From the NCBI RefSeq assembly GCF_030503855.1, contig NZ_CP129971.1:3224001-3288000 (forward strand): a stretch of DNA of 64,000 bases, read 5' to 3'. Both the position numbers and the translations under genes were made by a program. Source of the DNA: Marivirga salinae. GTDB lineage: Bacteria; Bacteroidota; Bacteroidia; Cytophagales; Cyclobacteriaceae. Shown here in pieces: positions 1-64,000 of this stretch; the first letter of the stretch is position 1, and the number at the start of each line of letters is the position of its first letter. The notes below the pieces were generated by a model that was given only the letters and a program-made list of their open reading frames with translations, was not told where the DNA came from and ran no database searches.

Positions 1-2965
1 ACCATTAACGGTCAATTTTACGAGTTCCTCAAGAGGTACTGGTTTAATCAATAATTATGTTTATCAATTCAGAGAACAAGGTGAAACTACATGGAATACA
101 ATTTCAGGCACATCACCAAATGGTGTTGGAAGCTTTGAATTTCAAAACACTACTGGAAGCAACCTAATTTATGAAGTTAGACATTTAGTAACATCTGACT
201 TAGGCAATTGTGAAGATATTTCTGAAATTCAAGAAATAACTGTATTTCCGGAATTTAATTCCCCAACAGTTACAGGACCTTCAGAGGTATGTACATTTGA
301 GCAAAATGTACAATATTCCGTTCCTGATGTCCCTAGTTCAAATTTTAATTGGTCATTACCTCAAGGGGCCTTCATTGTGAACCAAAATACAAATGGGAGT
401 GAAATTGAAGTGAATTTCAGTTCATTTAGTGGTGTTATGGAAGTAACTGAAGAGAATGCAAATGGATGCTTTGGAAATCCTAACAGTATCCCTGTCACTG
501 TTCTTCCAGGACCGACAGTTAGTTTAAGTCTTAATGGCCCCAATACTATTTGCCCTGGTGATACCACAAGTTTACAATTCGACCTTTCAGGGCCAGGAAA
601 TCAAGGCTTTGATGTAATTTATAGTAATGGACAGCAAACTGATACACTTGAAAATATTCAAAATGGTCATATTGAAACAATTACTCCAACACAATCAAGT
701 AACTATTTTGTATTAAACGTAATTGATAGGCAATATCCAGCGTGTTCGGCTTCAAGCGTAACTGGTTCTGCATTTGTTAATGTAAATTTTGCACCTTCTG
801 CCTCTTTATCTGGAAGTACAACAATATGTGAAGATGGAAGTACAAATTTATTCATTAATTTAACTGGAGCTGGCCCTTGGGATTTAACCTATACTGATGG
901 AAACAGCAACTTCTTAATTGAAAACATCACATCTCCCGTTTATCAATTGGAGGTTAGTCCTTCAATAAATACGACTTATGAATTAGTATCCGTTACTGAC
1001 AGTAATAACCCTGTTTGTTCCGGAGCCGTTTCTGGTATAGCTACCGTTGAAATCAATACTAAGCCTACTGCTGAAATCTCTGGAGATTATAATAATGTTT
1101 GTGCGAATGAATTCGTTTCTCTTGATGTTGAATTAACCGGCTATGAACCGTGGACAATCCGTTACACTGATGGCACCAATATTTTCACTGTTCCTAATAT
1201 TACAGCAAATGATAATTTCGACCCAGAAAACGATACTTATAATCATTCCTTTGATGTATTCCCTCCTACTGGCACCACAGAATACACTTTAGTAGATGTA
1301 AGAGATTCAAATTCTCCAAATTGTTTAGGAGATATTTCAGGTAGAGCTACAGTGAATGTATTTGATAGACCAACGGTTGAAATCGAAGGAAATAACACCA
1401 TTTGCTCTGGAGAAAGCAGTCCACTAACTTTTAATTTCACAGGTGATGGACCATTTAATGCTTTAGTAACCGCCAATCAGGATACGTTAGAATATACCAA
1501 CCTTCAAAATGGGCAGTCAGTAACACTCAGTCCAGAAAACTCTACAGTTTATAGAGTAATTGAATTAGTAGATAGTAGAGGCTGTTTAGGAAACAGTTTA
1601 GGTGGGCCAGTTAGTATAAATGTAAATCAACTTCCAACTTCTGAAATTTCTGGTGATGACGTTACCTGTTATGGAGAAGAAACGGAATTAATCTTTGATC
1701 AAAGCGGAGTGGGTCCTTGGACTATTACCTATTCAGATGGAAGTCAGAATTTCAGTTTCACTACTTCATTTAACAGACATTTTGAACCAGTATTTCCTAC
1801 TACAACAACTACGTACACATTAGTCTCAGTTGTAGACAGCAATTCACCAGAAAGCTGTATAGGATCAGTAAGTGGTAGTGCTCTAAAAGAAGTATTCCCT
1901 GAATTGGAAGCTAATTTTGAAGCCACGCCTCAAGACATGATTTTACCTGAAAGTACGGTTTCTATTACAAACAACACAACTAACAAAAATGAATGGGAAT
2001 ATGAATGGGACTTCGGTGATGGAACAATTTCAACTGAAACAGATCCTGCTCCTCATGAATATGGAACTTTCGGCACTTTTGTAATCAGAATGACCGCTAC
2101 CAATGGTCAGTGTACAGATACTTATCAAACCACCATAACCATAGGTGCGATCCCTCCTATCGTTGATTTTGATGCTACTCCTAAAGAAGGTTGTTTGCCA
2201 TTAGTGGTGGAATTTGAAAACCTAACTCAATTTGCAGATCCATCCACCTATCAGTGGGAATTTGGAGATGGACAAAGAGTTGCAGCCGTTGAAAACCCTA
2301 CCCATGTTTATCGTAATCCAGGTACTTATTCTGTTAGGTTATCAGCCACGAATATCACAGGACAACGAACTGAAATGTTTAAGGAAGAATTTATAGTGGT
2401 AAATGCAACACCCACTGCCTCTTTTACTATACCTGATGAATATAGACAAGTGTTTACTGGAGAAGAGGTTAGATTTGTCAATTTAAGTGAAGGAGCAGAT
2501 GAATTTATCTGGAAATTCGGAGATGGTAATGAATCTTTTGAGGAAGAACCAATTCATGCTTATCCTGACAGTGGAATTTATGATATTACTTTAATCGCCA
2601 TAAACAGTGAAACGGGTTGTACTGATTCCATGACCTTAAGCTCTCAGGTGCAAGTAATTTTAGGTGGAGCATCAGATGTACCAAATGCCTTTACGCCAAG
2701 TAGAGCAGGCCCAGGTACTGCAAGTTCAAATCCATTACAAAATGATTTCTTCTTACCTAAAGTGGAAGGAGTCTCTCAATTTAACATGAAAATATATAAC
2801 AGATGGGGAGAATTATTATTTGAATCCAACGATAGAACTGTGGGATGGGATGGATATTATAACGGTGTACTGATGCCACAAGGCGTTTACGTATATCGAT
2901 TAGAGTTGGTATTTGAAAATGGGCGTAGAGAAACAAAGGTGGGAGATATTACGCTCATCAGATAG
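1..2965 (+). CDS. Large PKD/Ig-like repeat protein with T9SS type B C-terminal domain (5' end outside window)
   Basis: The reading frame is open from the second base of the window, so the gene begins upstream and only its last ~988 codons are seen. The product should be a cell-surface or secreted adhesin-like protein exported by the type IX secretion system. Visible parts: about five tandem ~105-residue repeats, each with a conserved Cys and a GPW-x-(I/L)-x-Y-x-DG motif (codons around 540-1900); three PKD domains carrying WDFGDG, WEFGDG and WKFGDG (about 1980-2640); and a C-terminal gliding-motility-type domain with YNRWGE, GWDGYYNG and PQGVYVYRL (2790-2960). That last domain matches the CHU_C/type B sorting signal. 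The PorP/SprF gene follows 52 bases later, the usual partner of such clients. The ligand cannot be told from sequence. Confidence 0.9.
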   Translation, partial: PLTVNFTSSSRGTGLINNYVYQFREQGETTWNTISGTSPNGVGSFEFQNTTGSNLIYEVRHLVTSDLGNCEDISEIQEITVFPEFNSPTVTGPSEVCTFEQNVQYSVPDVPSSNFNWSLPQGAFIVNQNTNGSEIEVNFSSFSGVMEVTEENANGCFGNPNSIPVTVLPGPTVSLSLNGPNTICPGDTTSLQFDLSGPGNQGFDVIYSNGQQTDTLENIQNGHIETITPTQSSNYFVLNVIDRQYPACSASSVTGSAFVNVNFAPSASLSGSTTICEDGSTNLFINLTGAGPWDLTYTDGNSNFLIENITSPVYQLEVSPSINTTYELVSVTDSNNPVCSGAVSGIATVEINTKPTAEISGDYNNVCANEFVSLDVELTGYEPWTIRYTDGTNIFTVPNITANDNFDPENDTYNHSFDVFPPTGTTEYTLVDVRDSNSPNCLGDISGRATVNVFDRPTVEIEGNNTICSGESSPLTFNFTGDGPFNALVTANQDTLEYTNLQNGQSVTLSPENSTVYRVIELVDSRGCLGNSLGGPVSINVNQLPTSEISGDDVTCYGEETELIFDQSGVGPWTITYSDGSQNFSFTTSFNRHFEPVFPTTTTTYTLVSVVDSNSPESCIGSVSGSALKEVFPELEANFEATPQDMILPESTVSITNNTTNKNEWEYEWDFGDGTISTETDPAPHEYGTFGTFVIRMTATNGQCTDTYQTTITIGAIPPIVDFDATPKEGCLPLVVEFENLTQFADPSTYQWEFGDGQRVAAVENPTHVYRNPGTYSVRLSATNITGQRTEMFKEEFIVVNATPTASFTIPDEYRQVFTGEEVRFVNLSEGADEFIWKFGDGNESFEEEPIHAYPDSGIYDITLIAINSETGCTDSMTLSSQVQVILGGASDVPNAFTPSRAGPGTASSNPLQNDFFLPKVEGVSQFNMKIYNRWGELLFESNDRTVGWDGYYNGVLMPQGVYVYRLELVFENGRRETKVGDITLIR

Positions 2966-3017
2966 GGTTTTAGATATCCATAAAGTATATATTTTGTACG
3001 GTAGAACAAGGATATGA

Positions 3018-4052
3018 ATGAATATAGATCAAATAAAAAATTTACATAGAATATTAATTGTTAGTTTAGTTTGCTGTTTTTCTTTTTTTGGAAATCAAAG
3101 CAAAGCACAAGACTTTCAATTTTCTCAGTACCATGAATCTCCATTGTACCTTAATCCTGCTTTTACGGGTTTAGGAAAAATGCATAGAGTAACACTTAAT
3201 TCAAGAATTCAGTGGCCAAGTTTACCTAAAGCTTATGTAACCAATGCCTTAGCGTATGATTACAACCTTGACTACCTAAGCAGTGGATTCGGTTTAATGT
3301 TAACTAGAGATGTGGCAGGTTCTGGTAATTTAGGTAATACAAACGCAAGCTTTTTATATTCCTATAGAGTTGCATTAGGTAAAAAATTGGTGTTGAGTAC
3401 AGGTATGCAATTTGCCTATAATTTCACAGGATTAAACCAAAATGGACTTACTTTAGGTGATCAATTATTAGACAATCGAGGAGTTTCATTTGATAATGAA
3501 TTATCTAACATTCAAAATATTCAGTATTTTGATTTCTCAGGTGGCATGTTGCTGTACAGCCAACAGCTTTGGGGAGGTTTTGCTGTTCATCATTTAACAC
3601 AACCAGAAATGTCGCTAATTGGTGATTCAAACCCATTGAACATGAAAATTAGCATCCATGGAGGAATAAGAATCCCATTATATAGGGGTCCTAAAAAAAT
3701 GGATAATATTTCTAGTATTGCCCCTTCCTTTGTTTACAAAAAGCAAGGCATTAACGATCAATTAGATATCGGTTTCAATTGGCATTATGATCCTATTTCA
3801 GCAGGTTTATGGTATAGAGGTGTTCCATTTAAAAGAACTGACCCAAATGCGGGTTTATATGATAGAGATGCCTTAATTTTTAAATTCGGTCTGATTTTCC
3901 CTGATTTTCAAGCCGGATATAGCTATGATTTCACAATTTCGGAATTTGGAGGAGCATCAGGTGGTGCACACGAAATATCAATAATTTTTGATTTTGAGGC
4001 TAAAATCAGAAAGAAAAGAAAGAAAGAATTTATTCCCTGCCCTACCTTCTAA
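3018..4052 (+). CDS. PorP/SprF family type IX secretion membrane protein
   Basis: A 344-residue outer-membrane protein of the PorP/SprF family, which in gliding Bacteroidota is needed for secretion or surface attachment of type B C-terminal-domain proteins. The N-terminus has a signal peptide (hydrophobic stretch about residues 10-28, then SKAQDFQFSQY). The family opening Q-Y-x-x-x-P-L-Y-x-N-P-A-F-T-G is clear at about residues 36-50. The rest is short amphipathic strands with many G/N/Y residues, as in a beta-barrel, ending in a basic tail (KIRKKRKKEF). Its place directly behind the type B client implies a dedicated pair. The 3' end overlaps the stop region of the convergent gene by four bases. 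Confidence 0.92.
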   Translation: MNIDQIKNLHRILIVSLVCCFSFFGNQSKAQDFQFSQYHESPLYLNPAFTGLGKMHRVTLNSRIQWPSLPKAYVTNALAYDYNLDYLSSGFGLMLTRDVAGSGNLGNTNASFLYSYRVALGKKLVLSTGMQFAYNFTGLNQNGLTLGDQLLDNRGVSFDNELSNIQNIQYFDFSGGMLLYSQQLWGGFAVHHLTQPEMSLIGDSNPLNMKISIHGGIRIPLYRGPKKMDNISSIAPSFVYKKQGINDQLDIGFNWHYDPISAGLWYRGVPFKRTDPNAGLYDRDALIFKFGLIFPDFQAGYSYDFTISEFGGASGGAHEISIIFDFEAKIRKKRKKEFIPCPTF

Positions 4053-4582
4053 TCTTGGTTCCTTTTATTTAAAGCTCTTCTCATCATATAGCGCTCTACT
4101 AAAACATCAATTGGTTTTAATAAAACTGCAATACCTAATTTAAATATAAACCCAATTGAGGTATTCCCTACACGTTCTTCAACAATAGGTTCAAGTACTC
4201 CTTCCGAGATAATGAATAATATAATGGCTATCAATAGTACAATAGAGGATGCTTTTCTACCTACTTTAGCCTTCACTAATTGATCTATGGTATCTTGAAG
4301 TAATTGATTATTAACTTTCAGATCATCATTTATTTTATTGATTTCATCTGATTGTTTCTTCAGCTTTTCATTAGCTTCATTGAGTTTAGCATGAAGTCGA
4401 TCGCTTACGGAAGTGAGGAGTTTAGCTTCTCCTATTAAGCGATCATATTTATCACACAATAATTTATAATTCTCCTTTACCTTATCAGCCGGAATATTAT
4501 CATCCTCTGCCAAAACACGCACCTCATTCAAGAAGTCAATTTCTGCCTGAAATACATCGGACTGGGTAAAGTTTTTTGCCAT
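4049..4582 (-). CDS. Coiled-coil membrane protein linked to SiaB/SiaC genes
   Basis: A 177-residue protein of unknown function. The first ~105 residues are charged and helical, with a long coiled coil from about residue 55 to 100 (LHAKLNEANEKLKKQSDEIN). Two hydrophobic segments follow (about 112-130 and 143-163), and the C-terminus is basic (RYMMRRALNKRNQD). It has no signal peptide, so the coiled coil is probably cytoplasmic. It is the last gene of a three-gene minus-strand set, six bases after the SiaC gene, which suggests it is the membrane anchor or output of the SiaB-SiaC switch. That role is inference from position; no catalytic motif is visible. Confidence 0.75.
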   Translation of the reverse strand: MAKNFTQSDVFQAEIDFLNEVRVLAEDDNIPADKVKENYKLLCDKYDRLIGEAKLLTSVSDRLHAKLNEANEKLKKQSDEINKINDDLKVNNQLLQDTIDQLVKAKVGRKASSIVLLIAIILFIISEGVLEPIVEERVGNTSIGFIFKLGIAVLLKPIDVLVERYMMRRALNKRNQD

Positions 4583-4588
4583 ACAGTA

Positions 4589-4972
4589 TTAATCCTCTTT
4601 AATTTCTTTCATTTTAAATGGGATTTTAATTATTTCTTTAAAATCCTCGCCTGACTCTTCCATATCTTCGTCTTCTTCATCAAAGTACCATTCAATGGTC
4701 ACCTTATTTCCGCTATCATGAATTTTTTCAAGCTTTCTGAAAATTTCGACTAAACATTTTGAAGAGCTCGTATTAAAGTACTCTAATTTAATTTCAAAAA
4801 TAGTAGATTCTAAAGGATTATGAACATATTTATCTAACCAATCGAGCAATGGCTTATAAAACTCGATAGAATTCTCCGGGATTGATCTTCCGGATATCAA
4901 AAAGGTATCTGCATCCGGATTAAAATCAAGTTTAGGTGTCTTAGGTGTCGCCTCTAAGTAATAAGCATCCAT
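4589..4972 (-). CDS. siaC: SiaC-family regulatory phosphoprotein (DUF1987)
   Basis: A 127-residue protein of the SiaC/DUF1987 family. In Pseudomonas aeruginosa, SiaC is phosphorylated on a threonine by SiaB and dephosphorylated by SiaA; the unphosphorylated form binds the diguanylate cyclase SiaD. Here the family pattern is plain: S-x-P-E-N-S near residue 30, then LEYFNTSSSKCLVEIF with Thr68, which lines up by eye with the phosphorylated threonine of the known protein, and an acidic segment (FDEEDEDMEESGED) near the end. It lies 11 bases after the SiaB-family kinase. No diguanylate cyclase is encoded nearby, so the downstream target differs or lies elsewhere. Confidence 0.9.
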   Translation of the reverse strand: MDAYYLEATPKTPKLDFNPDADTFLISGRSIPENSIEFYKPLLDWLDKYVHNPLESTIFEIKLEYFNTSSSKCLVEIFRKLEKIHDSGNKVTIEWYFDEEDEDMEESGEDFKEIIKIPFKMKEIKED

Positions 4973-4983
4973 AGTGTTTTTTC

Positions 4984-5526
4984 TTAATGTTTTATATTCA
5001 CTTGCAAACTGAAATAAGCATATTCATCATTTATGGGTTTAAATCCGAATTGTAATGGTTGCCCGGATTTCCTAACCATATCCATTATTCCAAGGCCAGC
5101 TCTTCCTGTTTCAGAAAAAACCCCCTCATCTAACTTACTTCTATACTTAGCTCTAAGTTCATCATTCGTAAGTTGGTTGATTTCTTCAATACGTTTTTTA
5201 AGGTGGTCTGTGTTTTTTTGTTTTATAAAGTTACCTGAAATAACTTCATAAGTAGACATATTTTTCACTACCATAATCATTATTTCCTGAAATGATTCTG
5301 TTGAATTCTTCATTTCTTCTTGATTATGATAAATATTTTGTAGCACCTCTACCAAAATATTAAAAACCTTCTTTTTTATACGCGAATTATATTCAACCAT
5401 TGCTAATTTATTCTCAGCTAAGGCAATTAAATTATTGGTTAAGCTATCAGTTATCATACCCTGATAGGCCAACAATAATTCTTCGCTTTCTTTAAGATTT
5501 TTAAATCTATTTAAGGTATCTAACAT
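4984..5526 (-). CDS. siaB: SiaB-family protein kinase
   Basis: A 180-residue protein with a GHKL-like ATPase fold, as in SiaB kinases that phosphorylate SiaC. An N-box-like stretch (ILVEVLQNIYHN) lies near residue 60, and GRAGLGIMDMVRKSG near residue 147 fits the glycine-rich ATP lid region. The frame extends nine bases further to a TTG, but the ATG at 5526 (MLDTLNRFKNL) is the better start. It is the first gene of the siaB-siaC-membrane protein set. Two SpoIIE-type phosphatases elsewhere in the window (11601-13637 and 51807-53039) could supply the opposing SiaA-like activity; that link is inference. Confidence 0.88.
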   Translation of the reverse strand: MLDTLNRFKNLKESEELLLAYQGMITDSLTNNLIALAENKLAMVEYNSRIKKKVFNILVEVLQNIYHNQEEMKNSTESFQEIMIMVVKNMSTYEVISGNFIKQKNTDHLKKRIEEINQLTNDELRAKYRSKLDEGVFSETGRAGLGIMDMVRKSGQPLQFGFKPINDEYAYFSLQVNIKH

Positions 5527-5623
5527 TTTTACCAATTCGGAAATAATGAATTATGTATAATCATCCGACAAATTACAATTATTATTTGAAAAAATATAAT
5601 AATAAAATGATATAATAGATTTA

Positions 5624-7126
5624 TCAATGTACGTTCCCTGTCAATTTTCTAATTAATGGCGTAAATATTAATGCTAAGATACCTGCGCCAACAATAAATA
5701 TAGTAATGAATTGGAAAATATCAGGCAACAAACTTGGATCCTCTGCAATAGCATTTTGATCAAACTGACCAGCAACTAATCCTGCAATCAAATTACCAAA
5801 AGCTACAGACATAAACCATGCTCCCATCATTTGTCCAACTAATCGCTTTGGGGCTAATTTTGTAACAGCACTTAAGCCAACAGGACTTAAAAATAACTCA
5901 CCAGTTGTATGCAAGAAATAGGTTATTAATAACCACGTTGGTAAAACAGTTTCATTAGACATTAATAAATAAGCTGCTAAAATCATTGTAGCAAATCCTA
6001 AACCCAAGAAAATAAGTCCGAACGCAAATTTCAATGGAATGCTTGGATTAAGATTTCTTTTCGCTAGTTGAATCCAAAGCCATCCAAAAACAGGTGATAA
6101 TATGATAATGAACATTGGATTAACACTTTGAAGAAAAGAAGCTGGCATTTCCCATCCTCCGATCATACGGTCTGTATATCTTTCTGCAAATAAATTTAAA
6201 GATGATCCGGCTTGTTCAAATCCTGACCAAAATACAGCTGAAAAAAGCAATAAAATTGCAATAGCCCATATCTTTTTCTTTTCCTCTTTATTTAATCCAC
6301 CAAATACAAAAATTGTAACGAAAAACAACACCAAAGTAGCAGCAACTACATATGATGCTACATTTGCTACACTTACAACATTAATATTGATATATCCTAA
6401 TGTAGTTAATAAAACAAGTAATATTAATGCACCTAAAAATGCAAATATTCCTAATTTCACTCTCTTTCTGAACGTTATTTGCTTTTCATTAGATGGGTCA
6501 AATCCTTCAGGCTCAGCACCTATAGAACCCAATTGTTTTGAAGATGCTCTGTATTGAATCACTCCCAAAAGCATTCCGAATCCAGCCGCTGCAAAACCAA
6601 AATGCCAATTAATACTTTCCCCTAAATAACCTGTTATTAATGGAGCAATTACAGCACCCAAATTAATCCCCATATAAAAAATAGAAAAACCGGCATCACG
6701 TCTGGCCGGTTCGTTATCTTTATAAAGTCCTCCTACTATACTACTAATATTGGGTTTTAATAAACCAGTACCAATGACTATTAATATTAAACCAATAAAA
6801 AAGAATTCCTGTGTTGGGATTGCCATTGCAAAATGCCCGCAAGCGATGATGATACCACCATACCAAACAGCTTTTTGCAATCCAAAAAACCGATCTGCTA
6901 ACCAGCCTCCTGGTAAGGCCAGTAAATAAACAAACATAGTATATAAACCATAAATTGCTGTTGCAGATTTATCATCTAACCCTAAACCACCTGTTTCAAT
7001 GGATGCAACCATGAATAGAACCAAAAGGGCTCGCATTCCATAGTAACTAAAGCGCTCCCAAAATTCGGTAAAGAACAAGGTTGCCAATCCTCTTGGATGA
7101 CCAAAAAAAGTTTTTTCGGAATTCAT
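5624..7126 (-). CDS. POT/PTR2 family proton-dependent peptide transporter
   Basis: A 500-residue inner-membrane carrier of the proton-dependent oligopeptide transporter family (MFS superfamily), probably taking up di- and tripeptides. The N-terminal family motif FFTEFWERFSYYGMRALLVLF (residues about 18-38) holds the ExxERFxYY signature. GTGLLKPNISSIVGGLY and FSIFYMGINLGAVIAPL are the other PTR2 hallmarks. Hydrophobicity supports 12-14 membrane helices. It is divergently transcribed from pckA across 222 bases, so both promoters lie in that gap. Substrate specificity cannot be read from sequence. Confidence 0.93.
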   Translation of the reverse strand: MNSEKTFFGHPRGLATLFFTEFWERFSYYGMRALLVLFMVASIETGGLGLDDKSATAIYGLYTMFVYLLALPGGWLADRFFGLQKAVWYGGIIIACGHFAMAIPTQEFFFIGLILIVIGTGLLKPNISSIVGGLYKDNEPARRDAGFSIFYMGINLGAVIAPLITGYLGESINWHFGFAAAGFGMLLGVIQYRASSKQLGSIGAEPEGFDPSNEKQITFRKRVKLGIFAFLGALILLVLLTTLGYININVVSVANVASYVVAATLVLFFVTIFVFGGLNKEEKKKIWAIAILLLFSAVFWSGFEQAGSSLNLFAERYTDRMIGGWEMPASFLQSVNPMFIIILSPVFGWLWIQLAKRNLNPSIPLKFAFGLIFLGLGFATMILAAYLLMSNETVLPTWLLITYFLHTTGELFLSPVGLSAVTKLAPKRLVGQMMGAWFMSVAFGNLIAGLVAGQFDQNAIAEDPSLLPDIFQFITIFIVGAGILALIFTPLIRKLTGNVH

Positions 7127-7301
7127 ATTATCTATAAGTTAACTTATTTTAAAAAATGAAATGCTAAATCTAATACGGGCATTTCATTAAAACAAATCAT
7201 TAGTGGAAATCAGGCTTATTTTAAGTAGAAAGTGTATTTTATACACTATCTAAACATTTGTAAATGATTAAAAAATTACTTTTTAAGCAAAGTAAATTCT
7301 T

Positions 7302-7309
7302 TAACTTTG
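7302..7309 (+). promoter_or_regulatory. Putative -7 box for pckA
   Basis: TAACTTTG matches the Bacteroidota -7 consensus TAnnTTTG. It lies 39 bases before the pckA start, with a T-run 18-19 bases upstream where the -33 TTTG element would sit. Found by eye only. Confidence 0.45.
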
Positions 7310-7348
7310 CCAACCAAACCAAGTTATATCTAGCGAAAATATAAAAAT

Positions 7349-8971
7349 ATGAAGGAATTTGGATTAAAATCCGCTAAATCCGGTTTAGAAAGCCTGGGTT
7401 TAAAAAATGTAGCTGAGGCTTACTGGAACCTCAGTCCTGCTGAATTGACTGAGCATGCTTTGGCCAACAAAGAAGGAGTTCTTACTGACACAGGTGCATT
7501 GATGTGCGATACGGGTAAGTTTACTGGTCGTTCTCCTAAGGATAAATTCATCGTTAAGGATGACAGAACAAAAGATACTGTTTGGTGGGGTGATATTAAC
7601 ATTCCTTTCAGCGAAGAAAAATTTGATGCCCTTCACCAGAAAATGCTCAAATTCCTAGAAAATAAAAGAGTGTATGTAAGAGATGCTTACGCTGGTGCTG
7701 ACAAAACTTACAGATTAAATTTAAGAGTAGTTAATACGCAAGCATGGCATAATTTATTTTGCTATAACATGTTCTTAAGACCAGAGAATTATAAACTGGA
7801 AACTTTTGAACCTACGTTTACGATCATCAATGCTCCAGAATTTGAAGCTGACCCTGAAGTAGATGGAACTCGTCAGAAAAACTTTGCCATCATCAATTTT
7901 TCTAAAAATATAATTTTAATTGGTGGTACAGGTTATGCTGGAGAAATGAAAAAAGGAATTTTCTCTGTGTTAAATTATACTTTACCAACTGACCACAAAG
8001 TATTATCTATGCACTGCTCAGCTAATATGAGCGAGAAAGCGGATGGTGATACTGCTATTTTCTTCGGTTTATCTGGTACAGGAAAAACCACTTTATCAGC
8101 AGATGAAAACAGAGGTTTGATTGGTGATGATGAACATGGTTGGACTGAGAATGGCGTTTTCAACTTTGAAGGTGGTTGCTATGCTAAAACCATTGATTTA
8201 ACTGAAGAGAAAGAGCCGCAAATTTTCAAAGCAATAAAATTTGGTGCAATAGTAGAAAATACTCGTTTTATCCCTGGAACAAGAACTGTGGATTATGAAA
8301 ACACAGAAGTTACTCAAAATACTAGAACGGCCTACCCTATTCATCATATAGATAATGCTGTTTCACCTTCTATTGGTGGAATTCCTAAAAATATTTTCTT
8401 TTTGACTTGTGATGCCTATGGAGTTCTACCTCCAATATCAAAGCTATCAAAAGGTCAGGCAATGTATCATTTCATATCTGGTTATACTGCAAAAGTAGCA
8501 GGAACTGAGGCTGGAGTTACTGAGCCGCAAACTGTTTTCAGTGCATGTTTCGGAGCTCCTTTCCTTCCATTACACCCAACACAATATGCAGAAATGCTAG
8601 GAAAGAAAATGGACGAACAGAAAGTTACAGTTTGGTTAATCAATACTGGTTGGTCAGGTGGTCCTTATGGCGTTGGTTCAAGAATGAAATTGAAATACAC
8701 AAGAGCTATGATCACAGCTGCCTTAAATGGTGGTTTAGATGAAGTAGGATATAGAAATCACTCTATCTTTGGTTGTGCTATTCCTGCAACATGTCCAGAT
8801 GTTCCTTCTGAAGTATTAAGCCCAAGAGAAACTTGGAAAAATGACAAGGGATATTATGAAATGGCTAATAAATTAGCTGGTGAATTTAATGCAAACTTCA
8901 AGAAGTTTGAAGATTTCGCTAATGATGAGATTATGGACGGAGCACCTAAGCCCAACCTTTCAAAGGTTTAA
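7349..8971 (+). CDS. pckA: Phosphoenolpyruvate carboxykinase (ATP)
   Basis: A 540-residue cytosolic enzyme, the usual length for ATP-type PEPCK, converting oxaloacetate plus ATP to phosphoenolpyruvate plus CO2 at the entry to gluconeogenesis. FTGRSPKDKF (residues 58-67) is the substrate-binding arginine region. The P-loop kinase-1 motif GLSGTGKTT lies at 240-248, and IGDDEHGW at 258-265 is the metal-binding kinase-2 region. FLTCDAYGVLPPISKLS is the adenine/lid region, and WLINTGWSGG is also conserved. It appears monocistronic, with its own promoter candidate and a strong terminator behind it. No oddities seen. Confidence 0.98.
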   Translation: MKEFGLKSAKSGLESLGLKNVAEAYWNLSPAELTEHALANKEGVLTDTGALMCDTGKFTGRSPKDKFIVKDDRTKDTVWWGDINIPFSEEKFDALHQKMLKFLENKRVYVRDAYAGADKTYRLNLRVVNTQAWHNLFCYNMFLRPENYKLETFEPTFTIINAPEFEADPEVDGTRQKNFAIINFSKNIILIGGTGYAGEMKKGIFSVLNYTLPTDHKVLSMHCSANMSEKADGDTAIFFGLSGTGKTTLSADENRGLIGDDEHGWTENGVFNFEGGCYAKTIDLTEEKEPQIFKAIKFGAIVENTRFIPGTRTVDYENTEVTQNTRTAYPIHHIDNAVSPSIGGIPKNIFFLTCDAYGVLPPISKLSKGQAMYHFISGYTAKVAGTEAGVTEPQTVFSACFGAPFLPLHPTQYAEMLGKKMDEQKVTVWLINTGWSGGPYGVGSRMKLKYTRAMITAALNGGLDEVGYRNHSIFGCAIPATCPDVPSEVLSPRETWKNDKGYYEMANKLAGEFNANFKKFEDFANDEIMDGAPKPNLSKV

Positions 8972-9001
8972 AAACAGCTTTTTCAGTTAAGTTAAATATA
9001 T

Positions 9002-9039
9002 ACTGCCATGGGATTTAGTTCTCATGGCAGTTTTTTTTT
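9002..9039 (+). terminator. Rho-independent terminator after pckA
   Basis: A perfect 9-bp stem (ACTGCCATG with CATGGCAGT), 12-base loop, followed by a run of nine T. Confidence 0.9.
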
Positions 9040-9190
9040 GTGGATCTCTGTCCAGTGTCTGATGGTTCTAACCGCCTGACGCATAACCAGACCGATCAAA
9101 CGCACATCTCATCAATCTCCCATAATCCTTTATAAAACACTATTTTTTCCTTTAAACTTTTTATATTGCTATCTAAATGAATTGAGTTTT

Positions 9191-10675
9191 ATGGAGCAAT
9201 ATGACTTAGTAATTATTGGAGCTGGACCATCAGGATATGCTGCTGCCATGCGGGCAGTAGATTTGAAGAAGAAAACATTATTAATTGAAAAAAGTGTATT
9301 AGGTGGTGCTGGTATTACTAATGGTGCTTTATCATCCAAAACACTATGGGAGCTTTCCAGAGATATGTTAGCTTTCCGCAAAAATTTAGATCGCTATCAT
9401 ATGCAGTCTCCAAAAGCTGTATGGAAAGAGATTCAATTGGAAGTTCAAAATGCAGTTGAAGAGAGAGTAGATTTACTGAAAAGTCACCTACATGAACTTC
9501 AAAAAAACTTAAAATACTCTCCCTATATTGATTTTATAGCTGGTGAAGCATCCATTGTCAGTGAACATATAGTAGAAATTGAAACTTCAAATGAAAGATT
9601 AGCATTTGAAACCGAAAATATCATTATTGCCACAGGCAGTAGACCTCGTTATTTACCCAATATCCCTATTGATGAAAAGCATATACTCACAAGTGATGGC
9701 ATTGAACAAATGGATGATTTCCCAAAAAGCATGGTCATTGTGGGTGCTGGAGTCATCGGTTGTGAATATGCCACTATTTTCTCGGGTTTTGGACAAACCA
9801 AAGTCTATTTGATTGATAAAGGGGATAGTATTCTTCCATTTGAAGATCCAGATGTTGTAGCCGTAATAGAAAAGAATCTGGAAGCACAAGGCGTTCATAT
9901 TCACAGAAGTTCTTCCTTAACTCACATGGAAAGAAAAAATGGAAAAGTGGTTTACAAATTAGATTTTTCAGATGGGCATCAAGAAACATTCGAAGTGGAT
10001 AAGGCTTTAGTATCTGTCGGTAGAGTGCCTAATTATGAAAATTTATGGAAAGAAGCTGTTCCTATTAAAATGGGACAAAGAGGTGTGGAAGACAATGACA
10101 CTAAAACATCAGTCAAAAATATTTATGCAGTAGGAGATATTACTGCTGATATAAATTTGGTGAATGTCGGGGAACTCGAAGGCAGATATGCAGTTGAAAA
10201 AATATTTGGCACTCCAGTGAAGAAGCTAGTATATGAAAACATCAGTACTATCATGTTTTTGAACCCTGAAGTTGCCGGTGTTGGCTACAATGAAAAAACT
10301 GCTCAAGAAAAAGGTTTAAATTATAAAGTAGTTACAACTGATTATTCCACTATTGCAAGGGCTGTGGCCAAAAGAAACACACAAGGGTTTATTAAATTAT
10401 TGGTGACTGATGATGAGGAAATGAAAATATTAGGCATGAGGGTGGTTGGCGAACAAGCATCGGCTGCCATTCAAGCTGTGGCATTGCTCATAAATATGAA
10501 TAAAGGAATTGAAGAATTAGCAGAATGCGTGCACCCGCACCCTAGCATTACGGAAGGAATTCAAGAATCTGTGCGTGCACTTTTGAATAAATCTATTTTA
10601 AAATCAGGTTTGTTAAAAGATAAAGTGAATTGCTATTGCTACAATTGCGAGAAGAATGAAAGAGCAATGATTTAA
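9191..10675 (+). CDS. FAD/NAD(P) disulfide-oxidoreductase-fold protein lacking the redox disulfide
   Basis: A 494-residue flavoprotein with the lipoamide dehydrogenase fold: FAD-binding GAGPSG at 10-15, second nucleotide-binding GAGVIGCEYA, YAVGDI for FAD, and the dimerisation-domain His-Glu motif HPHPSITE near the C-terminus. Where active enzymes have GG-x-C-x4-C-x-x-SK, this protein has Gly41 and Ala46, so the redox-active cysteine pair is gone. SthA-type soluble transhydrogenases also lack one or both cysteines, but they lack the HPHP motif, so neither label fits well. The C-terminus ends in CYCYNCEKNE with three cysteines in six residues. The frame extends to a TTG at 9182, but the ATG at 9191 gives the standard N-terminus. 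Reaction unknown. Confidence 0.85.
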   Translation: MEQYDLVIIGAGPSGYAAAMRAVDLKKKTLLIEKSVLGGAGITNGALSSKTLWELSRDMLAFRKNLDRYHMQSPKAVWKEIQLEVQNAVEERVDLLKSHLHELQKNLKYSPYIDFIAGEASIVSEHIVEIETSNERLAFETENIIIATGSRPRYLPNIPIDEKHILTSDGIEQMDDFPKSMVIVGAGVIGCEYATIFSGFGQTKVYLIDKGDSILPFEDPDVVAVIEKNLEAQGVHIHRSSSLTHMERKNGKVVYKLDFSDGHQETFEVDKALVSVGRVPNYENLWKEAVPIKMGQRGVEDNDTKTSVKNIYAVGDITADINLVNVGELEGRYAVEKIFGTPVKKLVYENISTIMFLNPEVAGVGYNEKTAQEKGLNYKVVTTDYSTIARAVAKRNTQGFIKLLVTDDEEMKILGMRVVGEQASAAIQAVALLINMNKGIEELAECVHPHPSITEGIQESVRALLNKSILKSGLLKDKVNCYCYNCEKNERAMI

Positions 10676-10730
10676 ATATGATAAGCGGTTTAACAAAACA
10701 TATGGAATACTGTTTTTAAAAGAAAAACTT

Positions 10731-11474
10731 ATGAAAAATCTACTAATAATTGTGTTTTCCTTGGTATGCCACAACATATTTTCTCAGGATCTAATCAGCA
10801 CTAATCAAGGTGATATTAAAATCCATCCAATTCTTCATGGAACTTTGGCATTAGAATATGAAGGACTTACAATTTATGTTGACCCCTATGGAGGAGTAGA
10901 TAAATTTAAAGGATTGAAAGATGCTGATTTAATTTTAATTACAGACATACATGGTGACCATTTGAATAAAGAAACCCTCAAAGACTTAAACACTTCCAAT
11001 TCTCATTTTATCGTACCAGAAGCAGTTGCCCAACAGATGGAAGGAATAGGTAATGCAGAAATTGAAATTTTGAATAATGATAACAGCACCTCATTTAACG
11101 GAATTAATATTACAGCCATACCTATGTATAATTTACCCGAAAGTGAAGATTCCAGACATCCTAAAGGCAGAGGAAATGGTTATTTACTGAATATTGCAGA
11201 CAAGGTAATTTACATCTCAGGTGATACCGAGGATATTCCTGAGATGCGAGCGTTAAAAAATATTGATTTGGCTTTTGTATGTATGAATATACCTTATACC
11301 ATGTCAGTTGAACAAGCATCTGATGCTGTTTTAGATTTCAACCCTTCTATAGTTTATCCATTTCATTTTAGAGGTCAAGGAGGCTTAGCCGATGTTGAGA
11401 AATTCAAATCTTTAGTGAAGAAAGAAAATAAAGATATTGAAGTACGACTAAGAAATTGGTACTCTGAAGATTAA
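10731..11474 (+). CDS. Secreted metallo-beta-lactamase-fold hydrolase
   Basis: A 247-residue protein with a signal peptide (about residues 1-18, ending NIFSQD), so periplasmic or envelope-located. The MBL-fold metal motif appears as ITDIHGDHL near residue 67, a form of the HxHxDH motif in which the first His is Asp. Later ligands are likely in YISGDTED (Asp) and YPFHFRGQ (His). The shape resembles UlaG/YycJ-like minimal MBL proteins and not beta-lactamases of clinical type. The substrate is not predictable. It stands alone 55 bases after the oxidoreductase, possibly cotranscribed. Confidence 0.83.
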   Translation: MKNLLIIVFSLVCHNIFSQDLISTNQGDIKIHPILHGTLALEYEGLTIYVDPYGGVDKFKGLKDADLILITDIHGDHLNKETLKDLNTSNSHFIVPEAVAQQMEGIGNAEIEILNNDNSTSFNGINITAIPMYNLPESEDSRHPKGRGNGYLLNIADKVIYISGDTEDIPEMRALKNIDLAFVCMNIPYTMSVEQASDAVLDFNPSIVYPFHFRGQGGLADVEKFKSLVKKENKDIEVRLRNWYSED

Positions 11475-11600
11475 TTTTAATCTGTGTATTTACTCAATTC
11501 ATCTATTTTAGTTATAGAAATTCAGTATTAAACTGTATTTAATTGCTATGATAATTTTATTAGGATAAATTGAAGCTCATTAGCTTAAATGTTAAATTAA

Positions 11601-13637
11601 ATGCGAGAACTAATATTAGTTATTTTTTTAATTGCTAGTTCGCTCTCTTTACTTGGTAATGAGAAAACAGATAGTCTACAAAATGTTTTAAACCAAAAGA
11701 TTGAGGACAGTACTCGCGTTAAAGTTTATAAAGAATTACTCTATTATTTTAGTACTTCAGAACCTTCACAAGCCATATTTTACGGACATCAAGGATTAGA
11801 ACTTGCAAGAAAGATAAATGACGATTATTCAGAAATTCAGCTTCTAAACAACCTTGGAATTGCATATTATGGTTTAGGTGTTTATGAAAAAACCTTAGAA
11901 TATTTCCTTCTAGTTCTTGAATTGGAAAAAGAATTAAATAATCCCCAATCGCTATCAAGGGCAATGAATAACGTAGGTATTATTTATGAAGAGATAGATA
12001 GATTAGATAAATCCGCTTATTATTATGAGGAGTCAATAAAAATTAAAAAGTCCTATAATGATTCATTAGGTATTTCTAACACGATGAGTAATTTGGGTTT
12101 GCTCTATATGAAAAGAGATATACCTGAAAAGGCGATAGATTATTTCCGACAATGCTACAAAATTGACAAACAATTAAATCATGAAGTTGGAATTTATAAT
12201 TCCTTACATAATATTGGTATTTATCACAAAGATTTTGGCGATAAAGACTCAGCTATTTACTATCTAGAAAAAGCGCTATTAGCCGTCCCAAAAGGAGAAA
12301 ATCATTATGATAAAACCTATATCATTAAGAGCTTAGCAGAGAGTTATCTAATAGATAAGGATTATAGTAATGCACAAAGTTATTTTAATAAAGCCATTCA
12401 ATCAGCCCAAGAAGTTGAAGCATTAGATGTTCTAAAAGATTCTTATAAAGGCTTATCAAAAATATATGAACATAATAAGCAATTTGAAAAATCATTATCT
12501 GCTTACAAAAAATATAAATCATTGAACGATTCTATTTTCAATCAAGATTTCAATAATGAAGTCGCTCAATTAGAAAAGAATTTTGAAATTCAATCGAAGG
12601 AAAAGGAAATTCAGCTATTAACGAATGAAGCAGAAATCACCAATTTGCAGTTGATCAGAAGAAAAAACTCCAATTACTTCCTTACAGCCTTAGGATTATT
12701 GCTTGCTGTTTTGGCCTTTATTAGCTACAACAGATACCAAATCAAGAATAAATCGCATAAAATGCTTCAGCAAAAAAATGATGAAATAAATCTACAAAGA
12801 TCGGAATTAAAGGAAAATAGAGATGAAATAGAAGCTCAAAGAGACAGTATTTTAGAACAAAAACATGCTCTAGAAGAAGCTAGCTCAGAGATCATGAAAA
12901 GTATTTGGTATGCTCAACATATTCAAAGAGCTATATTGCCTGATTTGAAGGAAATAAAATCTGTTTTTCATGAGTTTTTTATGCTTTACATCCCTAAATC
13001 CATTGTAAGTGGAGATTTCTATTGGTTTACTCGTAAAAAGGATAAAATATTCTTTGCGTTCGCTGATTGCACAGGTCATGGTATTCCTGGTGCCTTTATG
13101 ACTGTTATGGCCAATGATCTACTTAATAGCATTATCATACAGCAAGATGAAAATGATTGTGCTAAAATCATTAAACTTTTAGATGAGGCAGTTTTAAATA
13201 GTCTACAATACAAGGAAAATTCCTCTAGTGATGGTTTAGACATTGCACTTCTTTGTTTTGACATAAAGAAGCATAAGCTTACTTTCTCAGGTGCCAGCAT
13301 GGATATTATAGTCTATCAAAACAGTGAGTGGAAGAATTTTAGAGGGGAAAGATTTTCTATTGGAGGGTTTACAGAAGCGGAACTTAAACAACCGAAAAAT
13401 ATTTCATTAGACTTAAAGGAAGATACCCAGGTTTATATGTATTCAGATGGTTATGTTGACCAATTTGGTGGAACTAAAGATAAAAAGTTTATGCGTAAAA
13501 GACTCAGAAGTCTTTTGGATGAAATTAAGCTTTTACCACTGTCCCAACAGAAACTGAAGTTAGAAAAAGCAGTATTGGATTGGAAAGGCGATCAAGAACA
13601 AACCGATGATATTACTTTTGCAGGGATAAGGTTTTAA
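11601..13637 (+). CDS. TPR sensor with SpoIIE-type PP2C phosphatase domain
   Basis: A 678-residue membrane protein. Order: signal peptide (1-19); six to seven tetratricopeptide repeats (about 40-320, e.g. LNNLGIAYYGLGVYEKTLEYF); a membrane helix near 362-378; a long coiled coil (about 385-435); then a SpoIIE/RsbU-like phosphatase domain (about 440-678). Its metal-binding residues are visible in SGDFYW, FADCTGHGIPGAFM and YMYSDGYVDQFGG. The architecture is common in Bacteroidota: an extracytoplasmic TPR region coupled to a cytoplasmic serine/threonine phosphatase acting on an anti-sigma-antagonist-like protein. The SiaC protein at 4589-4972 is one candidate substrate; that pairing is inference. 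Confidence 0.9.
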   Translation: MRELILVIFLIASSLSLLGNEKTDSLQNVLNQKIEDSTRVKVYKELLYYFSTSEPSQAIFYGHQGLELARKINDDYSEIQLLNNLGIAYYGLGVYEKTLEYFLLVLELEKELNNPQSLSRAMNNVGIIYEEIDRLDKSAYYYEESIKIKKSYNDSLGISNTMSNLGLLYMKRDIPEKAIDYFRQCYKIDKQLNHEVGIYNSLHNIGIYHKDFGDKDSAIYYLEKALLAVPKGENHYDKTYIIKSLAESYLIDKDYSNAQSYFNKAIQSAQEVEALDVLKDSYKGLSKIYEHNKQFEKSLSAYKKYKSLNDSIFNQDFNNEVAQLEKNFEIQSKEKEIQLLTNEAEITNLQLIRRKNSNYFLTALGLLLAVLAFISYNRYQIKNKSHKMLQQKNDEINLQRSELKENRDEIEAQRDSILEQKHALEEASSEIMKSIWYAQHIQRAILPDLKEIKSVFHEFFMLYIPKSIVSGDFYWFTRKKDKIFFAFADCTGHGIPGAFMTVMANDLLNSIIIQQDENDCAKIIKLLDEAVLNSLQYKENSSSDGLDIALLCFDIKKHKLTFSGASMDIIVYQNSEWKNFRGERFSIGGFTEAELKQPKNISLDLKEDTQVYMYSDGYVDQFGGTKDKKFMRKRLRSLLDEIKLLPLSQQKLKLEKAVLDWKGDQEQTDDITFAGIRF

Positions 13638-13736
13638 AATGAAGGTAGCCAAAAGCTTTTTATAAACCACATAACTTGTCCCGTGCTGAAAGTCGGGAGT
13701 GATGCAAAGAATTTCACTAAGGTCTCAAAGAAACAA

Positions 13737-16052
13737 TTACCCATCCTTATTGAAAAGCTTTTTAATCCGCTTAAAAATTCCTTTCTTTTCCTTTCCATCT
13801 TCATCAAAATCTTTACTTTTCTCTTTATCAGGATTAGTAAATAATTTCTTAAAGAATCCATCTTCTTTAATTGGAGGACAATCCATTAACCTTTGGGCTT
13901 TATCCGATAAAGGTCGGAATCGACTATTACTGTAATGCTTAAGCTTTGCATCTGCATTAACTTTTTGCATCCATAAGCCAAAAATCGGCAGTGCTGAATT
14001 AGCTCCCTGTCCTAATGAAGTGCTTCTAAAACCTATGCTCCCATTATCCGAACCTGTCCAGCTAATGGTAACCAGATTAGGCAATAAGCCTACGAACCAG
14101 CCGTCTCGATTATTTTGAGTAGTACCAGTTTTTCCAGCTATATCATTCCTTAATTTATATCGCCACCGCAATCGAGATGCAGTACCTGAATTAACCACCT
14201 CTTGCATCATCTCCAATATCATTTCTTGATTGAGGCCAGAAAAAGCTTGTTTATATTCATTTTCAGATTTAAACTCTCCCAAAACATTTCCAGAAGCATC
14301 TGTGATTTTTTTAATAAAATATGGATCCGATGCTTTTCCGTCATTCAAGAAAGATGAATAAGCCGTGGCCAATTCCAACATACTCAGCTCTGCTGTGCCC
14401 AATGCCAAAGAAGCCACTTCTGGTAAATCAGATTTAATCCCCACATCTTCCGCTAAATTTATGACTGAACGAATTCCTGTTTCTTCTAAAATCTTCACCG
14501 AAACTGTATTCATCGACTTTTTTAATGCTTCTGGCATGCTCACATTTATATGTGCATAATCTTCATTATCGCTATTGGTGGGTTTCCAGCCTTCTAAATT
14601 ATCATAGGAAACCGCTCTTGCTGGAAAATAATCACAAGGCTCCACTCCATTTTCAAGGGCTGCCAAATAAACCAATGGCTTAAAAGTAGAACCTACTTGT
14701 CTCTTGCTTTGAGTTACATGGTCATACTTAAAATATTCAAAATCAATACCTCCTATCCAGGTTTTAACAGCACCAGATTTTGGATCCATTGCCACGAAAC
14801 CAGATTGCAAAGTCTTTAAGGAATGTTGAATACTATCGATTACACTCATGGTCTGCACATCACTCCCCGACCAATCAAAGAGCTGCATTTCCTTCTTTTC
14901 GTTTAATATCTTTTGAATTTCTTCCTCTGACTTTCCTTGATTTTTCAAAGCTTTATAATGATGAGAGCGTTTAATATATTGCTCATAAACAGATTTCTTT
15001 TTCCAAGGAGCCAAATTCCCCCAATTATCTTCAAAAGCCTTTTGCAATTTTTGCATATGCTCTTTCATTGCTGATTCAGCATACAACTGCATTTTTTTAT
15101 TAAGCGTGGTGTGGATCTTCAAGCCATCACCGTAGATATCAATGGCTTTACCAGTTTCTTTTTCATATTCATCTGCCCATTTCACCAGTTCTTTTCTCAC
15201 CTGTTCTCTAAAATAGGGTGCTGTCCCTTCATCTGCCTTAACTGGATGATAATCCAGTTCAATCTTTTTATCAATTGCTTCTTGATAAGCTTTATCACTA
15301 ATCTTATTATACTTCACCATTTGAGAAAGCACTACATTTCTTCTTTCAATGCTATTCTCAGGAAAAATTCTCGGATTATACGTATAGGTAGCTTTCAAAC
15401 TACCCACCAAGATGGCTGATTCTTCTACTGTCAACCTATTCACTGGTTTATTGAAAAAAGTTTGTGATGCTGCCTCTATACCGAATGTATTATCTGGAAA
15501 GCTAACAGTATTAAGGTAGAGGGTAAGCAAATCCTCTTTAGAATAAAGATCCTCAAGACGGGTGGCTATAATAGCTTCCTTTATTTTTATAGGAATAATT
15601 TCAAAATTATAAGAATACTCCCTAGGAAATAAATTCTTTGCAAGCTGTTGAGAAAGCGTACTACCCCCACCTGCAGACCGATCTTGAAGTATGACAGTTT
15701 TAATTAATACTCTAAAAAGACTTCTATAATCAATACCCGAATGTTCAAAAAAACGAACATCTTCCGTTGCCACCAAAGCATCTATTAAATGTTGAGGCAA
15801 TTCATCATATTTTATATTCGACCGATAGCTCCTATAAAGAAATCCAATATTCTCATTATTTTCATCTAGAATTTCAGTAGCCTGTGCGTTATTAATATTA
15901 GTTAATATTTCATCATCAGGTAACTTCCCAAACATCCCCGCTTTTATGCTAAAGAAAAATAAAATGAGGAGTAATATCCCTGATCCTATAAGCAAGGATA
16001 GTAATTTAATAATTCGTTGTTTTAAATTCTTTTTCTTTTTCTTTTTTGGCAT
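13737..16052 (-). CDS. mrcA: Class A penicillin-binding protein (glycosyltransferase/transpeptidase)
   Basis: A 771-residue bifunctional peptidoglycan synthase of the PBP1A type. A lysine-rich cytoplasmic start is followed by one membrane anchor (about 15-36). The GT51 domain has VATEDVRFFEHSGIDYRSL with catalytic Glu97, and GGSTLSQQLAKNLF near 129-142. The transpeptidase domain has SxxK as STFK (Ser455-Lys458), SMN at 513-515 and KTGTT from 641. The C-terminal tail is rich in lysine. An in-frame TTG lies nine bases upstream of the chosen ATG at 16052. The gene is divergent from the binding-protein-fold gene at 16205. Length and motif order are typical; it should be active. Confidence 0.94.
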   Translation of the reverse strand: MPKKKKKKNLKQRIIKLLSLLIGSGILLLILFFFSIKAGMFGKLPDDEILTNINNAQATEILDENNENIGFLYRSYRSNIKYDELPQHLIDALVATEDVRFFEHSGIDYRSLFRVLIKTVILQDRSAGGGSTLSQQLAKNLFPREYSYNFEIIPIKIKEAIIATRLEDLYSKEDLLTLYLNTVSFPDNTFGIEAASQTFFNKPVNRLTVEESAILVGSLKATYTYNPRIFPENSIERRNVVLSQMVKYNKISDKAYQEAIDKKIELDYHPVKADEGTAPYFREQVRKELVKWADEYEKETGKAIDIYGDGLKIHTTLNKKMQLYAESAMKEHMQKLQKAFEDNWGNLAPWKKKSVYEQYIKRSHHYKALKNQGKSEEEIQKILNEKKEMQLFDWSGSDVQTMSVIDSIQHSLKTLQSGFVAMDPKSGAVKTWIGGIDFEYFKYDHVTQSKRQVGSTFKPLVYLAALENGVEPCDYFPARAVSYDNLEGWKPTNSDNEDYAHINVSMPEALKKSMNTVSVKILEETGIRSVINLAEDVGIKSDLPEVASLALGTAELSMLELATAYSSFLNDGKASDPYFIKKITDASGNVLGEFKSENEYKQAFSGLNQEMILEMMQEVVNSGTASRLRWRYKLRNDIAGKTGTTQNNRDGWFVGLLPNLVTISWTGSDNGSIGFRSTSLGQGANSALPIFGLWMQKVNADAKLKHYSNSRFRPLSDKAQRLMDCPPIKEDGFFKKLFTNPDKEKSKDFDEDGKEKKGIFKRIKKLFNKDG

Positions 16053-16204
16053 GCTATTCAATTGTCCTGCGAAGAACGGAAAATCACAGTAAAAAGTGTA
16101 ATGAAAAAGTCATTAAGCTGAAAAAATTAAACAAAAGCTTAAGTTTCCCATTATTTCAAAAGAGAAAGATTGTATGTTTGTATACTCAAAAAAAGAATGA
16201 TATT

Positions 16205-17071
16205 GTGAGTAAAACGATAAGAATCGGTGGGGTTCCCGAACATTATAATACCCCAATCCATTTAGCAATTGAATCAGGCGCAATTGAAAATGAAGGACTT
16301 AAGGTAGAGTGGAAAACCTTTGAAGGTGGAACAGGTGAAATGAGAGAAGCTCTTATCAACAATGAAGTTGATATTTGTGCCATTTTAACAGAAGGAATTG
16401 TTAGTGGAATTCTTCAAGGGGTTCCTGCCAAGATTATTAGTGGTTATGTGAAGAGCCCTTTGATTTGGGGAATCCATAGCGGAACGGAGAATCCTATCAA
16501 TGACCATAAAGAAATATACGATAAAAAGTTTGCCATCAGTAGAATTGGCTCAGGCTCTCATTTAATGCCTATAGTAGATGCACTAAATAATGACAAAAAA
16601 ATAGAGGAATCTCAATTTCACATCATTAACAATTTAAAAAGTGCATTAGTGTCATTAGAAAAGCAAGAAACTGACGTTTTCTATTGGGAAAAGTATACCA
16701 CTAAGCCTTATGTTGAAAGAGGTGAATTAAAAAGAATAGGTGAATATGTTACGCCCTGGCCTTGTTTTGTTTTGGCTGCTCACAATGACATCATTAATGA
16801 AAGACCGAAGGATATTTCACGAGTTTTGAGACAAATTCAGCGTTCATCTGCCCAGTTTATGGAAAATGAAGATGCAGTGGAAATGGTGAGTGAAAGATTT
16901 GCAATAAAAAAAGAAGATGCCTCTAAGTGGTATCATGCTACCGAATGGGCTACTGATGGATGGGTTAGCAATAAGATGCTGAAAAATGTAGTTTACACTT
17001 TAAAGGCTGCTAATATTATTGATGAAATGGCGGATACAGAGCAGCTTGTTTGGCAGAGAAATAGTATATAA
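16205..17071 (+). CDS. Cytoplasmic periplasmic-binding-protein-fold protein (NMT1/Ca3427-like)
   Basis: A 288-residue protein with a type II periplasmic-binding-protein fold: IRIGGVPEHYNTPIHLAIESG, FEGGTGEMREAL and SRIGSGSHLMPI resemble NMT1/THI5-like and Ca3427-like proteins that bind small ligands. There is no signal peptide or lipobox, and no ABC permease or ATPase lies beside it, so it is probably cytosolic and not a transporter subunit. The frame is open back to 16046, but that extension overlaps the divergent PBP gene and gives a basic, low-quality N-terminus. A GTG at 16205 places the first beta-strand at the normal distance. Ligand and role unknown. Confidence 0.75.
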   Translation: MSKTIRIGGVPEHYNTPIHLAIESGAIENEGLKVEWKTFEGGTGEMREALINNEVDICAILTEGIVSGILQGVPAKIISGYVKSPLIWGIHSGTENPINDHKEIYDKKFAISRIGSGSHLMPIVDALNNDKKIEESQFHIINNLKSALVSLEKQETDVFYWEKYTTKPYVERGELKRIGEYVTPWPCFVLAAHNDIINERPKDISRVLRQIQRSSAQFMENEDAVEMVSERFAIKKEDASKWYHATEWATDGWVSNKMLKNVVYTLKAANIIDEMADTEQLVWQRNSI

Positions 17072-17192
17072 AAATAGTTTTAAGTATTAAGCTCTAAGTT
17101 TTGAATTGTGATCTTTTGAAATTAATAACTTGATTATCAGGTACTAAATACTAAAAATATACAACTTGTAACAATTATATAAATTTAAATAA

Positions 17193-17627
17193 ATGAGCAA
17201 AGCAGAAATAGTAACCAACAAAGGCACATTAAAAATAGAATTTTATGATGATGCTACTCCCAATACTGTGAAAAATTTTCACGATTTGGCTAATAAAGGT
17301 TTTTATGATGGTTTAACTTTCCACAGAGTTATTCCTGATTTCGTAGTGCAAGGCGGTTGCCCTGATGGAACAGGTGCAGGTGGTCCTGGCTATTCAATTG
17401 ACTGCGAAACAGATGGCGAAAAGCAATACCATGAAAAAGGTGTTTTATCTATGGCGCATGCTGGTAAAAACACAGGTGGATCTCAATTCTTTATCTGCCA
17501 CAGCAGACAAAACACTCAGCATTTAGATGGAAAACATACTGCTTTCGGAAAAGTGTATGAAGGCTTGGATATTATTGATGATATCCGCCAAGGAGATGTA
17601 ATGGAAAAGGTGACGATAATTGATTGA
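17193..17627 (+). CDS. Cyclophilin-type peptidyl-prolyl isomerase
   Basis: A 144-residue single-domain cyclophilin without signal peptide, so a cytosolic protein-folding catalyst of proline cis-trans isomerisation. The family features are complete: [19 protein letters not shown] (active-site Arg in FHR), [19 protein letters not shown] with the Gln/Phe pair, and [11 protein letters not shown]. Its length matches the short bacterial PpiB class. It is monocistronic with its own terminator 25 bases after the stop. Confidence 0.95.
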
Positions 17628-17651
17628 TTATAAAAAGTTAATAAAATAATG

Positions 17652-17677
17652 GCAGGTTAAGTACCTGCTTTTTTTTT
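17652..17677 (+). terminator. Rho-independent terminator after cyclophilin gene
   Basis: A 6-bp stem (GCAGGT with ACCTGC), 5-base loop, then nine T. Confidence 0.8.
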
Positions 17678-17745
17678 GTCTAGTTCCTAAAATTTCATAT
17701 CCAAAATCAATAATCTTTTCACTAAGCAGGTTAAAGTAGATTTTA

Positions 17746-17753
17746 TATCTTTG
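17746..17753 (+). promoter_or_regulatory. Putative -7 box for 3-hydroxybutyryl-CoA dehydrogenase
   Basis: TATCTTTG fits the TAnnTTTG consensus and lies 29 bases before the start codon. No clear -33 TTTG is present at the ideal spacing. Confidence 0.45.
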
Positions 17754-17782
17754 CCACAGCTTAAAATAAATAAAAATATACT

Positions 17783-18673
17783 ATGGAAAATATAGCAGTA
17801 ATTGGATCAGGAACAATGGGTAATGGCATTGCGCACGTTTTTGCCCAAAATGGATTCAAAGTTTCTTTAATAGACATAAGTGAAGCTGCCCTAGAAAAAG
17901 GAATGGCTACTATTGGCAAGAACTTGGACAGACAAGTAAAGAAAGAAAAAATAGATGAAGCCAAAAAAACTGAAACCCTTAATAACATCACTACTTTCAC
18001 TTCAGTAAAAGAGGGCGCAAAAGGTGCTGATTTAGTAGTGGAAGCTGCAACAGAAAATACTGAATTAAAGCTGAAAATATTTAAAGAATTAGATGAGGTT
18101 TGTGATGAAAAAACCATTCTAGCGTCTAACACAAGCTCTATTTCCATTACAAAAATTGGATCCGTTACCAACAGACCAGAGAAAGTTATTGGAATGCACT
18201 TTATGAATCCGGTGCCGGTGATGAAATTAGTGGAAATTATCCGTGGATATTCTACTTCTGATGAAGTAACAGAGCGTATCATGGAGATGTCGAAAAAATT
18301 AGGTAAAATTCCTGAAGAGGTAAATGACTACCCTGGTTTTATCGCAAACAGAATATTGATGCCAATGATCAATGAAGCTATCTTTAGTTTATTTGAAGGA
18401 GTTGCAGGTGTAAAAGAAATTGATTCAGTGATGAAATTAGGAATGGCGCACCCTATGGGACCATTGCAATTAGCTGACTTCATTGGCTTGGATGTATGTT
18501 TAAGCATTTTGAATGTATTACACGATGGTTTAGGTGATCCTAAATACAGACCATGTCCGTTATTAATCAATATGGTGCAAGCTGGAAAATTAGGAGCTAA
18601 ATCTGGTGAAGGCTTTTATAATTACAGCCACGGAACAAAAGATTTAGTAGTAGCTGATACTTTCAAAAAATAA
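17783..18673 (+). CDS. hbd: 3-hydroxybutyryl-CoA dehydrogenase
   Basis: A 296-residue NAD-dependent dehydrogenase of the short 3-hydroxyacyl-CoA type, interconverting 3-hydroxybutyryl-CoA and acetoacetyl-CoA in fatty acid or butyrate metabolism. The Rossmann motif GSGTMGNGIAHVFAQNG lies at residues 7-23. SNTSSISIT and the catalytic-His region GMHFMNPVPVMKLVE (about 135-149) are present, as are the C-terminal motifs YPGFIANRILMPMINEA and KLGAKSGEGFYNY. It lacks an enoyl-CoA hydratase domain, so it is not FadB. The stop and the next start overlap as TAATG, so the DUF3820 gene is translationally coupled. Confidence 0.95.
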   Translation: MENIAVIGSGTMGNGIAHVFAQNGFKVSLIDISEAALEKGMATIGKNLDRQVKKEKIDEAKKTETLNNITTFTSVKEGAKGADLVVEAATENTELKLKIFKELDEVCDEKTILASNTSSISITKIGSVTNRPEKVIGMHFMNPVPVMKLVEIIRGYSTSDEVTERIMEMSKKLGKIPEEVNDYPGFIANRILMPMINEAIFSLFEGVAGVKEIDSVMKLGMAHPMGPLQLADFIGLDVCLSILNVLHDGLGDPKYRPCPLLINMVQAGKLGAKSGEGFYNYSHGTKDLVVADTFKK

Positions 18674-18891
18674 TGGAAGGATTAAATCCTCAAATATTAA
18701 ATGATTTAGTCAGAGTAAAGATGCCCTTTGGAAAATATAAGGGCACTTTACTTTGTAATTTACCTGTCTCCTATCTTGAGTGGTTTAAAAGAAAAGATGG
18801 ATTCCCTCCTGGGAAGTTAGGCATGCAAATGGAAACACTCTGGGTCATCAAAACCAACGGCCTAGAAGACTTACTGAAACCGCTGAGGTAA
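18673..18891 (+). CDS. DUF3820 small protein
   Basis: A 72-residue protein with the DUF3820 pattern MPFGKYKGTLLCNLPVSYLEW. This family is also called putative quorum-sensing-regulated virulence factor in some annotations, though its biochemical role is unknown. The start overlaps the dehydrogenase stop by one base (TAATG), so it is expressed with it. It has no signal peptide or membrane segment. Confidence 0.88.
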   Translation: MEGLNPQILNDLVRVKMPFGKYKGTLLCNLPVSYLEWFKRKDGFPPGKLGMQMETLWVIKTNGLEDLLKPLR

Positions 18892-19018
18892 CCACAGAGT
18901 TTCTTTTTAACCACAAAGTTACTCTAAGACTTTCGCAAAGAGTCACAAAGGTTTTCTTTGTGTAACTCCGTGAAAATCTCCGTGTCCTCTGTGGTTAATA
19001 GTCATCTTTGTGGTTAAA
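18889..19018 (+). repeat. Left block of CCACAAAG/GTGGTT repeats
   Basis: Nested inverted copies of one short word: TAACCACAGAG (18889-18899) pairs with CTCTGTGGTTA (18987-18997), and TTTAACCACAAAG (18906-18918) pairs with CTTTGTGGTTAAA (19006-19018). A 42-base segment at 18956-18997 recurs identically at 19639-19680. It starts right at the stop of the DUF3820 gene. Confidence 0.85.
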
Positions 19019-19084
19019 AAGGCTCTTTTTTTTATTATTCATATGAAATTTATACTTTAGCGGTTTAACCAAACCTTATAAATT

Positions 19085-19465
19085 ATGAATGAAAATGAAT
19101 TGAGCAAGATCATCATTGGCTCTGCTATCAAAGTACATCAATCCTTAGGTTCCGGGTTATTGTAAAGTGCTTACCAAGAGTGTTTGTTTTACGAACTCAA
19201 AAATCAAAACCTTAATGTCATAAAAGAAAAATCCATGCCTGTAGTTTACGAGGAAATCAAAATGGATTGTGGATATAAAATTGATTTGTTAGTTGAAAAT
19301 AAAGTGGTAATTGAACTCAAGAGCGTTGACAAACTAAATGATGTTCATAAAGCTCAAACTTTAACTTATATGAAATTAGGTGATTATAAATTGGGTTTGC
19401 TAATTAATTTTAATGTCTCTTTACTAAAATCTGGCATCAAAAGACTAATAAACGGATACATTTAA
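19085..19465 (+). pseudogene. GxxExxY family protein (PDDEXK-like nuclease fold), broken by one stop codon
   Basis: One continuous frame of 126 codons runs from ATG 19085 to TAA 19463-19465, interrupted only by TAA at 19163-19165 (codon 27). Reading through gives GSGLL-stop-SAYQECLFYEL, where intact family members have GLLESAY, so the stop replaces the glutamate that names the GxxExxY motif (GAA to TAA). The downstream part keeps the PDDEXK-like core: CGYKIDLLVENKVVIELK with D and E-x-K. The function of the family is not established. It is flanked on both sides by the same short repeats, a setting often seen for this family in Bacteroidota. A sequencing error or translational restart further on cannot be excluded. 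Confidence 0.88.
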
Positions 19466-19680
19466 CCTCAGAGCTTTTTTTTTAAACCACAAAGTTTCTC
19501 TAAGATTTTCACAAAGGTCGCTAAGGTTTTTCATTTTCCTTAGTGAAACTTCGTGATATATCTCAGTGCTCATTGTGGTTTGTATTCATCTTTGTGTAAC
19601 TCAGTGAGAATCTCAATACCCTTCGTGGTTAAAAATTCCTTTGTGTAACTCCGTGAAAATCTCCGTGTCCTCTGTGGTTA
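19466..19680 (+). repeat. Right block of CCACAAAG/GTGGTT repeats
   Basis: Contains AAACCACAAAGT, CTCTAAGATTTTCACAAAGG (compare the left block), CATTGTGGTTT, and two more copies of the CTTTGTGTAACTC-type unit at about 19590-19632 and 19639-19680. The last copy is identical over 42 bases to 18956-18997. Together with the left block it brackets the GxxExxY pseudogene. Confidence 0.85.
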
Positions 19681-19701
19681 TAAAAAAATTGTGGTTGGAA
19701 A

Positions 19702-20724
19702 TCAGGAAACATTCTCAACCGTCTCTCCTTTCATAATTTCAGAGAAAATTTTGTAAGAATTTACCCTAGCTTCATGATCGTAAATATGTGATGCCACAAT
19801 CACTTCATCTACACCAGTTTTGTTTATAAAATCTTCAGTTTGGCTCTGCACTTTTTCCTTACTCCCAACAAAAGCAAATTGCATCATTTTTTGAAAAGCT
19901 GGATGATTCGATAATTCTCTTAATTCAGCCGTCATTTCTGTTGGTGGCTGCATATAGTCTAAATTGTTTGTCATCACACCCAACATCATCCTAATCATTG
20001 AAGTTGATAATCTTTCTGCTTCCGTATCCGTTTCAGCTGCAATAACATTTATCCCTGCTATTGTATAAGGCTCTTTCAAATACTTTGAGGGCTGAAACTC
20101 ATTATAATAAATATTTAAAGCTTCGAAAAGTTGTGTTGGTGCAAAGTGAGATGCAAATACATAAGGTAAACCATTTTTAGCAGCTAAATGCGCGCTATCT
20201 GTACTTGAACCTAATATGAAAATAGGAACTTCCACTCCTTCTGCTACAGTAGCGCGAACATTTGAACTTCTGTTATCCAAAGAAAAATAGCGTTGAATTT
20301 CACTAACCTCTTCAGGAAACTTATGCACAGATTGGTTTCTATCCGAACGAATGGCGTGAGCAGTTGTCTGATCTGTGCCTGGTGCTCTTCCTAATCCTAG
20401 ATCAATTCTATTAGGATAAATGCTTCCTAGCGTGCCAAATTGCTCCGCAACGATCAGTGGAGAATGATTTGGCAACATGATCCCACCTGACCCTACTCTT
20501 ATCTTTTGGGTGCCACTTGCAATGTGTCCAATTAAAACAGCTGTAGCAGAACTGGCGATGCTGACCATATTATGATGCTCGGCCAACCAAAATCGTTTAT
20601 ATCCTAAGTGTTCAGCTATTTGAGCTAAATCAAGGCTATTTTCAAAAGTTTTTTTGACGCTAATATCTTTACCTACACTAGCTAATTCTAATATAGAGTA
20701 TGGTATATTCTTTAATTTCGACAT
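19702..20724 (-). CDS. LLM-class flavin-dependent oxidoreductase (luciferase-like)
   Basis: A 340-residue bacterial-luciferase-like monooxygenase that should use reduced flavin. Typical motifs: YKRFWLAEHHNM near residue 41, IRVGSGGIMLPNHSPLIVAEQFGTL (written in part: VGSGGIMLPNHSPL), RIDLGLGRAPG, and GSSTDSAHLAAKNGLPYVFA. It belongs to the MsnO8-like subgroup annotated only as LLM oxidoreductase; the substrate is unknown. It stands alone on the minus strand between the repeat block and the exosortase operon, and its 3' end is 21 bases from the repeats. Confidence 0.92.
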   Translation of the reverse strand: MSKLKNIPYSILELASVGKDISVKKTFENSLDLAQIAEHLGYKRFWLAEHHNMVSIASSATAVLIGHIASGTQKIRVGSGGIMLPNHSPLIVAEQFGTLGSIYPNRIDLGLGRAPGTDQTTAHAIRSDRNQSVHKFPEEVSEIQRYFSLDNRSSNVRATVAEGVEVPIFILGSSTDSAHLAAKNGLPYVFASHFAPTQLFEALNIYYNEFQPSKYLKEPYTIAGINVIAAETDTEAERLSTSMIRMMLGVMTNNLDYMQPPTEMTAELRELSNHPAFQKMMQFAFVGSKEKVQSQTEDFINKTGVDEVIVASHIYDHEARVNSYKIFSEIMKGETVENVS

Positions 20725-20805
20725 TAATTCTTAGATGACTTTTAAGTCTGTTTTAACTGCTAATTAAAGAAGGGGTTACAATTTAATGAAAGTAAATCTT
20801 ACAAT

Positions 20806-21222
20806 TCAGTTTTTAATCTTCTGAATATAGATCGCTGGAATCAGCAAACCCATTAAAGTAGGATTAATAATTAATCTATGGATAAAGCTGATATACATAT
20901 GATCAATTGAAGTATAATACCTCAAAATGAAATAAGGAATCAATAAAAAGAAGAAACCAAATGCTTCCACTGCCAAACCAAATTTCACATATTTTTTATC
21001 ATAAAAAAGCCCATAAATTAGCAGGAGCACTAAATTATCATTTAAAAGAAAACGAATACTTCTATTGATTATAAACTGATTTTGAGGATTCAGATTATCA
21101 GAAAACAATAAACTATAATCAAAACGTTGGCCAATAAATATAATACCTAAGCTTATAATACTGATAAAAATCAGAAAGATTCTTTGTTTTCTATTAGGCT
21201 GAAGCCAATCTTTATTTTTCAT
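20806..21222 (-). CDS. Exosortase F-associated membrane protein
   Basis: A 138-residue membrane protein with about four helices, matching the small protein encoded next to the XrtF exosortase in Bacteroidota. Recognisable parts: the GQRFDYSLLF segment, NRSIRFLLNDNLVLLLIYGLFYDKKY (in part RFLLNDNLVLLLIYGLF) and FIHRLIINPTLMGLLIPA. It overlaps the xrtF gene by 11 bases and is the last gene of a four-gene minus-strand operon. Its function is unknown apart from the association. Confidence 0.88.
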   Translation of the reverse strand: MKNKDWLQPNRKQRIFLIFISIISLGIIFIGQRFDYSLLFSDNLNPQNQFIINRSIRFLLNDNLVLLLIYGLFYDKKYVKFGLAVEAFGFFFLLIPYFILRYYTSIDHMYISFIHRLIINPTLMGLLIPAIYIQKIKN

Positions 21223-21736
21223 TTACTTTAAATATCCAAAGTGCCCACATACCGAATACGGCTATATAAATAAAGGCTGTAAATAAATATTTATGACTGA
21301 AATAGAGAAAGTCAGGCATGGAAATCGTAACATGAAACAAAAGTAATATTCTTAAAATATTAAATAAATGAATGACTAAAATCCCCAGTGGTATAAACCA
21401 TAGCATTCGTTTTCCTATTTTACCATAGGCTATCAAGAAAGAAACAAAAATGACCATTACGTTTAAACCATTACAGCCTTCATAAACAGATAGAATAGCC
21501 TGACTATCCTTGTAAATAAAAATGCTCTTCAAATCCTCTTTTGGCCCTGTGGCAATTTTATCTTCATAAACATCAATAATTGTAGCAGTTTGCTCCGTTA
21601 CCCATTTGGTCATAAAATCTGCTTCACCTTTGGAGGCATCAAGGTAAAATCCATAAGCTACATTCAGCACAATATATAAGCCAATAAATTTTGCTAGAAA
21701 AAGAATGGACGGTTTGAAATCTTGATATAAGCTCAC
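21212..21736 (-). CDS. xrtF: Exosortase family protein XrtF
   Basis: A 174-residue membrane cysteine transpeptidase-like enzyme of the exosortase/archaeosortase family. The catalytic triad candidates are clear: Cys88 in YEGCNGLNVM, Arg129 in NILRILLLF and His148 in FSHKYLFT, each at the edge of a membrane helix. Exosortases cut short C-terminal sorting signals and are tied to exopolysaccharide biosynthesis. It starts with GTG, overlapping the upstream stop by four bases (GTGA). No PEP-CTERM-like substrate is visible in the window. The neighbours are two sugar acyltransferases, which fits a surface-glycan context. Confidence 0.92.
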   Translation of the reverse strand: MSLYQDFKPSILFLAKFIGLYIVLNVAYGFYLDASKGEADFMTKWVTEQTATIIDVYEDKIATGPKEDLKSIFIYKDSQAILSVYEGCNGLNVMVIFVSFLIAYGKIGKRMLWFIPLGILVIHLFNILRILLLFHVTISMPDFLYFSHKYLFTAFIYIAVFGMWALWIFKVNEK

Positions 21737-22362
21737 TTTTCTATAATTTTAGCGGGAACCCCAATTGCAGTTTTATTAGATTCCAAATCTTTAGTAAGTA
21801 CTCCGCCAGACCCTAAAACAGAATTTTCAGCTATTTCAACTCCATTCAATACATTGGCACCACTACCTACAAAAGCACATTCCTTTAAATTAACTTCTCC
21901 TGCTAAATTGGCACCTGGCATAATTGAACTAAAATTATCTAATTTACAATCATGCCCAACCGTAGCATTTAAATTTATCACCACAAATTCTCCTACTTGA
22001 ATGTTGGTGGTCAAATTTGCGCCCGCACAAATAATACTTCCTGTTCCAATACTAATGATATCATTAAAAATAGCATGTGGAGAAACTACTTTGGAAAATT
22101 CCACCCTGGGATTCGTTATCCTTTCAATCACTTTCTTTCTTATTTTTCCATCTCCTATCGCTAAAGCAATGGAAATTGAGCTATTCCAATTATTTAGTGT
22201 TTCAGTATTTCCTAAATATAATTTTCCTAATTCAGATGATTTATCTTCATCATCAAAAAAACCTAAAAAATGATAAGGAAAGCCTTTTTTAATAAGTTGC
22301 TGAACAATCAAATTAACTTCTCTGCCAAAGCCACCTGCACCGTATATTGCAATTTCTGTCAT
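21733..22362 (-). CDS. NeuD/PglD-like sugar acetyltransferase (second copy)
   Basis: A 209-residue acyltransferase. An N-terminal nucleotide-binding-like domain (IYGAGGFGREVNLIVQQL, residues 4-21) is followed by a left-handed beta-helix of hexapeptide repeats (VSPHAIFNDIISIGTGSII, VGHDCKLDNFSSIMPGANL, GSGGVLTKDL). The His in TVGHDC is the likely catalytic base. Family members acetylate amino sugars for surface glycans. It overlaps the first copy at 22362 by one base (TAATG) and xrtF by four bases. A paralogue of the neighbouring gene, clearly diverged. Confidence 0.92.
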   Translation of the reverse strand: MTEIAIYGAGGFGREVNLIVQQLIKKGFPYHFLGFFDDEDKSSELGKLYLGNTETLNNWNSSISIALAIGDGKIRKKVIERITNPRVEFSKVVSPHAIFNDIISIGTGSIICAGANLTTNIQVGEFVVINLNATVGHDCKLDNFSSIMPGANLAGEVNLKECAFVGSGANVLNGVEIAENSVLGSGGVLTKDLESNKTAIGVPAKIIEK

Positions 22363-22964
22363 TAAACTGTCTTTTTAATAATCTTAGCAGGGTTTCCAAC
22401 AACAATTGAATTGTCTGGAACATCTTCTACTACTACAGCTCCTGCACCGATAGTGCACCATTTTCCTATTTTCACTAAAGGAATCACAGTGGCTCCTGCT
22501 CCTATCAAAGTTCCTTCTCCAACTTCTACTCCACCACAAAGTGATGCATTAGGCGCAATATGTGTAAAATCTTCTATCAAACAATCATGATCAACGCTGG
22601 CTGAAGTATTGATAATTACGTGTTCTCCAATTTTTGTGTCAGCATTGATAATGGTACCAGCCATAATTACAGTTCCTTCTCCAATTTCTACATGCGAACC
22701 TAAATTAGATTTATCATGTATAGCAATACCAAATTCAGCATCAGCTATTTGTTGAACTACCTTCTTACGAGTATCATTCTTACCAATGGAAACAATGCAT
22801 TCTTCTATAGAACTATTAAAATCCTTTGGTTTACCTATAACTGGAATACCCCAGAGCTGCTCTATGGATTCATCGTCATCGTAAAATCCTTTCACCTGAA
22901 TACCTTTAGATAATAGAATATCAACTATCACTTTTGCATGTCCACTTGCTCCGAATAATAGCAT
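22362..22964 (-). CDS. NeuD/PglD-like sugar acetyltransferase (first copy)
   Basis: A 200-residue acyltransferase with the same plan as its neighbour: LLFGASGHAKVIVDILLSKG at the N-terminus, then hexapeptide repeats (VIMAGTIINADTKIGEHVII, SVDHDCLIEDFTHIAPNASL, GAGATVIPLVKIGKW) and the family ending VVVGNPAKIIKK. His in SVDHDC is the presumed base. Substrate is probably a nucleotide-linked or lipid-linked amino sugar. First gene of the operon leading to xrtF. Its tandem paralogue probably acts on a different sugar or position. Confidence 0.93.
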   Translation of the reverse strand: MLLFGASGHAKVIVDILLSKGIQVKGFYDDDESIEQLWGIPVIGKPKDFNSSIEECIVSIGKNDTRKKVVQQIADAEFGIAIHDKSNLGSHVEIGEGTVIMAGTIINADTKIGEHVIINTSASVDHDCLIEDFTHIAPNASLCGGVEVGEGTLIGAGATVIPLVKIGKWCTIGAGAVVVEDVPDNSIVVGNPAKIIKKTV

Positions 22965-23412
22965 TTTTATAGTTTTAAGTTTTAGGTTTTATGTATTAAG
23001 ATTATAATTAATATATAAAATTACGAATTTAAGTAATATGAATTATTATAAAGCAATTTTAAAATAAGTGAACTCTTGACCCAAATCTAAACTACTTTTC
23101 TAATCTCAAATAAAAGCTAATCTTACATTTAAATAAATAATTACAAAAACATACATTTTAGAATTTAGCTTGAAAACCCGTTTTGAATATTCAATATGTG
23201 CAAAATAATTATAAATAAAAGATTAAAACCGATGAGTCCAATGAAATATTAGACGGAAAAATATTTTAAATAATCAACTATCCTATACTCTTTAAATTTG
23301 ATTATTTAAAATTGATTATTAGTACATGAAAGATTATTTTTTCTTAGAAAACAACTAAACAAAGTCATAGTATGAATTGTCTTATGCCATATTAAATAAA
23401 AATGTAAAAGAA
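22965..23412. other. AT-rich divergent intergenic region, no gene seen
   Basis: About 450 bases between the divergent acyltransferase operon and the thioredoxin gene. It is very AT-rich with stops in all frames. I see no RNA gene or mobile element. It must hold two promoters, but no convincing -7/-33 pair stood out. Confidence 0.5.
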
Positions 23413-23742
23413 ATGATTGAAAAAGTTACTGACATTAATTTAGAAGAACAATTAAATAAAAATGAAAAAGTGATCGTGAAATTTTTTGCCGATTGGTGTG
23501 GCGTTTGTAAGGCTTTTGAACCTCAATTCAAAAAAATGGCTGAAGAAGCGGACGGGAGTGTAAAGTTTTTAGAAATTAATGCTCCTGACAACCCAAAAGC
23601 AAGGTTGTCTGCTGGTGTGTATAGTTTGCCCTTTTTCGCTAGTTATGAAAATGGAAAGCTTAAAGAAAAAATTTCCTCATCAGATAGAAAAGCAGTTCAA
23701 CAATTAATTGATGGTATAAGTAATACTGAAACTGCTAATTAA
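23413..23742 (+). CDS. Thioredoxin family protein
   Basis: A 109-residue thioredoxin with active site WCGVC (in FFADWCGVCKAF), preceded by the usual IVKFFADW strand. The cis-proline is in YSLPFFASYENGK. There is no signal peptide, so it is cytosolic. The active site CGVC differs from the common CGPC, which usually shifts redox behaviour. The frame extends upstream to a TTG at 23377, but ATG 23413 (MIEKVTDINLEEQL) gives the normal length. A strong terminator follows 42 bases after the stop. Confidence 0.92.
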   Translation: MIEKVTDINLEEQLNKNEKVIVKFFADWCGVCKAFEPQFKKMAEEADGSVKFLEINAPDNPKARLSAGVYSLPFFASYENGKLKEKISSSDRKAVQQLIDGISNTETAN

Positions 23743-23784
23743 GCACTTAATTGGTAAGAAATAAATCTATAGTTTACTAGCTTT

Positions 23785-23820
23785 AAGTCCGATTGAATTA
23801 TGCTCAATCGGACTTTTATT
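23785..23820 (+). terminator. Rho-independent terminator after thioredoxin gene
   Basis: A perfect 12-bp stem (AAGTCCGATTGA with TCAATCGGACTT), 7-base loop, then TTTATTTAT. Confidence 0.85.
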
Positions 23821-23848
23821 TATGTGCTTTATCATCTTTGAACCATAA

Positions 23849-23874
23849 AAAAGCCCACAAAAATGCGGGCTTTT
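23849..23874 (-). terminator. Terminator hairpin for the M1 peptidase gene, possibly bidirectional
   Basis: Stem AAAAGCCC with GGGCTTTT around a 10-base loop, with A/T runs on both sides. It lies 24 bases past the minus-strand peptidase stop, so it should end that transcript and could also stop read-through from the plus side. Confidence 0.8.
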
Positions 23875-23897
23875 AAAAAAATCAAAAATTGGTTTTC

Positions 23898-25757
23898 TTA
23901 TTTTTCAAATGTTGGTTTCAAATGTTCATCAGCATGAAAAGCATTGTTGTCTCTGTCAACATCTGCCATTCCTTCATTTTCATCTATCACCATACTTTTA
24001 ATATTAGAAGCAGGCTGATCTAATTCAAATGTGTAAGTAGGAAATACCCAAGGCCAATCAGCTAAAATATTCACATTATCAGCATCAAAAGACTTTTCAC
24101 CTCTCATAATTCTTAATGGAATATATACCAATTCGCTGCTGCCATCATTATAAGTAATGGAAACTTCTAAAGGCATAGGCATCTCTCCTATTTTCTCTAA
24201 AGTCACAAATGACTTTCGATCCTTTTCAATTACAGTTTTAATTCCGTAATCAATTTGTTTGGTAGAATAAACAAAATACTCCTTATACCAATCCAATTCC
24301 AAACCAGATGCTTTTTCCATCACTCTGATGAAATCATTATCATTAGGATGTTTGAATTTCCACTCCTCAAAATAAGTTCTCATAGCTGGATAAAAGACAT
24401 CTTCTCCCATTATGTATCTCAACTGTCCTAAAAAAGTAGCTCCCTTAGAATAAGCCGCTCTACCGTAAGCAAAATTGGTTACATAATGATCAGCATGCGT
24501 ACTCATCGGCTCTTCATATCCACTTGCAGCAAGCGCAAAATATCCTCTATAATTTCCAGATTGAGGATTTTCTTGTCCTTCCTCCATGATTACATTCATC
24601 GTTTCAGCAGAACCAAAAGAAGTAAAACCTTCATCCATCCACTCATACAATGCTTCATTTGTAGCTAAAACTCCTTGATACCAACTGTGGAACATCTCAT
24701 GAACAGTTACACCTACCAGGCTACCTAAGCTTCTTTCTCCCGTAATCAAAGTAGCCATAGGATATTCCATTCCGCCATCTCCACCTTGTATTACAGAATA
24801 TTGTTCATATGGATATTTACCAAATGTTTTATTAGCATATTCAAAGGCTTTTACGGTATACTCAGGTAACTTTTCCCAGTTCTCTTTAGTTTCATCATTC
24901 ATCTGGTATAAGAAATGTAATTCTGGTCCATCAGGAACTTGAGCCTTTACGTGGGTAAAATCAGGATCAGCAGCCCACATAAAATCAATTACTTTAGGTG
25001 CTTTAAAGTGCCAAGTATGTTTTCCTTTTTTACCTTTACCAGGTTTTACACCCTCTTCTTGATAGCCATGCCCCACTTCATTTGGGTTTTGAATGTATCC
25101 AGTTCCACCTAAGATAAAATCTTTATCAATAGTAATTTTCACATCAAAATCTCCCCAAATACCGTGAAATTCTCTTCCGATATAAGGATTTGAATGCCAT
25201 CCCTGATAATCATATTCAGCCATTTTTGGATACCATTGTGCCATAGAATAGCTTATTCCTTCTGCATTATCTCGACCAGTTCTTCTGATTTGAACCGGTA
25301 CTTGCGCTTCAAATTCCATTTCAAAAGTGGAAGACTCTCCTGGATTAATAGGCTTATTCAAATCAACTTCTAGAATAGTCCCTACTACCTCAAAATCAAC
25401 ATCTTTTCCATCTTGTTTTAAGCTTTTGATCTTTTGATAGCCTATTTCATCCTCACTTAATTTGCTAATTCTATCTCCTACTCTTCTGTCCGGATCTTTG
25501 ATTGTTCTTGATCGAACATCCATCATACTATTGGGCTGAAAAGCATTATAATAAAGATGATAAAACACCTTATTCAATTGATCAGGCGAATTATTGGTAT
25601 AAACTGCCTTTTGTTCCCCCTCGAATTGATGCGTTTCCACATCCATATCAATCTCCATTTCATATTTTATAGCTTGTTGCCAACGATCTGTTTGTCCAAA
25701 AACAAAAACAGAACTCATCAACATAGCCATTACAAATCCTAATAATTTTATTTTCAT
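23898..25757 (-). CDS. Secreted M1 family aminopeptidase-like metallopeptidase
   Basis: A 619-residue exported protein with a signal peptide (1-22). It shows the M1 zinc signature HEMFH (His353, Glu354, His357) with the third ligand Glu376 in WMDEGF, exactly HExxH-x18-E. GGMEY at 328-332 corresponds to the GAMEN exopeptidase motif. The N-terminal half is the M1 beta-sandwich (WQQAIKYEMEIDMDVETHQF). The protein is shorter than PepN-type enzymes and lacks the long C-terminal helical domain, as is usual for Bacteroidota periplasmic members. It probably trims peptides in the envelope. Monocistronic. Confidence 0.94.
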   Translation of the reverse strand: MKIKLLGFVMAMLMSSVFVFGQTDRWQQAIKYEMEIDMDVETHQFEGEQKAVYTNNSPDQLNKVFYHLYYNAFQPNSMMDVRSRTIKDPDRRVGDRISKLSEDEIGYQKIKSLKQDGKDVDFEVVGTILEVDLNKPINPGESSTFEMEFEAQVPVQIRRTGRDNAEGISYSMAQWYPKMAEYDYQGWHSNPYIGREFHGIWGDFDVKITIDKDFILGGTGYIQNPNEVGHGYQEEGVKPGKGKKGKHTWHFKAPKVIDFMWAADPDFTHVKAQVPDGPELHFLYQMNDETKENWEKLPEYTVKAFEYANKTFGKYPYEQYSVIQGGDGGMEYPMATLITGERSLGSLVGVTVHEMFHSWYQGVLATNEALYEWMDEGFTSFGSAETMNVIMEEGQENPQSGNYRGYFALAASGYEEPMSTHADHYVTNFAYGRAAYSKGATFLGQLRYIMGEDVFYPAMRTYFEEWKFKHPNDNDFIRVMEKASGLELDWYKEYFVYSTKQIDYGIKTVIEKDRKSFVTLEKIGEMPMPLEVSITYNDGSSELVYIPLRIMRGEKSFDADNVNILADWPWVFPTYTFELDQPASNIKSMVIDENEGMADVDRDNNAFHADEHLKPTFEK

Positions 25758-25938
25758 AATGATTATATTTTGGTTTTACATCAACTTCAAAAATGGTCAT
25801 TTCTAATTAATATGCCAATCTATTTTATATAAGCTTTACATTTTAGCTGATGAAGAGTGTTAAATGGGCTAATATTAAAATGAATATTTTATTTTTGTAG
25901 GATAAAATTGTAATGCCTGTTATTTCTTTCTAATTTTC

Positions 25939-25946
25939 TACCTTTG
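25939..25946 (+). promoter_or_regulatory. Putative -7 box for the DUF4290-murA operon
   Basis: TACCTTTG fits TAnnTTTG, 21 bases before ATG 25967. It overlaps an in-frame GTG at 25946, which argues that this GTG is not the true start. Confidence 0.5.
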
Positions 25947-25966
25947 TGAAAGAAGAAGTTAAGACT

Positions 25967-26608
25967 ATGTTAGATTATAATACCCAAAGACCGGAAATGA
26001 AATTGAAAGAATATGGACGAAATGTCCAAATGTTGGTCAAACATTTACGCACTGTAGAAGATAAAGAAACGCGTAATAAAATGGCTAATACTGTGGTCGA
26101 TTTAATTAAGCAATTAAGCAGCGGGCCAAAAGATTACAATAATGACAACATGCAAAAATACTGGGATGATTTATACATCATGTCAGATTTCAATTTGGAT
26201 GTTGACAGTCCCTTTCCAATGCCTGAAAAAGAGATATTAGGTAAAAAACCTCAGCCTGTTAAATATGCTTCCAGCGAAGTGAAATTTAAGCATTATGGCC
26301 GTAATATTGAATTATTGGTTGATAAAGCCATAAGTATAGAAGATGAGGAAGAGAAGCGTTCAGCCGTTTACTATATTGGTCGTTTAATGAAAACGTTCTA
26401 TACTACTTGGAATAGAGACAATGTAACGGAGGAAGCCATTGCAGACAATATTAAGCAATTATCAGGCGGAAAGCTCTCTGTTGATATTGACCACGTGAAA
26501 GCTACCAATGGTTTTGATGCGATCTTTAAAGATAACAGACCAAGAAATAATAACAACAAAGGCAAGCGAACAAACAAAGGAAGCAATCCAAAAAGAAGAA
26601 GAAACTAA
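25967..26608 (+). CDS. DUF4290 family protein
   Basis: A 213-residue cytosolic protein of the Bacteroidota family DUF4290. Typical start MLDYNTQRPEMKLKEYGRNV; the KEYGRN-type motif recurs as KHYGRNIELLV near residue 106, suggesting two related halves. The C-terminus is a basic, Asn/Lys/Arg-rich tail (from about 190), as if it bound nucleic acid. No biochemical role is known to me. It lies three bases before murA, an arrangement that suggests co-expression with cell-wall synthesis. GTG 25946 is rejected as start because it sits inside the promoter candidate. Confidence 0.9.
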   Translation: MLDYNTQRPEMKLKEYGRNVQMLVKHLRTVEDKETRNKMANTVVDLIKQLSSGPKDYNNDNMQKYWDDLYIMSDFNLDVDSPFPMPEKEILGKKPQPVKYASSEVKFKHYGRNIELLVDKAISIEDEEEKRSAVYYIGRLMKTFYTTWNRDNVTEEAIADNIKQLSGGKLSVDIDHVKATNGFDAIFKDNRPRNNNNKGKRTNKGSNPKRRRN

Positions 26609-26611
26609 TCG

Positions 26612-27919
26612 ATGGCATCATTTAAAATTACCGGAGGGCAAAGGCTTTCCGGTGAAATTCACCCACAAGGCGCAAAAAATGAAGCATTACAAATTCTTTG
26701 TGCTGTTTTATTAACTCCCCAAAAAGTCACCCTTCATAAAGTACCCAATATAGTAGACGTCAATAAATTAATTGACTTACTAAAAGATTTGGGAGTTGAG
26801 GTAAATCAGATTGGAGAAGAAAGCTACGAATTTACGGCTAAAAAAGTAAATCTAGATTTCTTTGGAACTGCTGAATACACTAAAAAAGCAGCTTCTTTGA
26901 GAGGCTCTATTATGCTATTAGGGCCACTTTTGGCAAGGTTCGGAAAAGCCATGATCCCCAAGCCAGGTGGAGACAAAATTGGGAGAAGAAGATTAGATAC
27001 TCACTTTATCGGTTTTCAAAAATTAGGAGCCAAATTTCTCTTTGAATCAGAAAAGAATTATTACCATATAGATGCTTCCAGCTTAAAAGGCGCCTACATT
27101 CATTTGGATGAAGCTTCCGTAACGGGGACAGCCAATATCGTAATGGCCGCTTCCATGGCAGAAGGAAAGACTACCATTTACAATGCGGCATGTGAGCCAT
27201 ATCTACAACAACTTTGCAAAATGTTGGTGAGAATGGGTGCAAAAATTGACGGGATTGGATCCAACCTCTTACACATTCAAGGTGTAAAAGAATTAAAAGG
27301 TACTGAGCATACTATGCTCCCTGATATGATTGAAATCGGTAGTTTCATAGGCTTAGCTGCCATGACGCAATCTGAAATTACCATCAAAAATGCAGGTGTT
27401 GAACATTTAGGTATTATTCCGGAAACTTTTCAAAGACTAGGAATCAAAATGGAATTTAGAGGAGATGATATTTTCATTCCTTCTCAACAGCATTATGAAA
27501 TAGAAACTTTTATTGACGGTTCTATTATGACCATAGCAGATGCGATTTGGCCAGGCTTCACTCCTGATTTATTAAGCATTGTTTTAGTAGTAGCTACTCA
27601 AGCTAAAGGAACCGTTCTAGTGCATCAAAAAATGTTTGAAAGTAGATTGTTCTTTGTTGATAAATTAATCGACATGGGAGCCCAAATCATTTTATGTGAT
27701 CCGCATAGAGCTACGGTAATCGGGCTTGATAGACAAATTAACTTAAGAGGAATCTCCATGACTTCGCCAGATATCAGAGCTGGTGTTTCTTTATTAATAG
27801 CGGCTTTATCTGCTGAAGGAGAAAGTACTATTCATAACGTGGAACAAATAGATAGAGGTTATCAGAATATCGATACTAGATTGAATGCATTGGGGGCAAA
27901 GATCGAGAGGATTGATTAA
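26612..27919 (+). CDS. murA: UDP-N-acetylglucosamine 1-carboxyvinyltransferase, Asp variant
   Basis: A 435-residue enzyme that transfers enolpyruvate from PEP to UDP-GlcNAc, the first committed step of peptidoglycan synthesis. Lys22 in GAKNEALQILCA and the two-fold EPSP-synthase-like repeats are present. At the position of the usual catalytic Cys (PGG-C-x-IG), this protein has Asp121 in KPGGDKIGRRRLD. Asp at this site is known from mycobacterial and chlamydial MurA, which work but are not alkylated by fosfomycin. Other motifs (DMIEIGSF, SPDIRAGVSLLIAAL) are normal. It follows the DUF4290 gene by three bases. Confidence 0.96.
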   Translation: MASFKITGGQRLSGEIHPQGAKNEALQILCAVLLTPQKVTLHKVPNIVDVNKLIDLLKDLGVEVNQIGEESYEFTAKKVNLDFFGTAEYTKKAASLRGSIMLLGPLLARFGKAMIPKPGGDKIGRRRLDTHFIGFQKLGAKFLFESEKNYYHIDASSLKGAYIHLDEASVTGTANIVMAASMAEGKTTIYNAACEPYLQQLCKMLVRMGAKIDGIGSNLLHIQGVKELKGTEHTMLPDMIEIGSFIGLAAMTQSEITIKNAGVEHLGIIPETFQRLGIKMEFRGDDIFIPSQQHYEIETFIDGSIMTIADAIWPGFTPDLLSIVLVVATQAKGTVLVHQKMFESRLFFVDKLIDMGAQIILCDPHRATVIGLDRQINLRGISMTSPDIRAGVSLLIAALSAEGESTIHNVEQIDRGYQNIDTRLNALGAKIERID

Positions 27920-28129
27920 AAACCCCTAACCCCCAAGGGAGAAATATGCATCAGAGGAAATTGATGGCTAGCACTACCATTAAATTATTTCCCTTCGGTC
28001 GTAATAACGAATATTAATTACGGTATCAGTTAAAAGTATACTCTAAAAACTACAAAACCCTAGTCTTGACTCTAGATTCATGAATCTTTAAATGGTAACC
28101 TTTGCTACGTTGAATTTTATTTAAAGTAT

Positions 28130-28137
28130 TACGTTTG
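28130..28137 (+). promoter_or_regulatory. Putative -7 box for rhodanese-EI24 operon
   Basis: TACGTTTG fits TAnnTTTG, with GTTG 17 bases upstream as a -33 candidate. It overlaps the TTG at 28135 and so supports the later ATG start. The preceding gap (27920-28129) has a C-rich AACCCCTAACCCCCAAGGG stretch of unknown nature. Confidence 0.45.
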
Positions 28138-28161
28138 TATATTAGAATTAAATATATTTTT

Positions 28162-28551
28162 ATGAAAACGCTATTCACTTTTATAGTATCAGCATTTCTT
28201 TTCTCAGCATGTTCTCAAGGCAATGCTCAGGAAAACATCACAGTTAGTGAATTAAATGCTATTGAATTCAATTCAGACGACAGTAAAGTTGTTCTGGATG
28301 TTAGAACTGCACAGGAATATGCTGAAGGCAAAATTGCAGGTAGCAAAAATTTGGATGTATTGAAGACTGATTTATTCACTACTTCCATTGAAAAACTTGA
28401 TAAGAACAAGACCTATTATGTGATTTGTCGATCAGGAAGTAGAAGTCTAAAAGCTGCAAATCAAATGAAAGAAGCTGGATTTAAAAATGTAGTAAACATT
28501 TCTGGAGGAATGCAAGCTTGGGAAGCAGCAAATTTCCCTGTTGAAAAATGA
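28162..28551 (+). CDS. Rhodanese-domain lipoprotein
   Basis: A 129-residue lipoprotein: signal peptide with lipobox LFSAC (lipidated Cys17), then one rhodanese domain with VVLDVRTAQEYAEGKIAG and active-site loop CRSGSRS (Cys89), closing with NISGGMQAWEAANFPVEK. It would carry persulfide sulfur or bind anions in the periplasm, anchored to a membrane. The ATG at 28162 is preferred over an in-frame TTG at 28135. It overlaps the EI24 gene by four bases, so the two are co-translated. Confidence 0.93.
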   Translation: MKTLFTFIVSAFLFSACSQGNAQENITVSELNAIEFNSDDSKVVLDVRTAQEYAEGKIAGSKNLDVLKTDLFTTSIEKLDKNKTYYVICRSGSRSLKAANQMKEAGFKNVVNISGGMQAWEAANFPVEK

Positions 28552-29303
28552 GAAAGTTTTTCCAGGAATTTAGTCAATCAACAGTAGCATATTTTGAAGC
28601 CTTTCAATTTGTACGAAAACACAATCTGAAAGGCTTTATTTTGAGTGCTGCTTTCTTCAACCTTTTTGCTTTCTTTTTTGTAGGGATTTTTGCCTGGATT
28701 TATACCGGTAAACTAATCGACTTAATTTACACTACTTTTAATTTCCCTGATGATTGGGAAGAATGGGGAAATGTATTGCAAATTCTAACTGCAATCTTTA
28801 TTCGAATCCTTCTCATTTCATTGTATATAAATCTCTATAAATACATAGTTCTTATCATATTTGCTCCAGTTTTGGCTATTCTATCAGAGCGGAGTCAAAA
28901 CATTTTAAATCAACAAAAGAAGTCCATTAATTTAATTCGATTGATTTCTGAAATTGGCAGAGGTATGATTATGGGCATTGTCTTAATAAACCTCAATATT
29001 ATAATTTACCTTTCTTTAGTAGTTTTAAGTATAGCCATTCCTTTCCTAGCTCCTGCCTTTGCAATTTTAGTTTTTCTTGTTGAGAGCTTTTTCTTTGGTG
29101 CTTCTATGCTCGATTATAGAAATGAATACTTTCAATTAAGTGTGAAATCGAGTTTAAAGAAAATTTTTGAACATAAAGGTTTGGTTTTAGGTAACGGTTT
29201 AGCTTTAAATCTGTTTATACTAATACCTTTTATTGGAGTTTTATTTGCACCTTCCTTTGCTTTAATAGCAGCAGGAATTCATGCAAATAAAGTCATACGA
29301 TAA
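28548..29303 (+). CDS. EI24/CysZ-like membrane protein
   Basis: A 251-residue inner-membrane protein with four to six hydrophobic segments (starting LKGFILSAAFFNLFAFFFVG). The pattern FAPVLAILSERSQNIL and the SFFFGASMLDYRNEYFQLS segment fit the EI24 domain family, whose best-known bacterial member is the sulfate channel CysZ. Coupling to a rhodanese lipoprotein hints at a sulfur-related role, but that is inference. Start overlaps the previous stop as ATGA. Confidence 0.85.
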   Translation: MRKFFQEFSQSTVAYFEAFQFVRKHNLKGFILSAAFFNLFAFFFVGIFAWIYTGKLIDLIYTTFNFPDDWEEWGNVLQILTAIFIRILLISLYINLYKYIVLIIFAPVLAILSERSQNILNQQKKSINLIRLISEIGRGMIMGIVLINLNIIIYLSLVVLSIAIPFLAPAFAILVFLVESFFFGASMLDYRNEYFQLSVKSSLKKIFEHKGLVLGNGLALNLFILIPFIGVLFAPSFALIAAGIHANKVIR

Positions 29304-29330
29304 GTTTTTAAACTAAACCACTAATCTATT

Positions 29331-30686
29331 ATGGCAATTGAAAGCAGAAATCCTTATAATAATGAAGTTGTAAAAACATTTCAAGAAGAAACTGATAATC
29401 AAGTATTTGATAAAATTGAATTAGCTGAAACTACTTACAGAGAATGGAAAACCACCAATTTCACCCATAGGAAAGAGTTAATGCTAAAAACAGCAGTTCT
29501 TCTTCGAGATAGAAAAGAACAATATGCTAATTTGATGACTTTAGAAATGGGTAAAGCTAAAAGAGAAGCTATTGGTGAGATTGAAAAATGTGCTTTGGCC
29601 TGTGATTATTATGCTGAAAATGCTGAAAAATTCCTTTCCAATAAAAAATTGGATGTTCCAGAAGGTGAAGCCTATGTTGCTCATGACCCCATTGGAATTG
29701 TTTTGGCCATAATGCCATGGAATTTCCCATTTTGGCAAGTATTCCGTTTTCTAGCCCCTAATTTAATGGCAGGAAATGTGGGTTTGTTAAAACATGCTTC
29801 AAATGTTCCGCAATGTGCATTAGCCATTGAAGAAGTTCTGGTAGATGCTGGTTTTCCTAAAGGATGTTTTCAAACACTACTAATATCTTCTTCTAAAGTC
29901 AATATGATTTTAGATGATGAGCGAGTGAAAGCTGCTACACTAACGGGCAGCGAAGGAGCAGGAAGTAAAGTAGCAGAGAGAGCAGGCAAAAATCTAAAGA
30001 AAACGGTTTTAGAATTAGGTGGAAGTGATCCTTTCATTGTTCTAAAAGATGCTGATATAGAAAAAGCTGCGAAAACAGGTACTAAAGCCAGAATGATCAA
30101 TAATGGTCAGAGTTGTATAGCCGCAAAGCGTTTTATTTTGGAAGAGTCTATAGCAGATGAATTCCTCGAAATTTTCAAAAGTGAATTTGAAAATATTAAA
30201 GTCGGAGACCCATCTAGTGATGAGTTTGACTATGGCTCTATGGCAAGAGAAGATTTAGCGGAAGAACTGGAAGAGCAAGTAAATAAATCTGTGAAAAAGG
30301 GGGCTAAAATATTAATTGGTGGTAAAAGAGATAAAGCCTTTTTTGAACCTACAATCCTAACCGATGTAAAAGCCGGAATGCCAGCTTATGAAGAAGAATT
30401 GTTTGGGCCCGTGGCAATCGTTTTAATCGCCAAAGATGAACAGCATGCAATAGAATTAGCCAATGACTCAAGATTTGGATTGGGAGGCTCTCTATGGAGT
30501 AAGGATCTAGATAAAGCTAAAAAACTTGTAAGAGAAGTGGAAAGTGGTGCCGTTTATATCAATAAACTCATGGCCTCGCATCCTGCAGTACCTTTTGGCG
30601 GAGTAAAAATGAGCGGATACGGCAGGGAATTATCCGAAATGGGAATCAAAGAATTTGTTAATCAAAAAACGGTTTGGATTGATTAG
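29331..30686 (+). CDS. NAD(P)-dependent succinate-semialdehyde/aldehyde dehydrogenase
   Basis: A 451-residue aldehyde dehydrogenase of the short SSADH type (YneI/Sad-like). Catalytic Glu228 lies in VLELGGSDPFIV and nucleophile Cys262 in NNGQSCIAAKRF. MPWNFPFWQVFRF (about 130) is the cofactor-binding region, and PFGGVKMSGYGRELSEMG the C-terminal dimer motif. It likely oxidises succinate semialdehyde or a similar short aldehyde; substrate is not certain. It follows EI24 by 27 bases and may share its transcript. Confidence 0.93.
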   Translation: MAIESRNPYNNEVVKTFQEETDNQVFDKIELAETTYREWKTTNFTHRKELMLKTAVLLRDRKEQYANLMTLEMGKAKREAIGEIEKCALACDYYAENAEKFLSNKKLDVPEGEAYVAHDPIGIVLAIMPWNFPFWQVFRFLAPNLMAGNVGLLKHASNVPQCALAIEEVLVDAGFPKGCFQTLLISSSKVNMILDDERVKAATLTGSEGAGSKVAERAGKNLKKTVLELGGSDPFIVLKDADIEKAAKTGTKARMINNGQSCIAAKRFILEESIADEFLEIFKSEFENIKVGDPSSDEFDYGSMAREDLAEELEEQVNKSVKKGAKILIGGKRDKAFFEPTILTDVKAGMPAYEEELFGPVAIVLIAKDEQHAIELANDSRFGLGGSLWSKDLDKAKKLVREVESGAVYINKLMASHPAVPFGGVKMSGYGRELSEMGIKEFVNQKTVWID

Positions 30687-30809
30687 GATCCGCTTTATTA
30701 ATACTACAAACCTTCAAAACTAAACAATATTAGCTCGAAGAAGGCGGGCAGGAGGACAAAAAGGAAAAGTAGAAACTACAAAATATAATTTTGGGTATAA
30801 ATATATTTA

Positions 30810-30863
30810 ATATCTAAAACCTCAAATTTCCTCTAAAATAAAGCTATTTGAGGTTTTAGATAT
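30810..30863. other. Long perfect hairpin (18-bp stem)
   Basis: ATATCTAAAACCTCAAAT (30810-30827) and its exact complement (30846-30863) flank an 18-base loop. No T-run follows directly on the plus strand, so it is not a classic terminator. It is the first of three hairpins in the 353-base gap 30687-31039, which holds no gene. Confidence 0.7.
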
Positions 30864-30900
30864 GATATAATTTTAAAATAAGAGACTTTATTTTTGCTAT

Positions 30901-30946
30901 AAAAAAAATCAGAGTTTCATTTTAATTTTCAAGAGAACCCTGATTA
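30901..30946 (-). terminator. Probable terminator for the MFS gene
   Basis: Read on the minus strand, AATCAGGGTT pairs with AACTCTGATT (one mismatch) and is followed by eight T. It lies about 95 bases past the MFS stop. Confidence 0.65.
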
Positions 30947-30961
30947 ATTTTAATTCAAAAA

Positions 30962-30998
30962 AGAAATGTCTGACACTAAAATGGTATCAGACATTTCT
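30962..30998. other. Hairpin with 12-bp stem between convergent genes
   Basis: AGAAATGTCTGA (30962-30973) and TCAGACATTTCT (30987-30998) are perfect complements around a 13-base loop. Likely part of the termination zone between the aldehyde dehydrogenase and MFS genes. Confidence 0.65.
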
Positions 30999-31039
30999 AA
31001 TAATAACTCCTCCCCTTTACTCAATTATTATCTTATAAA

Positions 31040-32131
31040 TTAAATTAACATCACATCAATTACACTATTTGGAATTTCAAATCCACAGAAAAACACCCCA
31101 ACCCCAAATACTTTTTCCTTTACTGAAGTGTTTTGAAGAGCTAAAGGCAAAGCTGTTACATTAACCATAGCGTAAAATATAGCGAATACAGCTAATAAAA
31201 TTAAAACAACTGTATTACTAGAGATAGTAAACACTCCTATTGTACTTATTCCAGCAAAAATTAATCCTGTTATTAATAATTTAATAATGTTATCCTTAGA
31301 AACTCGTCTACTTATCACAATTGAGAATATGGCGGTTAACACCAACACAATTGATGAAATCCATTGACCGCTAAGCCCCACGATTGATTCGAGTTTATTT
31401 AAATAAGCAGGAAAAACTTCAATTATAATACCTGAGAATAAACCCATTCCCACACCTAATAAAATTACTTTAAACATATTAGATTTTGGATTATAATCAT
31501 CAGGCCTTTCTTCTTTACCATTTACTGTGAGTTGCAATGAATTTTTTCTTAATAAATAACCAGAAATAGAAACAATAATACCCCCTACCGCAAAAGTTAA
31601 TGCCCCTCCAAGGAAATCAATAATAGATACTATAACAGGTTCTAGTGAGTATAATAAATCCGAAACAATAGTTAAGGCTGCCACAGTTATGGGTAATTGT
31701 GAGCTAGGTGAAAATATTTCAATTGTGGAAATGGCTGGGCTAGTGAAAAGACTCATAGCAAATAACCAAAGAATGACCAATATAGGCAATGCGTATAATA
31801 CAAAGGATTGAGGTGGATTAACTATTAGAGTAAAGGCAACCGTCATAAATATCATGGCAGCAAAACTCACTCCTAGTGTGATAATACGTAAACGATTACC
31901 AAATCTATCTCTGTATTTATCTCCTAAATAACCAGCTAATGGTGGTGTTATGATTAAAATGATAGCTTGAACCCAAATCAAAATTGGCTCAAATTCAGTC
32001 ATGTCAAAAGTATCCAATAGAGCTGGTTGATAACGGTGATATGCTATCCAACCAATAATTACAGACGCATATAAAGCCAATAAGCTAGCTGTCTGTTTCC
32101 ATTGAATTGATGAATTAGAATGTTGTTCCAT
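31040..32131 (-). CDS. MFS transporter
   Basis: A 363-residue inner-membrane carrier with about ten to twelve hydrophobic segments. GYLGDKYRDRFGNRLRIITLG near residue 66 is the MFS loop 2-3 signature (G-x-x-x-D-R-x-G-R-R-like). TAIFSIVISRRVSKDNIIKLL is the matching loop in the second half. It is shorter than most 12-helix MFS proteins (about 400), and the C-terminus ends abruptly after CGFEIPNSVIDVMLI, so one helix may be missing. Substrate unknown. Monocistronic, with a hairpin terminator downstream. Confidence 0.85.
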   Translation of the reverse strand: MEQHSNSSIQWKQTASLLALYASVIIGWIAYHRYQPALLDTFDMTEFEPILIWVQAIILIITPPLAGYLGDKYRDRFGNRLRIITLGVSFAAMIFMTVAFTLIVNPPQSFVLYALPILVILWLFAMSLFTSPAISTIEIFSPSSQLPITVAALTIVSDLLYSLEPVIVSIIDFLGGALTFAVGGIIVSISGYLLRKNSLQLTVNGKEERPDDYNPKSNMFKVILLGVGMGLFSGIIIEVFPAYLNKLESIVGLSGQWISSIVLVLTAIFSIVISRRVSKDNIIKLLITGLIFAGISTIGVFTISSNTVVLILLAVFAIFYAMVNVTALPLALQNTSVKEKVFGVGVFFCGFEIPNSVIDVMLI

Positions 32132-32238
32132 GATTATAGTTTATCAGTTATGCCTAAAATACGAAAACTATGATAAGATTAGATTTCATGAAAGCAAAAA
32201 TTTTTCATTACTCATTCATTTTAGTTTTCAATAAAAAT

Positions 32239-32270
32239 AAAAGCCCGTATTTAATAAAACACGGGCTTTT
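32239..32270 (-). terminator. Terminator after the amidohydrolase operon
   Basis: Stem AAAAGCCCGT with ACGGGCTTTT, 12-base loop, T-rich on the minus-strand side. It lies 39 bases past the stop at 32309. Confidence 0.85.
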
Positions 32271-32308
32271 GAAAAAAAATTTGATGAATTCAAATTGATA
32301 TATAATTA

Positions 32309-33610
32309 TTAATCATCATATTTTCCTTTAAATTTTTTGTACAATCTTTGTTGATGAGCATCTAATATCACTTCTCGACCTTCAATAAAGACATATTCCA
32401 TCTGATTACCCTCCATATCTAAAATATCTCCTTTAGAAACTACAATAGAGGCAATTTTCCCTTTTTCTAAGCTTCCAATTTTATCATCTACTCCCATTAT
32501 TTCAGCTGCATTTAAAGTCACCATTTTTAAAGCTTCTTCTTTTCCTAAACCATAAGCTGCTGCAGTTCCAACACTAAATGGCAAATTTCTGACTTGCATT
32601 ACTTCTCCCCATTGACCGATCGCTACTTTTATGCCCGCTTTATGAAGTAAATTAGGTAATTGATAAGGCATATCCACAGGATCAGAAGTTCTGCTAGGCA
32701 ATCTTAAAGTTTCTTCCACGATTACCGGAATATCATTCTCTTTTAAAAAATCTCTAACATAATAGGCTTCATCTCCACCTACTAAAACCACTTTCTTCAC
32801 TCCCATTTCCAAAGCAAACTGAATAGATTGAAGAATTTCTTTTGCTCTATCGGTATGAATGTATAGACTTTTAGATCCATCAAATAAGCCTTTCATGGCT
32901 TCTAATTTCAAATTAGTAGTTTCCGGTTTAGAGATCTCGTGATAAGAAGCAGCATCTTTAAAGAATATTTTAACTTCTTCATATTCTTTATCATAATCTT
33001 CATTTTCTCTCCATTCGGTTTCTCCTAGCCACCATCTGGGATACTTCAATTTAGAAGGCCAATTCAAATGAATTCCTTCATCATTTTTCAGAACTGCATC
33101 TTCCCAGTTCCAAGCATCTAAATCCATTACCGAACTGCTACCTGAAATTCTACCACCCCTAGGAGTAGTTTGAGCATAAAGCACACCATTAAAACGAGTA
33201 GTCGGAATTATCTCTGAATCTGTATTATAAGCAATTAAAGCCCTTACATTAGGATTAAATTCTCCCGTTTCATCTTGATCTCTCGTTGCTCTTACAGCAG
33301 CTATTTCTTCTAAACCAATGATAGTATTACTGGCTATCAACCCTGGATAAACATGCTTACCTTCCGCTTTAATTACTTTAAATTTGGATAGATCCATTCG
33401 GATAGTGGTAGCATCTGCTACATTGGTGATTATACCATCTTCAAAAGTAATAACCGAATTCTCGATTACTTCTCCATTACCTAGATGCGCATAAGCATTC
33501 ATTATAGCTATTGGCTCCTTTTGAGCTGCACCGGGTGCCGGTACTTGAGCCATGGCCGAAAGACTAAAAAGACTCAGTATTATTATTCCTATATATTTAA
33601 ATATCTTCAT
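32309..33610 (-). CDS. Exported amidohydrolase-family protein, metal ligands apparently missing
   Basis: A 433-residue protein with signal peptide (1-21, LSLFSLSAMAQ). It has the fold markers of the amidohydrolase superfamily: GKHVYPGLIA near residue 92 and the C-terminal AAAYGLGKEEALKMVTLNAAEI with GVDDKIGSLEKGKIASIVV. At the site where active members carry HxH (PGLID-x-H-x-H), this one reads PGLIASNTIIG, so the first two metal ligands are absent. It is probably a non-catalytic partner of the 1009-residue protein encoded six bases upstream. Similar paired genes are often annotated imidazolonepropionase-like. Confidence 0.85.
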   Translation of the reverse strand: MKIFKYIGIIILSLFSLSAMAQVPAPGAAQKEPIAIMNAYAHLGNGEVIENSVITFEDGIITNVADATTIRMDLSKFKVIKAEGKHVYPGLIASNTIIGLEEIAAVRATRDQDETGEFNPNVRALIAYNTDSEIIPTTRFNGVLYAQTTPRGGRISGSSSVMDLDAWNWEDAVLKNDEGIHLNWPSKLKYPRWWLGETEWRENEDYDKEYEEVKIFFKDAASYHEISKPETTNLKLEAMKGLFDGSKSLYIHTDRAKEILQSIQFALEMGVKKVVLVGGDEAYYVRDFLKENDIPVIVEETLRLPSRTSDPVDMPYQLPNLLHKAGIKVAIGQWGEVMQVRNLPFSVGTAAAYGLGKEEALKMVTLNAAEIMGVDDKIGSLEKGKIASIVVSKGDILDMEGNQMEYVFIEGREVILDAHQQRLYKKFKGKYDD

Positions 33611-33616
33611 TTCAGC

Positions 33617-36600
33617 TTATTTTAAAGATGAATAATTTTCAATTTCTGTTTCGCAATGGTAGATAATCTGTGATTTTGGCTTTGCCTTTTGAGTAGATTT
33701 ACCATTTGATTTCTCTTCTTGCATTTTAGCCACTATTCGAGCTCTTTCAGCTTGAATAGCATCTAATTTCTCTTCCTGCTCATCTCTATCAAAAAATACT
33801 ATCCCTTCAATAATGGTCTTTTCAGCTTTTGCATAAATAGAAAGTGGCTCATCACTCCAAAGAACAACATCCGCGTCTTTACCCACTTTGATACTTCCCA
33901 TTCTTTCATCTAAATGCAATAGCTTAGCAGGATTTAAAGTTACCATTTTTAAGGCTTCTTCTACTGGTACTCCACCATATTTCATAGTTTTTCCAGCTTC
34001 CTGATTTAATCTTCTACCCATCTCGGCATCATCTGAATTAATGGCTGTCACCACTCCTTCTCCATGCATTAATGCAGCATTATAAGGAATAGCATCATTT
34101 ACTTCAAACTTATAAGCCCACCAATCAGAAAAAGTAGACCCTCCAACTCCATGCTCTTTCATTTTATCAGCTAATTTATAGCCTTCTAAAATATGAGTGA
34201 AGGTATTGATTCTGAAACCATGTCGCTCAGCTACTTTCATTAGCATATTGATTTCAGATTGTACATATGAATGGCATGAAATAAACCTTTCACTATTTAG
34301 AATCTCAACTAAAGTTTCTAACTCCAAATCCTTTCTTGGAGCACTAGCATTCGCTTTATCTCTTTTAGATAAGGCATTATATTTTTTCCATTCTGCTTCG
34401 TATTCTTTAGCTCTGATAAAGGCATCTTCAAATACCTGTTCCACTCCCATTCTGGTTTGTGGAAAACGTACTGTATTTCTTTCACCCCAATTGGATTGTT
34501 TAACGTTCTCACCCAAGGCAAATTTGATGAATTTATCAGCCCATGAAATTTTCATCTCCTCAGGACTGTAACCCCATTTCAATTTGATAATAGCCGAACG
34601 GCCACCAATTGGATTAGCTGAACCATGCAACAATTGAGAAGCCACAACACCACCTGATAGTTGTCGGTAAATATTAATATCTTCTGAATCAACTACATCT
34701 TCTATATTTACTTCGGCTGTAACGGCTTCTGAACCTTCATTAACACCTCTACTGATGGCAATATGTGAATGTTCATCTATTATTCCTGGAGTTAAATGCT
34801 TTCCTGTTCCATCAATTTCTCTTGCACCAGATGCCGATAAATCTTTACCTACTTTAGCTATTTTCCCATTTTCCAATAAAACATCCGTATTTTCTAAAAC
34901 ACCATCCGCTTCATTAGTCCATACTGTAGCATTTTTAATTAGAATGGTTTCAGCTTGAGGTTTTTCTGTATTTCCGTGTGCAACAAAAGGATAAATCATT
35001 GACCCTAGCTCATTTTTATCTTCCTCTTTTTCTTCTTCCTTCTTTTCCTCTTCTGAATCTTCAGCTGATTCTTCATCATTTAAAGTAGCAGTCCATTGAA
35101 CCCAACTTCCATCTGGCATTTTGGCATTTCCACTTAATCCTTCTTCTTTCAACCAACCAGACAATCTGATTTTACCTTCTTCTTCTTCTTTGCTTTCATC
35201 TTTAAAAGATAAGCTAATTAATTGCTTAGAAATCTCAGATTTCACATCGTAGGAAGTAGAATCATTTACTATTATTTTGAATTTTTCTTTACCTGGCTCT
35301 CCTTTAACTTCCATTTGATAACCATCACTGCCAACAGATAAAGTGTAATTCCCTGCTAATTCAGGTGAAGTATAATCTTGATATTTATAAGGATTACCTT
35401 GAACCCAGTTTTCATAGATTTTAGTATCCTTTTTAACTGGGCTGCCATCTGTAATAATAAAATTTGCATATTTCCCTTTAGTCAAACTCCCTAATTTATC
35501 TCCCATTTTAATGAACTGAGCAGGATTATAGGTTAATGCCTTTAAGGCTTGCTCTTCAGAAAGACCGGCTTCTAATGATTGAGAAATCATAGCAGAAAGT
35601 TTTGAAGCATCTTTCAAACCATCAGAAGTAATGGAATAAGTAATACCTTTATCAGCTACCATTTTTAAATTATAGGGTGCCATCTCCCAATGTTTCATTT
35701 CCCCTAGGCTAACATTCAAAGCATCAAAAGGATCTTCTACATCAATAGCTTCAGGATAATTTATAGGCAATATTAATTGAGCGTTAGTAGCCTTTATTTC
35801 ATCTAACCTTTGATATTCATCACCATTTCCTTTAATGATATATTGTACTCCAAATTCATCTCCCAATTTATCAGCTCTTAATACATACAATTTATCACCT
35901 CCAGCCTCAAAAAATTGAGGGTAACTCTGATTATTATTAAAAGCATTCAAAGAAACATCTACCATCTCATTTTGGTTTGAATACCATTTAGCATCCAAAT
36001 AAGTTTGTTTAATTAAAGCAATAGCTCCCATTAAGGATGAGGGATTATCTTGAGTAGAACTTCCTTTATCAAATGAAAAATGTTGAGAAGCATTTTCTTT
36101 CAACATAATTTCATTTTCCGGACCATCATGTAAAGCCACTACAGTACCTGTTCCTCTGACCAGGCCATCTTGGTTATGAGTTAAAACAACTCCAAATCCG
36201 GCTTTACGCATTCTTTCGGCTTCGGAATCACTAGTTTCAAATGCTTCATGAGCATTGAAATAAGCTTTTATAGCATCATTAGCGTTATAAGCACCATCTT
36301 TTTTGGGTCCTAATTGTGGACCAGGACTTCTATTATTCTCAGTCTTAGGCATTCCAATTTTACTAGACAATTCAATAAAAGAAGGATATATATGTTTTCC
36401 TTTTAGATCATGAATTATAGCTCCTTTAGGAACCTTAATGTCCTTCCCAGAAGCAATTACTTTTCCTTTTTGAATTATTAAAGTTGCACTTTCAATAGAT
36501 GTTTGATAATCAATATGTAATGTTGCATTAATAAAGGCGTGCAAGCCAGGTCTTTCATCTTTTACACCATTCACTGTATAAGTTTCTTGTGCGTAAGAAG

Positions 36601-36646
36601 TGAATAACCAAAAGCTAAAACACACTAAAAGTATTTTTCTCATCAT
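33617..36646 (-). CDS. Exported tandem amidohydrolase protein (inactive plus active halves)
   Basis: A 1009-residue protein with signal peptide (1-19). The N-terminal half resembles an amidohydrolase but has KHIYPSFIELSSKIG without HxH. The middle has a beta-rich segment and a Glu/Lys-rich linker (about residues 530-550). The C-terminal half has GKHLTPGIIDEHSHIA with the HxH metal pair, SCHSYVQSEI, THILEG and INSDDAE with the Asp ligand, so it should be the catalytic unit of a periplasmic metal-dependent hydrolase. The tail is Lys/Ser-rich. Substrate unknown; dipeptide- or imide-like bonds are typical for the superfamily. MM start: 36646 or 36643. Confidence 0.88.
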   Translation of the reverse strand: MMRKILLVCFSFWLFTSYAQETYTVNGVKDERPGLHAFINATLHIDYQTSIESATLIIQKGKVIASGKDIKVPKGAIIHDLKGKHIYPSFIELSSKIGMPKTENNRSPGPQLGPKKDGAYNANDAIKAYFNAHEAFETSDSEAERMRKAGFGVVLTHNQDGLVRGTGTVVALHDGPENEIMLKENASQHFSFDKGSSTQDNPSSLMGAIALIKQTYLDAKWYSNQNEMVDVSLNAFNNNQSYPQFFEAGGDKLYVLRADKLGDEFGVQYIIKGNGDEYQRLDEIKATNAQLILPINYPEAIDVEDPFDALNVSLGEMKHWEMAPYNLKMVADKGITYSITSDGLKDASKLSAMISQSLEAGLSEEQALKALTYNPAQFIKMGDKLGSLTKGKYANFIITDGSPVKKDTKIYENWVQGNPYKYQDYTSPELAGNYTLSVGSDGYQMEVKGEPGKEKFKIIVNDSTSYDVKSEISKQLISLSFKDESKEEEEGKIRLSGWLKEEGLSGNAKMPDGSWVQWTATLNDEESAEDSEEEKKEEEKEEDKNELGSMIYPFVAHGNTEKPQAETILIKNATVWTNEADGVLENTDVLLENGKIAKVGKDLSASGAREIDGTGKHLTPGIIDEHSHIAISRGVNEGSEAVTAEVNIEDVVDSEDINIYRQLSGGVVASQLLHGSANPIGGRSAIIKLKWGYSPEEMKISWADKFIKFALGENVKQSNWGERNTVRFPQTRMGVEQVFEDAFIRAKEYEAEWKKYNALSKRDKANASAPRKDLELETLVEILNSERFISCHSYVQSEINMLMKVAERHGFRINTFTHILEGYKLADKMKEHGVGGSTFSDWWAYKFEVNDAIPYNAALMHGEGVVTAINSDDAEMGRRLNQEAGKTMKYGGVPVEEALKMVTLNPAKLLHLDERMGSIKVGKDADVVLWSDEPLSIYAKAEKTIIEGIVFFDRDEQEEKLDAIQAERARIVAKMQEEKSNGKSTQKAKPKSQIIYHCETEIENYSSLK

Positions 36647-36890
36647 TGTATGTAATTTTAGTTTAAGAAATGAAAATAGTACTTTTTATATAATTAAATA
36701 ATAAAAATAGCATCTATTATTTTATTGGTATTTTTAGATTATTAATGGATAGTAAAAACTAAAACAATTTATATTAGATTTATGAGTAAAAAAGCACATC
36801 TTGTCATGAGTTATATATGAAACAGGCCTTTGTTATGCCAATTTTATATTCTAAATTAATGTAGTTAATCCTATAAATTTTTCAAGAATT

Positions 36891-38468
36891 ATGAGGAAAT
36901 TTTTAAATAAGCACTTGATATCCATTGCCATATATGCAGTTTCAGCACTCATATTGTTAAGTGTTATACTTTCCTTCTACAATAAAAAAGTAATGAGTGA
37001 TGCATTGGAAACCCAAAAACAAGCCGATATGGTAGTTAGAGTTTCTGAAAATACATTACTCAACATTCGTCAAATGGACATTAGCGCAAGAGGTTATGCT
37101 TTAATCCGTGAAGATGGTTTTTTATTCTGGAGTGTAGCAGATGCAAGAAGAGAAAATCGGGAAAATTTCAAGACTTTGGATAGTTTATTTGCTATTCAAG
37201 GTTATTCCGACCCTGTCAACTATCCAAAATTAAAGACTGGTTTTAAAAAATATGCGGATATGTATGAGGAAATGGTCAAGCATTTGAAAAATGATGATTT
37301 GGAAGCTTACAAAGAAATTTTAAGAAATGATTTTGGAAGGACATTCTGGCCCATCAACGCTGCCTTTACTTCCAGGTTGTATGATTTTGAAGATAAACTA
37401 GTTGAAAAAGCTCAAGATAGATATGAAGGGGCCATATTCCAAAATACTATCATCCAGTTATTACTTCTATTAATAGGCTTACCTACCCTGATCTTTATAT
37501 TAATTAAATTAAGAAAAGATGAGAAAAACAGGACCGCATTATTACTCAATTTAAGAGAAAACAATAAGAAATATTTATTCAATGATGGTGATACCCGTTT
37601 TAGAGGTGCAGCAAAAATATTAAATGGTTCTATTGATAATCTTAAAAAAGCAGCACTTTATGTCAAAAAAGTAGCATCAGGAGAATATGATGTACAATGG
37701 GAAGGAATGACAGAAGAAAACAGAGAACTGAATAAAGAAAATCTTGCAGGACAGCTAATTGAAATGAAAAAGCAAATGCAATTAGCTGATATTGAAAACA
37801 AAAAACGTATTTGGTCAACGGAAGGGCTCTCTAAACTTACTGAAATTATTAGAAATAGTGAACAAGACACCAAAGACCTAACTTTTCAGTCTACTAAATA
37901 CTTAACAGAATACTTAGGAGCACAACAAGGAAGCTTGTTCATCTTAGTTCAAGATGAAGACGATGAAAATCAAAAACATTTGGAACTGTCTGCTGCTTAT
38001 GCATTTGATAGACGTAAATTCTTAGATAAAAAGCTTGAAATTGGACAAGGATTAGTTGGTCAAACCTATCGTGAAAGAGAAACTTTGTTATTAACCGAAA
38101 TACCTCAAAATTATACATTTATTAAATCAGGGTTAGGAGACTCTACTCCTACATGCTTGGCTGTAGTTCCTATGTTGTACAATGATAATGTGCAAGCATT
38201 GATTGAATTAGCTTCCTTTAAAAAATTTGAAAAACATGAAGTTGAATTTTTAGAAAAGGCAGGTGAATACGTAGCATCAGCGATTGCAACTACTCAAAAT
38301 AATGAAAAAACAAGAATTTTATTAGAGCAAATGCAACAGCAGGCGGAAGAAATGAGGGCTCAGGAAGAAGAATTGAGGCAGAACATGGAAGAGTTAGAAG
38401 CTACTCAAGAAGAGATGAGAAGAAAGGAAAAAATGATGGAGGAGAAAATGCAAAATTCAGACAACTAA
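36891..38468 (+). CDS. CHASE3-like/GAF membrane sensor without output kinase
   Basis: A 525-residue sensor. Membrane helix 1 (about 9-30), an extracytoplasmic helical domain of the CHASE3/four-helix-bundle kind (LLNIRQMDISARGYALIRED near 58-77), membrane helix 2 (about 186-205), a HAMP-like helical linker (to about 300), a GAF domain (about 312-470, with QGSLFILVQDE and GQGLVGQTYRE), then a C-terminal coiled coil rich in Glu, Gln and Met (EEMRAQEEELRQNMEELEAT). No histidine kinase, receiver, phosphatase or cyclase domain follows, and no partner gene is adjacent. It may signal through a partner binding the coiled coil. Confidence 0.85.
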   Translation: MRKFLNKHLISIAIYAVSALILLSVILSFYNKKVMSDALETQKQADMVVRVSENTLLNIRQMDISARGYALIREDGFLFWSVADARRENRENFKTLDSLFAIQGYSDPVNYPKLKTGFKKYADMYEEMVKHLKNDDLEAYKEILRNDFGRTFWPINAAFTSRLYDFEDKLVEKAQDRYEGAIFQNTIIQLLLLLIGLPTLIFILIKLRKDEKNRTALLLNLRENNKKYLFNDGDTRFRGAAKILNGSIDNLKKAALYVKKVASGEYDVQWEGMTEENRELNKENLAGQLIEMKKQMQLADIENKKRIWSTEGLSKLTEIIRNSEQDTKDLTFQSTKYLTEYLGAQQGSLFILVQDEDDENQKHLELSAAYAFDRRKFLDKKLEIGQGLVGQTYRERETLLLTEIPQNYTFIKSGLGDSTPTCLAVVPMLYNDNVQALIELASFKKFEKHEVEFLEKAGEYVASAIATTQNNEKTRILLEQMQQQAEEMRAQEEELRQNMEELEATQEEMRRKEKMMEEKMQNSDN

Positions 38469-38549
38469 CTAATATTCTGAATTCTATCATGCAAATCATC
38501 AATGCTAAAATGCTATCTGATTAACAGATTCAGTAAAATTTTTTCTTCA

Positions 38550-40661
38550 TTAAATAAGAGTTTCAGATTTGTCTTGAGAAGTAATGAAGCCATTTTCCAA
38601 TCTGTAAATGTTGTCAGAGAAATTAGCAACATTCATTCTGTGGCTCACAAAAAGAATGATTTTTTCATTTTTTAATTGCTGCAATAAATTTAAAATAAAC
38701 TGTTCTGTATTTCTGTCCATAGCAGATGTACCCTCATCAATCAGTAACAACTGCGGGTTTCTATATAGTGCTCTGGCTAAGCCCACTAACTGCTTTTGGC
38801 CTCCAGAAATATTGGTACCCTCTTCCCCTAGTAAAGTCATATAGCCTTGGGGGAAATTTCTAAAAAATTGATCGAAACCATATTCCCTACACCATTTTTC
38901 CGCATTTTCTAATTCAACCGGATTATCACTTAAGCATATATTAAAAAGTAAAAAATTATTGAAAATTTTAATATCCTGAGGAACGATTCCAATTAATTTC
39001 CTATACTGCTCTAACTTTATATCATTAATTGAAATTCCATTTATTTTGATGGATCCTTGTGAAGGACTGTAAAAACGTTGAACTAATTGAAAGATTGTAC
39101 TTTTCCCTGCACCACTTTCTCCCAAAAGGGTGGTAATTCCCCCCTTCTTAATGACCATGTTGATTTGATTTAACAGATTTAAAGATCCAGGGTAATGAAA
39201 ATTCAGGTTTTGTATTGTTAGTTCATTGATATTTTCGTTTTCAAAATTTAGACCACTTTTGTTTTCAGTATTTATCCCAGTAAATTCCTCCATTCTGTTG
39301 AAAGCAACTTTTGCTTCCTGAAACTGAATATTAAACAATGCTATTTGAGTTAAGGATGGTCCAATAGAACGAGATAGGGACAATAAAGCTACCATAGAAC
39401 CAATTAAAATATCGCCATTCAATACCAAAAAGGATGCTAATGATATTACGCTTACAACAAGTAGTATTCCTGCAAACTCTGTCAAAAAACTAAATTTAAC
39501 ATGGATTTTACCTAACTTAAATATTTGTTCCTGAAAGTTTCTATATAAGGAAGTGGTTCCCTTATGAAAAAGATTAATGGTTCCAGTTGTCTTTACTTCT
39601 GCTATACCGCTAATTACATCTATATAATTGCTTTCATTTAAAGCATATGCACTCATTACATCCTTTTGTGTATTTATAATAGGCTTGTTCAATCGCCAGA
39701 GGATAAGACCATATACAGGTATAAAAATAGCAACTACAACTCCAACTTGCCATGAATATACAAAGACCCCTATTAATGAAATAATGATAATAAGAAATTC
39801 AATTAAAAGATTACCAATTAAATTACTGATGGAAGATTGAATACGCCTGGTATCGTTCATTCTCGCTACCATATCCCCTGTTTTTTTTGAATCAAAAAAT
39901 GGTTTGGGTATGTGTAAAAGCGATTCAAAAAATGAAGCTATCATTCTGTTGTTAAAATCCTTGCTTTGTATGATCAAAAATGTTGACCGTACATAACTTA
40001 ATCCCACCTTTATCAATAAAATACAGGCAAATAAAACCAGTCCAATGATGAGTTTGCCGACTTCTTTGGTAGGCAAAATAACATCAATCAACTTTTGGCT
40101 AAAAATGGCCGAGGCCAACGAAAATATAGCAATTAAAACACCTAAAAAAAGTGCCGCCAATAAGATATTAAGATCTTCCTTTACCCAACTGAGAAGGTTT
40201 TCGTATTTTTTCTTTTTGGATTTTACTTTCTCAAAATTCTTGTTGGGTGTTAACTTTAGCAAGGCCTTGGTTTGCCATACTTTTTCAAGTTTTTCTTTTG
40301 ACCACAACTCTACCCCCCTGCCTGGATCATTAATTATTAATTGATCTTCCTGAAAACCATAAAGAACCACATAATGCTGTAATCTGTTTTCTAGAATCAC
40401 ATGTAAAATTGCAGGGCAATCCAATTCCTTTAAATTTTCAACTGACTCAGCTTCTAAACCTTCTACTTCAAAGTTCAAATCTTTTGCCCCTTGAAATAGT
40501 CCCAATAATTTAGTACCTGTTTGGGTAGTTCCAGTAATTCTTCTTAACTCATCAAGTGAATTGTACCCTCCATGAAATTTGATGATAGATGCCAAACAAG
40601 CAGGGCCACAATCTGATTGACCGTGTTGCTGAACGAAAAATTGGTTGAGTTTTTTAATCAT
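38550..40661 (-). CDS. C39-peptidase-containing ABC exporter for double-glycine peptides
   Basis: A 703-residue fusion of protease, membrane domain and ATPase. The N-terminal C39 peptidase has QSDCGPACLASI with catalytic Cys18, His96 in LQHYVVLY and Asp112 in NDPGRG. Five to six membrane helices follow (about 165-430). The ABC domain has Walker A GESGAGKS, signature ISGGQKQ and Walker B LLLIDEGT. Such proteins cut leader peptides after Gly-Gly and export the core. The matching precursor, with a GG leader, is at 43473-43628 on the same strand. No HlyD-type adaptor gene is in the locus. It is the last gene of the operon, 159 bases after the thioredoxin-fold gene. Confidence 0.95.
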   Translation of the reverse strand: MIKKLNQFFVQQHGQSDCGPACLASIIKFHGGYNSLDELRRITGTTQTGTKLLGLFQGAKDLNFEVEGLEAESVENLKELDCPAILHVILENRLQHYVVLYGFQEDQLIINDPGRGVELWSKEKLEKVWQTKALLKLTPNKNFEKVKSKKKKYENLLSWVKEDLNILLAALFLGVLIAIFSLASAIFSQKLIDVILPTKEVGKLIIGLVLFACILLIKVGLSYVRSTFLIIQSKDFNNRMIASFFESLLHIPKPFFDSKKTGDMVARMNDTRRIQSSISNLIGNLLIEFLIIIISLIGVFVYSWQVGVVVAIFIPVYGLILWRLNKPIINTQKDVMSAYALNESNYIDVISGIAEVKTTGTINLFHKGTTSLYRNFQEQIFKLGKIHVKFSFLTEFAGILLVVSVISLASFLVLNGDILIGSMVALLSLSRSIGPSLTQIALFNIQFQEAKVAFNRMEEFTGINTENKSGLNFENENINELTIQNLNFHYPGSLNLLNQINMVIKKGGITTLLGESGAGKSTIFQLVQRFYSPSQGSIKINGISINDIKLEQYRKLIGIVPQDIKIFNNFLLFNICLSDNPVELENAEKWCREYGFDQFFRNFPQGYMTLLGEEGTNISGGQKQLVGLARALYRNPQLLLIDEGTSAMDRNTEQFILNLLQQLKNEKIILFVSHRMNVANFSDNIYRLENGFITSQDKSETLI

Positions 40662-40819
40662 TGGATTGCTTAGTTTAAATACCTGTCAAAAATTTCTTGG
40701 AGTAATGTAATCTGTCAAATTTAATTATATTAATAATCTAAATATCTTTAATCAACAGATGCTTTTTTAATCAAAAAATTGTGGAATTTTGGTAAAATGC
40801 AGTTTTTCTAATTTTTTCA

Positions 40820-41299
40820 TCACTCCAAGACTTTCAAAATAGCTTCTATTTTCACCTCCCCTATGAAATGTTTTTTTAGTAAGCTGTTTTCATAAATAAA
40901 AGTTTGGGGTACTCCACCAGTAATTGTGTTGGTCAATAAATAAGGATCGACTTCAACATAATGCTGTGCAAGATTATATTGCTGAAGAAAATCAAGTGCA
41001 TTCTTTTTAGGTTCAAATGAAGCTAACAGTAATTGATAGTGTTGAAACTTTTCTATATTCTCACTAATCTCTTTCATTTCCCATTGGCAGAAATGACAAT
41101 CACTATTGAAATACATAAAAATAGTGGACTGTTCATTATTAGTTTCTTTTATTCCCAAAATATTTGTCAAAGAATTCAGGTTCTGAATTATCTCTTCTGA
41201 ATGGTTTATTTTTTTCAATTTCATTACACTCGTGTAACCCATCCAACCTAATAAACCAACAATTAACAAGGACATTATAGATAAAACTATCTTTTTCAT
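40820..41299 (-). CDS. Membrane-anchored thioredoxin-fold protein of the peptide locus
   Basis: A 159-residue protein: an N-terminal membrane anchor (about 4-26) then a thioredoxin-like domain with FMYFNSDCHFCQWEM (redox pair Cys68/Cys71) and the cis-Pro loop TGGVPQTFIYEN. It should face the periplasm. The start ATG 41299 overlaps the previous stop as TAATG; the frame is open further upstream but that part overlaps the neighbour. Given two cysteines in the secreted core peptide of the same operon, it may form, reduce or reshuffle that disulfide; this is inference. Confidence 0.88.
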   Translation of the reverse strand: MKKIVLSIMSLLIVGLLGWMGYTSVMKLKKINHSEEIIQNLNSLTNILGIKETNNEQSTIFMYFNSDCHFCQWEMKEISENIEKFQHYQLLLASFEPKKNALDFLQQYNLAQHYVEVDPYLLTNTITGGVPQTFIYENSLLKKHFIGEVKIEAILKVLE

Positions 41300-41937
41300 T
41301 ACGCAGTCATATTTATTGACAAAAATGTTATAAATAAAATCCAAACTATTAAAGCAGAACCATAAACGGGCAAAGTAAATTTTAGCGCAGAATCATAATC
41401 CTTACTAGTAATTTTCTTAATACCTAAAGCAAGAACTAAGAGATAAATAAATTCAAAAATATTAATGGACTTTAGAGGGAAAATAAGCCATGAATCTAAC
41501 TGAGAAGGGTCATATATGCTTAATAAAGAAAGGGGGGCAAAATATTGAATTTCTAACAAGGAGTGAGAAGTATCGAATAATCCAAACCAAACCAAAGAAA
41601 AAAAAGAAGGTAGAAGCCAAATAAAATCAGCTATCATTACAATTTTGAAAATTGACTTATAAGTTATATTTAAATTAAATATTATAGAGCCACAAAGAAT
41701 CCAAAAAGATACAATTGACAACTCAATCAATTGCAATGCTGGAATTAACAAATAATTTACCCAAGACCATTCATTTTTTATACTAATCAATTTCAATATG
41801 CGATCATAACTTAATTGATTACTGTAATGATCTTTAATTAAGGTATCCGTTATAAGAAATTCATTTGTTAGATAATATAAAATTAAATTGCACAATACTA
41901 GGATAAAAATTAAATATGAATTCTTAATTTCTGTCAT
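41299..41937 (-). CDS. Orphan multi-pass membrane protein of the peptide locus (immunity candidate)
   Basis: A 212-residue protein with five to six membrane helices and no motif I recognise. Short charged loops separate hydrophobic segments (LIFILVLCNLILYYL, LIELSIVSFWILCGSIIF, IVMIADFIWLLPSFFSLVWF, FEFIYLLVLALGI, YGSALIVWILFITFLS). It is translationally coupled to the thioredoxin-fold gene (TAATG) and starts three bases after the permease stop, so it belongs to the operon. Dedicated immunity proteins of bacteriocin loci are often small multi-pass membrane proteins, which makes that role possible, but a permease or accessory export role is equally open. Confidence 0.75.
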   Translation of the reverse strand: MTEIKNSYLIFILVLCNLILYYLTNEFLITDTLIKDHYSNQLSYDRILKLISIKNEWSWVNYLLIPALQLIELSIVSFWILCGSIIFNLNITYKSIFKIVMIADFIWLLPSFFSLVWFGLFDTSHSLLEIQYFAPLSLLSIYDPSQLDSWLIFPLKSINIFEFIYLLVLALGIKKITSKDYDSALKFTLPVYGSALIVWILFITFLSINMTA

Positions 41938-41940
41938 TGT

Positions 41941-42777
41941 TTAATTGTTTTGATTTCGTATTAATTTTCTATAATAATATAATACTGTTAGTCCAATACA
42001 CAGATAAATAAAATTTAGTGTAGTTATATTTAATCCTGTAGAATTAATAGGTACCAATTGTTTAATCTCTGAAGTTGAAGTAAATAATTTATATCCCCAA
42101 AACATCTGCATAAATGGATTAAATGCATCTGAAATAAGAAAAATACTTGAAATTGGAAGAAATATTAAACAACCAATAAATACAGTGAGCTTATGGATAA
42201 CAATAGATAACACATATAGAATTATTATCAACATTGAACTAAATAAAAAAGTAATTGGGATTTGTTCAATTAAAGAAAGATGGCTTCTATTATCAGGTAC
42301 TATTTCAAAATCTGGTCTTAGTACATACAATAATTCAGAAAAAGCAACAATTAATGCTATAATGATTATATATGTAAACATTGCAAAAAATAGAATTATC
42401 AATATCTTTATTATATCGATGTTAAACATTGAATAGGGAGATCGTTTTAGTAGGTCAAAACCATTTGATGCTTTTTCCATATTATTTACTGTAGATATTA
42501 TTAGTCCAATAAAAAATGGAAATAAAAAAGAAACCATTGCAAGAAAACTACTATAGGTATATAGCCATTTATTTTGTATTTTACTAAATTCGTATTCCGA
42601 TAGAAACCTTGTAGCATCTTTGGAAAAAACTGAATATGAAAATATAATAATTAAACCTATCACTATAGATGAAATAAGCCAAATTGATTTTAATTTACTG
42701 ATCTTAAATAGCTCGGATAAAAATAGGTTCTTTTGAAATGTTATATAATTAATAATTACATTCATTGTAGATTTCAT
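41941..42777 (-). CDS. ABC-2 type permease of the peptide locus
   Basis: A 278-residue membrane protein with six predicted helices and a long N-terminal cytoplasmic lead, like ABC-2 permeases of the LanE/LanG/BcrB kind. Segments: IWLISSIVIGLIIIFSYSVF, FLAMVSFLFPFFIGLIIST, IIKILIILFFAMFTYIIIIA, TFLFSSMLIIILYVLSIVIH, FIGCLIFLPISSIFLI, IYLCIGLTVLYYY. The second is followed by NNMEKASNGFDLLKRSPYS, a typical ABC-2 coupling loop. It overlaps the ATPase gene by 29 bases. The pair probably expels the peptide from the membrane (self-protection) or moves a related substrate. Confidence 0.85.
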   Translation of the reverse strand: MKSTMNVIINYITFQKNLFLSELFKISKLKSIWLISSIVIGLIIIFSYSVFSKDATRFLSEYEFSKIQNKWLYTYSSFLAMVSFLFPFFIGLIISTVNNMEKASNGFDLLKRSPYSMFNIDIIKILIILFFAMFTYIIIIALIVAFSELLYVLRPDFEIVPDNRSHLSLIEQIPITFLFSSMLIIILYVLSIVIHKLTVFIGCLIFLPISSIFLISDAFNPFMQMFWGYKLFTSTSEIKQLVPINSTGLNITTLNFIYLCIGLTVLYYYRKLIRNQNN

Positions 42778-43456
42778 GAACGGTTTTAGTATTATTTTCT
42801 AAATCTGTATTATTATAATTAATACTTCCATTTTTTAAATGTATTAATGAATTACAAATTCTATCTAAAAAATCAAAATCATGACCTGCTACCATAAATG
42901 TCACATTATATTGGCTATTAAGAAAGAGAATCAATGAAATCAAATCTTCAACACCTGATTGATCTAACCCATTTGTTGGTTCATCTAAAACTATTAAATC
43001 TGGTTCATGTATGAAAGCAAATCCAATTCCTAGTCTTTGTCTCATACCTAATGAAATTGATTTAACAAGTTTATTTTTTACTTTCTTTAAATTTACAATA
43101 TCTAATATTTTATTAATTTTGTAAGCAGGCAATCCATATAAAATTGAAATGTACTTTAAATTATCCTCTATAGACAAATGTTTATAAACATTTGCCTCGC
43201 CTACTAAAAAACCAGCAACCTTACTAAATTCTCGATTATTGTATAATATAGCATTCTTCTGATTGAAATGAATCTGCCCACAATCAGGAAAATAATTTCT
43301 ACTAATCACTTTGATTAAAGAGGTCTTACCACTTCCATTTGATCCAATAATACCTAGAATTGCATTTTTACTAATAGAAAAGCTAATATCCTTAAGGATA
43401 TTAGCTTTATTGATAGTTAAAAATATGGATTTTACTTCGAGAAGTACTTTTTCCAT
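42749..43456 (-). CDS. ABC transporter ATP-binding protein of the peptide locus
   Basis: A 235-residue ATPase, cytosolic, with Walker A GSNGSGKTS (38-46), signature SLGMRQR (135-141), Walker B LIVLDEP (154-160) and switch His in AGHDFDF. The signature SLGM in place of SGGQ is common in LanF/BcrA-type ATPases that protect producers from their own peptide. It starts 16 bases after the peptide gene, and overlaps the permease gene, so it is the second gene of the operon. Confidence 0.93.
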   Translation of the reverse strand: MEKVLLEVKSIFLTINKANILKDISFSISKNAILGIIGSNGSGKTSLIKVISRNYFPDCGQIHFNQKNAILYNNREFSKVAGFLVGEANVYKHLSIEDNLKYISILYGLPAYKINKILDIVNLKKVKNKLVKSISLGMRQRLGIGFAFIHEPDLIVLDEPTNGLDQSGVEDLISLILFLNSQYNVTFMVAGHDFDFLDRICNSLIHLKNGSINYNNTDLENNTKTVHEIYNECNY

Positions 43457-43472
43457 TTAAATTAACTTTGAC

Positions 43473-43628
43473 TTAAAAAGTGGACATATACGCTGCCGAA
43501 CAAGAAGACCAAGCTGATGATGCACTTTCTCCATATTCCATTAAAGTTGCTGCACATGGCAATACAAAATTAATGTAATCATTTCCACCTTCAATTTTTT
43601 CTAAACTAATCTCATTTAAATTTTTCAT
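43473..43628 (-). CDS. Double-glycine leader precursor peptide (bacteriocin-like or signal peptide)
   Basis: A 51-codon gene read directly from the minus strand. The leader MKNLNEISLEKIEGG follows the double-glycine pattern: Leu at -12, Leu at -7, Ile at -4, Gly-Gly at -2/-1. The core starts NDYINFVLPCAATLMEYG and runs 36 residues, with Cys25 and Cys43 of the precursor, a Ser/Ala-rich second half (SASSAW, SSCSAAYM) and an aromatic end. No lanthipeptide, sactipeptide or cyclase modification enzyme is encoded nearby, so the mature form may be unmodified apart from a disulfide. It is the first gene of an operon holding an ABC pair, a thioredoxin-fold protein and a C39 exporter. A bactericidal or a signalling role is not decided by sequence. 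Confidence 0.88.
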   Translation of the reverse strand: MKNLNEISLEKIEGGNDYINFVLPCAATLMEYGESASSAWSSCSAAYMSTF

Positions 43629-43661
43629 AATAAAAATTTTATGTTAAACATTTATTTGATT

Positions 43662-43669
43662 CAAATTTA
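43662..43669 (-). promoter_or_regulatory. Putative -7 box for the peptide operon
   Basis: On the minus strand TAAATTTG fits TAnnTTTG, 33 bases before the precursor start. No clear -33 element is seen. Confidence 0.4.
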
Positions 43670-43690
43670 ACTGACAAAGCATGTAAGTAT

Positions 43691-43729
43691 TATTCATAAA
43701 AAGAATATTTTTATTCAATAAATGAATAA
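43691..43729. promoter_or_regulatory. Inverted repeats in the divergent control region (operator candidate)
   Basis: TTATTCA (43711-43717) faces TGAATAA (43723-43729) across 5 bases, and TATTC (43691-43695) faces GAATA (43703-43707). The half-site ATTCA/TGAAT is thus repeated between the peptide gene and the Xre gene. The region is AT-rich, so chance is possible. Confidence 0.4.
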
Positions 43730-43773
43730 ATGATTTTTAGTTAATTTTTTTTCTACAGAAAAAAAATTAACAG

Positions 43774-43781
43774 TATATTTG
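43774..43781 (+). promoter_or_regulatory. Putative -7 box for the Xre regulator gene
   Basis: TATATTTG fits TAnnTTTG, 27 bases before ATG 43809. It overlaps the in-frame TTG at 43779, which argues against that start. Confidence 0.45.
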
Positions 43782-43808
43782 TATAAACGACCAAAAACTT
43801 ACACTCAA

Positions 43809-44156
43809 ATGATAAATTATCAACTAAAAAAACTACGTATAGCAAAAAACCTAAGTCAAGAGCAATTAGCTGATGAATTAAATATTTCGCAATCTACTTA
43901 TTCAAGAATTGAAAATGGAAATCAAAATTGGGCGAAATACTTAAATGAAATATGTGATTTTTTTAATATCGAACCATCTATATTATTTGTTAAAGAATTA
44001 CCTTTAAATAATTCAAAAAAAATTCAAACAAATCGTGAAATTGACAACAGTAAAAATCAAATTGACGAAAAAGAAAAAATTATAAATATTTTGGAAAAAC
44101 AAGTTGAATTATTGGAAGAAAAAATTCAGATACATAAAATTCACAACGAAAACTAA
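43809..44156 (+). CDS. Xre-family transcriptional regulator with coiled-coil tail
   Basis: A 115-residue DNA-binding protein. The N-terminal helix-turn-helix is typical: LKKLRIAKNLSQEQLADELN, then ISQSTYSRIENGNQNW (residues about 7-42). A C-terminal coiled coil (about 78-112, NILEKQVELLEEKI) probably drives oligomerisation. It is divergent from the peptide operon with 180 bases between starts, so it likely controls that operon and itself. The ATG at 43809 is preferred over a TTG at 43779 that lies in the promoter candidate. Confidence 0.92.
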   Translation: MINYQLKKLRIAKNLSQEQLADELNISQSTYSRIENGNQNWAKYLNEICDFFNIEPSILFVKELPLNNSKKIQTNREIDNSKNQIDEKEKIINILEKQVELLEEKIQIHKIHNEN

Positions 44157-44802
44157 TGTAATATAAATCCTTAGATAGAGTCGGAAAATTTCAAATATCT
44201 GAAAAGCCGTAATCTCTAATTAAAATAATAATATTATTTTAATTGACTCTTCAGACAACCAAAAATATAAGCATCCTCTGATTAAACAATTTATTATCAT
44301 GGTAACTCATTCTTGTTTATCTCCTGTGTAAACCAGCATCAATGTCATAAAGAAAGTTGCAGTAAATATATAACAAGTTAGTTTCTTTAACATTCAGTCC
44401 TCTAGACAAATTCCTGACCTTAAATGATATAGCAAATGGAATAAATTTCAGTATAACGTAAACTGATAGCTAAGGTCTTAAGCTAGCCCTCTCCTTAATC
44501 CATGAGTGACGACAACAAGAAAAGGGTTGACGTTTGTGCCCAATAATCTGTAGAATAAATTTTTAAGCACTACAACGGAGTTTAAACAAATAAATACAGA
44601 ACCATTTCATCAATAAAAAAAGACTGCACATCAAAATAATCTTCAATAAGAACATAATCCTATGCTAGAGTTTGCTAAACTGAGCAAAGTTTAAAGGAGG
44701 TATAAAGATACAAATTTGTAGGGTCGATACTTTTCTATAAATTAGTGTGAGATCAGTATGTTTTCTTTTGAAAATACATTTTTTTTAATTTGATCTGATC
44801 AT
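44157..44802. other. Intergenic stretch, no gene recognised
   Basis: About 650 bases with stops in all frames. Base composition is mixed, less AT-rich in 44440-44540 (GCTAGCCCTCTCCTTAATCC). I could not match it to the IS remnant, a tRNA or a known RNA. It may be decayed mobile DNA, but that is a guess. Confidence 0.4.
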
Positions 44803-45240
44803 TAGCTTATGGTTAAAGAAGCTGTAAGCTACCAAACACGACAGAGCATTGTTAAATACAATATTTATGCTCCGGTGACGGTTGTGCCACAAGTCACAAA
44901 TGTCTTTAAACAGTTCGATAACCGTTTCAAGCAATAATCTCTTTTATAAGAGAAATTTATTCTACATGGTCAGCAATTTGATTTTCGTCTTCATTTTTTT
45001 TAGTGAAAAGGGAAATGCTCTGCCGGTAGAGTTTTAGGAATAGCTTTTTTCAATTGTAGGCTGCATCACATATATCTTTCAGAAATCCATATACATGCAT
45101 AGATGAATTATCACCCCAAGGTAGTTGTCGCAAACATTCTTGGATGAAAAGGTAAACCCCAAAAATTCTCTTTGGTGGTTGGTAAATAAGTGCATTTTAA
45201 GACCATATAACCATTGAGTGGAAGTCCACAGCACTTGCCA
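44803..45240 (-). pseudogene. IS982-type transposase remnant
   Basis: Two separated pieces of an IS982-family DDE transposase are readable on the minus strand. TQWLYGLKMHLFTNHQREF (about 45170-45225) matches the WFYGFKLH region of that family. LLETVIELFKDICDLWHNRH (44875-44934), followed by RSI and CLVAYSFF, matches its C-terminal E-x-x-x-D/HSRHRS region. Between them the frame is broken by stops and shifts, and the N-terminal third is absent. It is a dead, decayed copy. Terminal inverted repeats were not identified. Confidence 0.75.
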
Positions 45241-45253
45241 AATCATCGAACAA

Positions 45254-45454
45254 CTATACAATGGCAGATAAATATAGACCCGTATTGACAAATTGATATC
45301 CGAAAAAATCAACAATATCACCATCAAAAGCATTTTGTGTAGCTGTGTTGTAAAATACAGGGAAAATTGAAGACTTGATTACTATAGCATATACAGAATT
45401 AGCGCAATCGTACATGCACCATGCATTGATGGTTTTGGGTTGATTAATTTTCAA
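45254..45454 (-). pseudogene. N-terminal fragment of a UMF1-type MFS transporter
   Basis: Sixty-six codons begin PKTINAWCMYDCANSVYAIV after a TTG, matching the start of UMF1/BtlA-like MFS transporters (usual form NAWCMYDWANSVY). The next segment KSSIFPVFYNTATQ and FFGYQFVNTGLYL also fits. The frame then stops where the IS982 remnant begins, and no further part of the transporter is found downstream. Trp to Cys in the first helix motif and the missing ATG suggest decay. The truncation is most simply explained by insertion of the IS and later deletion. Confidence 0.78.
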
Positions 45455-45490
45455 CTTTGGGAAGTTTAATCAGTTAGAAAAATCACAAAA

Positions 45491-45525
45491 AAAAACCTCA
45501 CTTCAATTACTGAAATGAGGTTTTT
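45491..45525 (-). terminator. Terminator after the ExbB/ExbD operon
   Basis: Stem AAAAACCTCA with TGAGGTTTTT, 15-base loop that can pair further (TTCA/TGAA), then a T-run on the minus strand. Confidence 0.88.
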
Positions 45526-45541
45526 AATGAAATATATTATG

Positions 45542-46024
45542 TTACAATAAAGAATTTTCTTTATCGGTATTTACTAATTGTCTAGTGTTATACATCAACT
45601 TACGTGCATTAGCTTTTCTTAACTGCTGTTGAACATCAGAGATAATCCCCATCTTAGCTTCACTATCAACTTTCAAGGCAATTGTGATTTTATCTCTTTC
45701 TTGCTCAGACAACTTATCTTTTTCTTTTGCTACCCAAAGAAGAACATCTTTTGGCTCAATAAATACATCGTTAGCTTGAATTTTTGCTTCACCTCCAAAC
45801 TTTTCAGTTTGTTTTGGCTTACCGATGTATAGATACGTAACCAAAGATTTTCTTTCAATCTTTTTCATTTGTTCAGCTTTAGGTATCTTTTGTTCCACCT
45901 TAATTTCGGTTTCCCTCAATACTGTAGTCACCATGAAAAAGAACAGGAGCATAAAAATAATATCCGGAAGTGCTGAGGTAGGTATTTCCTGACTTGCACT
46001 GGTTTTCTTTTTAAACTTTGACAT
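45542..46024 (-). CDS. ExbD/TolR family biopolymer transport protein (second copy)
   Basis: A 160-residue inner-membrane protein with one helix after a short basic start. IPTSALPDIIFMLLFFFMVTTV (about 17-38) carries the conserved membrane Asp (in LPDIIF) that couples proton flow to TonB- or Tol-like work. The rest is a periplasmic domain (VAKEKDKLSEQERDKITIALK). It is the last of four genes: ExbB, a small membrane protein and two ExbD copies. Two different ExbD proteins in one operon suggest a heteromeric stator. Confidence 0.93.
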   Translation of the reverse strand: MSKFKKKTSASQEIPTSALPDIIFMLLFFFMVTTVLRETEIKVEQKIPKAEQMKKIERKSLVTYLYIGKPKQTEKFGGEAKIQANDVFIEPKDVLLWVAKEKDKLSEQERDKITIALKVDSEAKMGIISDVQQQLRKANARKLMYNTRQLVNTDKENSLL

Positions 46025-46027
46025 ATC

Positions 46028-46594
46028 TTAATTACCTCCTATATTTGTTGGTTCTGCAATAGAAATAGCCATTGGAATATCTCCTTTACCTTTATCATAA
46101 ATAGCTCTTTCCTTAGGGTTACTAGTATTCAATGCCCTAAATTCGTCAACAGGAATTCCTGCTCTATCCGCATAGATTTGATAGTAAGCACCTTGTAATT
46201 GATCCAATACATTAATATATATCTCATAACTTGTTCCTCTATCAGTTTTAAAGGAAACAATTGCATCTTGTGGGCTTTCTGCCAATTCAGGATTATTACC
46301 AGGATTGAGAACATGTTCAATTAACATATCTTTAATCTTAGTATAATCATCCATTCTTTCACCTTCAACCAATAACCTATCCGCTGAATTAATAGCTACT
46401 TTAAAAAGATTTCTCTCTTTAATTTTGAGATCGATTTCTTCAGCGTCATCTTTTTCGGGTGGTAAGGTTAAAGATAATCCTTTATCAGATGCAATGGTAG
46501 TAGTTACAAGAAAGAATATTAACAATAAGAATGCGATATCGGCCATAGAGCCTGCATTTACTTCTGTTGCTGATCTTCCTTTATTTCTAGCCAT
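46028..46594 (-). CDS. ExbD/TolR family biopolymer transport protein (first copy)
   Basis: A 188-residue ExbD protein. VNAGSMADIAFLLLIFFLVT (about 12-31) is the helix with its conserved Asp in MADIAF. The periplasmic part is longer than in its neighbour and includes GTSYEIYINVLDQLQGAYYQ. Start ATG 46594 overlaps the previous stop by one base (TAATG). It differs markedly in the periplasmic domain from the copy at 45542, so the two likely do not substitute for each other. Confidence 0.93.
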   Translation of the reverse strand: MARNKGRSATEVNAGSMADIAFLLLIFFLVTTTIASDKGLSLTLPPEKDDAEEIDLKIKERNLFKVAINSADRLLVEGERMDDYTKIKDMLIEHVLNPGNNPELAESPQDAIVSFKTDRGTSYEIYINVLDQLQGAYYQIYADRAGIPVDEFRALNTSNPKERAIYDKGKGDIPMAISIAEPTNIGGN

Positions 46595-46917
46595 TATTTT
46601 ATGATTTTATTTATTTCAGAATAAATAATTGACACTACTGCAATTCCCATCAATAAATAGGTGGTTATTAAAAACCCCCCAATAACTTTTGATGATGTAT
46701 TAGTAACATCAAACTGAATATACTTAGCAGTTACTTCATCACCTGAGATACCCCAACTGATTAAATAAACTACACCGATTACAACAATGCCCAAAGCAGA
46801 TTTCAAAAGACTCTTTGGGTTGCCTAGCGCATTAATAAGTGGTAAAACAATTGCTCCTAAAGCAGCAATGATTACCAACAAATATGAGCCATATAACATT
46901 ATATCTACAATTTCCAT
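46594..46917 (-). CDS. Small membrane protein between ExbB and ExbD
   Basis: A 107-residue protein with three membrane helices (about 8-28, 38-57, 83-103: YGSYLLVIIAALGAIVLPLI, LGIVVIGVVYLISWG, FLITTYLLMGIAVVSIIYS). I recognise no domain, but its fixed place between exbB and exbD in Bacteroidota suggests an extra subunit of the complex. It is coupled to the first exbD gene by TAATG. Confidence 0.82.
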   Translation of the reverse strand: MEIVDIMLYGSYLLVIIAALGAIVLPLINALGNPKSLLKSALGIVVIGVVYLISWGISGDEVTAKYIQFDVTNTSSKVIGGFLITTYLLMGIAVVSIIYSEINKIIK

Positions 46918-46942
46918 TTAGTTAAACTTTAAAGGGTTAAAC

Positions 46943-47794
46943 TTACTTAGTAAGATTATGCTTCACTAAAATATCAACTAATGAGATAGATGCGTCTTCC
47001 ATTTGGTTTACTAAAGAATCAATTTTAGAAACGCAATAGTTGTAAAATAATTGTAAAATAATTGCAACAATTAAACCTGCTACAGTAGTTAACAATGCTT
47101 GCTTAATACCACCTGCTACCAATGAAGGCGAAATATCACCCGCAGCTTCAATTGAATCAAATGCATTAATCATACCAATTACAGTACCCATGAAACCTAA
47201 CATTGGAGCTAGAGAAATGAATAATGAAATCCACACTAAACCTCTTTCTAAACGTCCCATTTCAACAGAACCGTATGAAACTACTGATTTCTCAACCATT
47301 TCAACACCCTCTGACATTCTCATTAAACCTTGGGTAAAAATTGAAGCTACTGGCCCTCTAGTGCTTTTAGATACTTCTTTTGCAGCTTCTACACCACCTT
47401 GACTTAAAGCATCTTCTACATTAGCCAATAATTTGTTAGTATTTGTAGTTGCTAAGTTTAAAGTAATGATTCTCTCAATAGAAATAGCTAATCCTAAGAT
47501 CAAACATATTAATACTACTGACATAAATCCCCATCCACCTTCAATGAACTTCTCTTTAATTACTTGGTGAAAGCCTTGCTCTTCTACAACTTCCTCCTCT
47601 TCAACCACTGTAGTAGCAGTAGTATCAACTTCCTCAACAGCTGCAGTATCTGTGACCTCCGCAGAGTCACTTTCCATTGCAGTTGTATCATTTTCCATTT
47701 CAGAGGTAGCTTCCTCATCCTGAGCAATCGCATTGCCATTGAAACCGAATATTAAAGCTCCGGTCATCATCATTAAAACAAATAGCTTTTTCAT
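46943..47794 (-). CDS. exbB: MotA/TolQ/ExbB proton channel family protein
   Basis: A 283-residue ExbB-like protein. It begins with a signal-peptide-like helix (1-24) and an acidic Thr/Glu/Asp-rich segment (about 25-72, TDTAAVEEVDTTATTVVEEE), both typical of Bacteroidota ExbB. The core has three helices: MSVVLICLILGLAISIERII, LVWISLFISLAPMLGFMGTV and AGGIKQALLTTVAGLIVAII, with the conserved GTVIGMI and LLTTVAGL motifs. It forms the pentameric channel that powers TonB or related machines together with the ExbD proteins downstream. Confidence 0.94.
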   Translation of the reverse strand: MKKLFVLMMMTGALIFGFNGNAIAQDEEATSEMENDTTAMESDSAEVTDTAAVEEVDTTATTVVEEEEVVEEQGFHQVIKEKFIEGGWGFMSVVLICLILGLAISIERIITLNLATTNTNKLLANVEDALSQGGVEAAKEVSKSTRGPVASIFTQGLMRMSEGVEMVEKSVVSYGSVEMGRLERGLVWISLFISLAPMLGFMGTVIGMINAFDSIEAAGDISPSLVAGGIKQALLTTVAGLIVAIILQLFYNYCVSKIDSLVNQMEDASISLVDILVKHNLTK

Positions 47795-47968
47795 AGTTAA
47801 GTTGTTTGTAATTTTCCTTTTTAGTTATTGTATGTTAGTTAATTTAAAACTAAGTCCAATTTTACACAAATATCCACAAACAGAAAATTTTTTTAGCATT
47901 TCTTTATGCCTATTTCTAATTATTTTATTCTTTAAATTAAAAATAAGCCTAAATAATTGAGCAAAATG

Positions 47969-48055
47969 CGGAGAAGGAGGGATTCGAACCCTCGGTACCC
48001 GCGAAGGTACACTCGCTTTCCAAGCGAGCCCGATCGGCCACTCTGGCACCTCTCC
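47969..48055 (-). tRNA. tRNA-Ser(GGA)
   Basis: An 87-base class II tRNA. The acceptor stem GGAGAGG pairs with CTTCTCC (one G-U), discriminator G, and no encoded CCA. The anticodon arm CGCTTGGAAAGCG holds anticodon GGA. A long variable arm (GTACCTTCGCGGGTAC) and the T arm GAGGGTTCGAATCCCTC are clear. It reads Ser UCC/UCU codons. It stands alone. Confidence 0.96.
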
Positions 48056-48246
48056 TTTTGTCTGTAAATATTCATTTATCGATTGAACTCTTTTCAAACG
48101 TGCACAAATAAATTAATAATTTATTCTTCATGCAAGCTCATTTTGCCAAATGGTTAATATTAATAAAATATTAATACGCAAATGAGTTGCAAATAGAATG
48201 ATAGTAGTTTAATATTATATTATTCCATGTAAGTGCAAATATTTCA

Positions 48247-49317
48247 TTATTCCATTTCTCCACGAAGTGGCTTTATTAAATAACTTTGCTGCATTTCTTC
48301 AGAGTGAGCATGACTCAAAACATACATCATTTTTGTAATGGCCGCTTCAGTTGTTATATCACTACCGCTTATTACACCAATGGATTGCAAGTCTTTACTG
48401 GTTTGATACCGACCTTGAATTACCTTCCCTCCCATGCATTGAGAAACATTCAATATTAAGATCCCTTTTTCAATAGCTTTATGCAAAGCATCTATAAACC
48501 ATTTTTCTGTTGGTGCATTTCCTGAACCGTAAGTTTCAATTACCAATCCTCGTAATCCTTTTATAGATAAAATCCCTTCTACAAAGGCTTTAGAAATACC
48601 TGGAAATACTTTCAGAATGGCCACTTCTTGTTGGATATTCTTCCTTACTTTTAGTTCAGTTTCTGCTTGAAATGCTCTTAATGCTGAGAAATTATATTCT
48701 ATTATAACTCCTGCTTCGGCCAAAACAGGATAGTTTTCACTTTGAAAAGCATCGAATTGAACACTTTCCACTTTTTTAGCTCTATTTGCCCTTAATAATA
48801 AATTATCAAAATAAATACAAACCTCTGAAACAATGGGTCTGTGGTTTAATTTCTGACTGGCAATTTCAATGGCAGTTATCAAATTTTCACGTGCATCTGA
48901 GCGAGCAGCACCAATTGGTAATTGCGCTCCAGTAAAAATCACTGGCTTATTGAGTCCCTCTAACATGAAGCTAATAGCAGATGCTGTATAAGCCATAGTA
49001 TCCGTTCCATGAATTACAATGAAACCATCATATTCATCGTAATGGTCTTCCACCAAACCTGCAATATCATCCCAATGCTTTGGATTTACATTGGATGAGT
49101 CTATCAATTTATTAAAGGAAGCAACGGTTATTTTTAAATTGAAATTTCTTAAGGAAGGAACCTCGTCTAATATATTCTGAAAATCAAACGGAACCAACGC
49201 TTGCTCTTCATTATAGACCATCCCTAAAGTTCCACCAGTATAAATAATCATCACCGCACTTTCTGGTGCTTTGGGTGTGGCGGTTTCTATATGAATTAAT
49301 TCGTATGGCTTTTTCAT
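48247..49317 (-). CDS. ansA: Type I L-asparaginase
   Basis: A 356-residue cytosolic asparaginase. The first catalytic threonine lies in IYTGGTLGM (Thr27) and the second in VIHGTDTMAYTASAISFML (part shown). GAQLPIGAARSDARENL and VIETYGSGNAP fit AnsA. There is no signal peptide, so the low-affinity cytoplasmic type is more likely than the periplasmic type II. Its start abuts the TatD stop directly (TGAATG). Last gene of the five-gene operon from 53039. It converts asparagine to aspartate and ammonia. Confidence 0.95.
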   Translation of the reverse strand: MKKPYELIHIETATPKAPESAVMIIYTGGTLGMVYNEEQALVPFDFQNILDEVPSLRNFNLKITVASFNKLIDSSNVNPKHWDDIAGLVEDHYDEYDGFIVIHGTDTMAYTASAISFMLEGLNKPVIFTGAQLPIGAARSDARENLITAIEIASQKLNHRPIVSEVCIYFDNLLLRANRAKKVESVQFDAFQSENYPVLAEAGVIIEYNFSALRAFQAETELKVRKNIQQEVAILKVFPGISKAFVEGILSIKGLRGLVIETYGSGNAPTEKWFIDALHKAIEKGILILNVSQCMGGKVIQGRYQTSKDLQSIGVISGSDITTEAAITKMMYVLSHAHSEEMQQSYLIKPLRGEME

Positions 49318-50073
49318 TCAGGCAAATAAAGCTTTAGCATTAGTTGAAGTAATACTTATGAGTTCTTCTTTAGGCATTTGCTTTAAATCAGCAATTTTTT
49401 GAGCTATCAATTCCAGATAAGCTGGTTCATTTCTTTTACCTCTTTTTGGAGTTGGTGCTAAATAAGGGGCATCTGTCTCTAATACCATTCTATTAATATC
49501 AATATCAGAAATATGTTCTGCCAAACCTCCATTTTTAAAGGTGACCACTCCACCTATCCCAAGGTAAAATCCGAGGTCGATAACTTTTTGTGCATCTTCT
49601 GCATTCCCTGTAAAACAATGGAAAACTCCTTTTAAGTTATCATCCTTCAATTCTTTCACGATTTCATACGTTTCTTGGAATGAATCTCTACAATGTAAAA
49701 TAATGGGGATTTGATGCTTTTTAGCTAATTCTATCTGAATTCTTAAAGCTTCTTTCTGTTCTTTCATCAGACTTTTATCCCAATAGAAATCAAGCCCTAT
49801 CTCTCCAACTGCCACAAATTTCCTTTTATTCAGCCAATCTTCGACTTCATATAATTGCTTTTCGAAATGTTTTTCTACCGAGCAAGGATGGATTCCCATT
49901 GTGGCTATGGTGTTTGAAAATTTATCCTCCACTTCCATCATTGGTTCAATAGATTCATGATCAATATTGGGCATATAGAATTTTTCAACTCCAGCTTTTG
50001 CTGCCCTGTCCATCATTTCTGCTCTGTCCTCATCAAATTTCTCCGCATATAAATGCGCATGTGTTTCTATCAT
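49318..50073 (-). CDS. tatD: TatD family metal-dependent hydrolase (DNase)
   Basis: A 251-residue TIM-barrel hydrolase. Metal ligands are visible: ETHAHLY (His5, His7), GEIGLDFYWD (Glu), PIILHCRDS (His), KGVFHCFTG (His) and LETDAPYLAP (Asp). TatD enzymes have 3'-5' exonuclease activity and roles in DNA repair and quality control. It overlaps the glycosyltransferase stop by four bases (ATGA). No oddities. Confidence 0.95.
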   Translation of the reverse strand: MIETHAHLYAEKFDEDRAEMMDRAAKAGVEKFYMPNIDHESIEPMMEVEDKFSNTIATMGIHPCSVEKHFEKQLYEVEDWLNKRKFVAVGEIGLDFYWDKSLMKEQKEALRIQIELAKKHQIPIILHCRDSFQETYEIVKELKDDNLKGVFHCFTGNAEDAQKVIDLGFYLGIGGVVTFKNGGLAEHISDIDINRMVLETDAPYLAPTPKRGKRNEPAYLELIAQKIADLKQMPKEELISITSTNAKALFA

Positions 50074-51179
50074 CCTTTAGCGAATTTTCTTCCTTTCCAT
50101 TTAACGGGCAAAGGTAATAGATAAAAGAAAAGAAGTGCAACAGAAATGAACCCACTGTAGAATTCGAATATAAAAAGATTACCAAGCGGCACATATTGAT
50201 TGAGTCTTTCTAAAATTTTGTTGATAAATAAACTTTGCAAAGTGATTTTTAAACCAAATAAAGGAATTGCTACAAATGGGTTGACAAAAATCATCGCAAG
50301 CATTGCTGGATAATATAAAGCCTGAAATACCAAAAGTGCTACCATGAAAGGAGGCAATTTTAAGGCTCCACTCATCCATCGTTTGCGTTGATTCATCAGG
50401 TTCCAAAAGCCTTTGATAGCAAAAGTACGTACTAAGCTTTCCTCATTTGCGAGTTGTTGATATCTATACCCCTTTTTTGCTACAGCTTTAAATAAAGCGA
50501 AATCTTCTGTAACTGAAAAAGGAATGTTTTTATATCCTCCTACTTTAGTATAAGCTTCTTTGCTCACCATCATATTATTACCAACTGCTGTGACAGGGAT
50601 TTTCCAACCACTAACAATCTTAACCATGCCTAAAGCTAAACTCCAGTCAATCATTTGCATACTGGATAAAAAATCCTTGGCTTTAATAATCGTAAAGCCA
50701 CTTTGAATACCAGAACCTTCTTTCCAACAAGCTAATTGTTTCATGAGCCAACTGGGTGGAACTTCCACATCCGCATCGGTTATCATCAAGAATTCACCTT
50801 TAGCTTTTTCAGCCAATTGTTCCAAAACATTTGCTTTGGCATCCAAATGTTCAACTTTTTCCTTTATAGGCACATAGAAGAAATTATTGGTCTCTTTATC
50901 CCACGCTTGCATGATTTTAGTGCTTCCGTCAGTAGAGTCATCATCTCCCATTAACACTTCGTATTTATCTTTGGGATAATCAAGTTTTTCGAGCGAGTTT
51001 AAGGCATAATTTACCGTGTGTACTTCATCACGGACAGCCATCAAAATGGAAATAAAAGGCAATTCACCTTCAAAAGGTTTGGGGTTCTCAGCTTTTGGTT
51101 TCCAGGCCATCCATAAAATTAAGTCCACTAAGATTACAACAATTATAATCATCAATAGGCCTAAAAATAGATAGGTCAT
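50070..51179 (-). CDS. Membrane glycosyltransferase family 2
   Basis: A 369-residue GT2 enzyme with an N-terminal membrane helix (1-25), a GT-A catalytic domain, and three C-terminal helices. Motifs: LMGDDDSTDGST, the metal-binding TDADVE, and the processive-type QRKRW in LMNQRKRWMSGALKLP. It probably builds or elongates a surface polysaccharide or glycolipid from a nucleotide sugar. The next gene up is a polysaccharide deacetylase with a four-base overlap, so the two may act on one glycan. Confidence 0.92.
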   Translation of the reverse strand: MTYLFLGLLMIIIVVILVDLILWMAWKPKAENPKPFEGELPFISILMAVRDEVHTVNYALNSLEKLDYPKDKYEVLMGDDDSTDGSTKIMQAWDKETNNFFYVPIKEKVEHLDAKANVLEQLAEKAKGEFLMITDADVEVPPSWLMKQLACWKEGSGIQSGFTIIKAKDFLSSMQMIDWSLALGMVKIVSGWKIPVTAVGNNMMVSKEAYTKVGGYKNIPFSVTEDFALFKAVAKKGYRYQQLANEESLVRTFAIKGFWNLMNQRKRWMSGALKLPPFMVALLVFQALYYPAMLAMIFVNPFVAIPLFGLKITLQSLFINKILERLNQYVPLGNLFIFEFYSGFISVALLFFYLLPLPVKWKGRKFAKG

Positions 51180-51814
51180 AGTTTTTTAAATTTGTATCCA
51201 ATATCGTAAAAATGTTTGAGATACAAAGGTAGGAATTGCATTATTTTCTCTTTTGCTTTTAAATTATCATGAAAAACTATAATACTTCCATGCTCTGAAT
51301 TCTCTATACTTTTTTGAAGTATTCTATCAGATGAAATTGATATATTATAGTCTTTCGAAAGTACATCCCACATAATGAGATCATAATCTGCTTTCTTAAG
51401 CTTTCGAGCTAAATTTAAGTTAAACTGTCCATAAGGGAATCTAAAAAGCTTTTTATCCTGGATAACATGTTTTTCAATTTCCTGCTGGCAGAAGTTAACA
51501 TTCTTCAAATATTCATCATCATTGGTTTTCCAAGCTTTTAAATGATTAAAAGTGTGATTACCAACTGAATGACCATTTTCTAAAATTGATTTAAAGATTT
51601 CAGGGTACTTTTTTATATTATCACCTACGCAAAAAAACGTAGCCTTAGCATTAAAATCATTTAGAATGCTTAATATTTCATGGGTTAATTCTGGGATTGG
51701 ACCATCATCAAATGTTGGATAGATAATTTTTTCATTACTATCTACCTTCCATTGAAAGGAAGGAAATATTCTTTGAATGATTTTGGGGGTTTTATAGAAT
51801 GCCCAATCAGACAT
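51176..51814 (-). CDS. Polysaccharide deacetylase (NodB domain)
   Basis: A 212-residue CE4 deacetylase. Motif 1 is PTFDDGPIPE (Asp36, Asp37), motif 2 VGNHTFNHLKAW with two His, motif 3 FRFPYGQFN, motif 4 YDLIMWDVLSKDY, and motif 5 IIVFHDN. All five NodB motifs are present, so it should be active on N-acetylated sugars. No signal peptide or membrane anchor is visible, so it may act on a cytoplasmic or lipid-linked intermediate. Overlaps the neighbouring genes by eight and four bases. Confidence 0.92.
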   Translation of the reverse strand: MSDWAFYKTPKIIQRIFPSFQWKVDSNEKIIYPTFDDGPIPELTHEILSILNDFNAKATFFCVGDNIKKYPEIFKSILENGHSVGNHTFNHLKAWKTNDDEYLKNVNFCQQEIEKHVIQDKKLFRFPYGQFNLNLARKLKKADYDLIMWDVLSKDYNISISSDRILQKSIENSEHGSIIVFHDNLKAKEKIMQFLPLYLKHFYDIGYKFKKL

Positions 51815-53039
51815 TGTATTGACAAGCTAATAAAGTAATATCATCAGATAAAGCCCTTTTTCCGATAAAATCATCTATCTCTTTCAAAATACTTGAGAGA
51901 ATTAAAGCTGGTTTGGTGTCAATATTATTATTCAAAATATCCATCACTCGCTCTGGACCAAATTCCTCTTCCTTTTCATTAAATGCCTCCGTTAATCCGT
52001 CTGTATAAAGCAATAATGTTTGAGTATTCTGAATTTCAGTTATGCCTATTTCTAGGAAAGGAATCTCTCTTAAAGCGCCTAATACCAAGGTTCCTTTTTC
52101 CAATTTCTCAATGTTTCCATTTATGGACATTAAAAATGGAGGATTATGACCTGCATTTACATAAGTAAGCTTTTTCTCTTTTAAATCGATCAGCGCAATA
52201 AAAAAAGTGATGAAATTTTCTCCATTGGCACTTTCAAATACTTGATGATTTAAATCATGAATCACTTCCTCTAAGTCTGTTGTTTTCCTTAATAGTGTTC
52301 GTAGAGAGGCTTGAAAATTAGACATCAAAAGTGCTGCAGGAACTCCTTTTCCTGACACATCGGCTATACAAACTATTTTACGGTTTTCATCAATAGACAA
52401 CCAATCATAATAATCGCCCCCTACAGTGTGGTGAGGAGAATAATGGGCGTCAATGCTGAAATTATCATTCTCAGGTAGTGATTTAGGGAAAAGCAATTGT
52501 TGTACTTTCTTTGCAATTTCCATCTCCTTATCGTAAACCTCTTGTTCAAGCCTTGCTCTAGCCATTTTCTTATTTTCAATAGCTACCATAATAATATTAG
52601 TAAGCGCTTGAATAAAATTTAAATGGTTTTCAATCAATTCTTTTTCCTGAGAATTAGAAACACCTCCTAAAAAAGCTATTGCCAAGAGTTCATTCTTATG
52701 AAAAACTGGAATCGCTACCTCAAACTCTTCAAAAGGTGAATCAAACAAATCAGCATTAAATAAAATCTTACGATTTTTGACAATCTGATATACTTTATCA
52801 TCCATATGAGAATAATCTTTTTGGGTGCCAAAAGATAATTTTAATTCCCATTGTTTTTTGTCTTGAACTATCAACATCAATTTACCCAGCTTAAGATTGG
52901 CTCTTAAGGTGAAATTGTAGATTTTATACAATGAATCTTCAGGTAAATTCTCGTTAATTGCTTGCGTAATTTCAAGCAGGGCATTTAGCTCCAGTTCTTT
53001 AAGCTCGAATCGGTTCGATATTTTTAGGGTTGTATCCAT
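51807..53039 (-). CDS. GAF-domain SpoIIE/RsbU-type serine phosphatase
   Basis: A 410-residue cytosolic protein. A GAF-like sensor region (about 15-180) is followed by a short helical linker (ARLEQEVYDKEMEIAKKVQQ) and a PP2C/SpoIIE phosphatase domain (about 200-408). Metal-site motifs are VGGDYYDWL, CIADVSGKGVPAALLM and LLLYTDGLTEAF. This is the RsbU-like branch that dephosphorylates anti-sigma-factor antagonists. It heads an operon for glycan-related enzymes, divergent from the metalloprotease gene. Its partner protein is unknown; SiaC or another antagonist elsewhere is possible. Confidence 0.92.
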   Translation of the reverse strand: MDTTLKISNRFELKELELNALLEITQAINENLPEDSLYKIYNFTLRANLKLGKLMLIVQDKKQWELKLSFGTQKDYSHMDDKVYQIVKNRKILFNADLFDSPFEEFEVAIPVFHKNELLAIAFLGGVSNSQEKELIENHLNFIQALTNIIMVAIENKKMARARLEQEVYDKEMEIAKKVQQLLFPKSLPENDNFSIDAHYSPHHTVGGDYYDWLSIDENRKIVCIADVSGKGVPAALLMSNFQASLRTLLRKTTDLEEVIHDLNHQVFESANGENFITFFIALIDLKEKKLTYVNAGHNPPFLMSINGNIEKLEKGTLVLGALREIPFLEIGITEIQNTQTLLLYTDGLTEAFNEKEEEFGPERVMDILNNNIDTKPALILSSILKEIDDFIGKRALSDDITLLACQYNV

Positions 53040-53180
53040 TTTATAAATGTGAAGTTAAGGAATTGATCGGAGAAAAGGAAAATAGTGACAATAGACAATT
53101 TATATTTAAAAATGTCCATCTAAAGAATTCAATCTAATTCTTATCGGATTATTTTTTACCTTTCTGAAAACTAATAAAAA

Positions 53181-55628
53181 ATGATGAAGCAATATTTCTA
53201 TATTTTCATTCTGTTATTTGCAGTTTCTTGCAATGCTTTTAAAAACAACAAAAGTTCTGAGCCTGAATTATCCAAATTCGACAAGTTGATTTCTGGAAAA
53301 GAGAAATTCAGTGGTTTTATGAATTACTACTGGGATTCAGAAAAAGGTAAAATCTACCTGGAAATTGACAAATTTAATGAAGAGCTGATATATGTGAGTT
53401 ATTTGTCCGCAGGTTTAGGTTCAAATGATATAGGGCTTGATAGAGGTCAAATTGGAAATAGCAAAATCATCAAATTCGAGAAAATCGGGAATAAAATTAT
53501 GGTTTTTGAGCCGAATTATAAATTTCGGGCAGATTCCGACAACGAAGCTGAGAAAAAAGCTGTCAAAGATGCATTTGCTCATTCTATTATTCATGGATTT
53601 GAAATTGAAGCATCTAATGATTGGGCGCATTTAGTGGATGCCACTGATTTCTTTATTCGAGATGCGCATGGTGTGAGCCAAAGATTAAAGAAATCAAAAG
53701 AAGGGACCTATAGTTTAGATAAAAGCCGTTCTATTTTCAATTTAGAAGGTTCGAAAAATTTTCCTGAGAATACAGAACTGGATTTCTGGATTTCATTCAA
53801 AGGGGAAGCAAAAGGAAGTGAAATCTATTCCGTTAGTCCTGATGCAGATAATATAACAGTTCGCCAGCATCACTCTTTTGTTCAATTGCCAGACGATGAT
53901 TACGAGCCTAGAAAATTTGATCCAAGAGCGGGTTATTTTGGCACTACTTATAAAGATTATGCAGTTCCTATAAATGAAGACATCACTCAAAGATTGATTA
54001 ATCGACATAGATTACAAAAGAAAAATCCTGAAGCGGAAAAAAGCGAAGCAGTGGAACCCATTATTTATTATTTAGATCCTGGAACACCTGAACCAGTTCG
54101 TTCTGCTTTATTGGATGGAGCTAAATGGTGGAACCAAGCATTTGAAGCTGCTGGCTATGAAAATGCATTTCAAGTGAAAATGTTGCCAGAAGATGCAGAT
54201 CCTTTGGATATCCGCTATAATGTAATTCAATGGGTGCACCGCTCTTCGAGAGGTTGGAGTTATGGAGCAAGTGTGACAGATCCAAGAACAGGTGAAATCA
54301 TTAAAGGACATGTTAGCTTGGGTTCTTTACGAGTGAGACAAGATTTCTTAATTGCAGAAGGACTTTTAGCACCCTATGACAAAAGTGGAGAAAACAATGA
54401 TATGGAAGAAATGTCATTGGCAAGATTGAGACAGTTATCAGCTCATGAAATTGGGCACACCATTGGCTTAGCTCACTCCTATACATCCAGCACTGAAAAT
54501 GATGCTTCTGTGATGGATTATCCTCACCCTAATATTGAATTGGATGAAAAGGGAAATATAACATTAGAAAATGCCTATGCAGAAAATATTGGACTTTGGG
54601 ACAAATATGCCATACGCTATGGATATGAAGAAATTCCAACTGAGGCAAATGAAGAAGAATATTTAAATAGCATTTTGGCAGAAGCAAATGAAAAAGGTTT
54701 AACATTTATTTCAGATAGAGATGCCAGAGCAACAGGCGGAGCACATCCATATGCTCATTTATGGGATAATGGAAAAGATGCAGCTGTTCAGCTCAATCAT
54801 TTGCTCAATGTTAGGCAAAAAGCACTTTCTAAATTTGGAGAAAATGTAATTCAATATGATAGACCATTAGCTCAAATTCAAGAAGCATTAATCCCCATAT
54901 ATTTTCTACATCGATATCAAGCAGAAGCCACGGTGAAATTAATTGGTGGATTGGATTACTCCTACAAGATGAGAGGTGATAATTTAAAGGAAATGAGCAT
55001 AGTGCCATCCGAGTGGCAATTGGAAGCAGTCAATAGCTTGGCTAATGCGGTTAAAGCCGAAAATTTAGCTTTGCCAGAACAATTGTTGAACACCTTAAAT
55101 CCTAGACCATTAGGATATTATGATAATAGAGAATTACTAAACGGAAAGACTGGGGTCACTTTTGATGCTATTGGAGCAGCTGAACAAGCATCGGCTATGG
55201 TTTTTGGGTTGGTAATGCATCCACAAAGGTTAAATAGATTAGTAGAATATCATGCAAGAGACAGTAAGAATCCTGGGATTCAAGAGGCTTTAGATGTTTT
55301 TGAAGATGTTTTATTTAATCAAAAGGTTAACAATAGTTATCACGAAGCCATACAGTTGACTTCACAATCAGTTTTTGTGAATCAATTGATGAAAACTTTT
55401 CAAAATGGGAAGCTCTCTCCTTTGGCGAGAGCAGAATTAATGTCTGTATTGAAAGATATTTCTATTCAATTATCAAAATCCAATTACAGAGACAGTGATT
55501 TGAGAAAGTCTCATAATCAAATGATCCTTACTCAAATAAAACTCTTTATGGAAACCCCTAAAGAATATGATGTAGCTCCTCTTCCATCCTTACCTCCTGG
55601 AAGTCCGATAGGGAGTTGCGATTATTAA
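53181..55628 (+). CDS. Zinc-dependent metzincin lipoprotein (DUF5117-type)
   Basis: An 815-residue protein with lipobox FAVSC (lipidated Cys about residue 17). The metzincin zinc motif HEIGHTIGLAH (His422, Glu423, His426, His432) is followed by the Met-turn DASVMDYP. Upstream are the family features EEMSLARLRQLSAHE and DPRTGEIIKGHV. Family members in Bacteroidota and Proteobacteria carry DUF5117/DUF5118 domains. It likely works on the outer face of a membrane as an endopeptidase. A -7-like box TACCTTTC lies at 53157-53164. Start is ATG ATG: 53181 or 53184. Confidence 0.9.
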   Translation: MMKQYFYIFILLFAVSCNAFKNNKSSEPELSKFDKLISGKEKFSGFMNYYWDSEKGKIYLEIDKFNEELIYVSYLSAGLGSNDIGLDRGQIGNSKIIKFEKIGNKIMVFEPNYKFRADSDNEAEKKAVKDAFAHSIIHGFEIEASNDWAHLVDATDFFIRDAHGVSQRLKKSKEGTYSLDKSRSIFNLEGSKNFPENTELDFWISFKGEAKGSEIYSVSPDADNITVRQHHSFVQLPDDDYEPRKFDPRAGYFGTTYKDYAVPINEDITQRLINRHRLQKKNPEAEKSEAVEPIIYYLDPGTPEPVRSALLDGAKWWNQAFEAAGYENAFQVKMLPEDADPLDIRYNVIQWVHRSSRGWSYGASVTDPRTGEIIKGHVSLGSLRVRQDFLIAEGLLAPYDKSGENNDMEEMSLARLRQLSAHEIGHTIGLAHSYTSSTENDASVMDYPHPNIELDEKGNITLENAYAENIGLWDKYAIRYGYEEIPTEANEEEYLNSILAEANEKGLTFISDRDARATGGAHPYAHLWDNGKDAAVQLNHLLNVRQKALSKFGENVIQYDRPLAQIQEALIPIYFLHRYQAEATVKLIGGLDYSYKMRGDNLKEMSIVPSEWQLEAVNSLANAVKAENLALPEQLLNTLNPRPLGYYDNRELLNGKTGVTFDAIGAAEQASAMVFGLVMHPQRLNRLVEYHARDSKNPGIQEALDVFEDVLFNQKVNNSYHEAIQLTSQSVFVNQLMKTFQNGKLSPLARAELMSVLKDISIQLSKSNYRDSDLRKSHNQMILTQIKLFMETPKEYDVAPLPSLPPGSPIGSCDY

Positions 55629-55638
55629 ATTACTAAAG

Positions 55639-55684
55639 ACAAAATATTTCAACATAGACTAACGTTTAAGTTGGAATATTTTGT
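55639..55684. other. Hairpin between metalloprotease and small envelope protein genes
   Basis: ACAAAATATTTCAAC (55639-55653) pairs with GTTGGAATATTTTGT (55670-55684): 15 bp with one T-G wobble and a 16-base loop. No T-run follows. It could be a weak terminator or an RNA-stability element. Confidence 0.55.
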
Positions 55685-55706
55685 TAAACTTCAATCTTAA
55701 GCCAAA

Positions 55707-56132
55707 ATGAAATTAATTTATACTACCACCTTAATACTTTTACCTTTTTTATCACTATCTCAATCCATTGTAAGTTATCATCAATCGCCCAATGGCGGAC
55801 AAGCAGCTTATGCTTATGAAATTAATGATAAATTTAGACCAGAAATCAGATTACTTTCTAATACATTTATTGATGACTTCTATTTAAAACTAATGCTTAA
55901 TTATGATTGGATCGAAAAGGATAATTATGAATTTTACAGCGGAATATCACTTCTAGGTTCCACTCTTGGAGATCCAACTCTTGGCTTTCCTTTAGGATTA
56001 AATATCTACCCTTTTGAAAATCAAAATTTCGGTTTTTTAATGGAATTCTCTCCTAATATCCCATTTGATGAAGGTAGTGGTGCTTACTTTGCAGGTAGTT
56101 GGGGAATTAGGTATCGATTTAATAGAAATTAA
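55707..56132 (+). CDS. Small envelope protein, possible outer-membrane barrel
   Basis: A 141-residue protein with a signal peptide (1-19, [10 protein letters not shown]). The mature part has alternating hydrophobic and polar residues with many aromatic residues ([33 protein letters not shown]) and ends [10 protein letters not shown], a Tyr/Phe-rich ending like that of an outer-membrane beta-strand. It is probably a small barrel of about eight strands, but I recognise no family. The 3' end overlaps the convergent YnfA gene by four bases. Confidence 0.8.
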
Positions 56133-56464
56133 TTATTTCTTGGGGCGTACATAATAATAAGCATTCCGATTAATGCAATAACGCCCCCTATCAAATCATA
56201 GCGGTCAGGGACAATACCATCCACTTTCCAACCCCAAATAATTGCCATTACAATAAATATTCCTCCATAGGCTGCATACACTCTTCCAAAATTTGCAGGT
56301 TGCCATGTAGCAACTACTCCGTAGCCAATCAAAATGATTGCACCGAGCACTCCTACCCACGAAGGTTTTTCTTCTCTAAGCGTTAACCATACCAAATAAC
56401 CGCCTCCTATTTCGCAAAGACCTGCTAAAATAAAAATTGACATTGATTTGAAAATGGCTAGCAT
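56129..56464 (-). CDS. YnfA/UPF0060 family membrane protein
   Basis: A 111-residue protein with four membrane helices, the standard size of the YnfA family (small-multidrug-resistance-like fold). Family motifs: [39 protein letters not shown] (in part [19 protein letters not shown]) and [17 protein letters not shown]. coli YnfA has been implicated in efflux; function here is not proven. Six bases downstream of the DUF3703 gene on the same strand. Confidence 0.93.
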
Positions 56465-56469
56465 TAAAA

Positions 56470-56832
56470 TTACACTTTAGCTAAAATTTGCTTTAAATCT
56501 TCTGGGATTTCCATTGGTCGCAATGGCGGGACATTAGCCCCTCCTGTATTTCCAACAGGGATTTTACCAACAAAAGATTTTACGCCTCCCACTAACAACC
56601 TTGGAATTTGACCTATTACTTCTTTAATATTTTTGATTTTAAACCCAAACTTCAACATAATCCAATGTACATAAGAATGCTGAACAGGATATGCCTGACC
56701 AATTATGTGTGCACGCTCTAAATGTCTCCAAGCAACTTGATAATCAGCAGATTTTAGTTTAGTTCTAAAATTTTCTAACTCCTTTTCATAATACGGCTTT
56801 AAGCCTTGTGGAAATTTATAATTAAAGTTCAT
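56470..56832 (-). CDS. DUF3703 family protein
   Basis: A 120-residue cytosolic protein matching DUF3703: [20 protein letters not shown] and [20 protein letters not shown], with [20 protein letters not shown]. The C-terminal [20 protein letters not shown] is also conserved. No biochemical role known to me; homologues often sit near metal- or efflux-related genes. Next to YnfA here. Confidence 0.88.
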
Positions 56833-56843
56833 AACTCATTAAT

Positions 56844-57098
56844 TTAAAAGCCATTGTGCTCCAACAATCCTTTTTTAGTTGCCAGAAAATATAAATCATT
56901 CCAAGGGATACTGTTTAAATCATTCGAACCATCATATTCTTCATCATGATTAATAAGAATTTTAATATACTCTTTCTGATTTAAAGAAAACAAATGCTTA
57001 TGAAGGTCTTCATCATCCCAATCCAACGCACTTTTGACATCCTTGTATGACTGCACAAAATATAACTCATCTAAAAGGTCAATTTCCTGTTCGTTCAT
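56844..57098 (-). CDS. Small acidic hypothetical protein
   Basis: An 84-residue acidic protein (MNEQEIDLLDELYFVQSYKD), with KSALDWDDEDLHKHLFSLNQ and KKGLLEHNGF at the end. The composition suggests a small winged-helix-like or adaptor protein, but no family is recognised. The ATG at 57098 gives a 20-base overlap with the glycosyltransferase stop; the longer frame to 57155 runs deeper into that gene and is less likely. Confidence 0.75.
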   Translation of the reverse strand: MNEQEIDLLDELYFVQSYKDVKSALDWDDEDLHKHLFSLNQKEYIKILINHDEEYDGSNDLNSIPWNDLYFLATKKGLLEHNGF

Positions 57099-58203
57099 TA
57101 CTATTATATTTTCTCTCCTTCCATGTATAGCTTCCAAAATTAGCTGACAAACCAAATATCAGGACATAAAAGCTATAAAACAATTGCAATACCGCAAAAG
57201 TATCCAGCCTGAACCCTTTGCCCTGGGATTTTAAAATTAATGAAATAAAAATTCCTTCTGAAATAATTTTCAATATTACTACAGGCAGCAAAATCATAAA
57301 TTGGGTTGTGATTATACTGTAAGTAATAGCCGTAATATAAATTAAATGAAATGCCCAAACCGCCAAAGCTGGCAAACTGTCTATCAGACTTGAAGTTGCG
57401 CTCCACTTAGCAGCCCATCTTTTTCTTTGTCTATAAAAGGATTTAAAATCTTTAGGCGCCTGAGTTTCCACGACTGCTTCCTTTTGGTAAAAAATGCCAT
57501 TTGGGTGTTCTACTTTTAATTTTTGCAATAGAAATACATCATCACCTGAGGGAATAGAAATATTATCCGAATAAGGGTTAAGCTTTTCGAAAGTAGCTTT
57601 CCTGAAAGCAAGATTGGCTCCATTCGCCATGGTAGGATTTCCCAATTCAATACTTACTGCCCCTACTCCTATCAATGGTGCAAATTCCATTTGAAATAGT
57701 CGTGAAAGATAATTATCAGATTTAAATACCACATTTCCACTAACCAATTGAATATGGCTAATTTCAAATGGTGCATGCATTTTTTGTACCCAATCCTTCG
57801 GAAAACTACAATCTCCATCAGAGGTTAAAATGATTTCTGAGTTGCTATGTTTAACCCCTGCTGTTATAGCTGACTTTTTACCGCTTAATTGCGGAGGAAG
57901 GCTTAAAGCTTTTATTTTGAACGGAAAATTCTTTTCAAATGATTGAATGACTTCATTAAAACCATCTTCTGAATGATCGTTGACTAAAATCACTTGCAAT
58001 AAATCATTTGGATATTCCAATTGTGAAAGACTATTCAACAAAACATTGAGGTTCTCTGCTTCATTTCGAAAAGGAATCAAAATGGATACCGACTTTAATT
58101 CTCCACTTTCATTTAATTCAGGTAATTTTCTCCAGATTTTGGAAGCGAAAAGCAAGGCTAATGCATAAAAAAGAATGATAATGGAGAAAAATGCCAAAAT
58201 CAT
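57079..58203 (-). CDS. Membrane glycosyltransferase family 2
   Basis: A 374-residue GT2 enzyme with one N-terminal helix, a GT-A domain and C-terminal helices. VILVNDHSEDGF and the metal-binding TSDGDCSFPKDW are clear, and YRQRKRWAAKWSA supplies the QxxRW motif. Paralogous in plan to the enzyme at 50070, but clearly diverged. The upstream gene is a flippase-like protein with four-base overlap (ATGA), suggesting a lipid-linked glycan product. Confidence 0.92.
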   Translation of the reverse strand: MILAFFSIIILFYALALLFASKIWRKLPELNESGELKSVSILIPFRNEAENLNVLLNSLSQLEYPNDLLQVILVNDHSEDGFNEVIQSFEKNFPFKIKALSLPPQLSGKKSAITAGVKHSNSEIILTSDGDCSFPKDWVQKMHAPFEISHIQLVSGNVVFKSDNYLSRLFQMEFAPLIGVGAVSIELGNPTMANGANLAFRKATFEKLNPYSDNISIPSGDDVFLLQKLKVEHPNGIFYQKEAVVETQAPKDFKSFYRQRKRWAAKWSATSSLIDSLPALAVWAFHLIYITAITYSIITTQFMILLPVVILKIISEGIFISLILKSQGKGFRLDTFAVLQLFYSFYVLIFGLSANFGSYTWKERKYNSNERTGN

Positions 58204-59123
58204 ATGCTTTTCAATTTAAGTTTAGGAATAAAGAACAACCCTATTAAAGCAGGCAATGCAATGTTAATTAACCACAAAATTAAGCCTGAAGCTATAATTG
58301 GTGCTACGTCCACTTTCATAGATTCAAAAAATAAGGCTACACTAAACTCCCTTATACCCAAATCGCTTAAAAAATTGAATGTAGGTAATATTGACTTGGC
58401 TAAAAACATAAAGGACACACCCATAAACTGCATGAATATACTGACTTTTAAGTTTAAAATAGAAAGCAGCAATAAAAACTGAGCACTAAAAATGAGATAT
58501 CGCAACATTGATAATCCAGCTAAAATGTTAATTAATTTAATTCCCATTTTCCGGACAGGCTGAACATAATCTTGAATTTTAGGATGATTTCTTTTTAAGA
58601 ATAAGATCAAAAGTAGTATGAGCAGCAGTAGTCCCATTAAGCTTAAGATTGGATAAGAAAAAGAAAATGGGATATCAAAAAATGTAATTTTATTATTTGA
58701 ATATATATAAAACGAAATTACACCAAAAATAGAGGTGGGCAACATCTGCATCATTCTGGAAACCAGAATAAGTCCTAATGCTTTTTTGCGGTTGTGATGA
58801 GTCAAAGAAAATACCTTTGCAAAATAGTCTCCAACAGCATGAGGCGTAACAAAACCTAAAGCTATTCCTGCCAAAACACCTGTTGAAGCTTTTGAAAGGG
58901 AAATATGAGTAATGGGTTGAATAGAGTATTTCCATTTTAAGACTTCCATAAACCAATTGAAAGGCATTAGTAGAACTACCAAAAATAGGATGATGAAATT
59001 ATCATTGAAAAGTTGGAAGGCAGAAGCAAAACCAGCTTTATCTTCACTAATTTTTTCATATAGAAACAATACCACCAGTATGGTTACAAATAGTTTAATA
59101 ATGATCAGTAAAGCTCTTTTCAC
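58200..59123 (-). CDS. LPG-synthase-TM/flippase-like membrane protein
   Basis: A 307-residue integral membrane protein with seven to eight helices of the YbhN/lysylphosphatidylglycerol-synthase transmembrane family. Recognisable: WFMEVLKWKYSIQPI, AGIALGFVTPHAVGDYFAKV and FNFLSDLGIREFSVALFFES. The catalytic MprF domain is absent, so it is probably a lipid flippase-like protein. It starts with GTG at 59123 and overlaps the glycosyltransferase gene by four bases. Confidence 0.9.
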   Translation of the reverse strand: MKRALLIIIKLFVTILVVLFLYEKISEDKAGFASAFQLFNDNFIILFLVVLLMPFNWFMEVLKWKYSIQPITHISLSKASTGVLAGIALGFVTPHAVGDYFAKVFSLTHHNRKKALGLILVSRMMQMLPTSIFGVISFYIYSNNKITFFDIPFSFSYPILSLMGLLLLILLLILFLKRNHPKIQDYVQPVRKMGIKLINILAGLSMLRYLIFSAQFLLLLSILNLKVSIFMQFMGVSFMFLAKSILPTFNFLSDLGIREFSVALFFESMKVDVAPIIASGLILWLINIALPALIGLFFIPKLKLKSI

Positions 59124-59261
59124 GTGTATTTAACTGTTCTAAAGTTGCCACAACTTGTCTCGTATTTATCGGGATGGAATTCGATAAATTTTAATCATCC
59201 CCGGTTGGTATATTGAGGATTCTAAAATTGATGCTCATTTCAATGTATTTGATAAAAATAA

Positions 59262-59300
59262 AAAACCACCTTACAATGATGCACATTAGAAGGTGGTTTT
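59262..59300 (-). terminator. Terminator hairpin after the 59384 gene
   Basis: Stem AAAACCACCTT with AAGGTGGTTTT, 17-base loop, followed on the minus strand by TTTTTATTTTTATC. Confidence 0.8.
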
Positions 59301-59330
59301 CAAAATTTGAATACTTAATTTTCTATGTAT

Positions 59331-59370
59331 TTGTGAATAGCAGTCTGCTCAAGCAGATATTCACAATTTT
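59331..59370 (+). other. Bulged hairpin with T-run
   Basis: TTGTGAATA pairs with TATTCACAA, and an inner TCTGC pairs with GCAGA after a 4-base bulge; TTTT follows on the plus strand. It lies between the terminator at 59262 and the minus-strand stop at 59384. It may be a second stop element; its role is unclear. Confidence 0.5.
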
Positions 59371-59383
59371 TAGATTAAAGATC

Positions 59384-59971
59384 CTATCGTCTTTGTTCTT
59401 CTAATTTATTTAAAGCCGTTTGCAATTCTCTTTTAATCTTCACTTGTTTATCGTGGGAACGTTTTCTTAAATCCTCTAGCTCCTGATCCACTAATTCTTT
59501 ATCCTTTTTCGCCTGACGAGTAGTTCTATAGCTTTTTAAGAACATCACATAAACGATTGCCAAACCTGCAATTAAAATCACTACTATGCTCCACATTACT
59601 ATATTATAGGTGGTTTTAGACATGGGAATACCTAAAAATGGCATCTCATCCACAGCACTTTGAGTTGTTTCTAATTCATTTTTAAGCTCAGTCATTTGAG
59701 ATTTAGCTGAGTCTCTTTCCTTCTCTGCTTGTAGTCTAGCATTCTTTGATGAAGAAACCTTTTCTTTCAAAGAGTTGATAGAATCATTCATTATCTGACC
59801 AAACGAATTCACTTTAGCGATAGAAATAACCTTATATTTTTCAAAAGTCTCACTACCCTCAACCATATTTTGATATTGCTCTGATAAATTGGCATCATCT
59901 TGCGCCTTTGCGTCAAAATGAATACCAAAAGCAATCATTGAAAAAATAACCAAAACTTTAAATCTCATCAT
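59384..59971 (-). CDS. Coiled-coil envelope protein, function unknown
   Basis: A 195-residue protein: signal peptide (about 1-23, DAKAQDD), a periplasmic coiled coil (about 60-105, SSKNARLQAEKERDSAKSQM), a membrane helix (about 122-146) and a cytoplasmic, highly charged coiled coil (KDKELVDQELEDLRKRSHDK). No known domain. Related Cytophagales proteins carry misleading methyltransferase names in databases; nothing here supports an enzyme. MM start: 59971 or 59968. Monocistronic. Confidence 0.8.
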   Translation of the reverse strand: MMRFKVLVIFSMIAFGIHFDAKAQDDANLSEQYQNMVEGSETFEKYKVISIAKVNSFGQIMNDSINSLKEKVSSSKNARLQAEKERDSAKSQMTELKNELETTQSAVDEMPFLGIPMSKTTYNIVMWSIVVILIAGLAIVYVMFLKSYRTTRQAKKDKELVDQELEDLRKRSHDKQVKIKRELQTALNKLEEQRR

Positions 59972-60114
59972 AATATATTTAGTCGTAAAAATTACCGCAT
60001 TAATTTGCTGTAAATATAGTTTGAACGAATGGAATTAAAAAAACTTATAACTAATTGAATTATAAAAATCAGTATTTCTTTCAACATTTTTAAATAATAA
60101 AAAGTTGAGAGGGT

Positions 60115-60513
60115 ATGAAATTCAATTATCAAAAACTCATACTAAAGACAGCTGCTATTTATAATATTATTTGGGGAGCTTGGGTTGTTCTGTTTCCTCA
60201 GCATTTTTTTGACTTGGTAGGAATGGAAAAAATTAATCATCCAATGGTTTGGCAAGGAATGGGGATGGTTATTGGAGTCTATGGCTTGGGATATTGGTGG
60301 GCTTCCTACAACCCTTTGCGCCACTGGCCTATCATAATGGTAGGTTTTATAGGTAAAATATTTGGTCCGTTAGGTTTTCTTTTTAACTATTCCCAAGGAA
60401 TAGTACCCTTTGAGTTTATTTATACTTTAATTACTAATGACTTCATATGGTGGATCCCGTTTTTCTTAATTTTAAAAGATGTTCATGTTAAAACAAATTG
60501 GAAATTATCTTGA
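60115..60513 (+). CDS. Small four-helix membrane protein
   Basis: A 132-residue membrane protein with four helices (AIYNIIWGAWVVLFP, GMGMVIGVYGLGYWWA, PIIMVGFIGKIFGPLGFL, FIWWIPFFLILKD). Trp-rich and conserved-looking, but no family with known function is recognised. It overlaps the DoxX-like gene by 35 bases, or 29 if the second ATG of that gene is used. Confidence 0.8.
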   Translation: MKFNYQKLILKTAAIYNIIWGAWVVLFPQHFFDLVGMEKINHPMVWQGMGMVIGVYGLGYWWASYNPLRHWPIIMVGFIGKIFGPLGFLFNYSQGIVPFEFIYTLITNDFIWWIPFFLILKDVHVKTNWKLS

Positions 60514-60886
60514 AAGTAAATGGTCTGTAAGATTAATGACTGTTTTTTATTTATTAGCAGGTTTCAATCACTTCATTAATCCTGATTTCTACTTACCACT
60601 TATTCCACCTTTATTTGCTTATCCAGAAAAAATCAATGTGTTAAGCGGAATAGCTGAAATATTGCTTGCAATAGGTATATTATTTAATCCTAGCAGAAAA
60701 TATGCTGCATATGGAATTTTAATAATGCTACTGGCTTTTATCCCTTCACATGTATATTTCATACAATTAGGTTCTTGTATCAATGAAGGTTTATGTGTGC
60801 CTGAGTGGATTGGATGGATCAGACTAGTACTTATTCATCCAATTCTGCTTCTGTGGGCCTGGAAATCTGGAAAATCATCTTCTTGA
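60479..60886 (+). CDS. DoxX-like membrane protein
   Basis: A 135-residue four-helix membrane protein. MTVFYLLAGFNHFINPDFYL, SGIAEILLAIGILFNPSRKY and LAFIPSHVYFIQLG fit the DoxX/MauE superfamily. Two cysteines in GSCINEGLCVPEW might be redox-active. Its role is unknown. Start may be 60479 or the ATG at 60485. Confidence 0.83.
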   Translation: MFMLKQIGNYLESKWSVRLMTVFYLLAGFNHFINPDFYLPLIPPLFAYPEKINVLSGIAEILLAIGILFNPSRKYAAYGILIMLLAFIPSHVYFIQLGSCINEGLCVPEWIGWIRLVLIHPILLLWAWKSGKSSS

Positions 60887-60888
60887 GG

Positions 60889-61677
60889 TTATTTGTGCTC
60901 ATGAGTAAAATACAGTGCCAACTTATTAAATATCTCATACTGGTCAATATTACATATATGACCTGCCCCATTTATTTCCATTAACAAAACTTGCTTATGT
61001 TTTTTGGAAAATGCTTTTGCGGATTTTAAAAAAATATAATCTTCTTTTCCCATTATCGCTAAAGCAGGAAAATTGATATCTTGATTATAAAATCGGTTTA
61101 ATAACCTAAAAAATTCACTGTAAAGACCCACCCATTTCATATAATCATTTGGTGACAATTTCTGAGCTTGCTTTTGATATATTTTTCTTGATTCTTGATG
61201 TTTTCTGAATGGCATCAATAAATAAGAAAACAGGCTATACATCCATTTATAAGGCAGAAAAAGATTAAAAAACCTAGCTAGCTGAACAAATACCTTAATT
61301 AATGCATTCGCTTTAAAAATGCCACCTGCAAAAATAGCACTTACTACCAGACTAGGGTATTTCATGCTCAAATCCTGCATAATTACACTGCCAAAACTTA
61401 AGGTGATGAAATGAGCTTTTTCAATCTTTTGCTCATTTAATACCTGCATTATATCATTTGTAATCAAATCAAAATCATATCGCGCTACTTCAGGTTCTAT
61501 GTCTTTTGATTTTCCGTGATCCCTTAAATCAATTAATAGCAGATTGTAATAAGCTTTAAAAGCATCTATTTGATATTTCCAGGTAGCCGTACTTCCACCT
61601 GCACCATGAATAAAAACCACCCATTCTTTTGAGGAAATATTACGATAGGCAACAGTATTGAGGGATATTTTATTCAT
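60889..61677 (-). CDS. Alpha/beta hydrolase
   Basis: A 262-residue cytosolic hydrolase. Oxyanion region HGAGGSTATW, LIDLRDHGKS, nucleophile elbow TLSFGSVIM with Ser94, acid in MGKEDYIF and His in GAGHICNID. The elbow lacks the usual first glycine of GxSxG (Thr92 instead). Substrate unknown; esterase or thioesterase are possible. Convergent with the DoxX-like gene, three bases apart. Confidence 0.9.
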   Translation of the reverse strand: MNKISLNTVAYRNISSKEWVVFIHGAGGSTATWKYQIDAFKAYYNLLLIDLRDHGKSKDIEPEVARYDFDLITNDIMQVLNEQKIEKAHFITLSFGSVIMQDLSMKYPSLVVSAIFAGGIFKANALIKVFVQLARFFNLFLPYKWMYSLFSYLLMPFRKHQESRKIYQKQAQKLSPNDYMKWVGLYSEFFRLLNRFYNQDINFPALAIMGKEDYIFLKSAKAFSKKHKQVLLMEINGAGHICNIDQYEIFNKLALYFTHEHK

Positions 61678-61760
61678 ATTGCTAAAACATCAACCATTGG
61701 TATTTGTTATAAATTTTATTTCGAAAAAAATTTTCATCACTCAATCCAGTTAAATAATAA

Positions 61761-62183
61761 ATGCTTCAATACCTAAAAGAATTATCCGATTTTGGTTTAT
61801 TAATTTTGATTTGGTTGGTACAACTCATCATCTACCCTTCTTTTACCTACATGGAAAAAGCCAATCTAATCGCTTGGCATCCAAAATATACTACAATGAT
61901 TTCCGTAGTGGTTATGCCCTTGATGCTGTTTCAATTAGCCAGTACTTTTTATCTAACCTACACTCAATTTAACTATCTAGTTCTAACTCAAAGCATATTA
62001 ATTATCTTATTGTGGGTCTCAACATTCGCTCAAGCAGTTCCTTTGCATAATCAGATTGACACGGGAGTGGAAATTAAAAAAGCGACTATCAATCTGGTTC
62101 AAGTCAATTGGAAACGGGCTTTTATGTGGTCATTAATTGTAATTTTAAATTTCATAGGTAGATTTACAACATTAAATAATTAA
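61761..62183 (+). CDS. Four-helix membrane protein, unknown
   Basis: A 140-residue membrane protein with four helices (FGLLILIWLVQLIIYPSF, VVVMPLMLFQLASTFYLTYT, SILIILLWVSTFAQAVPLH, FMWSLIVILNFIGRF). Charged residues sit between helices 3 and 4 (NQIDTGVEIKKATINLVQVN). No family recognised with known function. Precedes the MATE gene by 33 bases and may be cotranscribed. Confidence 0.8.
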   Translation: MLQYLKELSDFGLLILIWLVQLIIYPSFTYMEKANLIAWHPKYTTMISVVVMPLMLFQLASTFYLTYTQFNYLVLTQSILIILLWVSTFAQAVPLHNQIDTGVEIKKATINLVQVNWKRAFMWSLIVILNFIGRFTTLNN

Positions 62184-62216
62184 TGTAGTTACATTAATCT
62201 GCATTAAATAATAATA

Positions 62217-63566
62217 ATGACCACTTCAGATGAATTTGGCACTAAGCCAATAAATTTTTTGCTACGTAAACAAGCCATTCCATCTGCCATTGGAATTCTG
62301 ACTCTGTCTATTTACGGAATAGTAGACACCATTTTTGTAGGGAATTTTGTGGGTTCAGTAGGTATTGCGGCTATTACGGTGGTGATCCCTATCACTTTCC
62401 TTATTTCTTCTATCGGAATGGGGATTGGAATCGGTGGGTCTTCTATTATTTCAAGGGCTCTCGGATCTGGAAAGCCTGAAAAAGCCAATAAGACTTTTGG
62501 GAATCAGTTAACACTTACCTTTATCTTAGGTATATTTTTCAGTTTGACATGCTGGATTTATATTGAACCTCTACTAAAACTATTTGGTGCAAAAGGTGAT
62601 ATATTACAACCTACCATAGATTATTTCAGCATTATTTTGCTGGGAATTCCTGTTTTGGCATTTGCCATGATGTCCAATAGCATATTCCGTGCAGTTGGCT
62701 ATCCTAAAGTAGCCATGGTAGTGATGATAGTTCCAGCAGTGGTCAATGTTATTTTAGATCCTATTTTCATAGCTGTTTTAGATTGGGGAATTGAAGGCGC
62801 TGCATGGGCAACAACATTTTCTTATTTATTCAGTGCCGCTTATGCGCTTTACTTTTTCTTAAGAGGAAAAACAGGTTTTAAAATAAGTAAAACAGATTTA
62901 ATACTTGATCTCAAACTAACAAGAGAAATTTTCTCAATAGGTTCCGTTACAATTGCCAGGCAAGGAGTAGTAAGTTTGCTCTTTCTAGTACTTAATAACT
63001 CATTATTCAAGTATGGCGGAGAAAGCGCCATAGCAACATATGGAATTATCAACCGAATGATGATGTTAGTGAATGTTCCTGCAATAGGTATCACTCAAGG
63101 ATCTATGCCGATAATTGGATATAATTATGGAGCAGAATTATACAAGAGAGTAAGCTTAACTTTAAGAAATGCAATAATTTCAGCTACGGTACTTTCATCC
63201 ATTATTTATGCAGCTATTTTAATATTCACTCCTCAGATTGTAGGTATTTTCACTAAAGATCAAGATTTAATACAGCAAACAGTTCCTGCCTTAAGAATTA
63301 CATTTTTAATGACTCCGCTTATAGCATTTCAGTTGATTAGTGCAGCCTATTTCCAAGCTTTAGGTAAAGCTCTACCAGCCTTACTTCTTACTTTAACGAA
63401 GCAAGGATTTTTTCTTATCCCTCTCCTATTGATTTTACCAAATTTTTATCAATTAGATGGAATATGGATGGCTTTCCCAATTGCTGACTTAGCAACTGCA
63501 ATAGTTTGTATGAGCTATTTGGTTTACGATAGCAAAAAAATTGTATTAAACCCATCTTCAGTATAA
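62217..63566 (+). CDS. MATE family efflux transporter
   Basis: A 449-residue carrier with 12 membrane helices, typical of MATE cation-coupled multidrug exporters. Two halves are visible, starting LLRKQAIPSAIGILTLSIYG and EIFSIGSVTIARQGVVSLLF. Markers: GMGIGIGGSSIISRALGSG and GITQGSMPIIGYNYGAELYK. Substrate is unknown; dyes, drugs or metabolites are typical. 33 bases behind the small membrane protein gene. Confidence 0.94.
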   Translation: MTTSDEFGTKPINFLLRKQAIPSAIGILTLSIYGIVDTIFVGNFVGSVGIAAITVVIPITFLISSIGMGIGIGGSSIISRALGSGKPEKANKTFGNQLTLTFILGIFFSLTCWIYIEPLLKLFGAKGDILQPTIDYFSIILLGIPVLAFAMMSNSIFRAVGYPKVAMVVMIVPAVVNVILDPIFIAVLDWGIEGAAWATTFSYLFSAAYALYFFLRGKTGFKISKTDLILDLKLTREIFSIGSVTIARQGVVSLLFLVLNNSLFKYGGESAIATYGIINRMMMLVNVPAIGITQGSMPIIGYNYGAELYKRVSLTLRNAIISATVLSSIIYAAILIFTPQIVGIFTKDQDLIQQTVPALRITFLMTPLIAFQLISAAYFQALGKALPALLLTLTKQGFFLIPLLLILPNFYQLDGIWMAFPIADLATAIVCMSYLVYDSKKIVLNPSSV

Positions 63567-63689
63567 CAATTAACACCCTTCCTTTTATCATCATTAAGGT
63601 ATTCTAAAGACTACAGAATGACCTTCGGTGTATTAAAAACAACATTATCACATCATAAGTGTCTAACTTTGTAGAATTAAAATTGAATC

Positions 63690-64000
63690 ATGAAATTTAA
63701 AGTATTAATAACATTATTATTCATCAGTAGTATTTCTTTTGCACAGCAAAGAGGCGGATATGGTGGAGGAGCAAGTTCCCAAATAACAGGGAAAATCACA
63801 GGGATAATTGTTGATGGAGACAATTCTGAACCAGTATCCTACGCTACGGTAGTCATTAAATCACCAAAAGACGGTGAAACCGTGAATGGTGTAGTTACAG
63901 GAGATGATGGAAGTTTTAAATTAGTAGGACTGAAACTAGGGAAATACATAGTTGAAGTTTCATTTGTGGGTTACCAGAAATTCTCTCAAGAAGTAGAGTT
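63690..64000 (+). CDS. Outer-membrane protein with carboxypeptidase-regulatory-like domain (3' end outside window)
   Basis: The first 103 codons of a larger gene are seen; the frame is open to the window end. Signal peptide (1-19, ISSISFAQ), a Gly-rich stretch (RGGYGGGASS), then a carboxypeptidase-regulatory-like (Ig-like) domain: GIIVDGDNSEPVSYATVVIK, TGDDGSFKLVGLKLGKYIVE, SFVGYQK. In Bacteroidota this domain usually precedes a TonB-dependent receptor or a 14-/22-strand beta-barrel, so an outer-membrane transporter is the likely product. Confidence 0.88.
   Translation, partial: MKFKVLITLLFISSISFAQQRGGYGGGASSQITGKITGIIVDGDNSEPVSYATVVIKSPKDGETVNGVVTGDDGSFKLVGLKLGKYIVEVSFVGYQKFSQEVE

Follow-up and report, generated by a model that had tools for sequence, protein, structure and literature searches.

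The locus described here raises the question of what kind of peptide Marivirga salinae produces with a compact set of seven genes, and whether the same set protects its producer. All seven ORFs were recovered where the preliminary description of the window (the whole 64 kb stretch of DNA that was analysed) had placed them. The precursor gene (43473..43628), the genes for an ABC ATPase (42749..43456; 235 aa), an ABC-2-type permease (41941..42777; 278 aa), a five-TM membrane protein (41299..41937; 212 aa) and a thioredoxin (Trx)-fold protein (40820..41299; ATG start, 159 aa), and the gene for a C39-ABC exporter (38550..40661; 703 aa) all lie on the minus strand, with the gene for an Xre-family regulator (43809..44156, plus strand) diverging from them. 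The joints also agree with that description: a 16-base gap between precursor and ATPase, a 29-base overlap between ATPase and permease, a 3-base gap before the membrane protein gene, and a TAATG with one shared base between the membrane protein and Trx genes. The exporter gene follows the Trx gene at a distance of 158 bases and is therefore not tightly coupled. A TTG-extended version of the Trx ORF, reaching to 41344, was rejected, because alignment of the Marivirga relatives begins at residue 16.

When the GG-leader rule was applied to the whole window, the precursor was the single ORF called. It consists of a 15-residue leader ending in GG and a 36-residue core with two cysteines, at core positions 10 and 28; the core is acidic, with a computed net charge of about -3, a pI of 4.05 and a reduced mass of about 3889 Da, and it carries no YGNGV motif. 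A scan of the precursor against Pfam and NCBIfam returned no model at E <= 1, a search in which the HMMER filters drop weak short matches; the curated bacteriocin precursor families include the cerein 7B type. A protein search for relatives of the precursor gave no candidate, leaving the core with no relative found. The earlier view of a single peptide locus with a C39 exporter and a small, easily missed gene is supported.

The exporter contains PF03412, PF00664 and PF00005, all above cut-off in the Pfam scan, as well as Walker A and signature motifs, and alignment with the bacteriocin transporter 4ry2 placed the C39 residues C18, H96 and D112. Its closest solved structures are 4ry2 and its variants, along with ComA. 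By analogy with this family, its C39 domain should cut off the GG leader, and the same ABC protein should export the 36-residue core. The Trx-fold protein has CHFC at residues 68-71, with both cysteines invariant in nine of nine aligned sequences, and its profile matches thioredoxin-like and ResA structures; this membrane-anchored protein is the probable disulfide maker for the peptide, and would oxidise core Cys10 and Cys28. The membrane protein has five hydrophobic segments and a helical AlphaFold2 model (mean pLDDT 90.7) for which structure comparison gave no clear solved relative. In sequence it appears distantly Yip1-like, with PF04893 seen by Pfam on just two paralogs, below cut-off; a profile search collected 65 proteins, few of them named, and among those named none from Bacteroides or Phocaeicola. 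We suppose that it helps the maturation or export of the core.

The genes for the exporter, the membrane protein and the Trx-fold protein (hereafter, the module) occur together more than expected by chance. They were found jointly in 38 of 55 fetched loci, 16 of which had been fetched for encoding the membrane protein; among the 39 loci picked by the exporter alone, including the window and one duplicate contig, the membrane protein was present in 36 and the Trx-fold protein in 28. Each was present in 41 of 49 later loci; where the C39 exporter was a more distant one (18 loci), a single locus had both nearby. Homologous loci lacking any GG-leader gene had been named beforehand as evidence against a peptide locus; of the 52 loci encoding the membrane protein, 38 had a callable GG-leader gene, and the proposal stands. 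Moreover, of the 51 GG cores linked to the module, 50 had at least two cysteines, versus none of the 11 found beside other C39 exporters (Fisher p = 2.4e-11, ignoring relatedness); the same held for 43 of 45 later cores, four of which had three cysteines, while one had a single cysteine and one had none. This rule fits a role of the Trx-like protein as disulfide maker, although in six flavobacterial loci that encode Cys-rich peptides no Trx gene was detected, so Cys cores do not depend on this gene in every case. The rule makes it easier to recognise the peptides of the module in other Bacteroidota, where automatic annotation may overlook them. It also connects the Trx-fold gene with disulfide formation, which is of interest because Bacteroides is said in PMC6671954 to lack general disulfide machinery.

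The reading we favour, at a probability of roughly two in three, is that the locus encodes a bacteriocin of bacteroidetocin type, closed by a disulfide and accompanied by its own protection cassette, in which the peptide would kill and the cassette would confer immunity. The candidate for such a self-protection transporter is the ATPase/permease pair, which would be of the LanFE/BcrAB kind and matched to the peptide; the earlier suggestion that it may protect the producer is supported as a possibility. The ATPase has PF00005 above cut-off in the Pfam scan, and its best NCBIfam match is the lantibiotic-protection ATPase TIGR03740, at 155.1 bits against a cut-off of 309.75 that it does not reach. 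What lies between precursor and module (the slot) differs from locus to locus: counting the window, an ABC ATPase occupies it in 14 of the 94 loci with the membrane protein, and in 13 of these 14 there is an adjacent membrane ORF other than that of the module. A protection gene is apparently not required by the class, as the passages of PMC6671954 on the producers of bacteroidetocins A and B indicate that they do without immunity. If the pair does protect its host, self-protection exists within the bacteroidetocin class and is testable.

The pair could instead be a passenger derived from a stand-alone pair in the same genome, or an exporter of something else. The permease falls below cut-off for PF12730, and its sole clear relative is a paralog in this genome, 34% identical and above that cut-off, whose own ABC pair (G000:C1:341589) is a stand-alone one near which no GG peptide was called; a search with the paralog permease found the family in none of nine other Marivirga genomes. 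The pair of the window is absent from the other Marivirga loci, and outside its own genome we found nothing except one weak match. Against these alternatives, the pair lies inside the unit in the same orientation, with gaps of 16 bases to the precursor gene and 3 to the module, and in 13 more loci different and divergent ABC ATPases fill the slot. We regard a role other than immunity as rather unlikely, at about one chance in four, and keep to the protective role.

The regulator contains PF01381 according to Pfam, and divergent Xre genes were also found in the Marivirga loci L039, L040 and L060. Its start is probably the ATG at 43809, since the relative in L040 aligns from residue 11 and a -7-like box of the Xre gene, TATATTTG, lies at 43774. 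Just upstream of this box is a perfect palindrome with 15-nt arms and a 2-nt spacer (43740..43771), a candidate operator; when the 241-base region was resampled 2000 times under a first-order Markov model, 4 resamples reached arms of 15 nt. Upstream of the precursor, on the minus strand, TAAATTTG (43662..43669) resembles the Bacteroidota -7 box consensus. Neither the precursor nor the Xre gene was preceded by a full promoter match at the spacing that was set. The Xre protein may control the divergent promoters. With a regulator gene adjoining the peptide gene, and one short acidic core, where PMC6671954 describes bacteroidetocins A and B as basic, the peptide might be not a weapon but a secreted signal, whose sensing or uptake would involve the Xre protein and the ABC pair. 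This seems improbable, as the loci of some relatives each encode several cores unrelated to one another, as many as four in L062 and L128, as in weapon loci, no kinase domain was found among the eight proteins scanned, and in Bacteroides this gene set produces peptides that kill, as set out in PMC6671954.

Among the Marivirga loci the exporter is conserved, at 68-86% identity, while the precursor and slot genes differ. Comparison with congeners identified the remnant of an ATG22-like MFS gene, codons 1-65, at 45260..45454 on the minus strand; the island took the place of most of this gene, which is intact in eight of nine other Marivirga genomes. We tentatively propose, at somewhat less than even odds, that the module (Yip1-like five-TM protein, TlpA/ResA-like oxidase and C39-ABC exporter) serves Bacteroidota generally as a platform for peptide weapons closed by disulfides, and that cassettes of a peptide with its protection are exchanged on it; the ABC pair of the window would be a dedicated immunity transporter for a class IIf bacteriocin.

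Finally, we compared the locus with known systems. In the Marivirga congener locus L162, GG peptides likewise accompany a C39-ABC exporter, but it is a different exporter with an HlyD gene beside it, both GG candidates are Cys-free in the core, and no five-TM or Trx gene was seen among the ORFs listed. Pediocin-type class IIa operons share a class II GG peptide, a C39-ABC exporter and a disulfide accessory protein, PedC; they differ in the YGNGV motif, in having a small immunity protein in place of an ABC pair, and in lacking the five-TM protein and the Gram-negative host. LanFEG/BcrAB transporters similarly have a separate ATPase and ABC-2 permease adjoining the peptide gene; here, however, the ATPase scores at half the family cut-off, there is a single permease, and Pfam revealed no lanthionine enzyme among the proteins scanned. 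The gene set had been thought undescribed, which was not borne out: the bacteroidetocin (class IIf) region, in the passages of Coyne et al. 2019 (PMC6671954) drawn on here, comprises a GG peptide, a five-TM protein, a thiol oxidoreductase and a C39-ABC exporter, the same four core genes, to which the window adds the ABC pair and the Xre gene. The membrane protein, called an orphan at first, would accordingly have a described counterpart in the bacteroidetocin TM protein, a likeness that, as for the oxidoreductase, is one of anatomy and gene set. In those passages the TM protein and the oxidoreductase are required for full bacteroidetocin B activity and immunity comes from neither; the producers of A and B are self-inhibited, with no evident immunity gene, whereas the window has its ABC pair and Xre gene. 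Shared features are the 15-residue GG leader (15-16 residues to GG in bacteroidetocins), the N-terminal C39 domain of the exporter, the five TM segments, the thiol oxidoreductase (found in most regions), a small core with at least two cysteines and a Bacteroidota host. That the peptide is a bacteroidetocin in the strict sense, killing through BamA, the bacteroidetocin target according to PMC8546649, is very unlikely despite the same four genes and leader length, given an acidic core with two cysteines, not four, and no relative found. Bacteroidetocins A and B are basic with four cysteines each, although the wider set has cores with at least two and does not require four (PMC6671954, same passages), and their peptide gene lies between the TM and oxidoreductase genes, not upstream of the TM gene as here. 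The window carries a Marivirga variant of this system: its acidic core has 36 residues and two cysteines, an Xre gene diverges from the other genes, and an ABC-2 pair separates the precursor from the module.

We put the probability that this locus encodes a bacteroidetocin-type, disulfide-bonded peptide weapon with a dedicated protection pair, killing and immunity both being putative functions, at about two in three. The seven genes and the joints between them proposed in a preliminary description were borne out when we re-checked the window sequence, and only two of the gene bounds had to be moved: the gene for the Trx-fold protein starts at the ATG within the TAATG junction, and the divergent Xre gene probably starts at ATG 43809. 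A GG-leader scan, run over the whole 64-kb window under one fixed rule, returned a single call, the precursor of the locus (43473-43628, minus strand). Its 36-residue core carries cysteines at positions 10 and 28.

This pair of cysteines fits a rule that we found for most cores beside the module, that is, the five-TM membrane protein, the Trx-fold protein and the C39-ABC exporter. Using one fixed GG-core caller for two sets of loci and counting distinct cores, we obtained 51 cores beside the module in the first set, of which 35 had two cysteines, 15 had four and one had one, whereas the 11 cores next to other C39 exporters had none (nine cores) or one (two cores). The Fisher value for this difference (p = 2.4e-11) ignores kinship, and related cores are not independent. 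With the caller unchanged, we obtained a further 45 cores close to the membrane protein from 49 later loci; these had two (34), four (5), three (4), one (1) or no (1) cysteines. "At least two cysteines" thus holds for 50/51 and 43/45 cores in the first and later sets, and "two or four" for 50/51 and 39/45. Cores were likewise cysteine-rich where no Trx gene was detected in the module (10/10 in the first set). At six flavobacterial loci (L047, L049-L053) and at L110, a protein of 290-317 residues separates peptide and exporter in the place of the Trx gene; the one copy scanned matches CarboxypepD_reg. The peptides at these seven loci have two to four cysteines, and most start with an FW motif.

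The module mostly follows one type of exporter. When 395 evenly drawn Bacteroidota genomes were searched with the exporter, 35 had a match (E <= 1e-100); of the 39 matches in all, 20 lay at 36-100% identity and the other 19 at 27-33%. We assembled 55 loci, 39 picked by exporter (including the window and one duplicate contig) and 16 fetched for the membrane protein; several contigs end early. Among the exporter-picked loci, the membrane protein was present in 36/39 and the Trx protein in 28/39. A second set of 18 loci covered 17 of the 19 in the 27-33% group plus one from another search, and both genes lay near the exporter in only one of them (L132); at L135, a Trx-like match lies about 4 kb off on the opposite strand. 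The closest relatives of the exporter come from a Bacteroidetes MAG (86%), Marivirga aurantiaca (78%) and M. atlantica (68%). Of ten Marivirga genomes searched, five, the window's included, carry this exporter type, two carry another C39 type (30-31% identity) and three have neither at E <= 1e-90. A profile search of the window's genome gave one PF03412 match, the locus exporter; the remaining exporter matches there begin at residue 131 or later and therefore have no peptidase part.

The locus sits on an island. On either side of it are a GAF and an ExbD gene, which lie near each other in all nine other Marivirga genomes. Eight of these genomes have an intact ORF of 433-439 residues between the two genes, whose L214 copy matches PF11700 (ATG22-like MFS); the ninth (L220) has a gap of about 0.5 kb and lacks this ORF. 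Since only its first 65 codons are left in the window (45260-45454, adjoining ExbD, 85% identical), we place the island at approximately 38469-45259. Four genes of the island, those for the Xre, permease, ATPase and membrane proteins, have a GC content of 23-26%, as compared with 33% over the window, and are thus AT-rich. From the Xre gene to the MFS remnant, about 1.1 kb (44160-45259) is without long ORFs and may hold decayed island genes. In the related loci L039 and L060, the module occupies another site, downstream of the same conserved ORF pair (205 and 230 residues).

Some further arrangements were seen elsewhere. On the Flammeovirga pectinis plasmid NZ_CP034564.1 (L164 and L203), the module is plasmid-borne, neighbours transposase genes, a LanC-like protein, a glycosyltransferase and a GLPGLI protein, and has one two-Cys GG peptide downstream. 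Two Marivirga HlyD + C39 loci (L162 and L163, the HlyD-like ORF of the latter being split) share similar neighbour ORFs, which we take to be OmpH-like and carboxypeptidase-like, with the bacteroidetocin-type module L040, possibly a hotspot for peptide loci. Some match to the five-TM protein occurs in 100/148 family genomes, and relatives at L077 and L078, adjoining ORFs of about 990 residues, have no exporter or Trx gene; relatives of this kind are a possible origin of the module's membrane protein.

The slot between precursor and module differs even inside Marivirga: it holds the ATPase-permease pair in the window, two membrane ORFs and a different ATPase in L060, a 237-residue ORF in L039 and, behind the first of two precursors in L040, a lipocalin-like ORF (PF13648, below cut-off). 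Across 94 loci having the membrane protein, surveyed by a motif rule up to 4 kb upstream, we found an ABC ATPase in 14, a lipocalin-like ORF in five and both together in none. Thirteen of the 14 ATPases adjoin a membrane ORF not belonging to the module, the exception (L113) lying at the edge of its contig. For the permease of the window we found few relatives: 296 genomes of the phylum gave a 34% paralog, located in the same genome as the window, and a single weak match (22%, E 2.9e-4), the family was absent from all nine other Marivirga genomes with the paralog as query, and a protein database search returned nothing at E <= 0.001. The paralog scores over the PF12730 cut-off and adjoins an ATPase as a stand-alone pair (L159, 8587-10099), near which GG-leader calling found no peptide. 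Judged by sequence, this is the pattern expected of a fast-changing, peptide-specific protection pair, for which the ABC pair is a candidate.

Signals for expression of the locus can also be proposed. The Trx gene and the exporter gene are 158 bases apart with a TAAATTTG box in the gap, so the exporter may have its own promoter. Boxes resembling a -7 element lie upstream of both divergent genes, precursor and Xre; with the spacing fixed, a full promoter match occurs just once, inside the precursor gene. Scanning the whole window for palindromes with perfect arms and spacers of up to 6 bases, we found two with 15-nt arms, both within the locus. One (43740-43771), ahead of the Xre -7-like box, is a candidate operator. 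The other (43379-43408; 30 bases, no spacer) encodes KANILKDISF inside the ATPase gene and could form a hairpin in the mRNA shortly past the precursor gene.

Literature searches for Marivirga and bacteriocin found nothing. In the portions available of PMC6671954 (Fig. 8 being outside them), PMC8546649, PMC10352776 and PMC11195462, and in the literature searched on bacteroidetocins, class II/GG bacteriocins of Bacteroidetes and Marivirga, we found no immunity transporter for bacteroidetocins; Fig. 8 of PMC6671954 has additional genes beside the four-gene regions, and transporters of some Bacteroidales RiPP clusters are suggested to give immunity perhaps (PMC10352776, in part). The module's proteins could be direct orthologs of the bacteroidetocin proteins, as modules with homologous proteins extend to Prolixibacteraceae and Draconibacterium; however, the membrane protein has 65 relatives, and those of them that are named include none from Bacteroides or Phocaeicola, which slightly reduces our confidence in the reading as a whole. 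The preliminary description knew of no described system with exactly this gene set in Cytophagales, but the published bacteroidetocin region consists of a five-TM protein, a precursor, a thiol oxidoreductase and a C39-ABC exporter. According to PMC6671954, these four genes are sufficient in E. coli, the toxin is less active once the gene for the TM protein or the oxidoreductase is deleted, and neither of these two genes protected a sensitive strain. Set against that description, the module and precursor match the bacteroidetocin region in anatomy and gene set, and the locus is a variant of this described set, not a wholly undescribed one.
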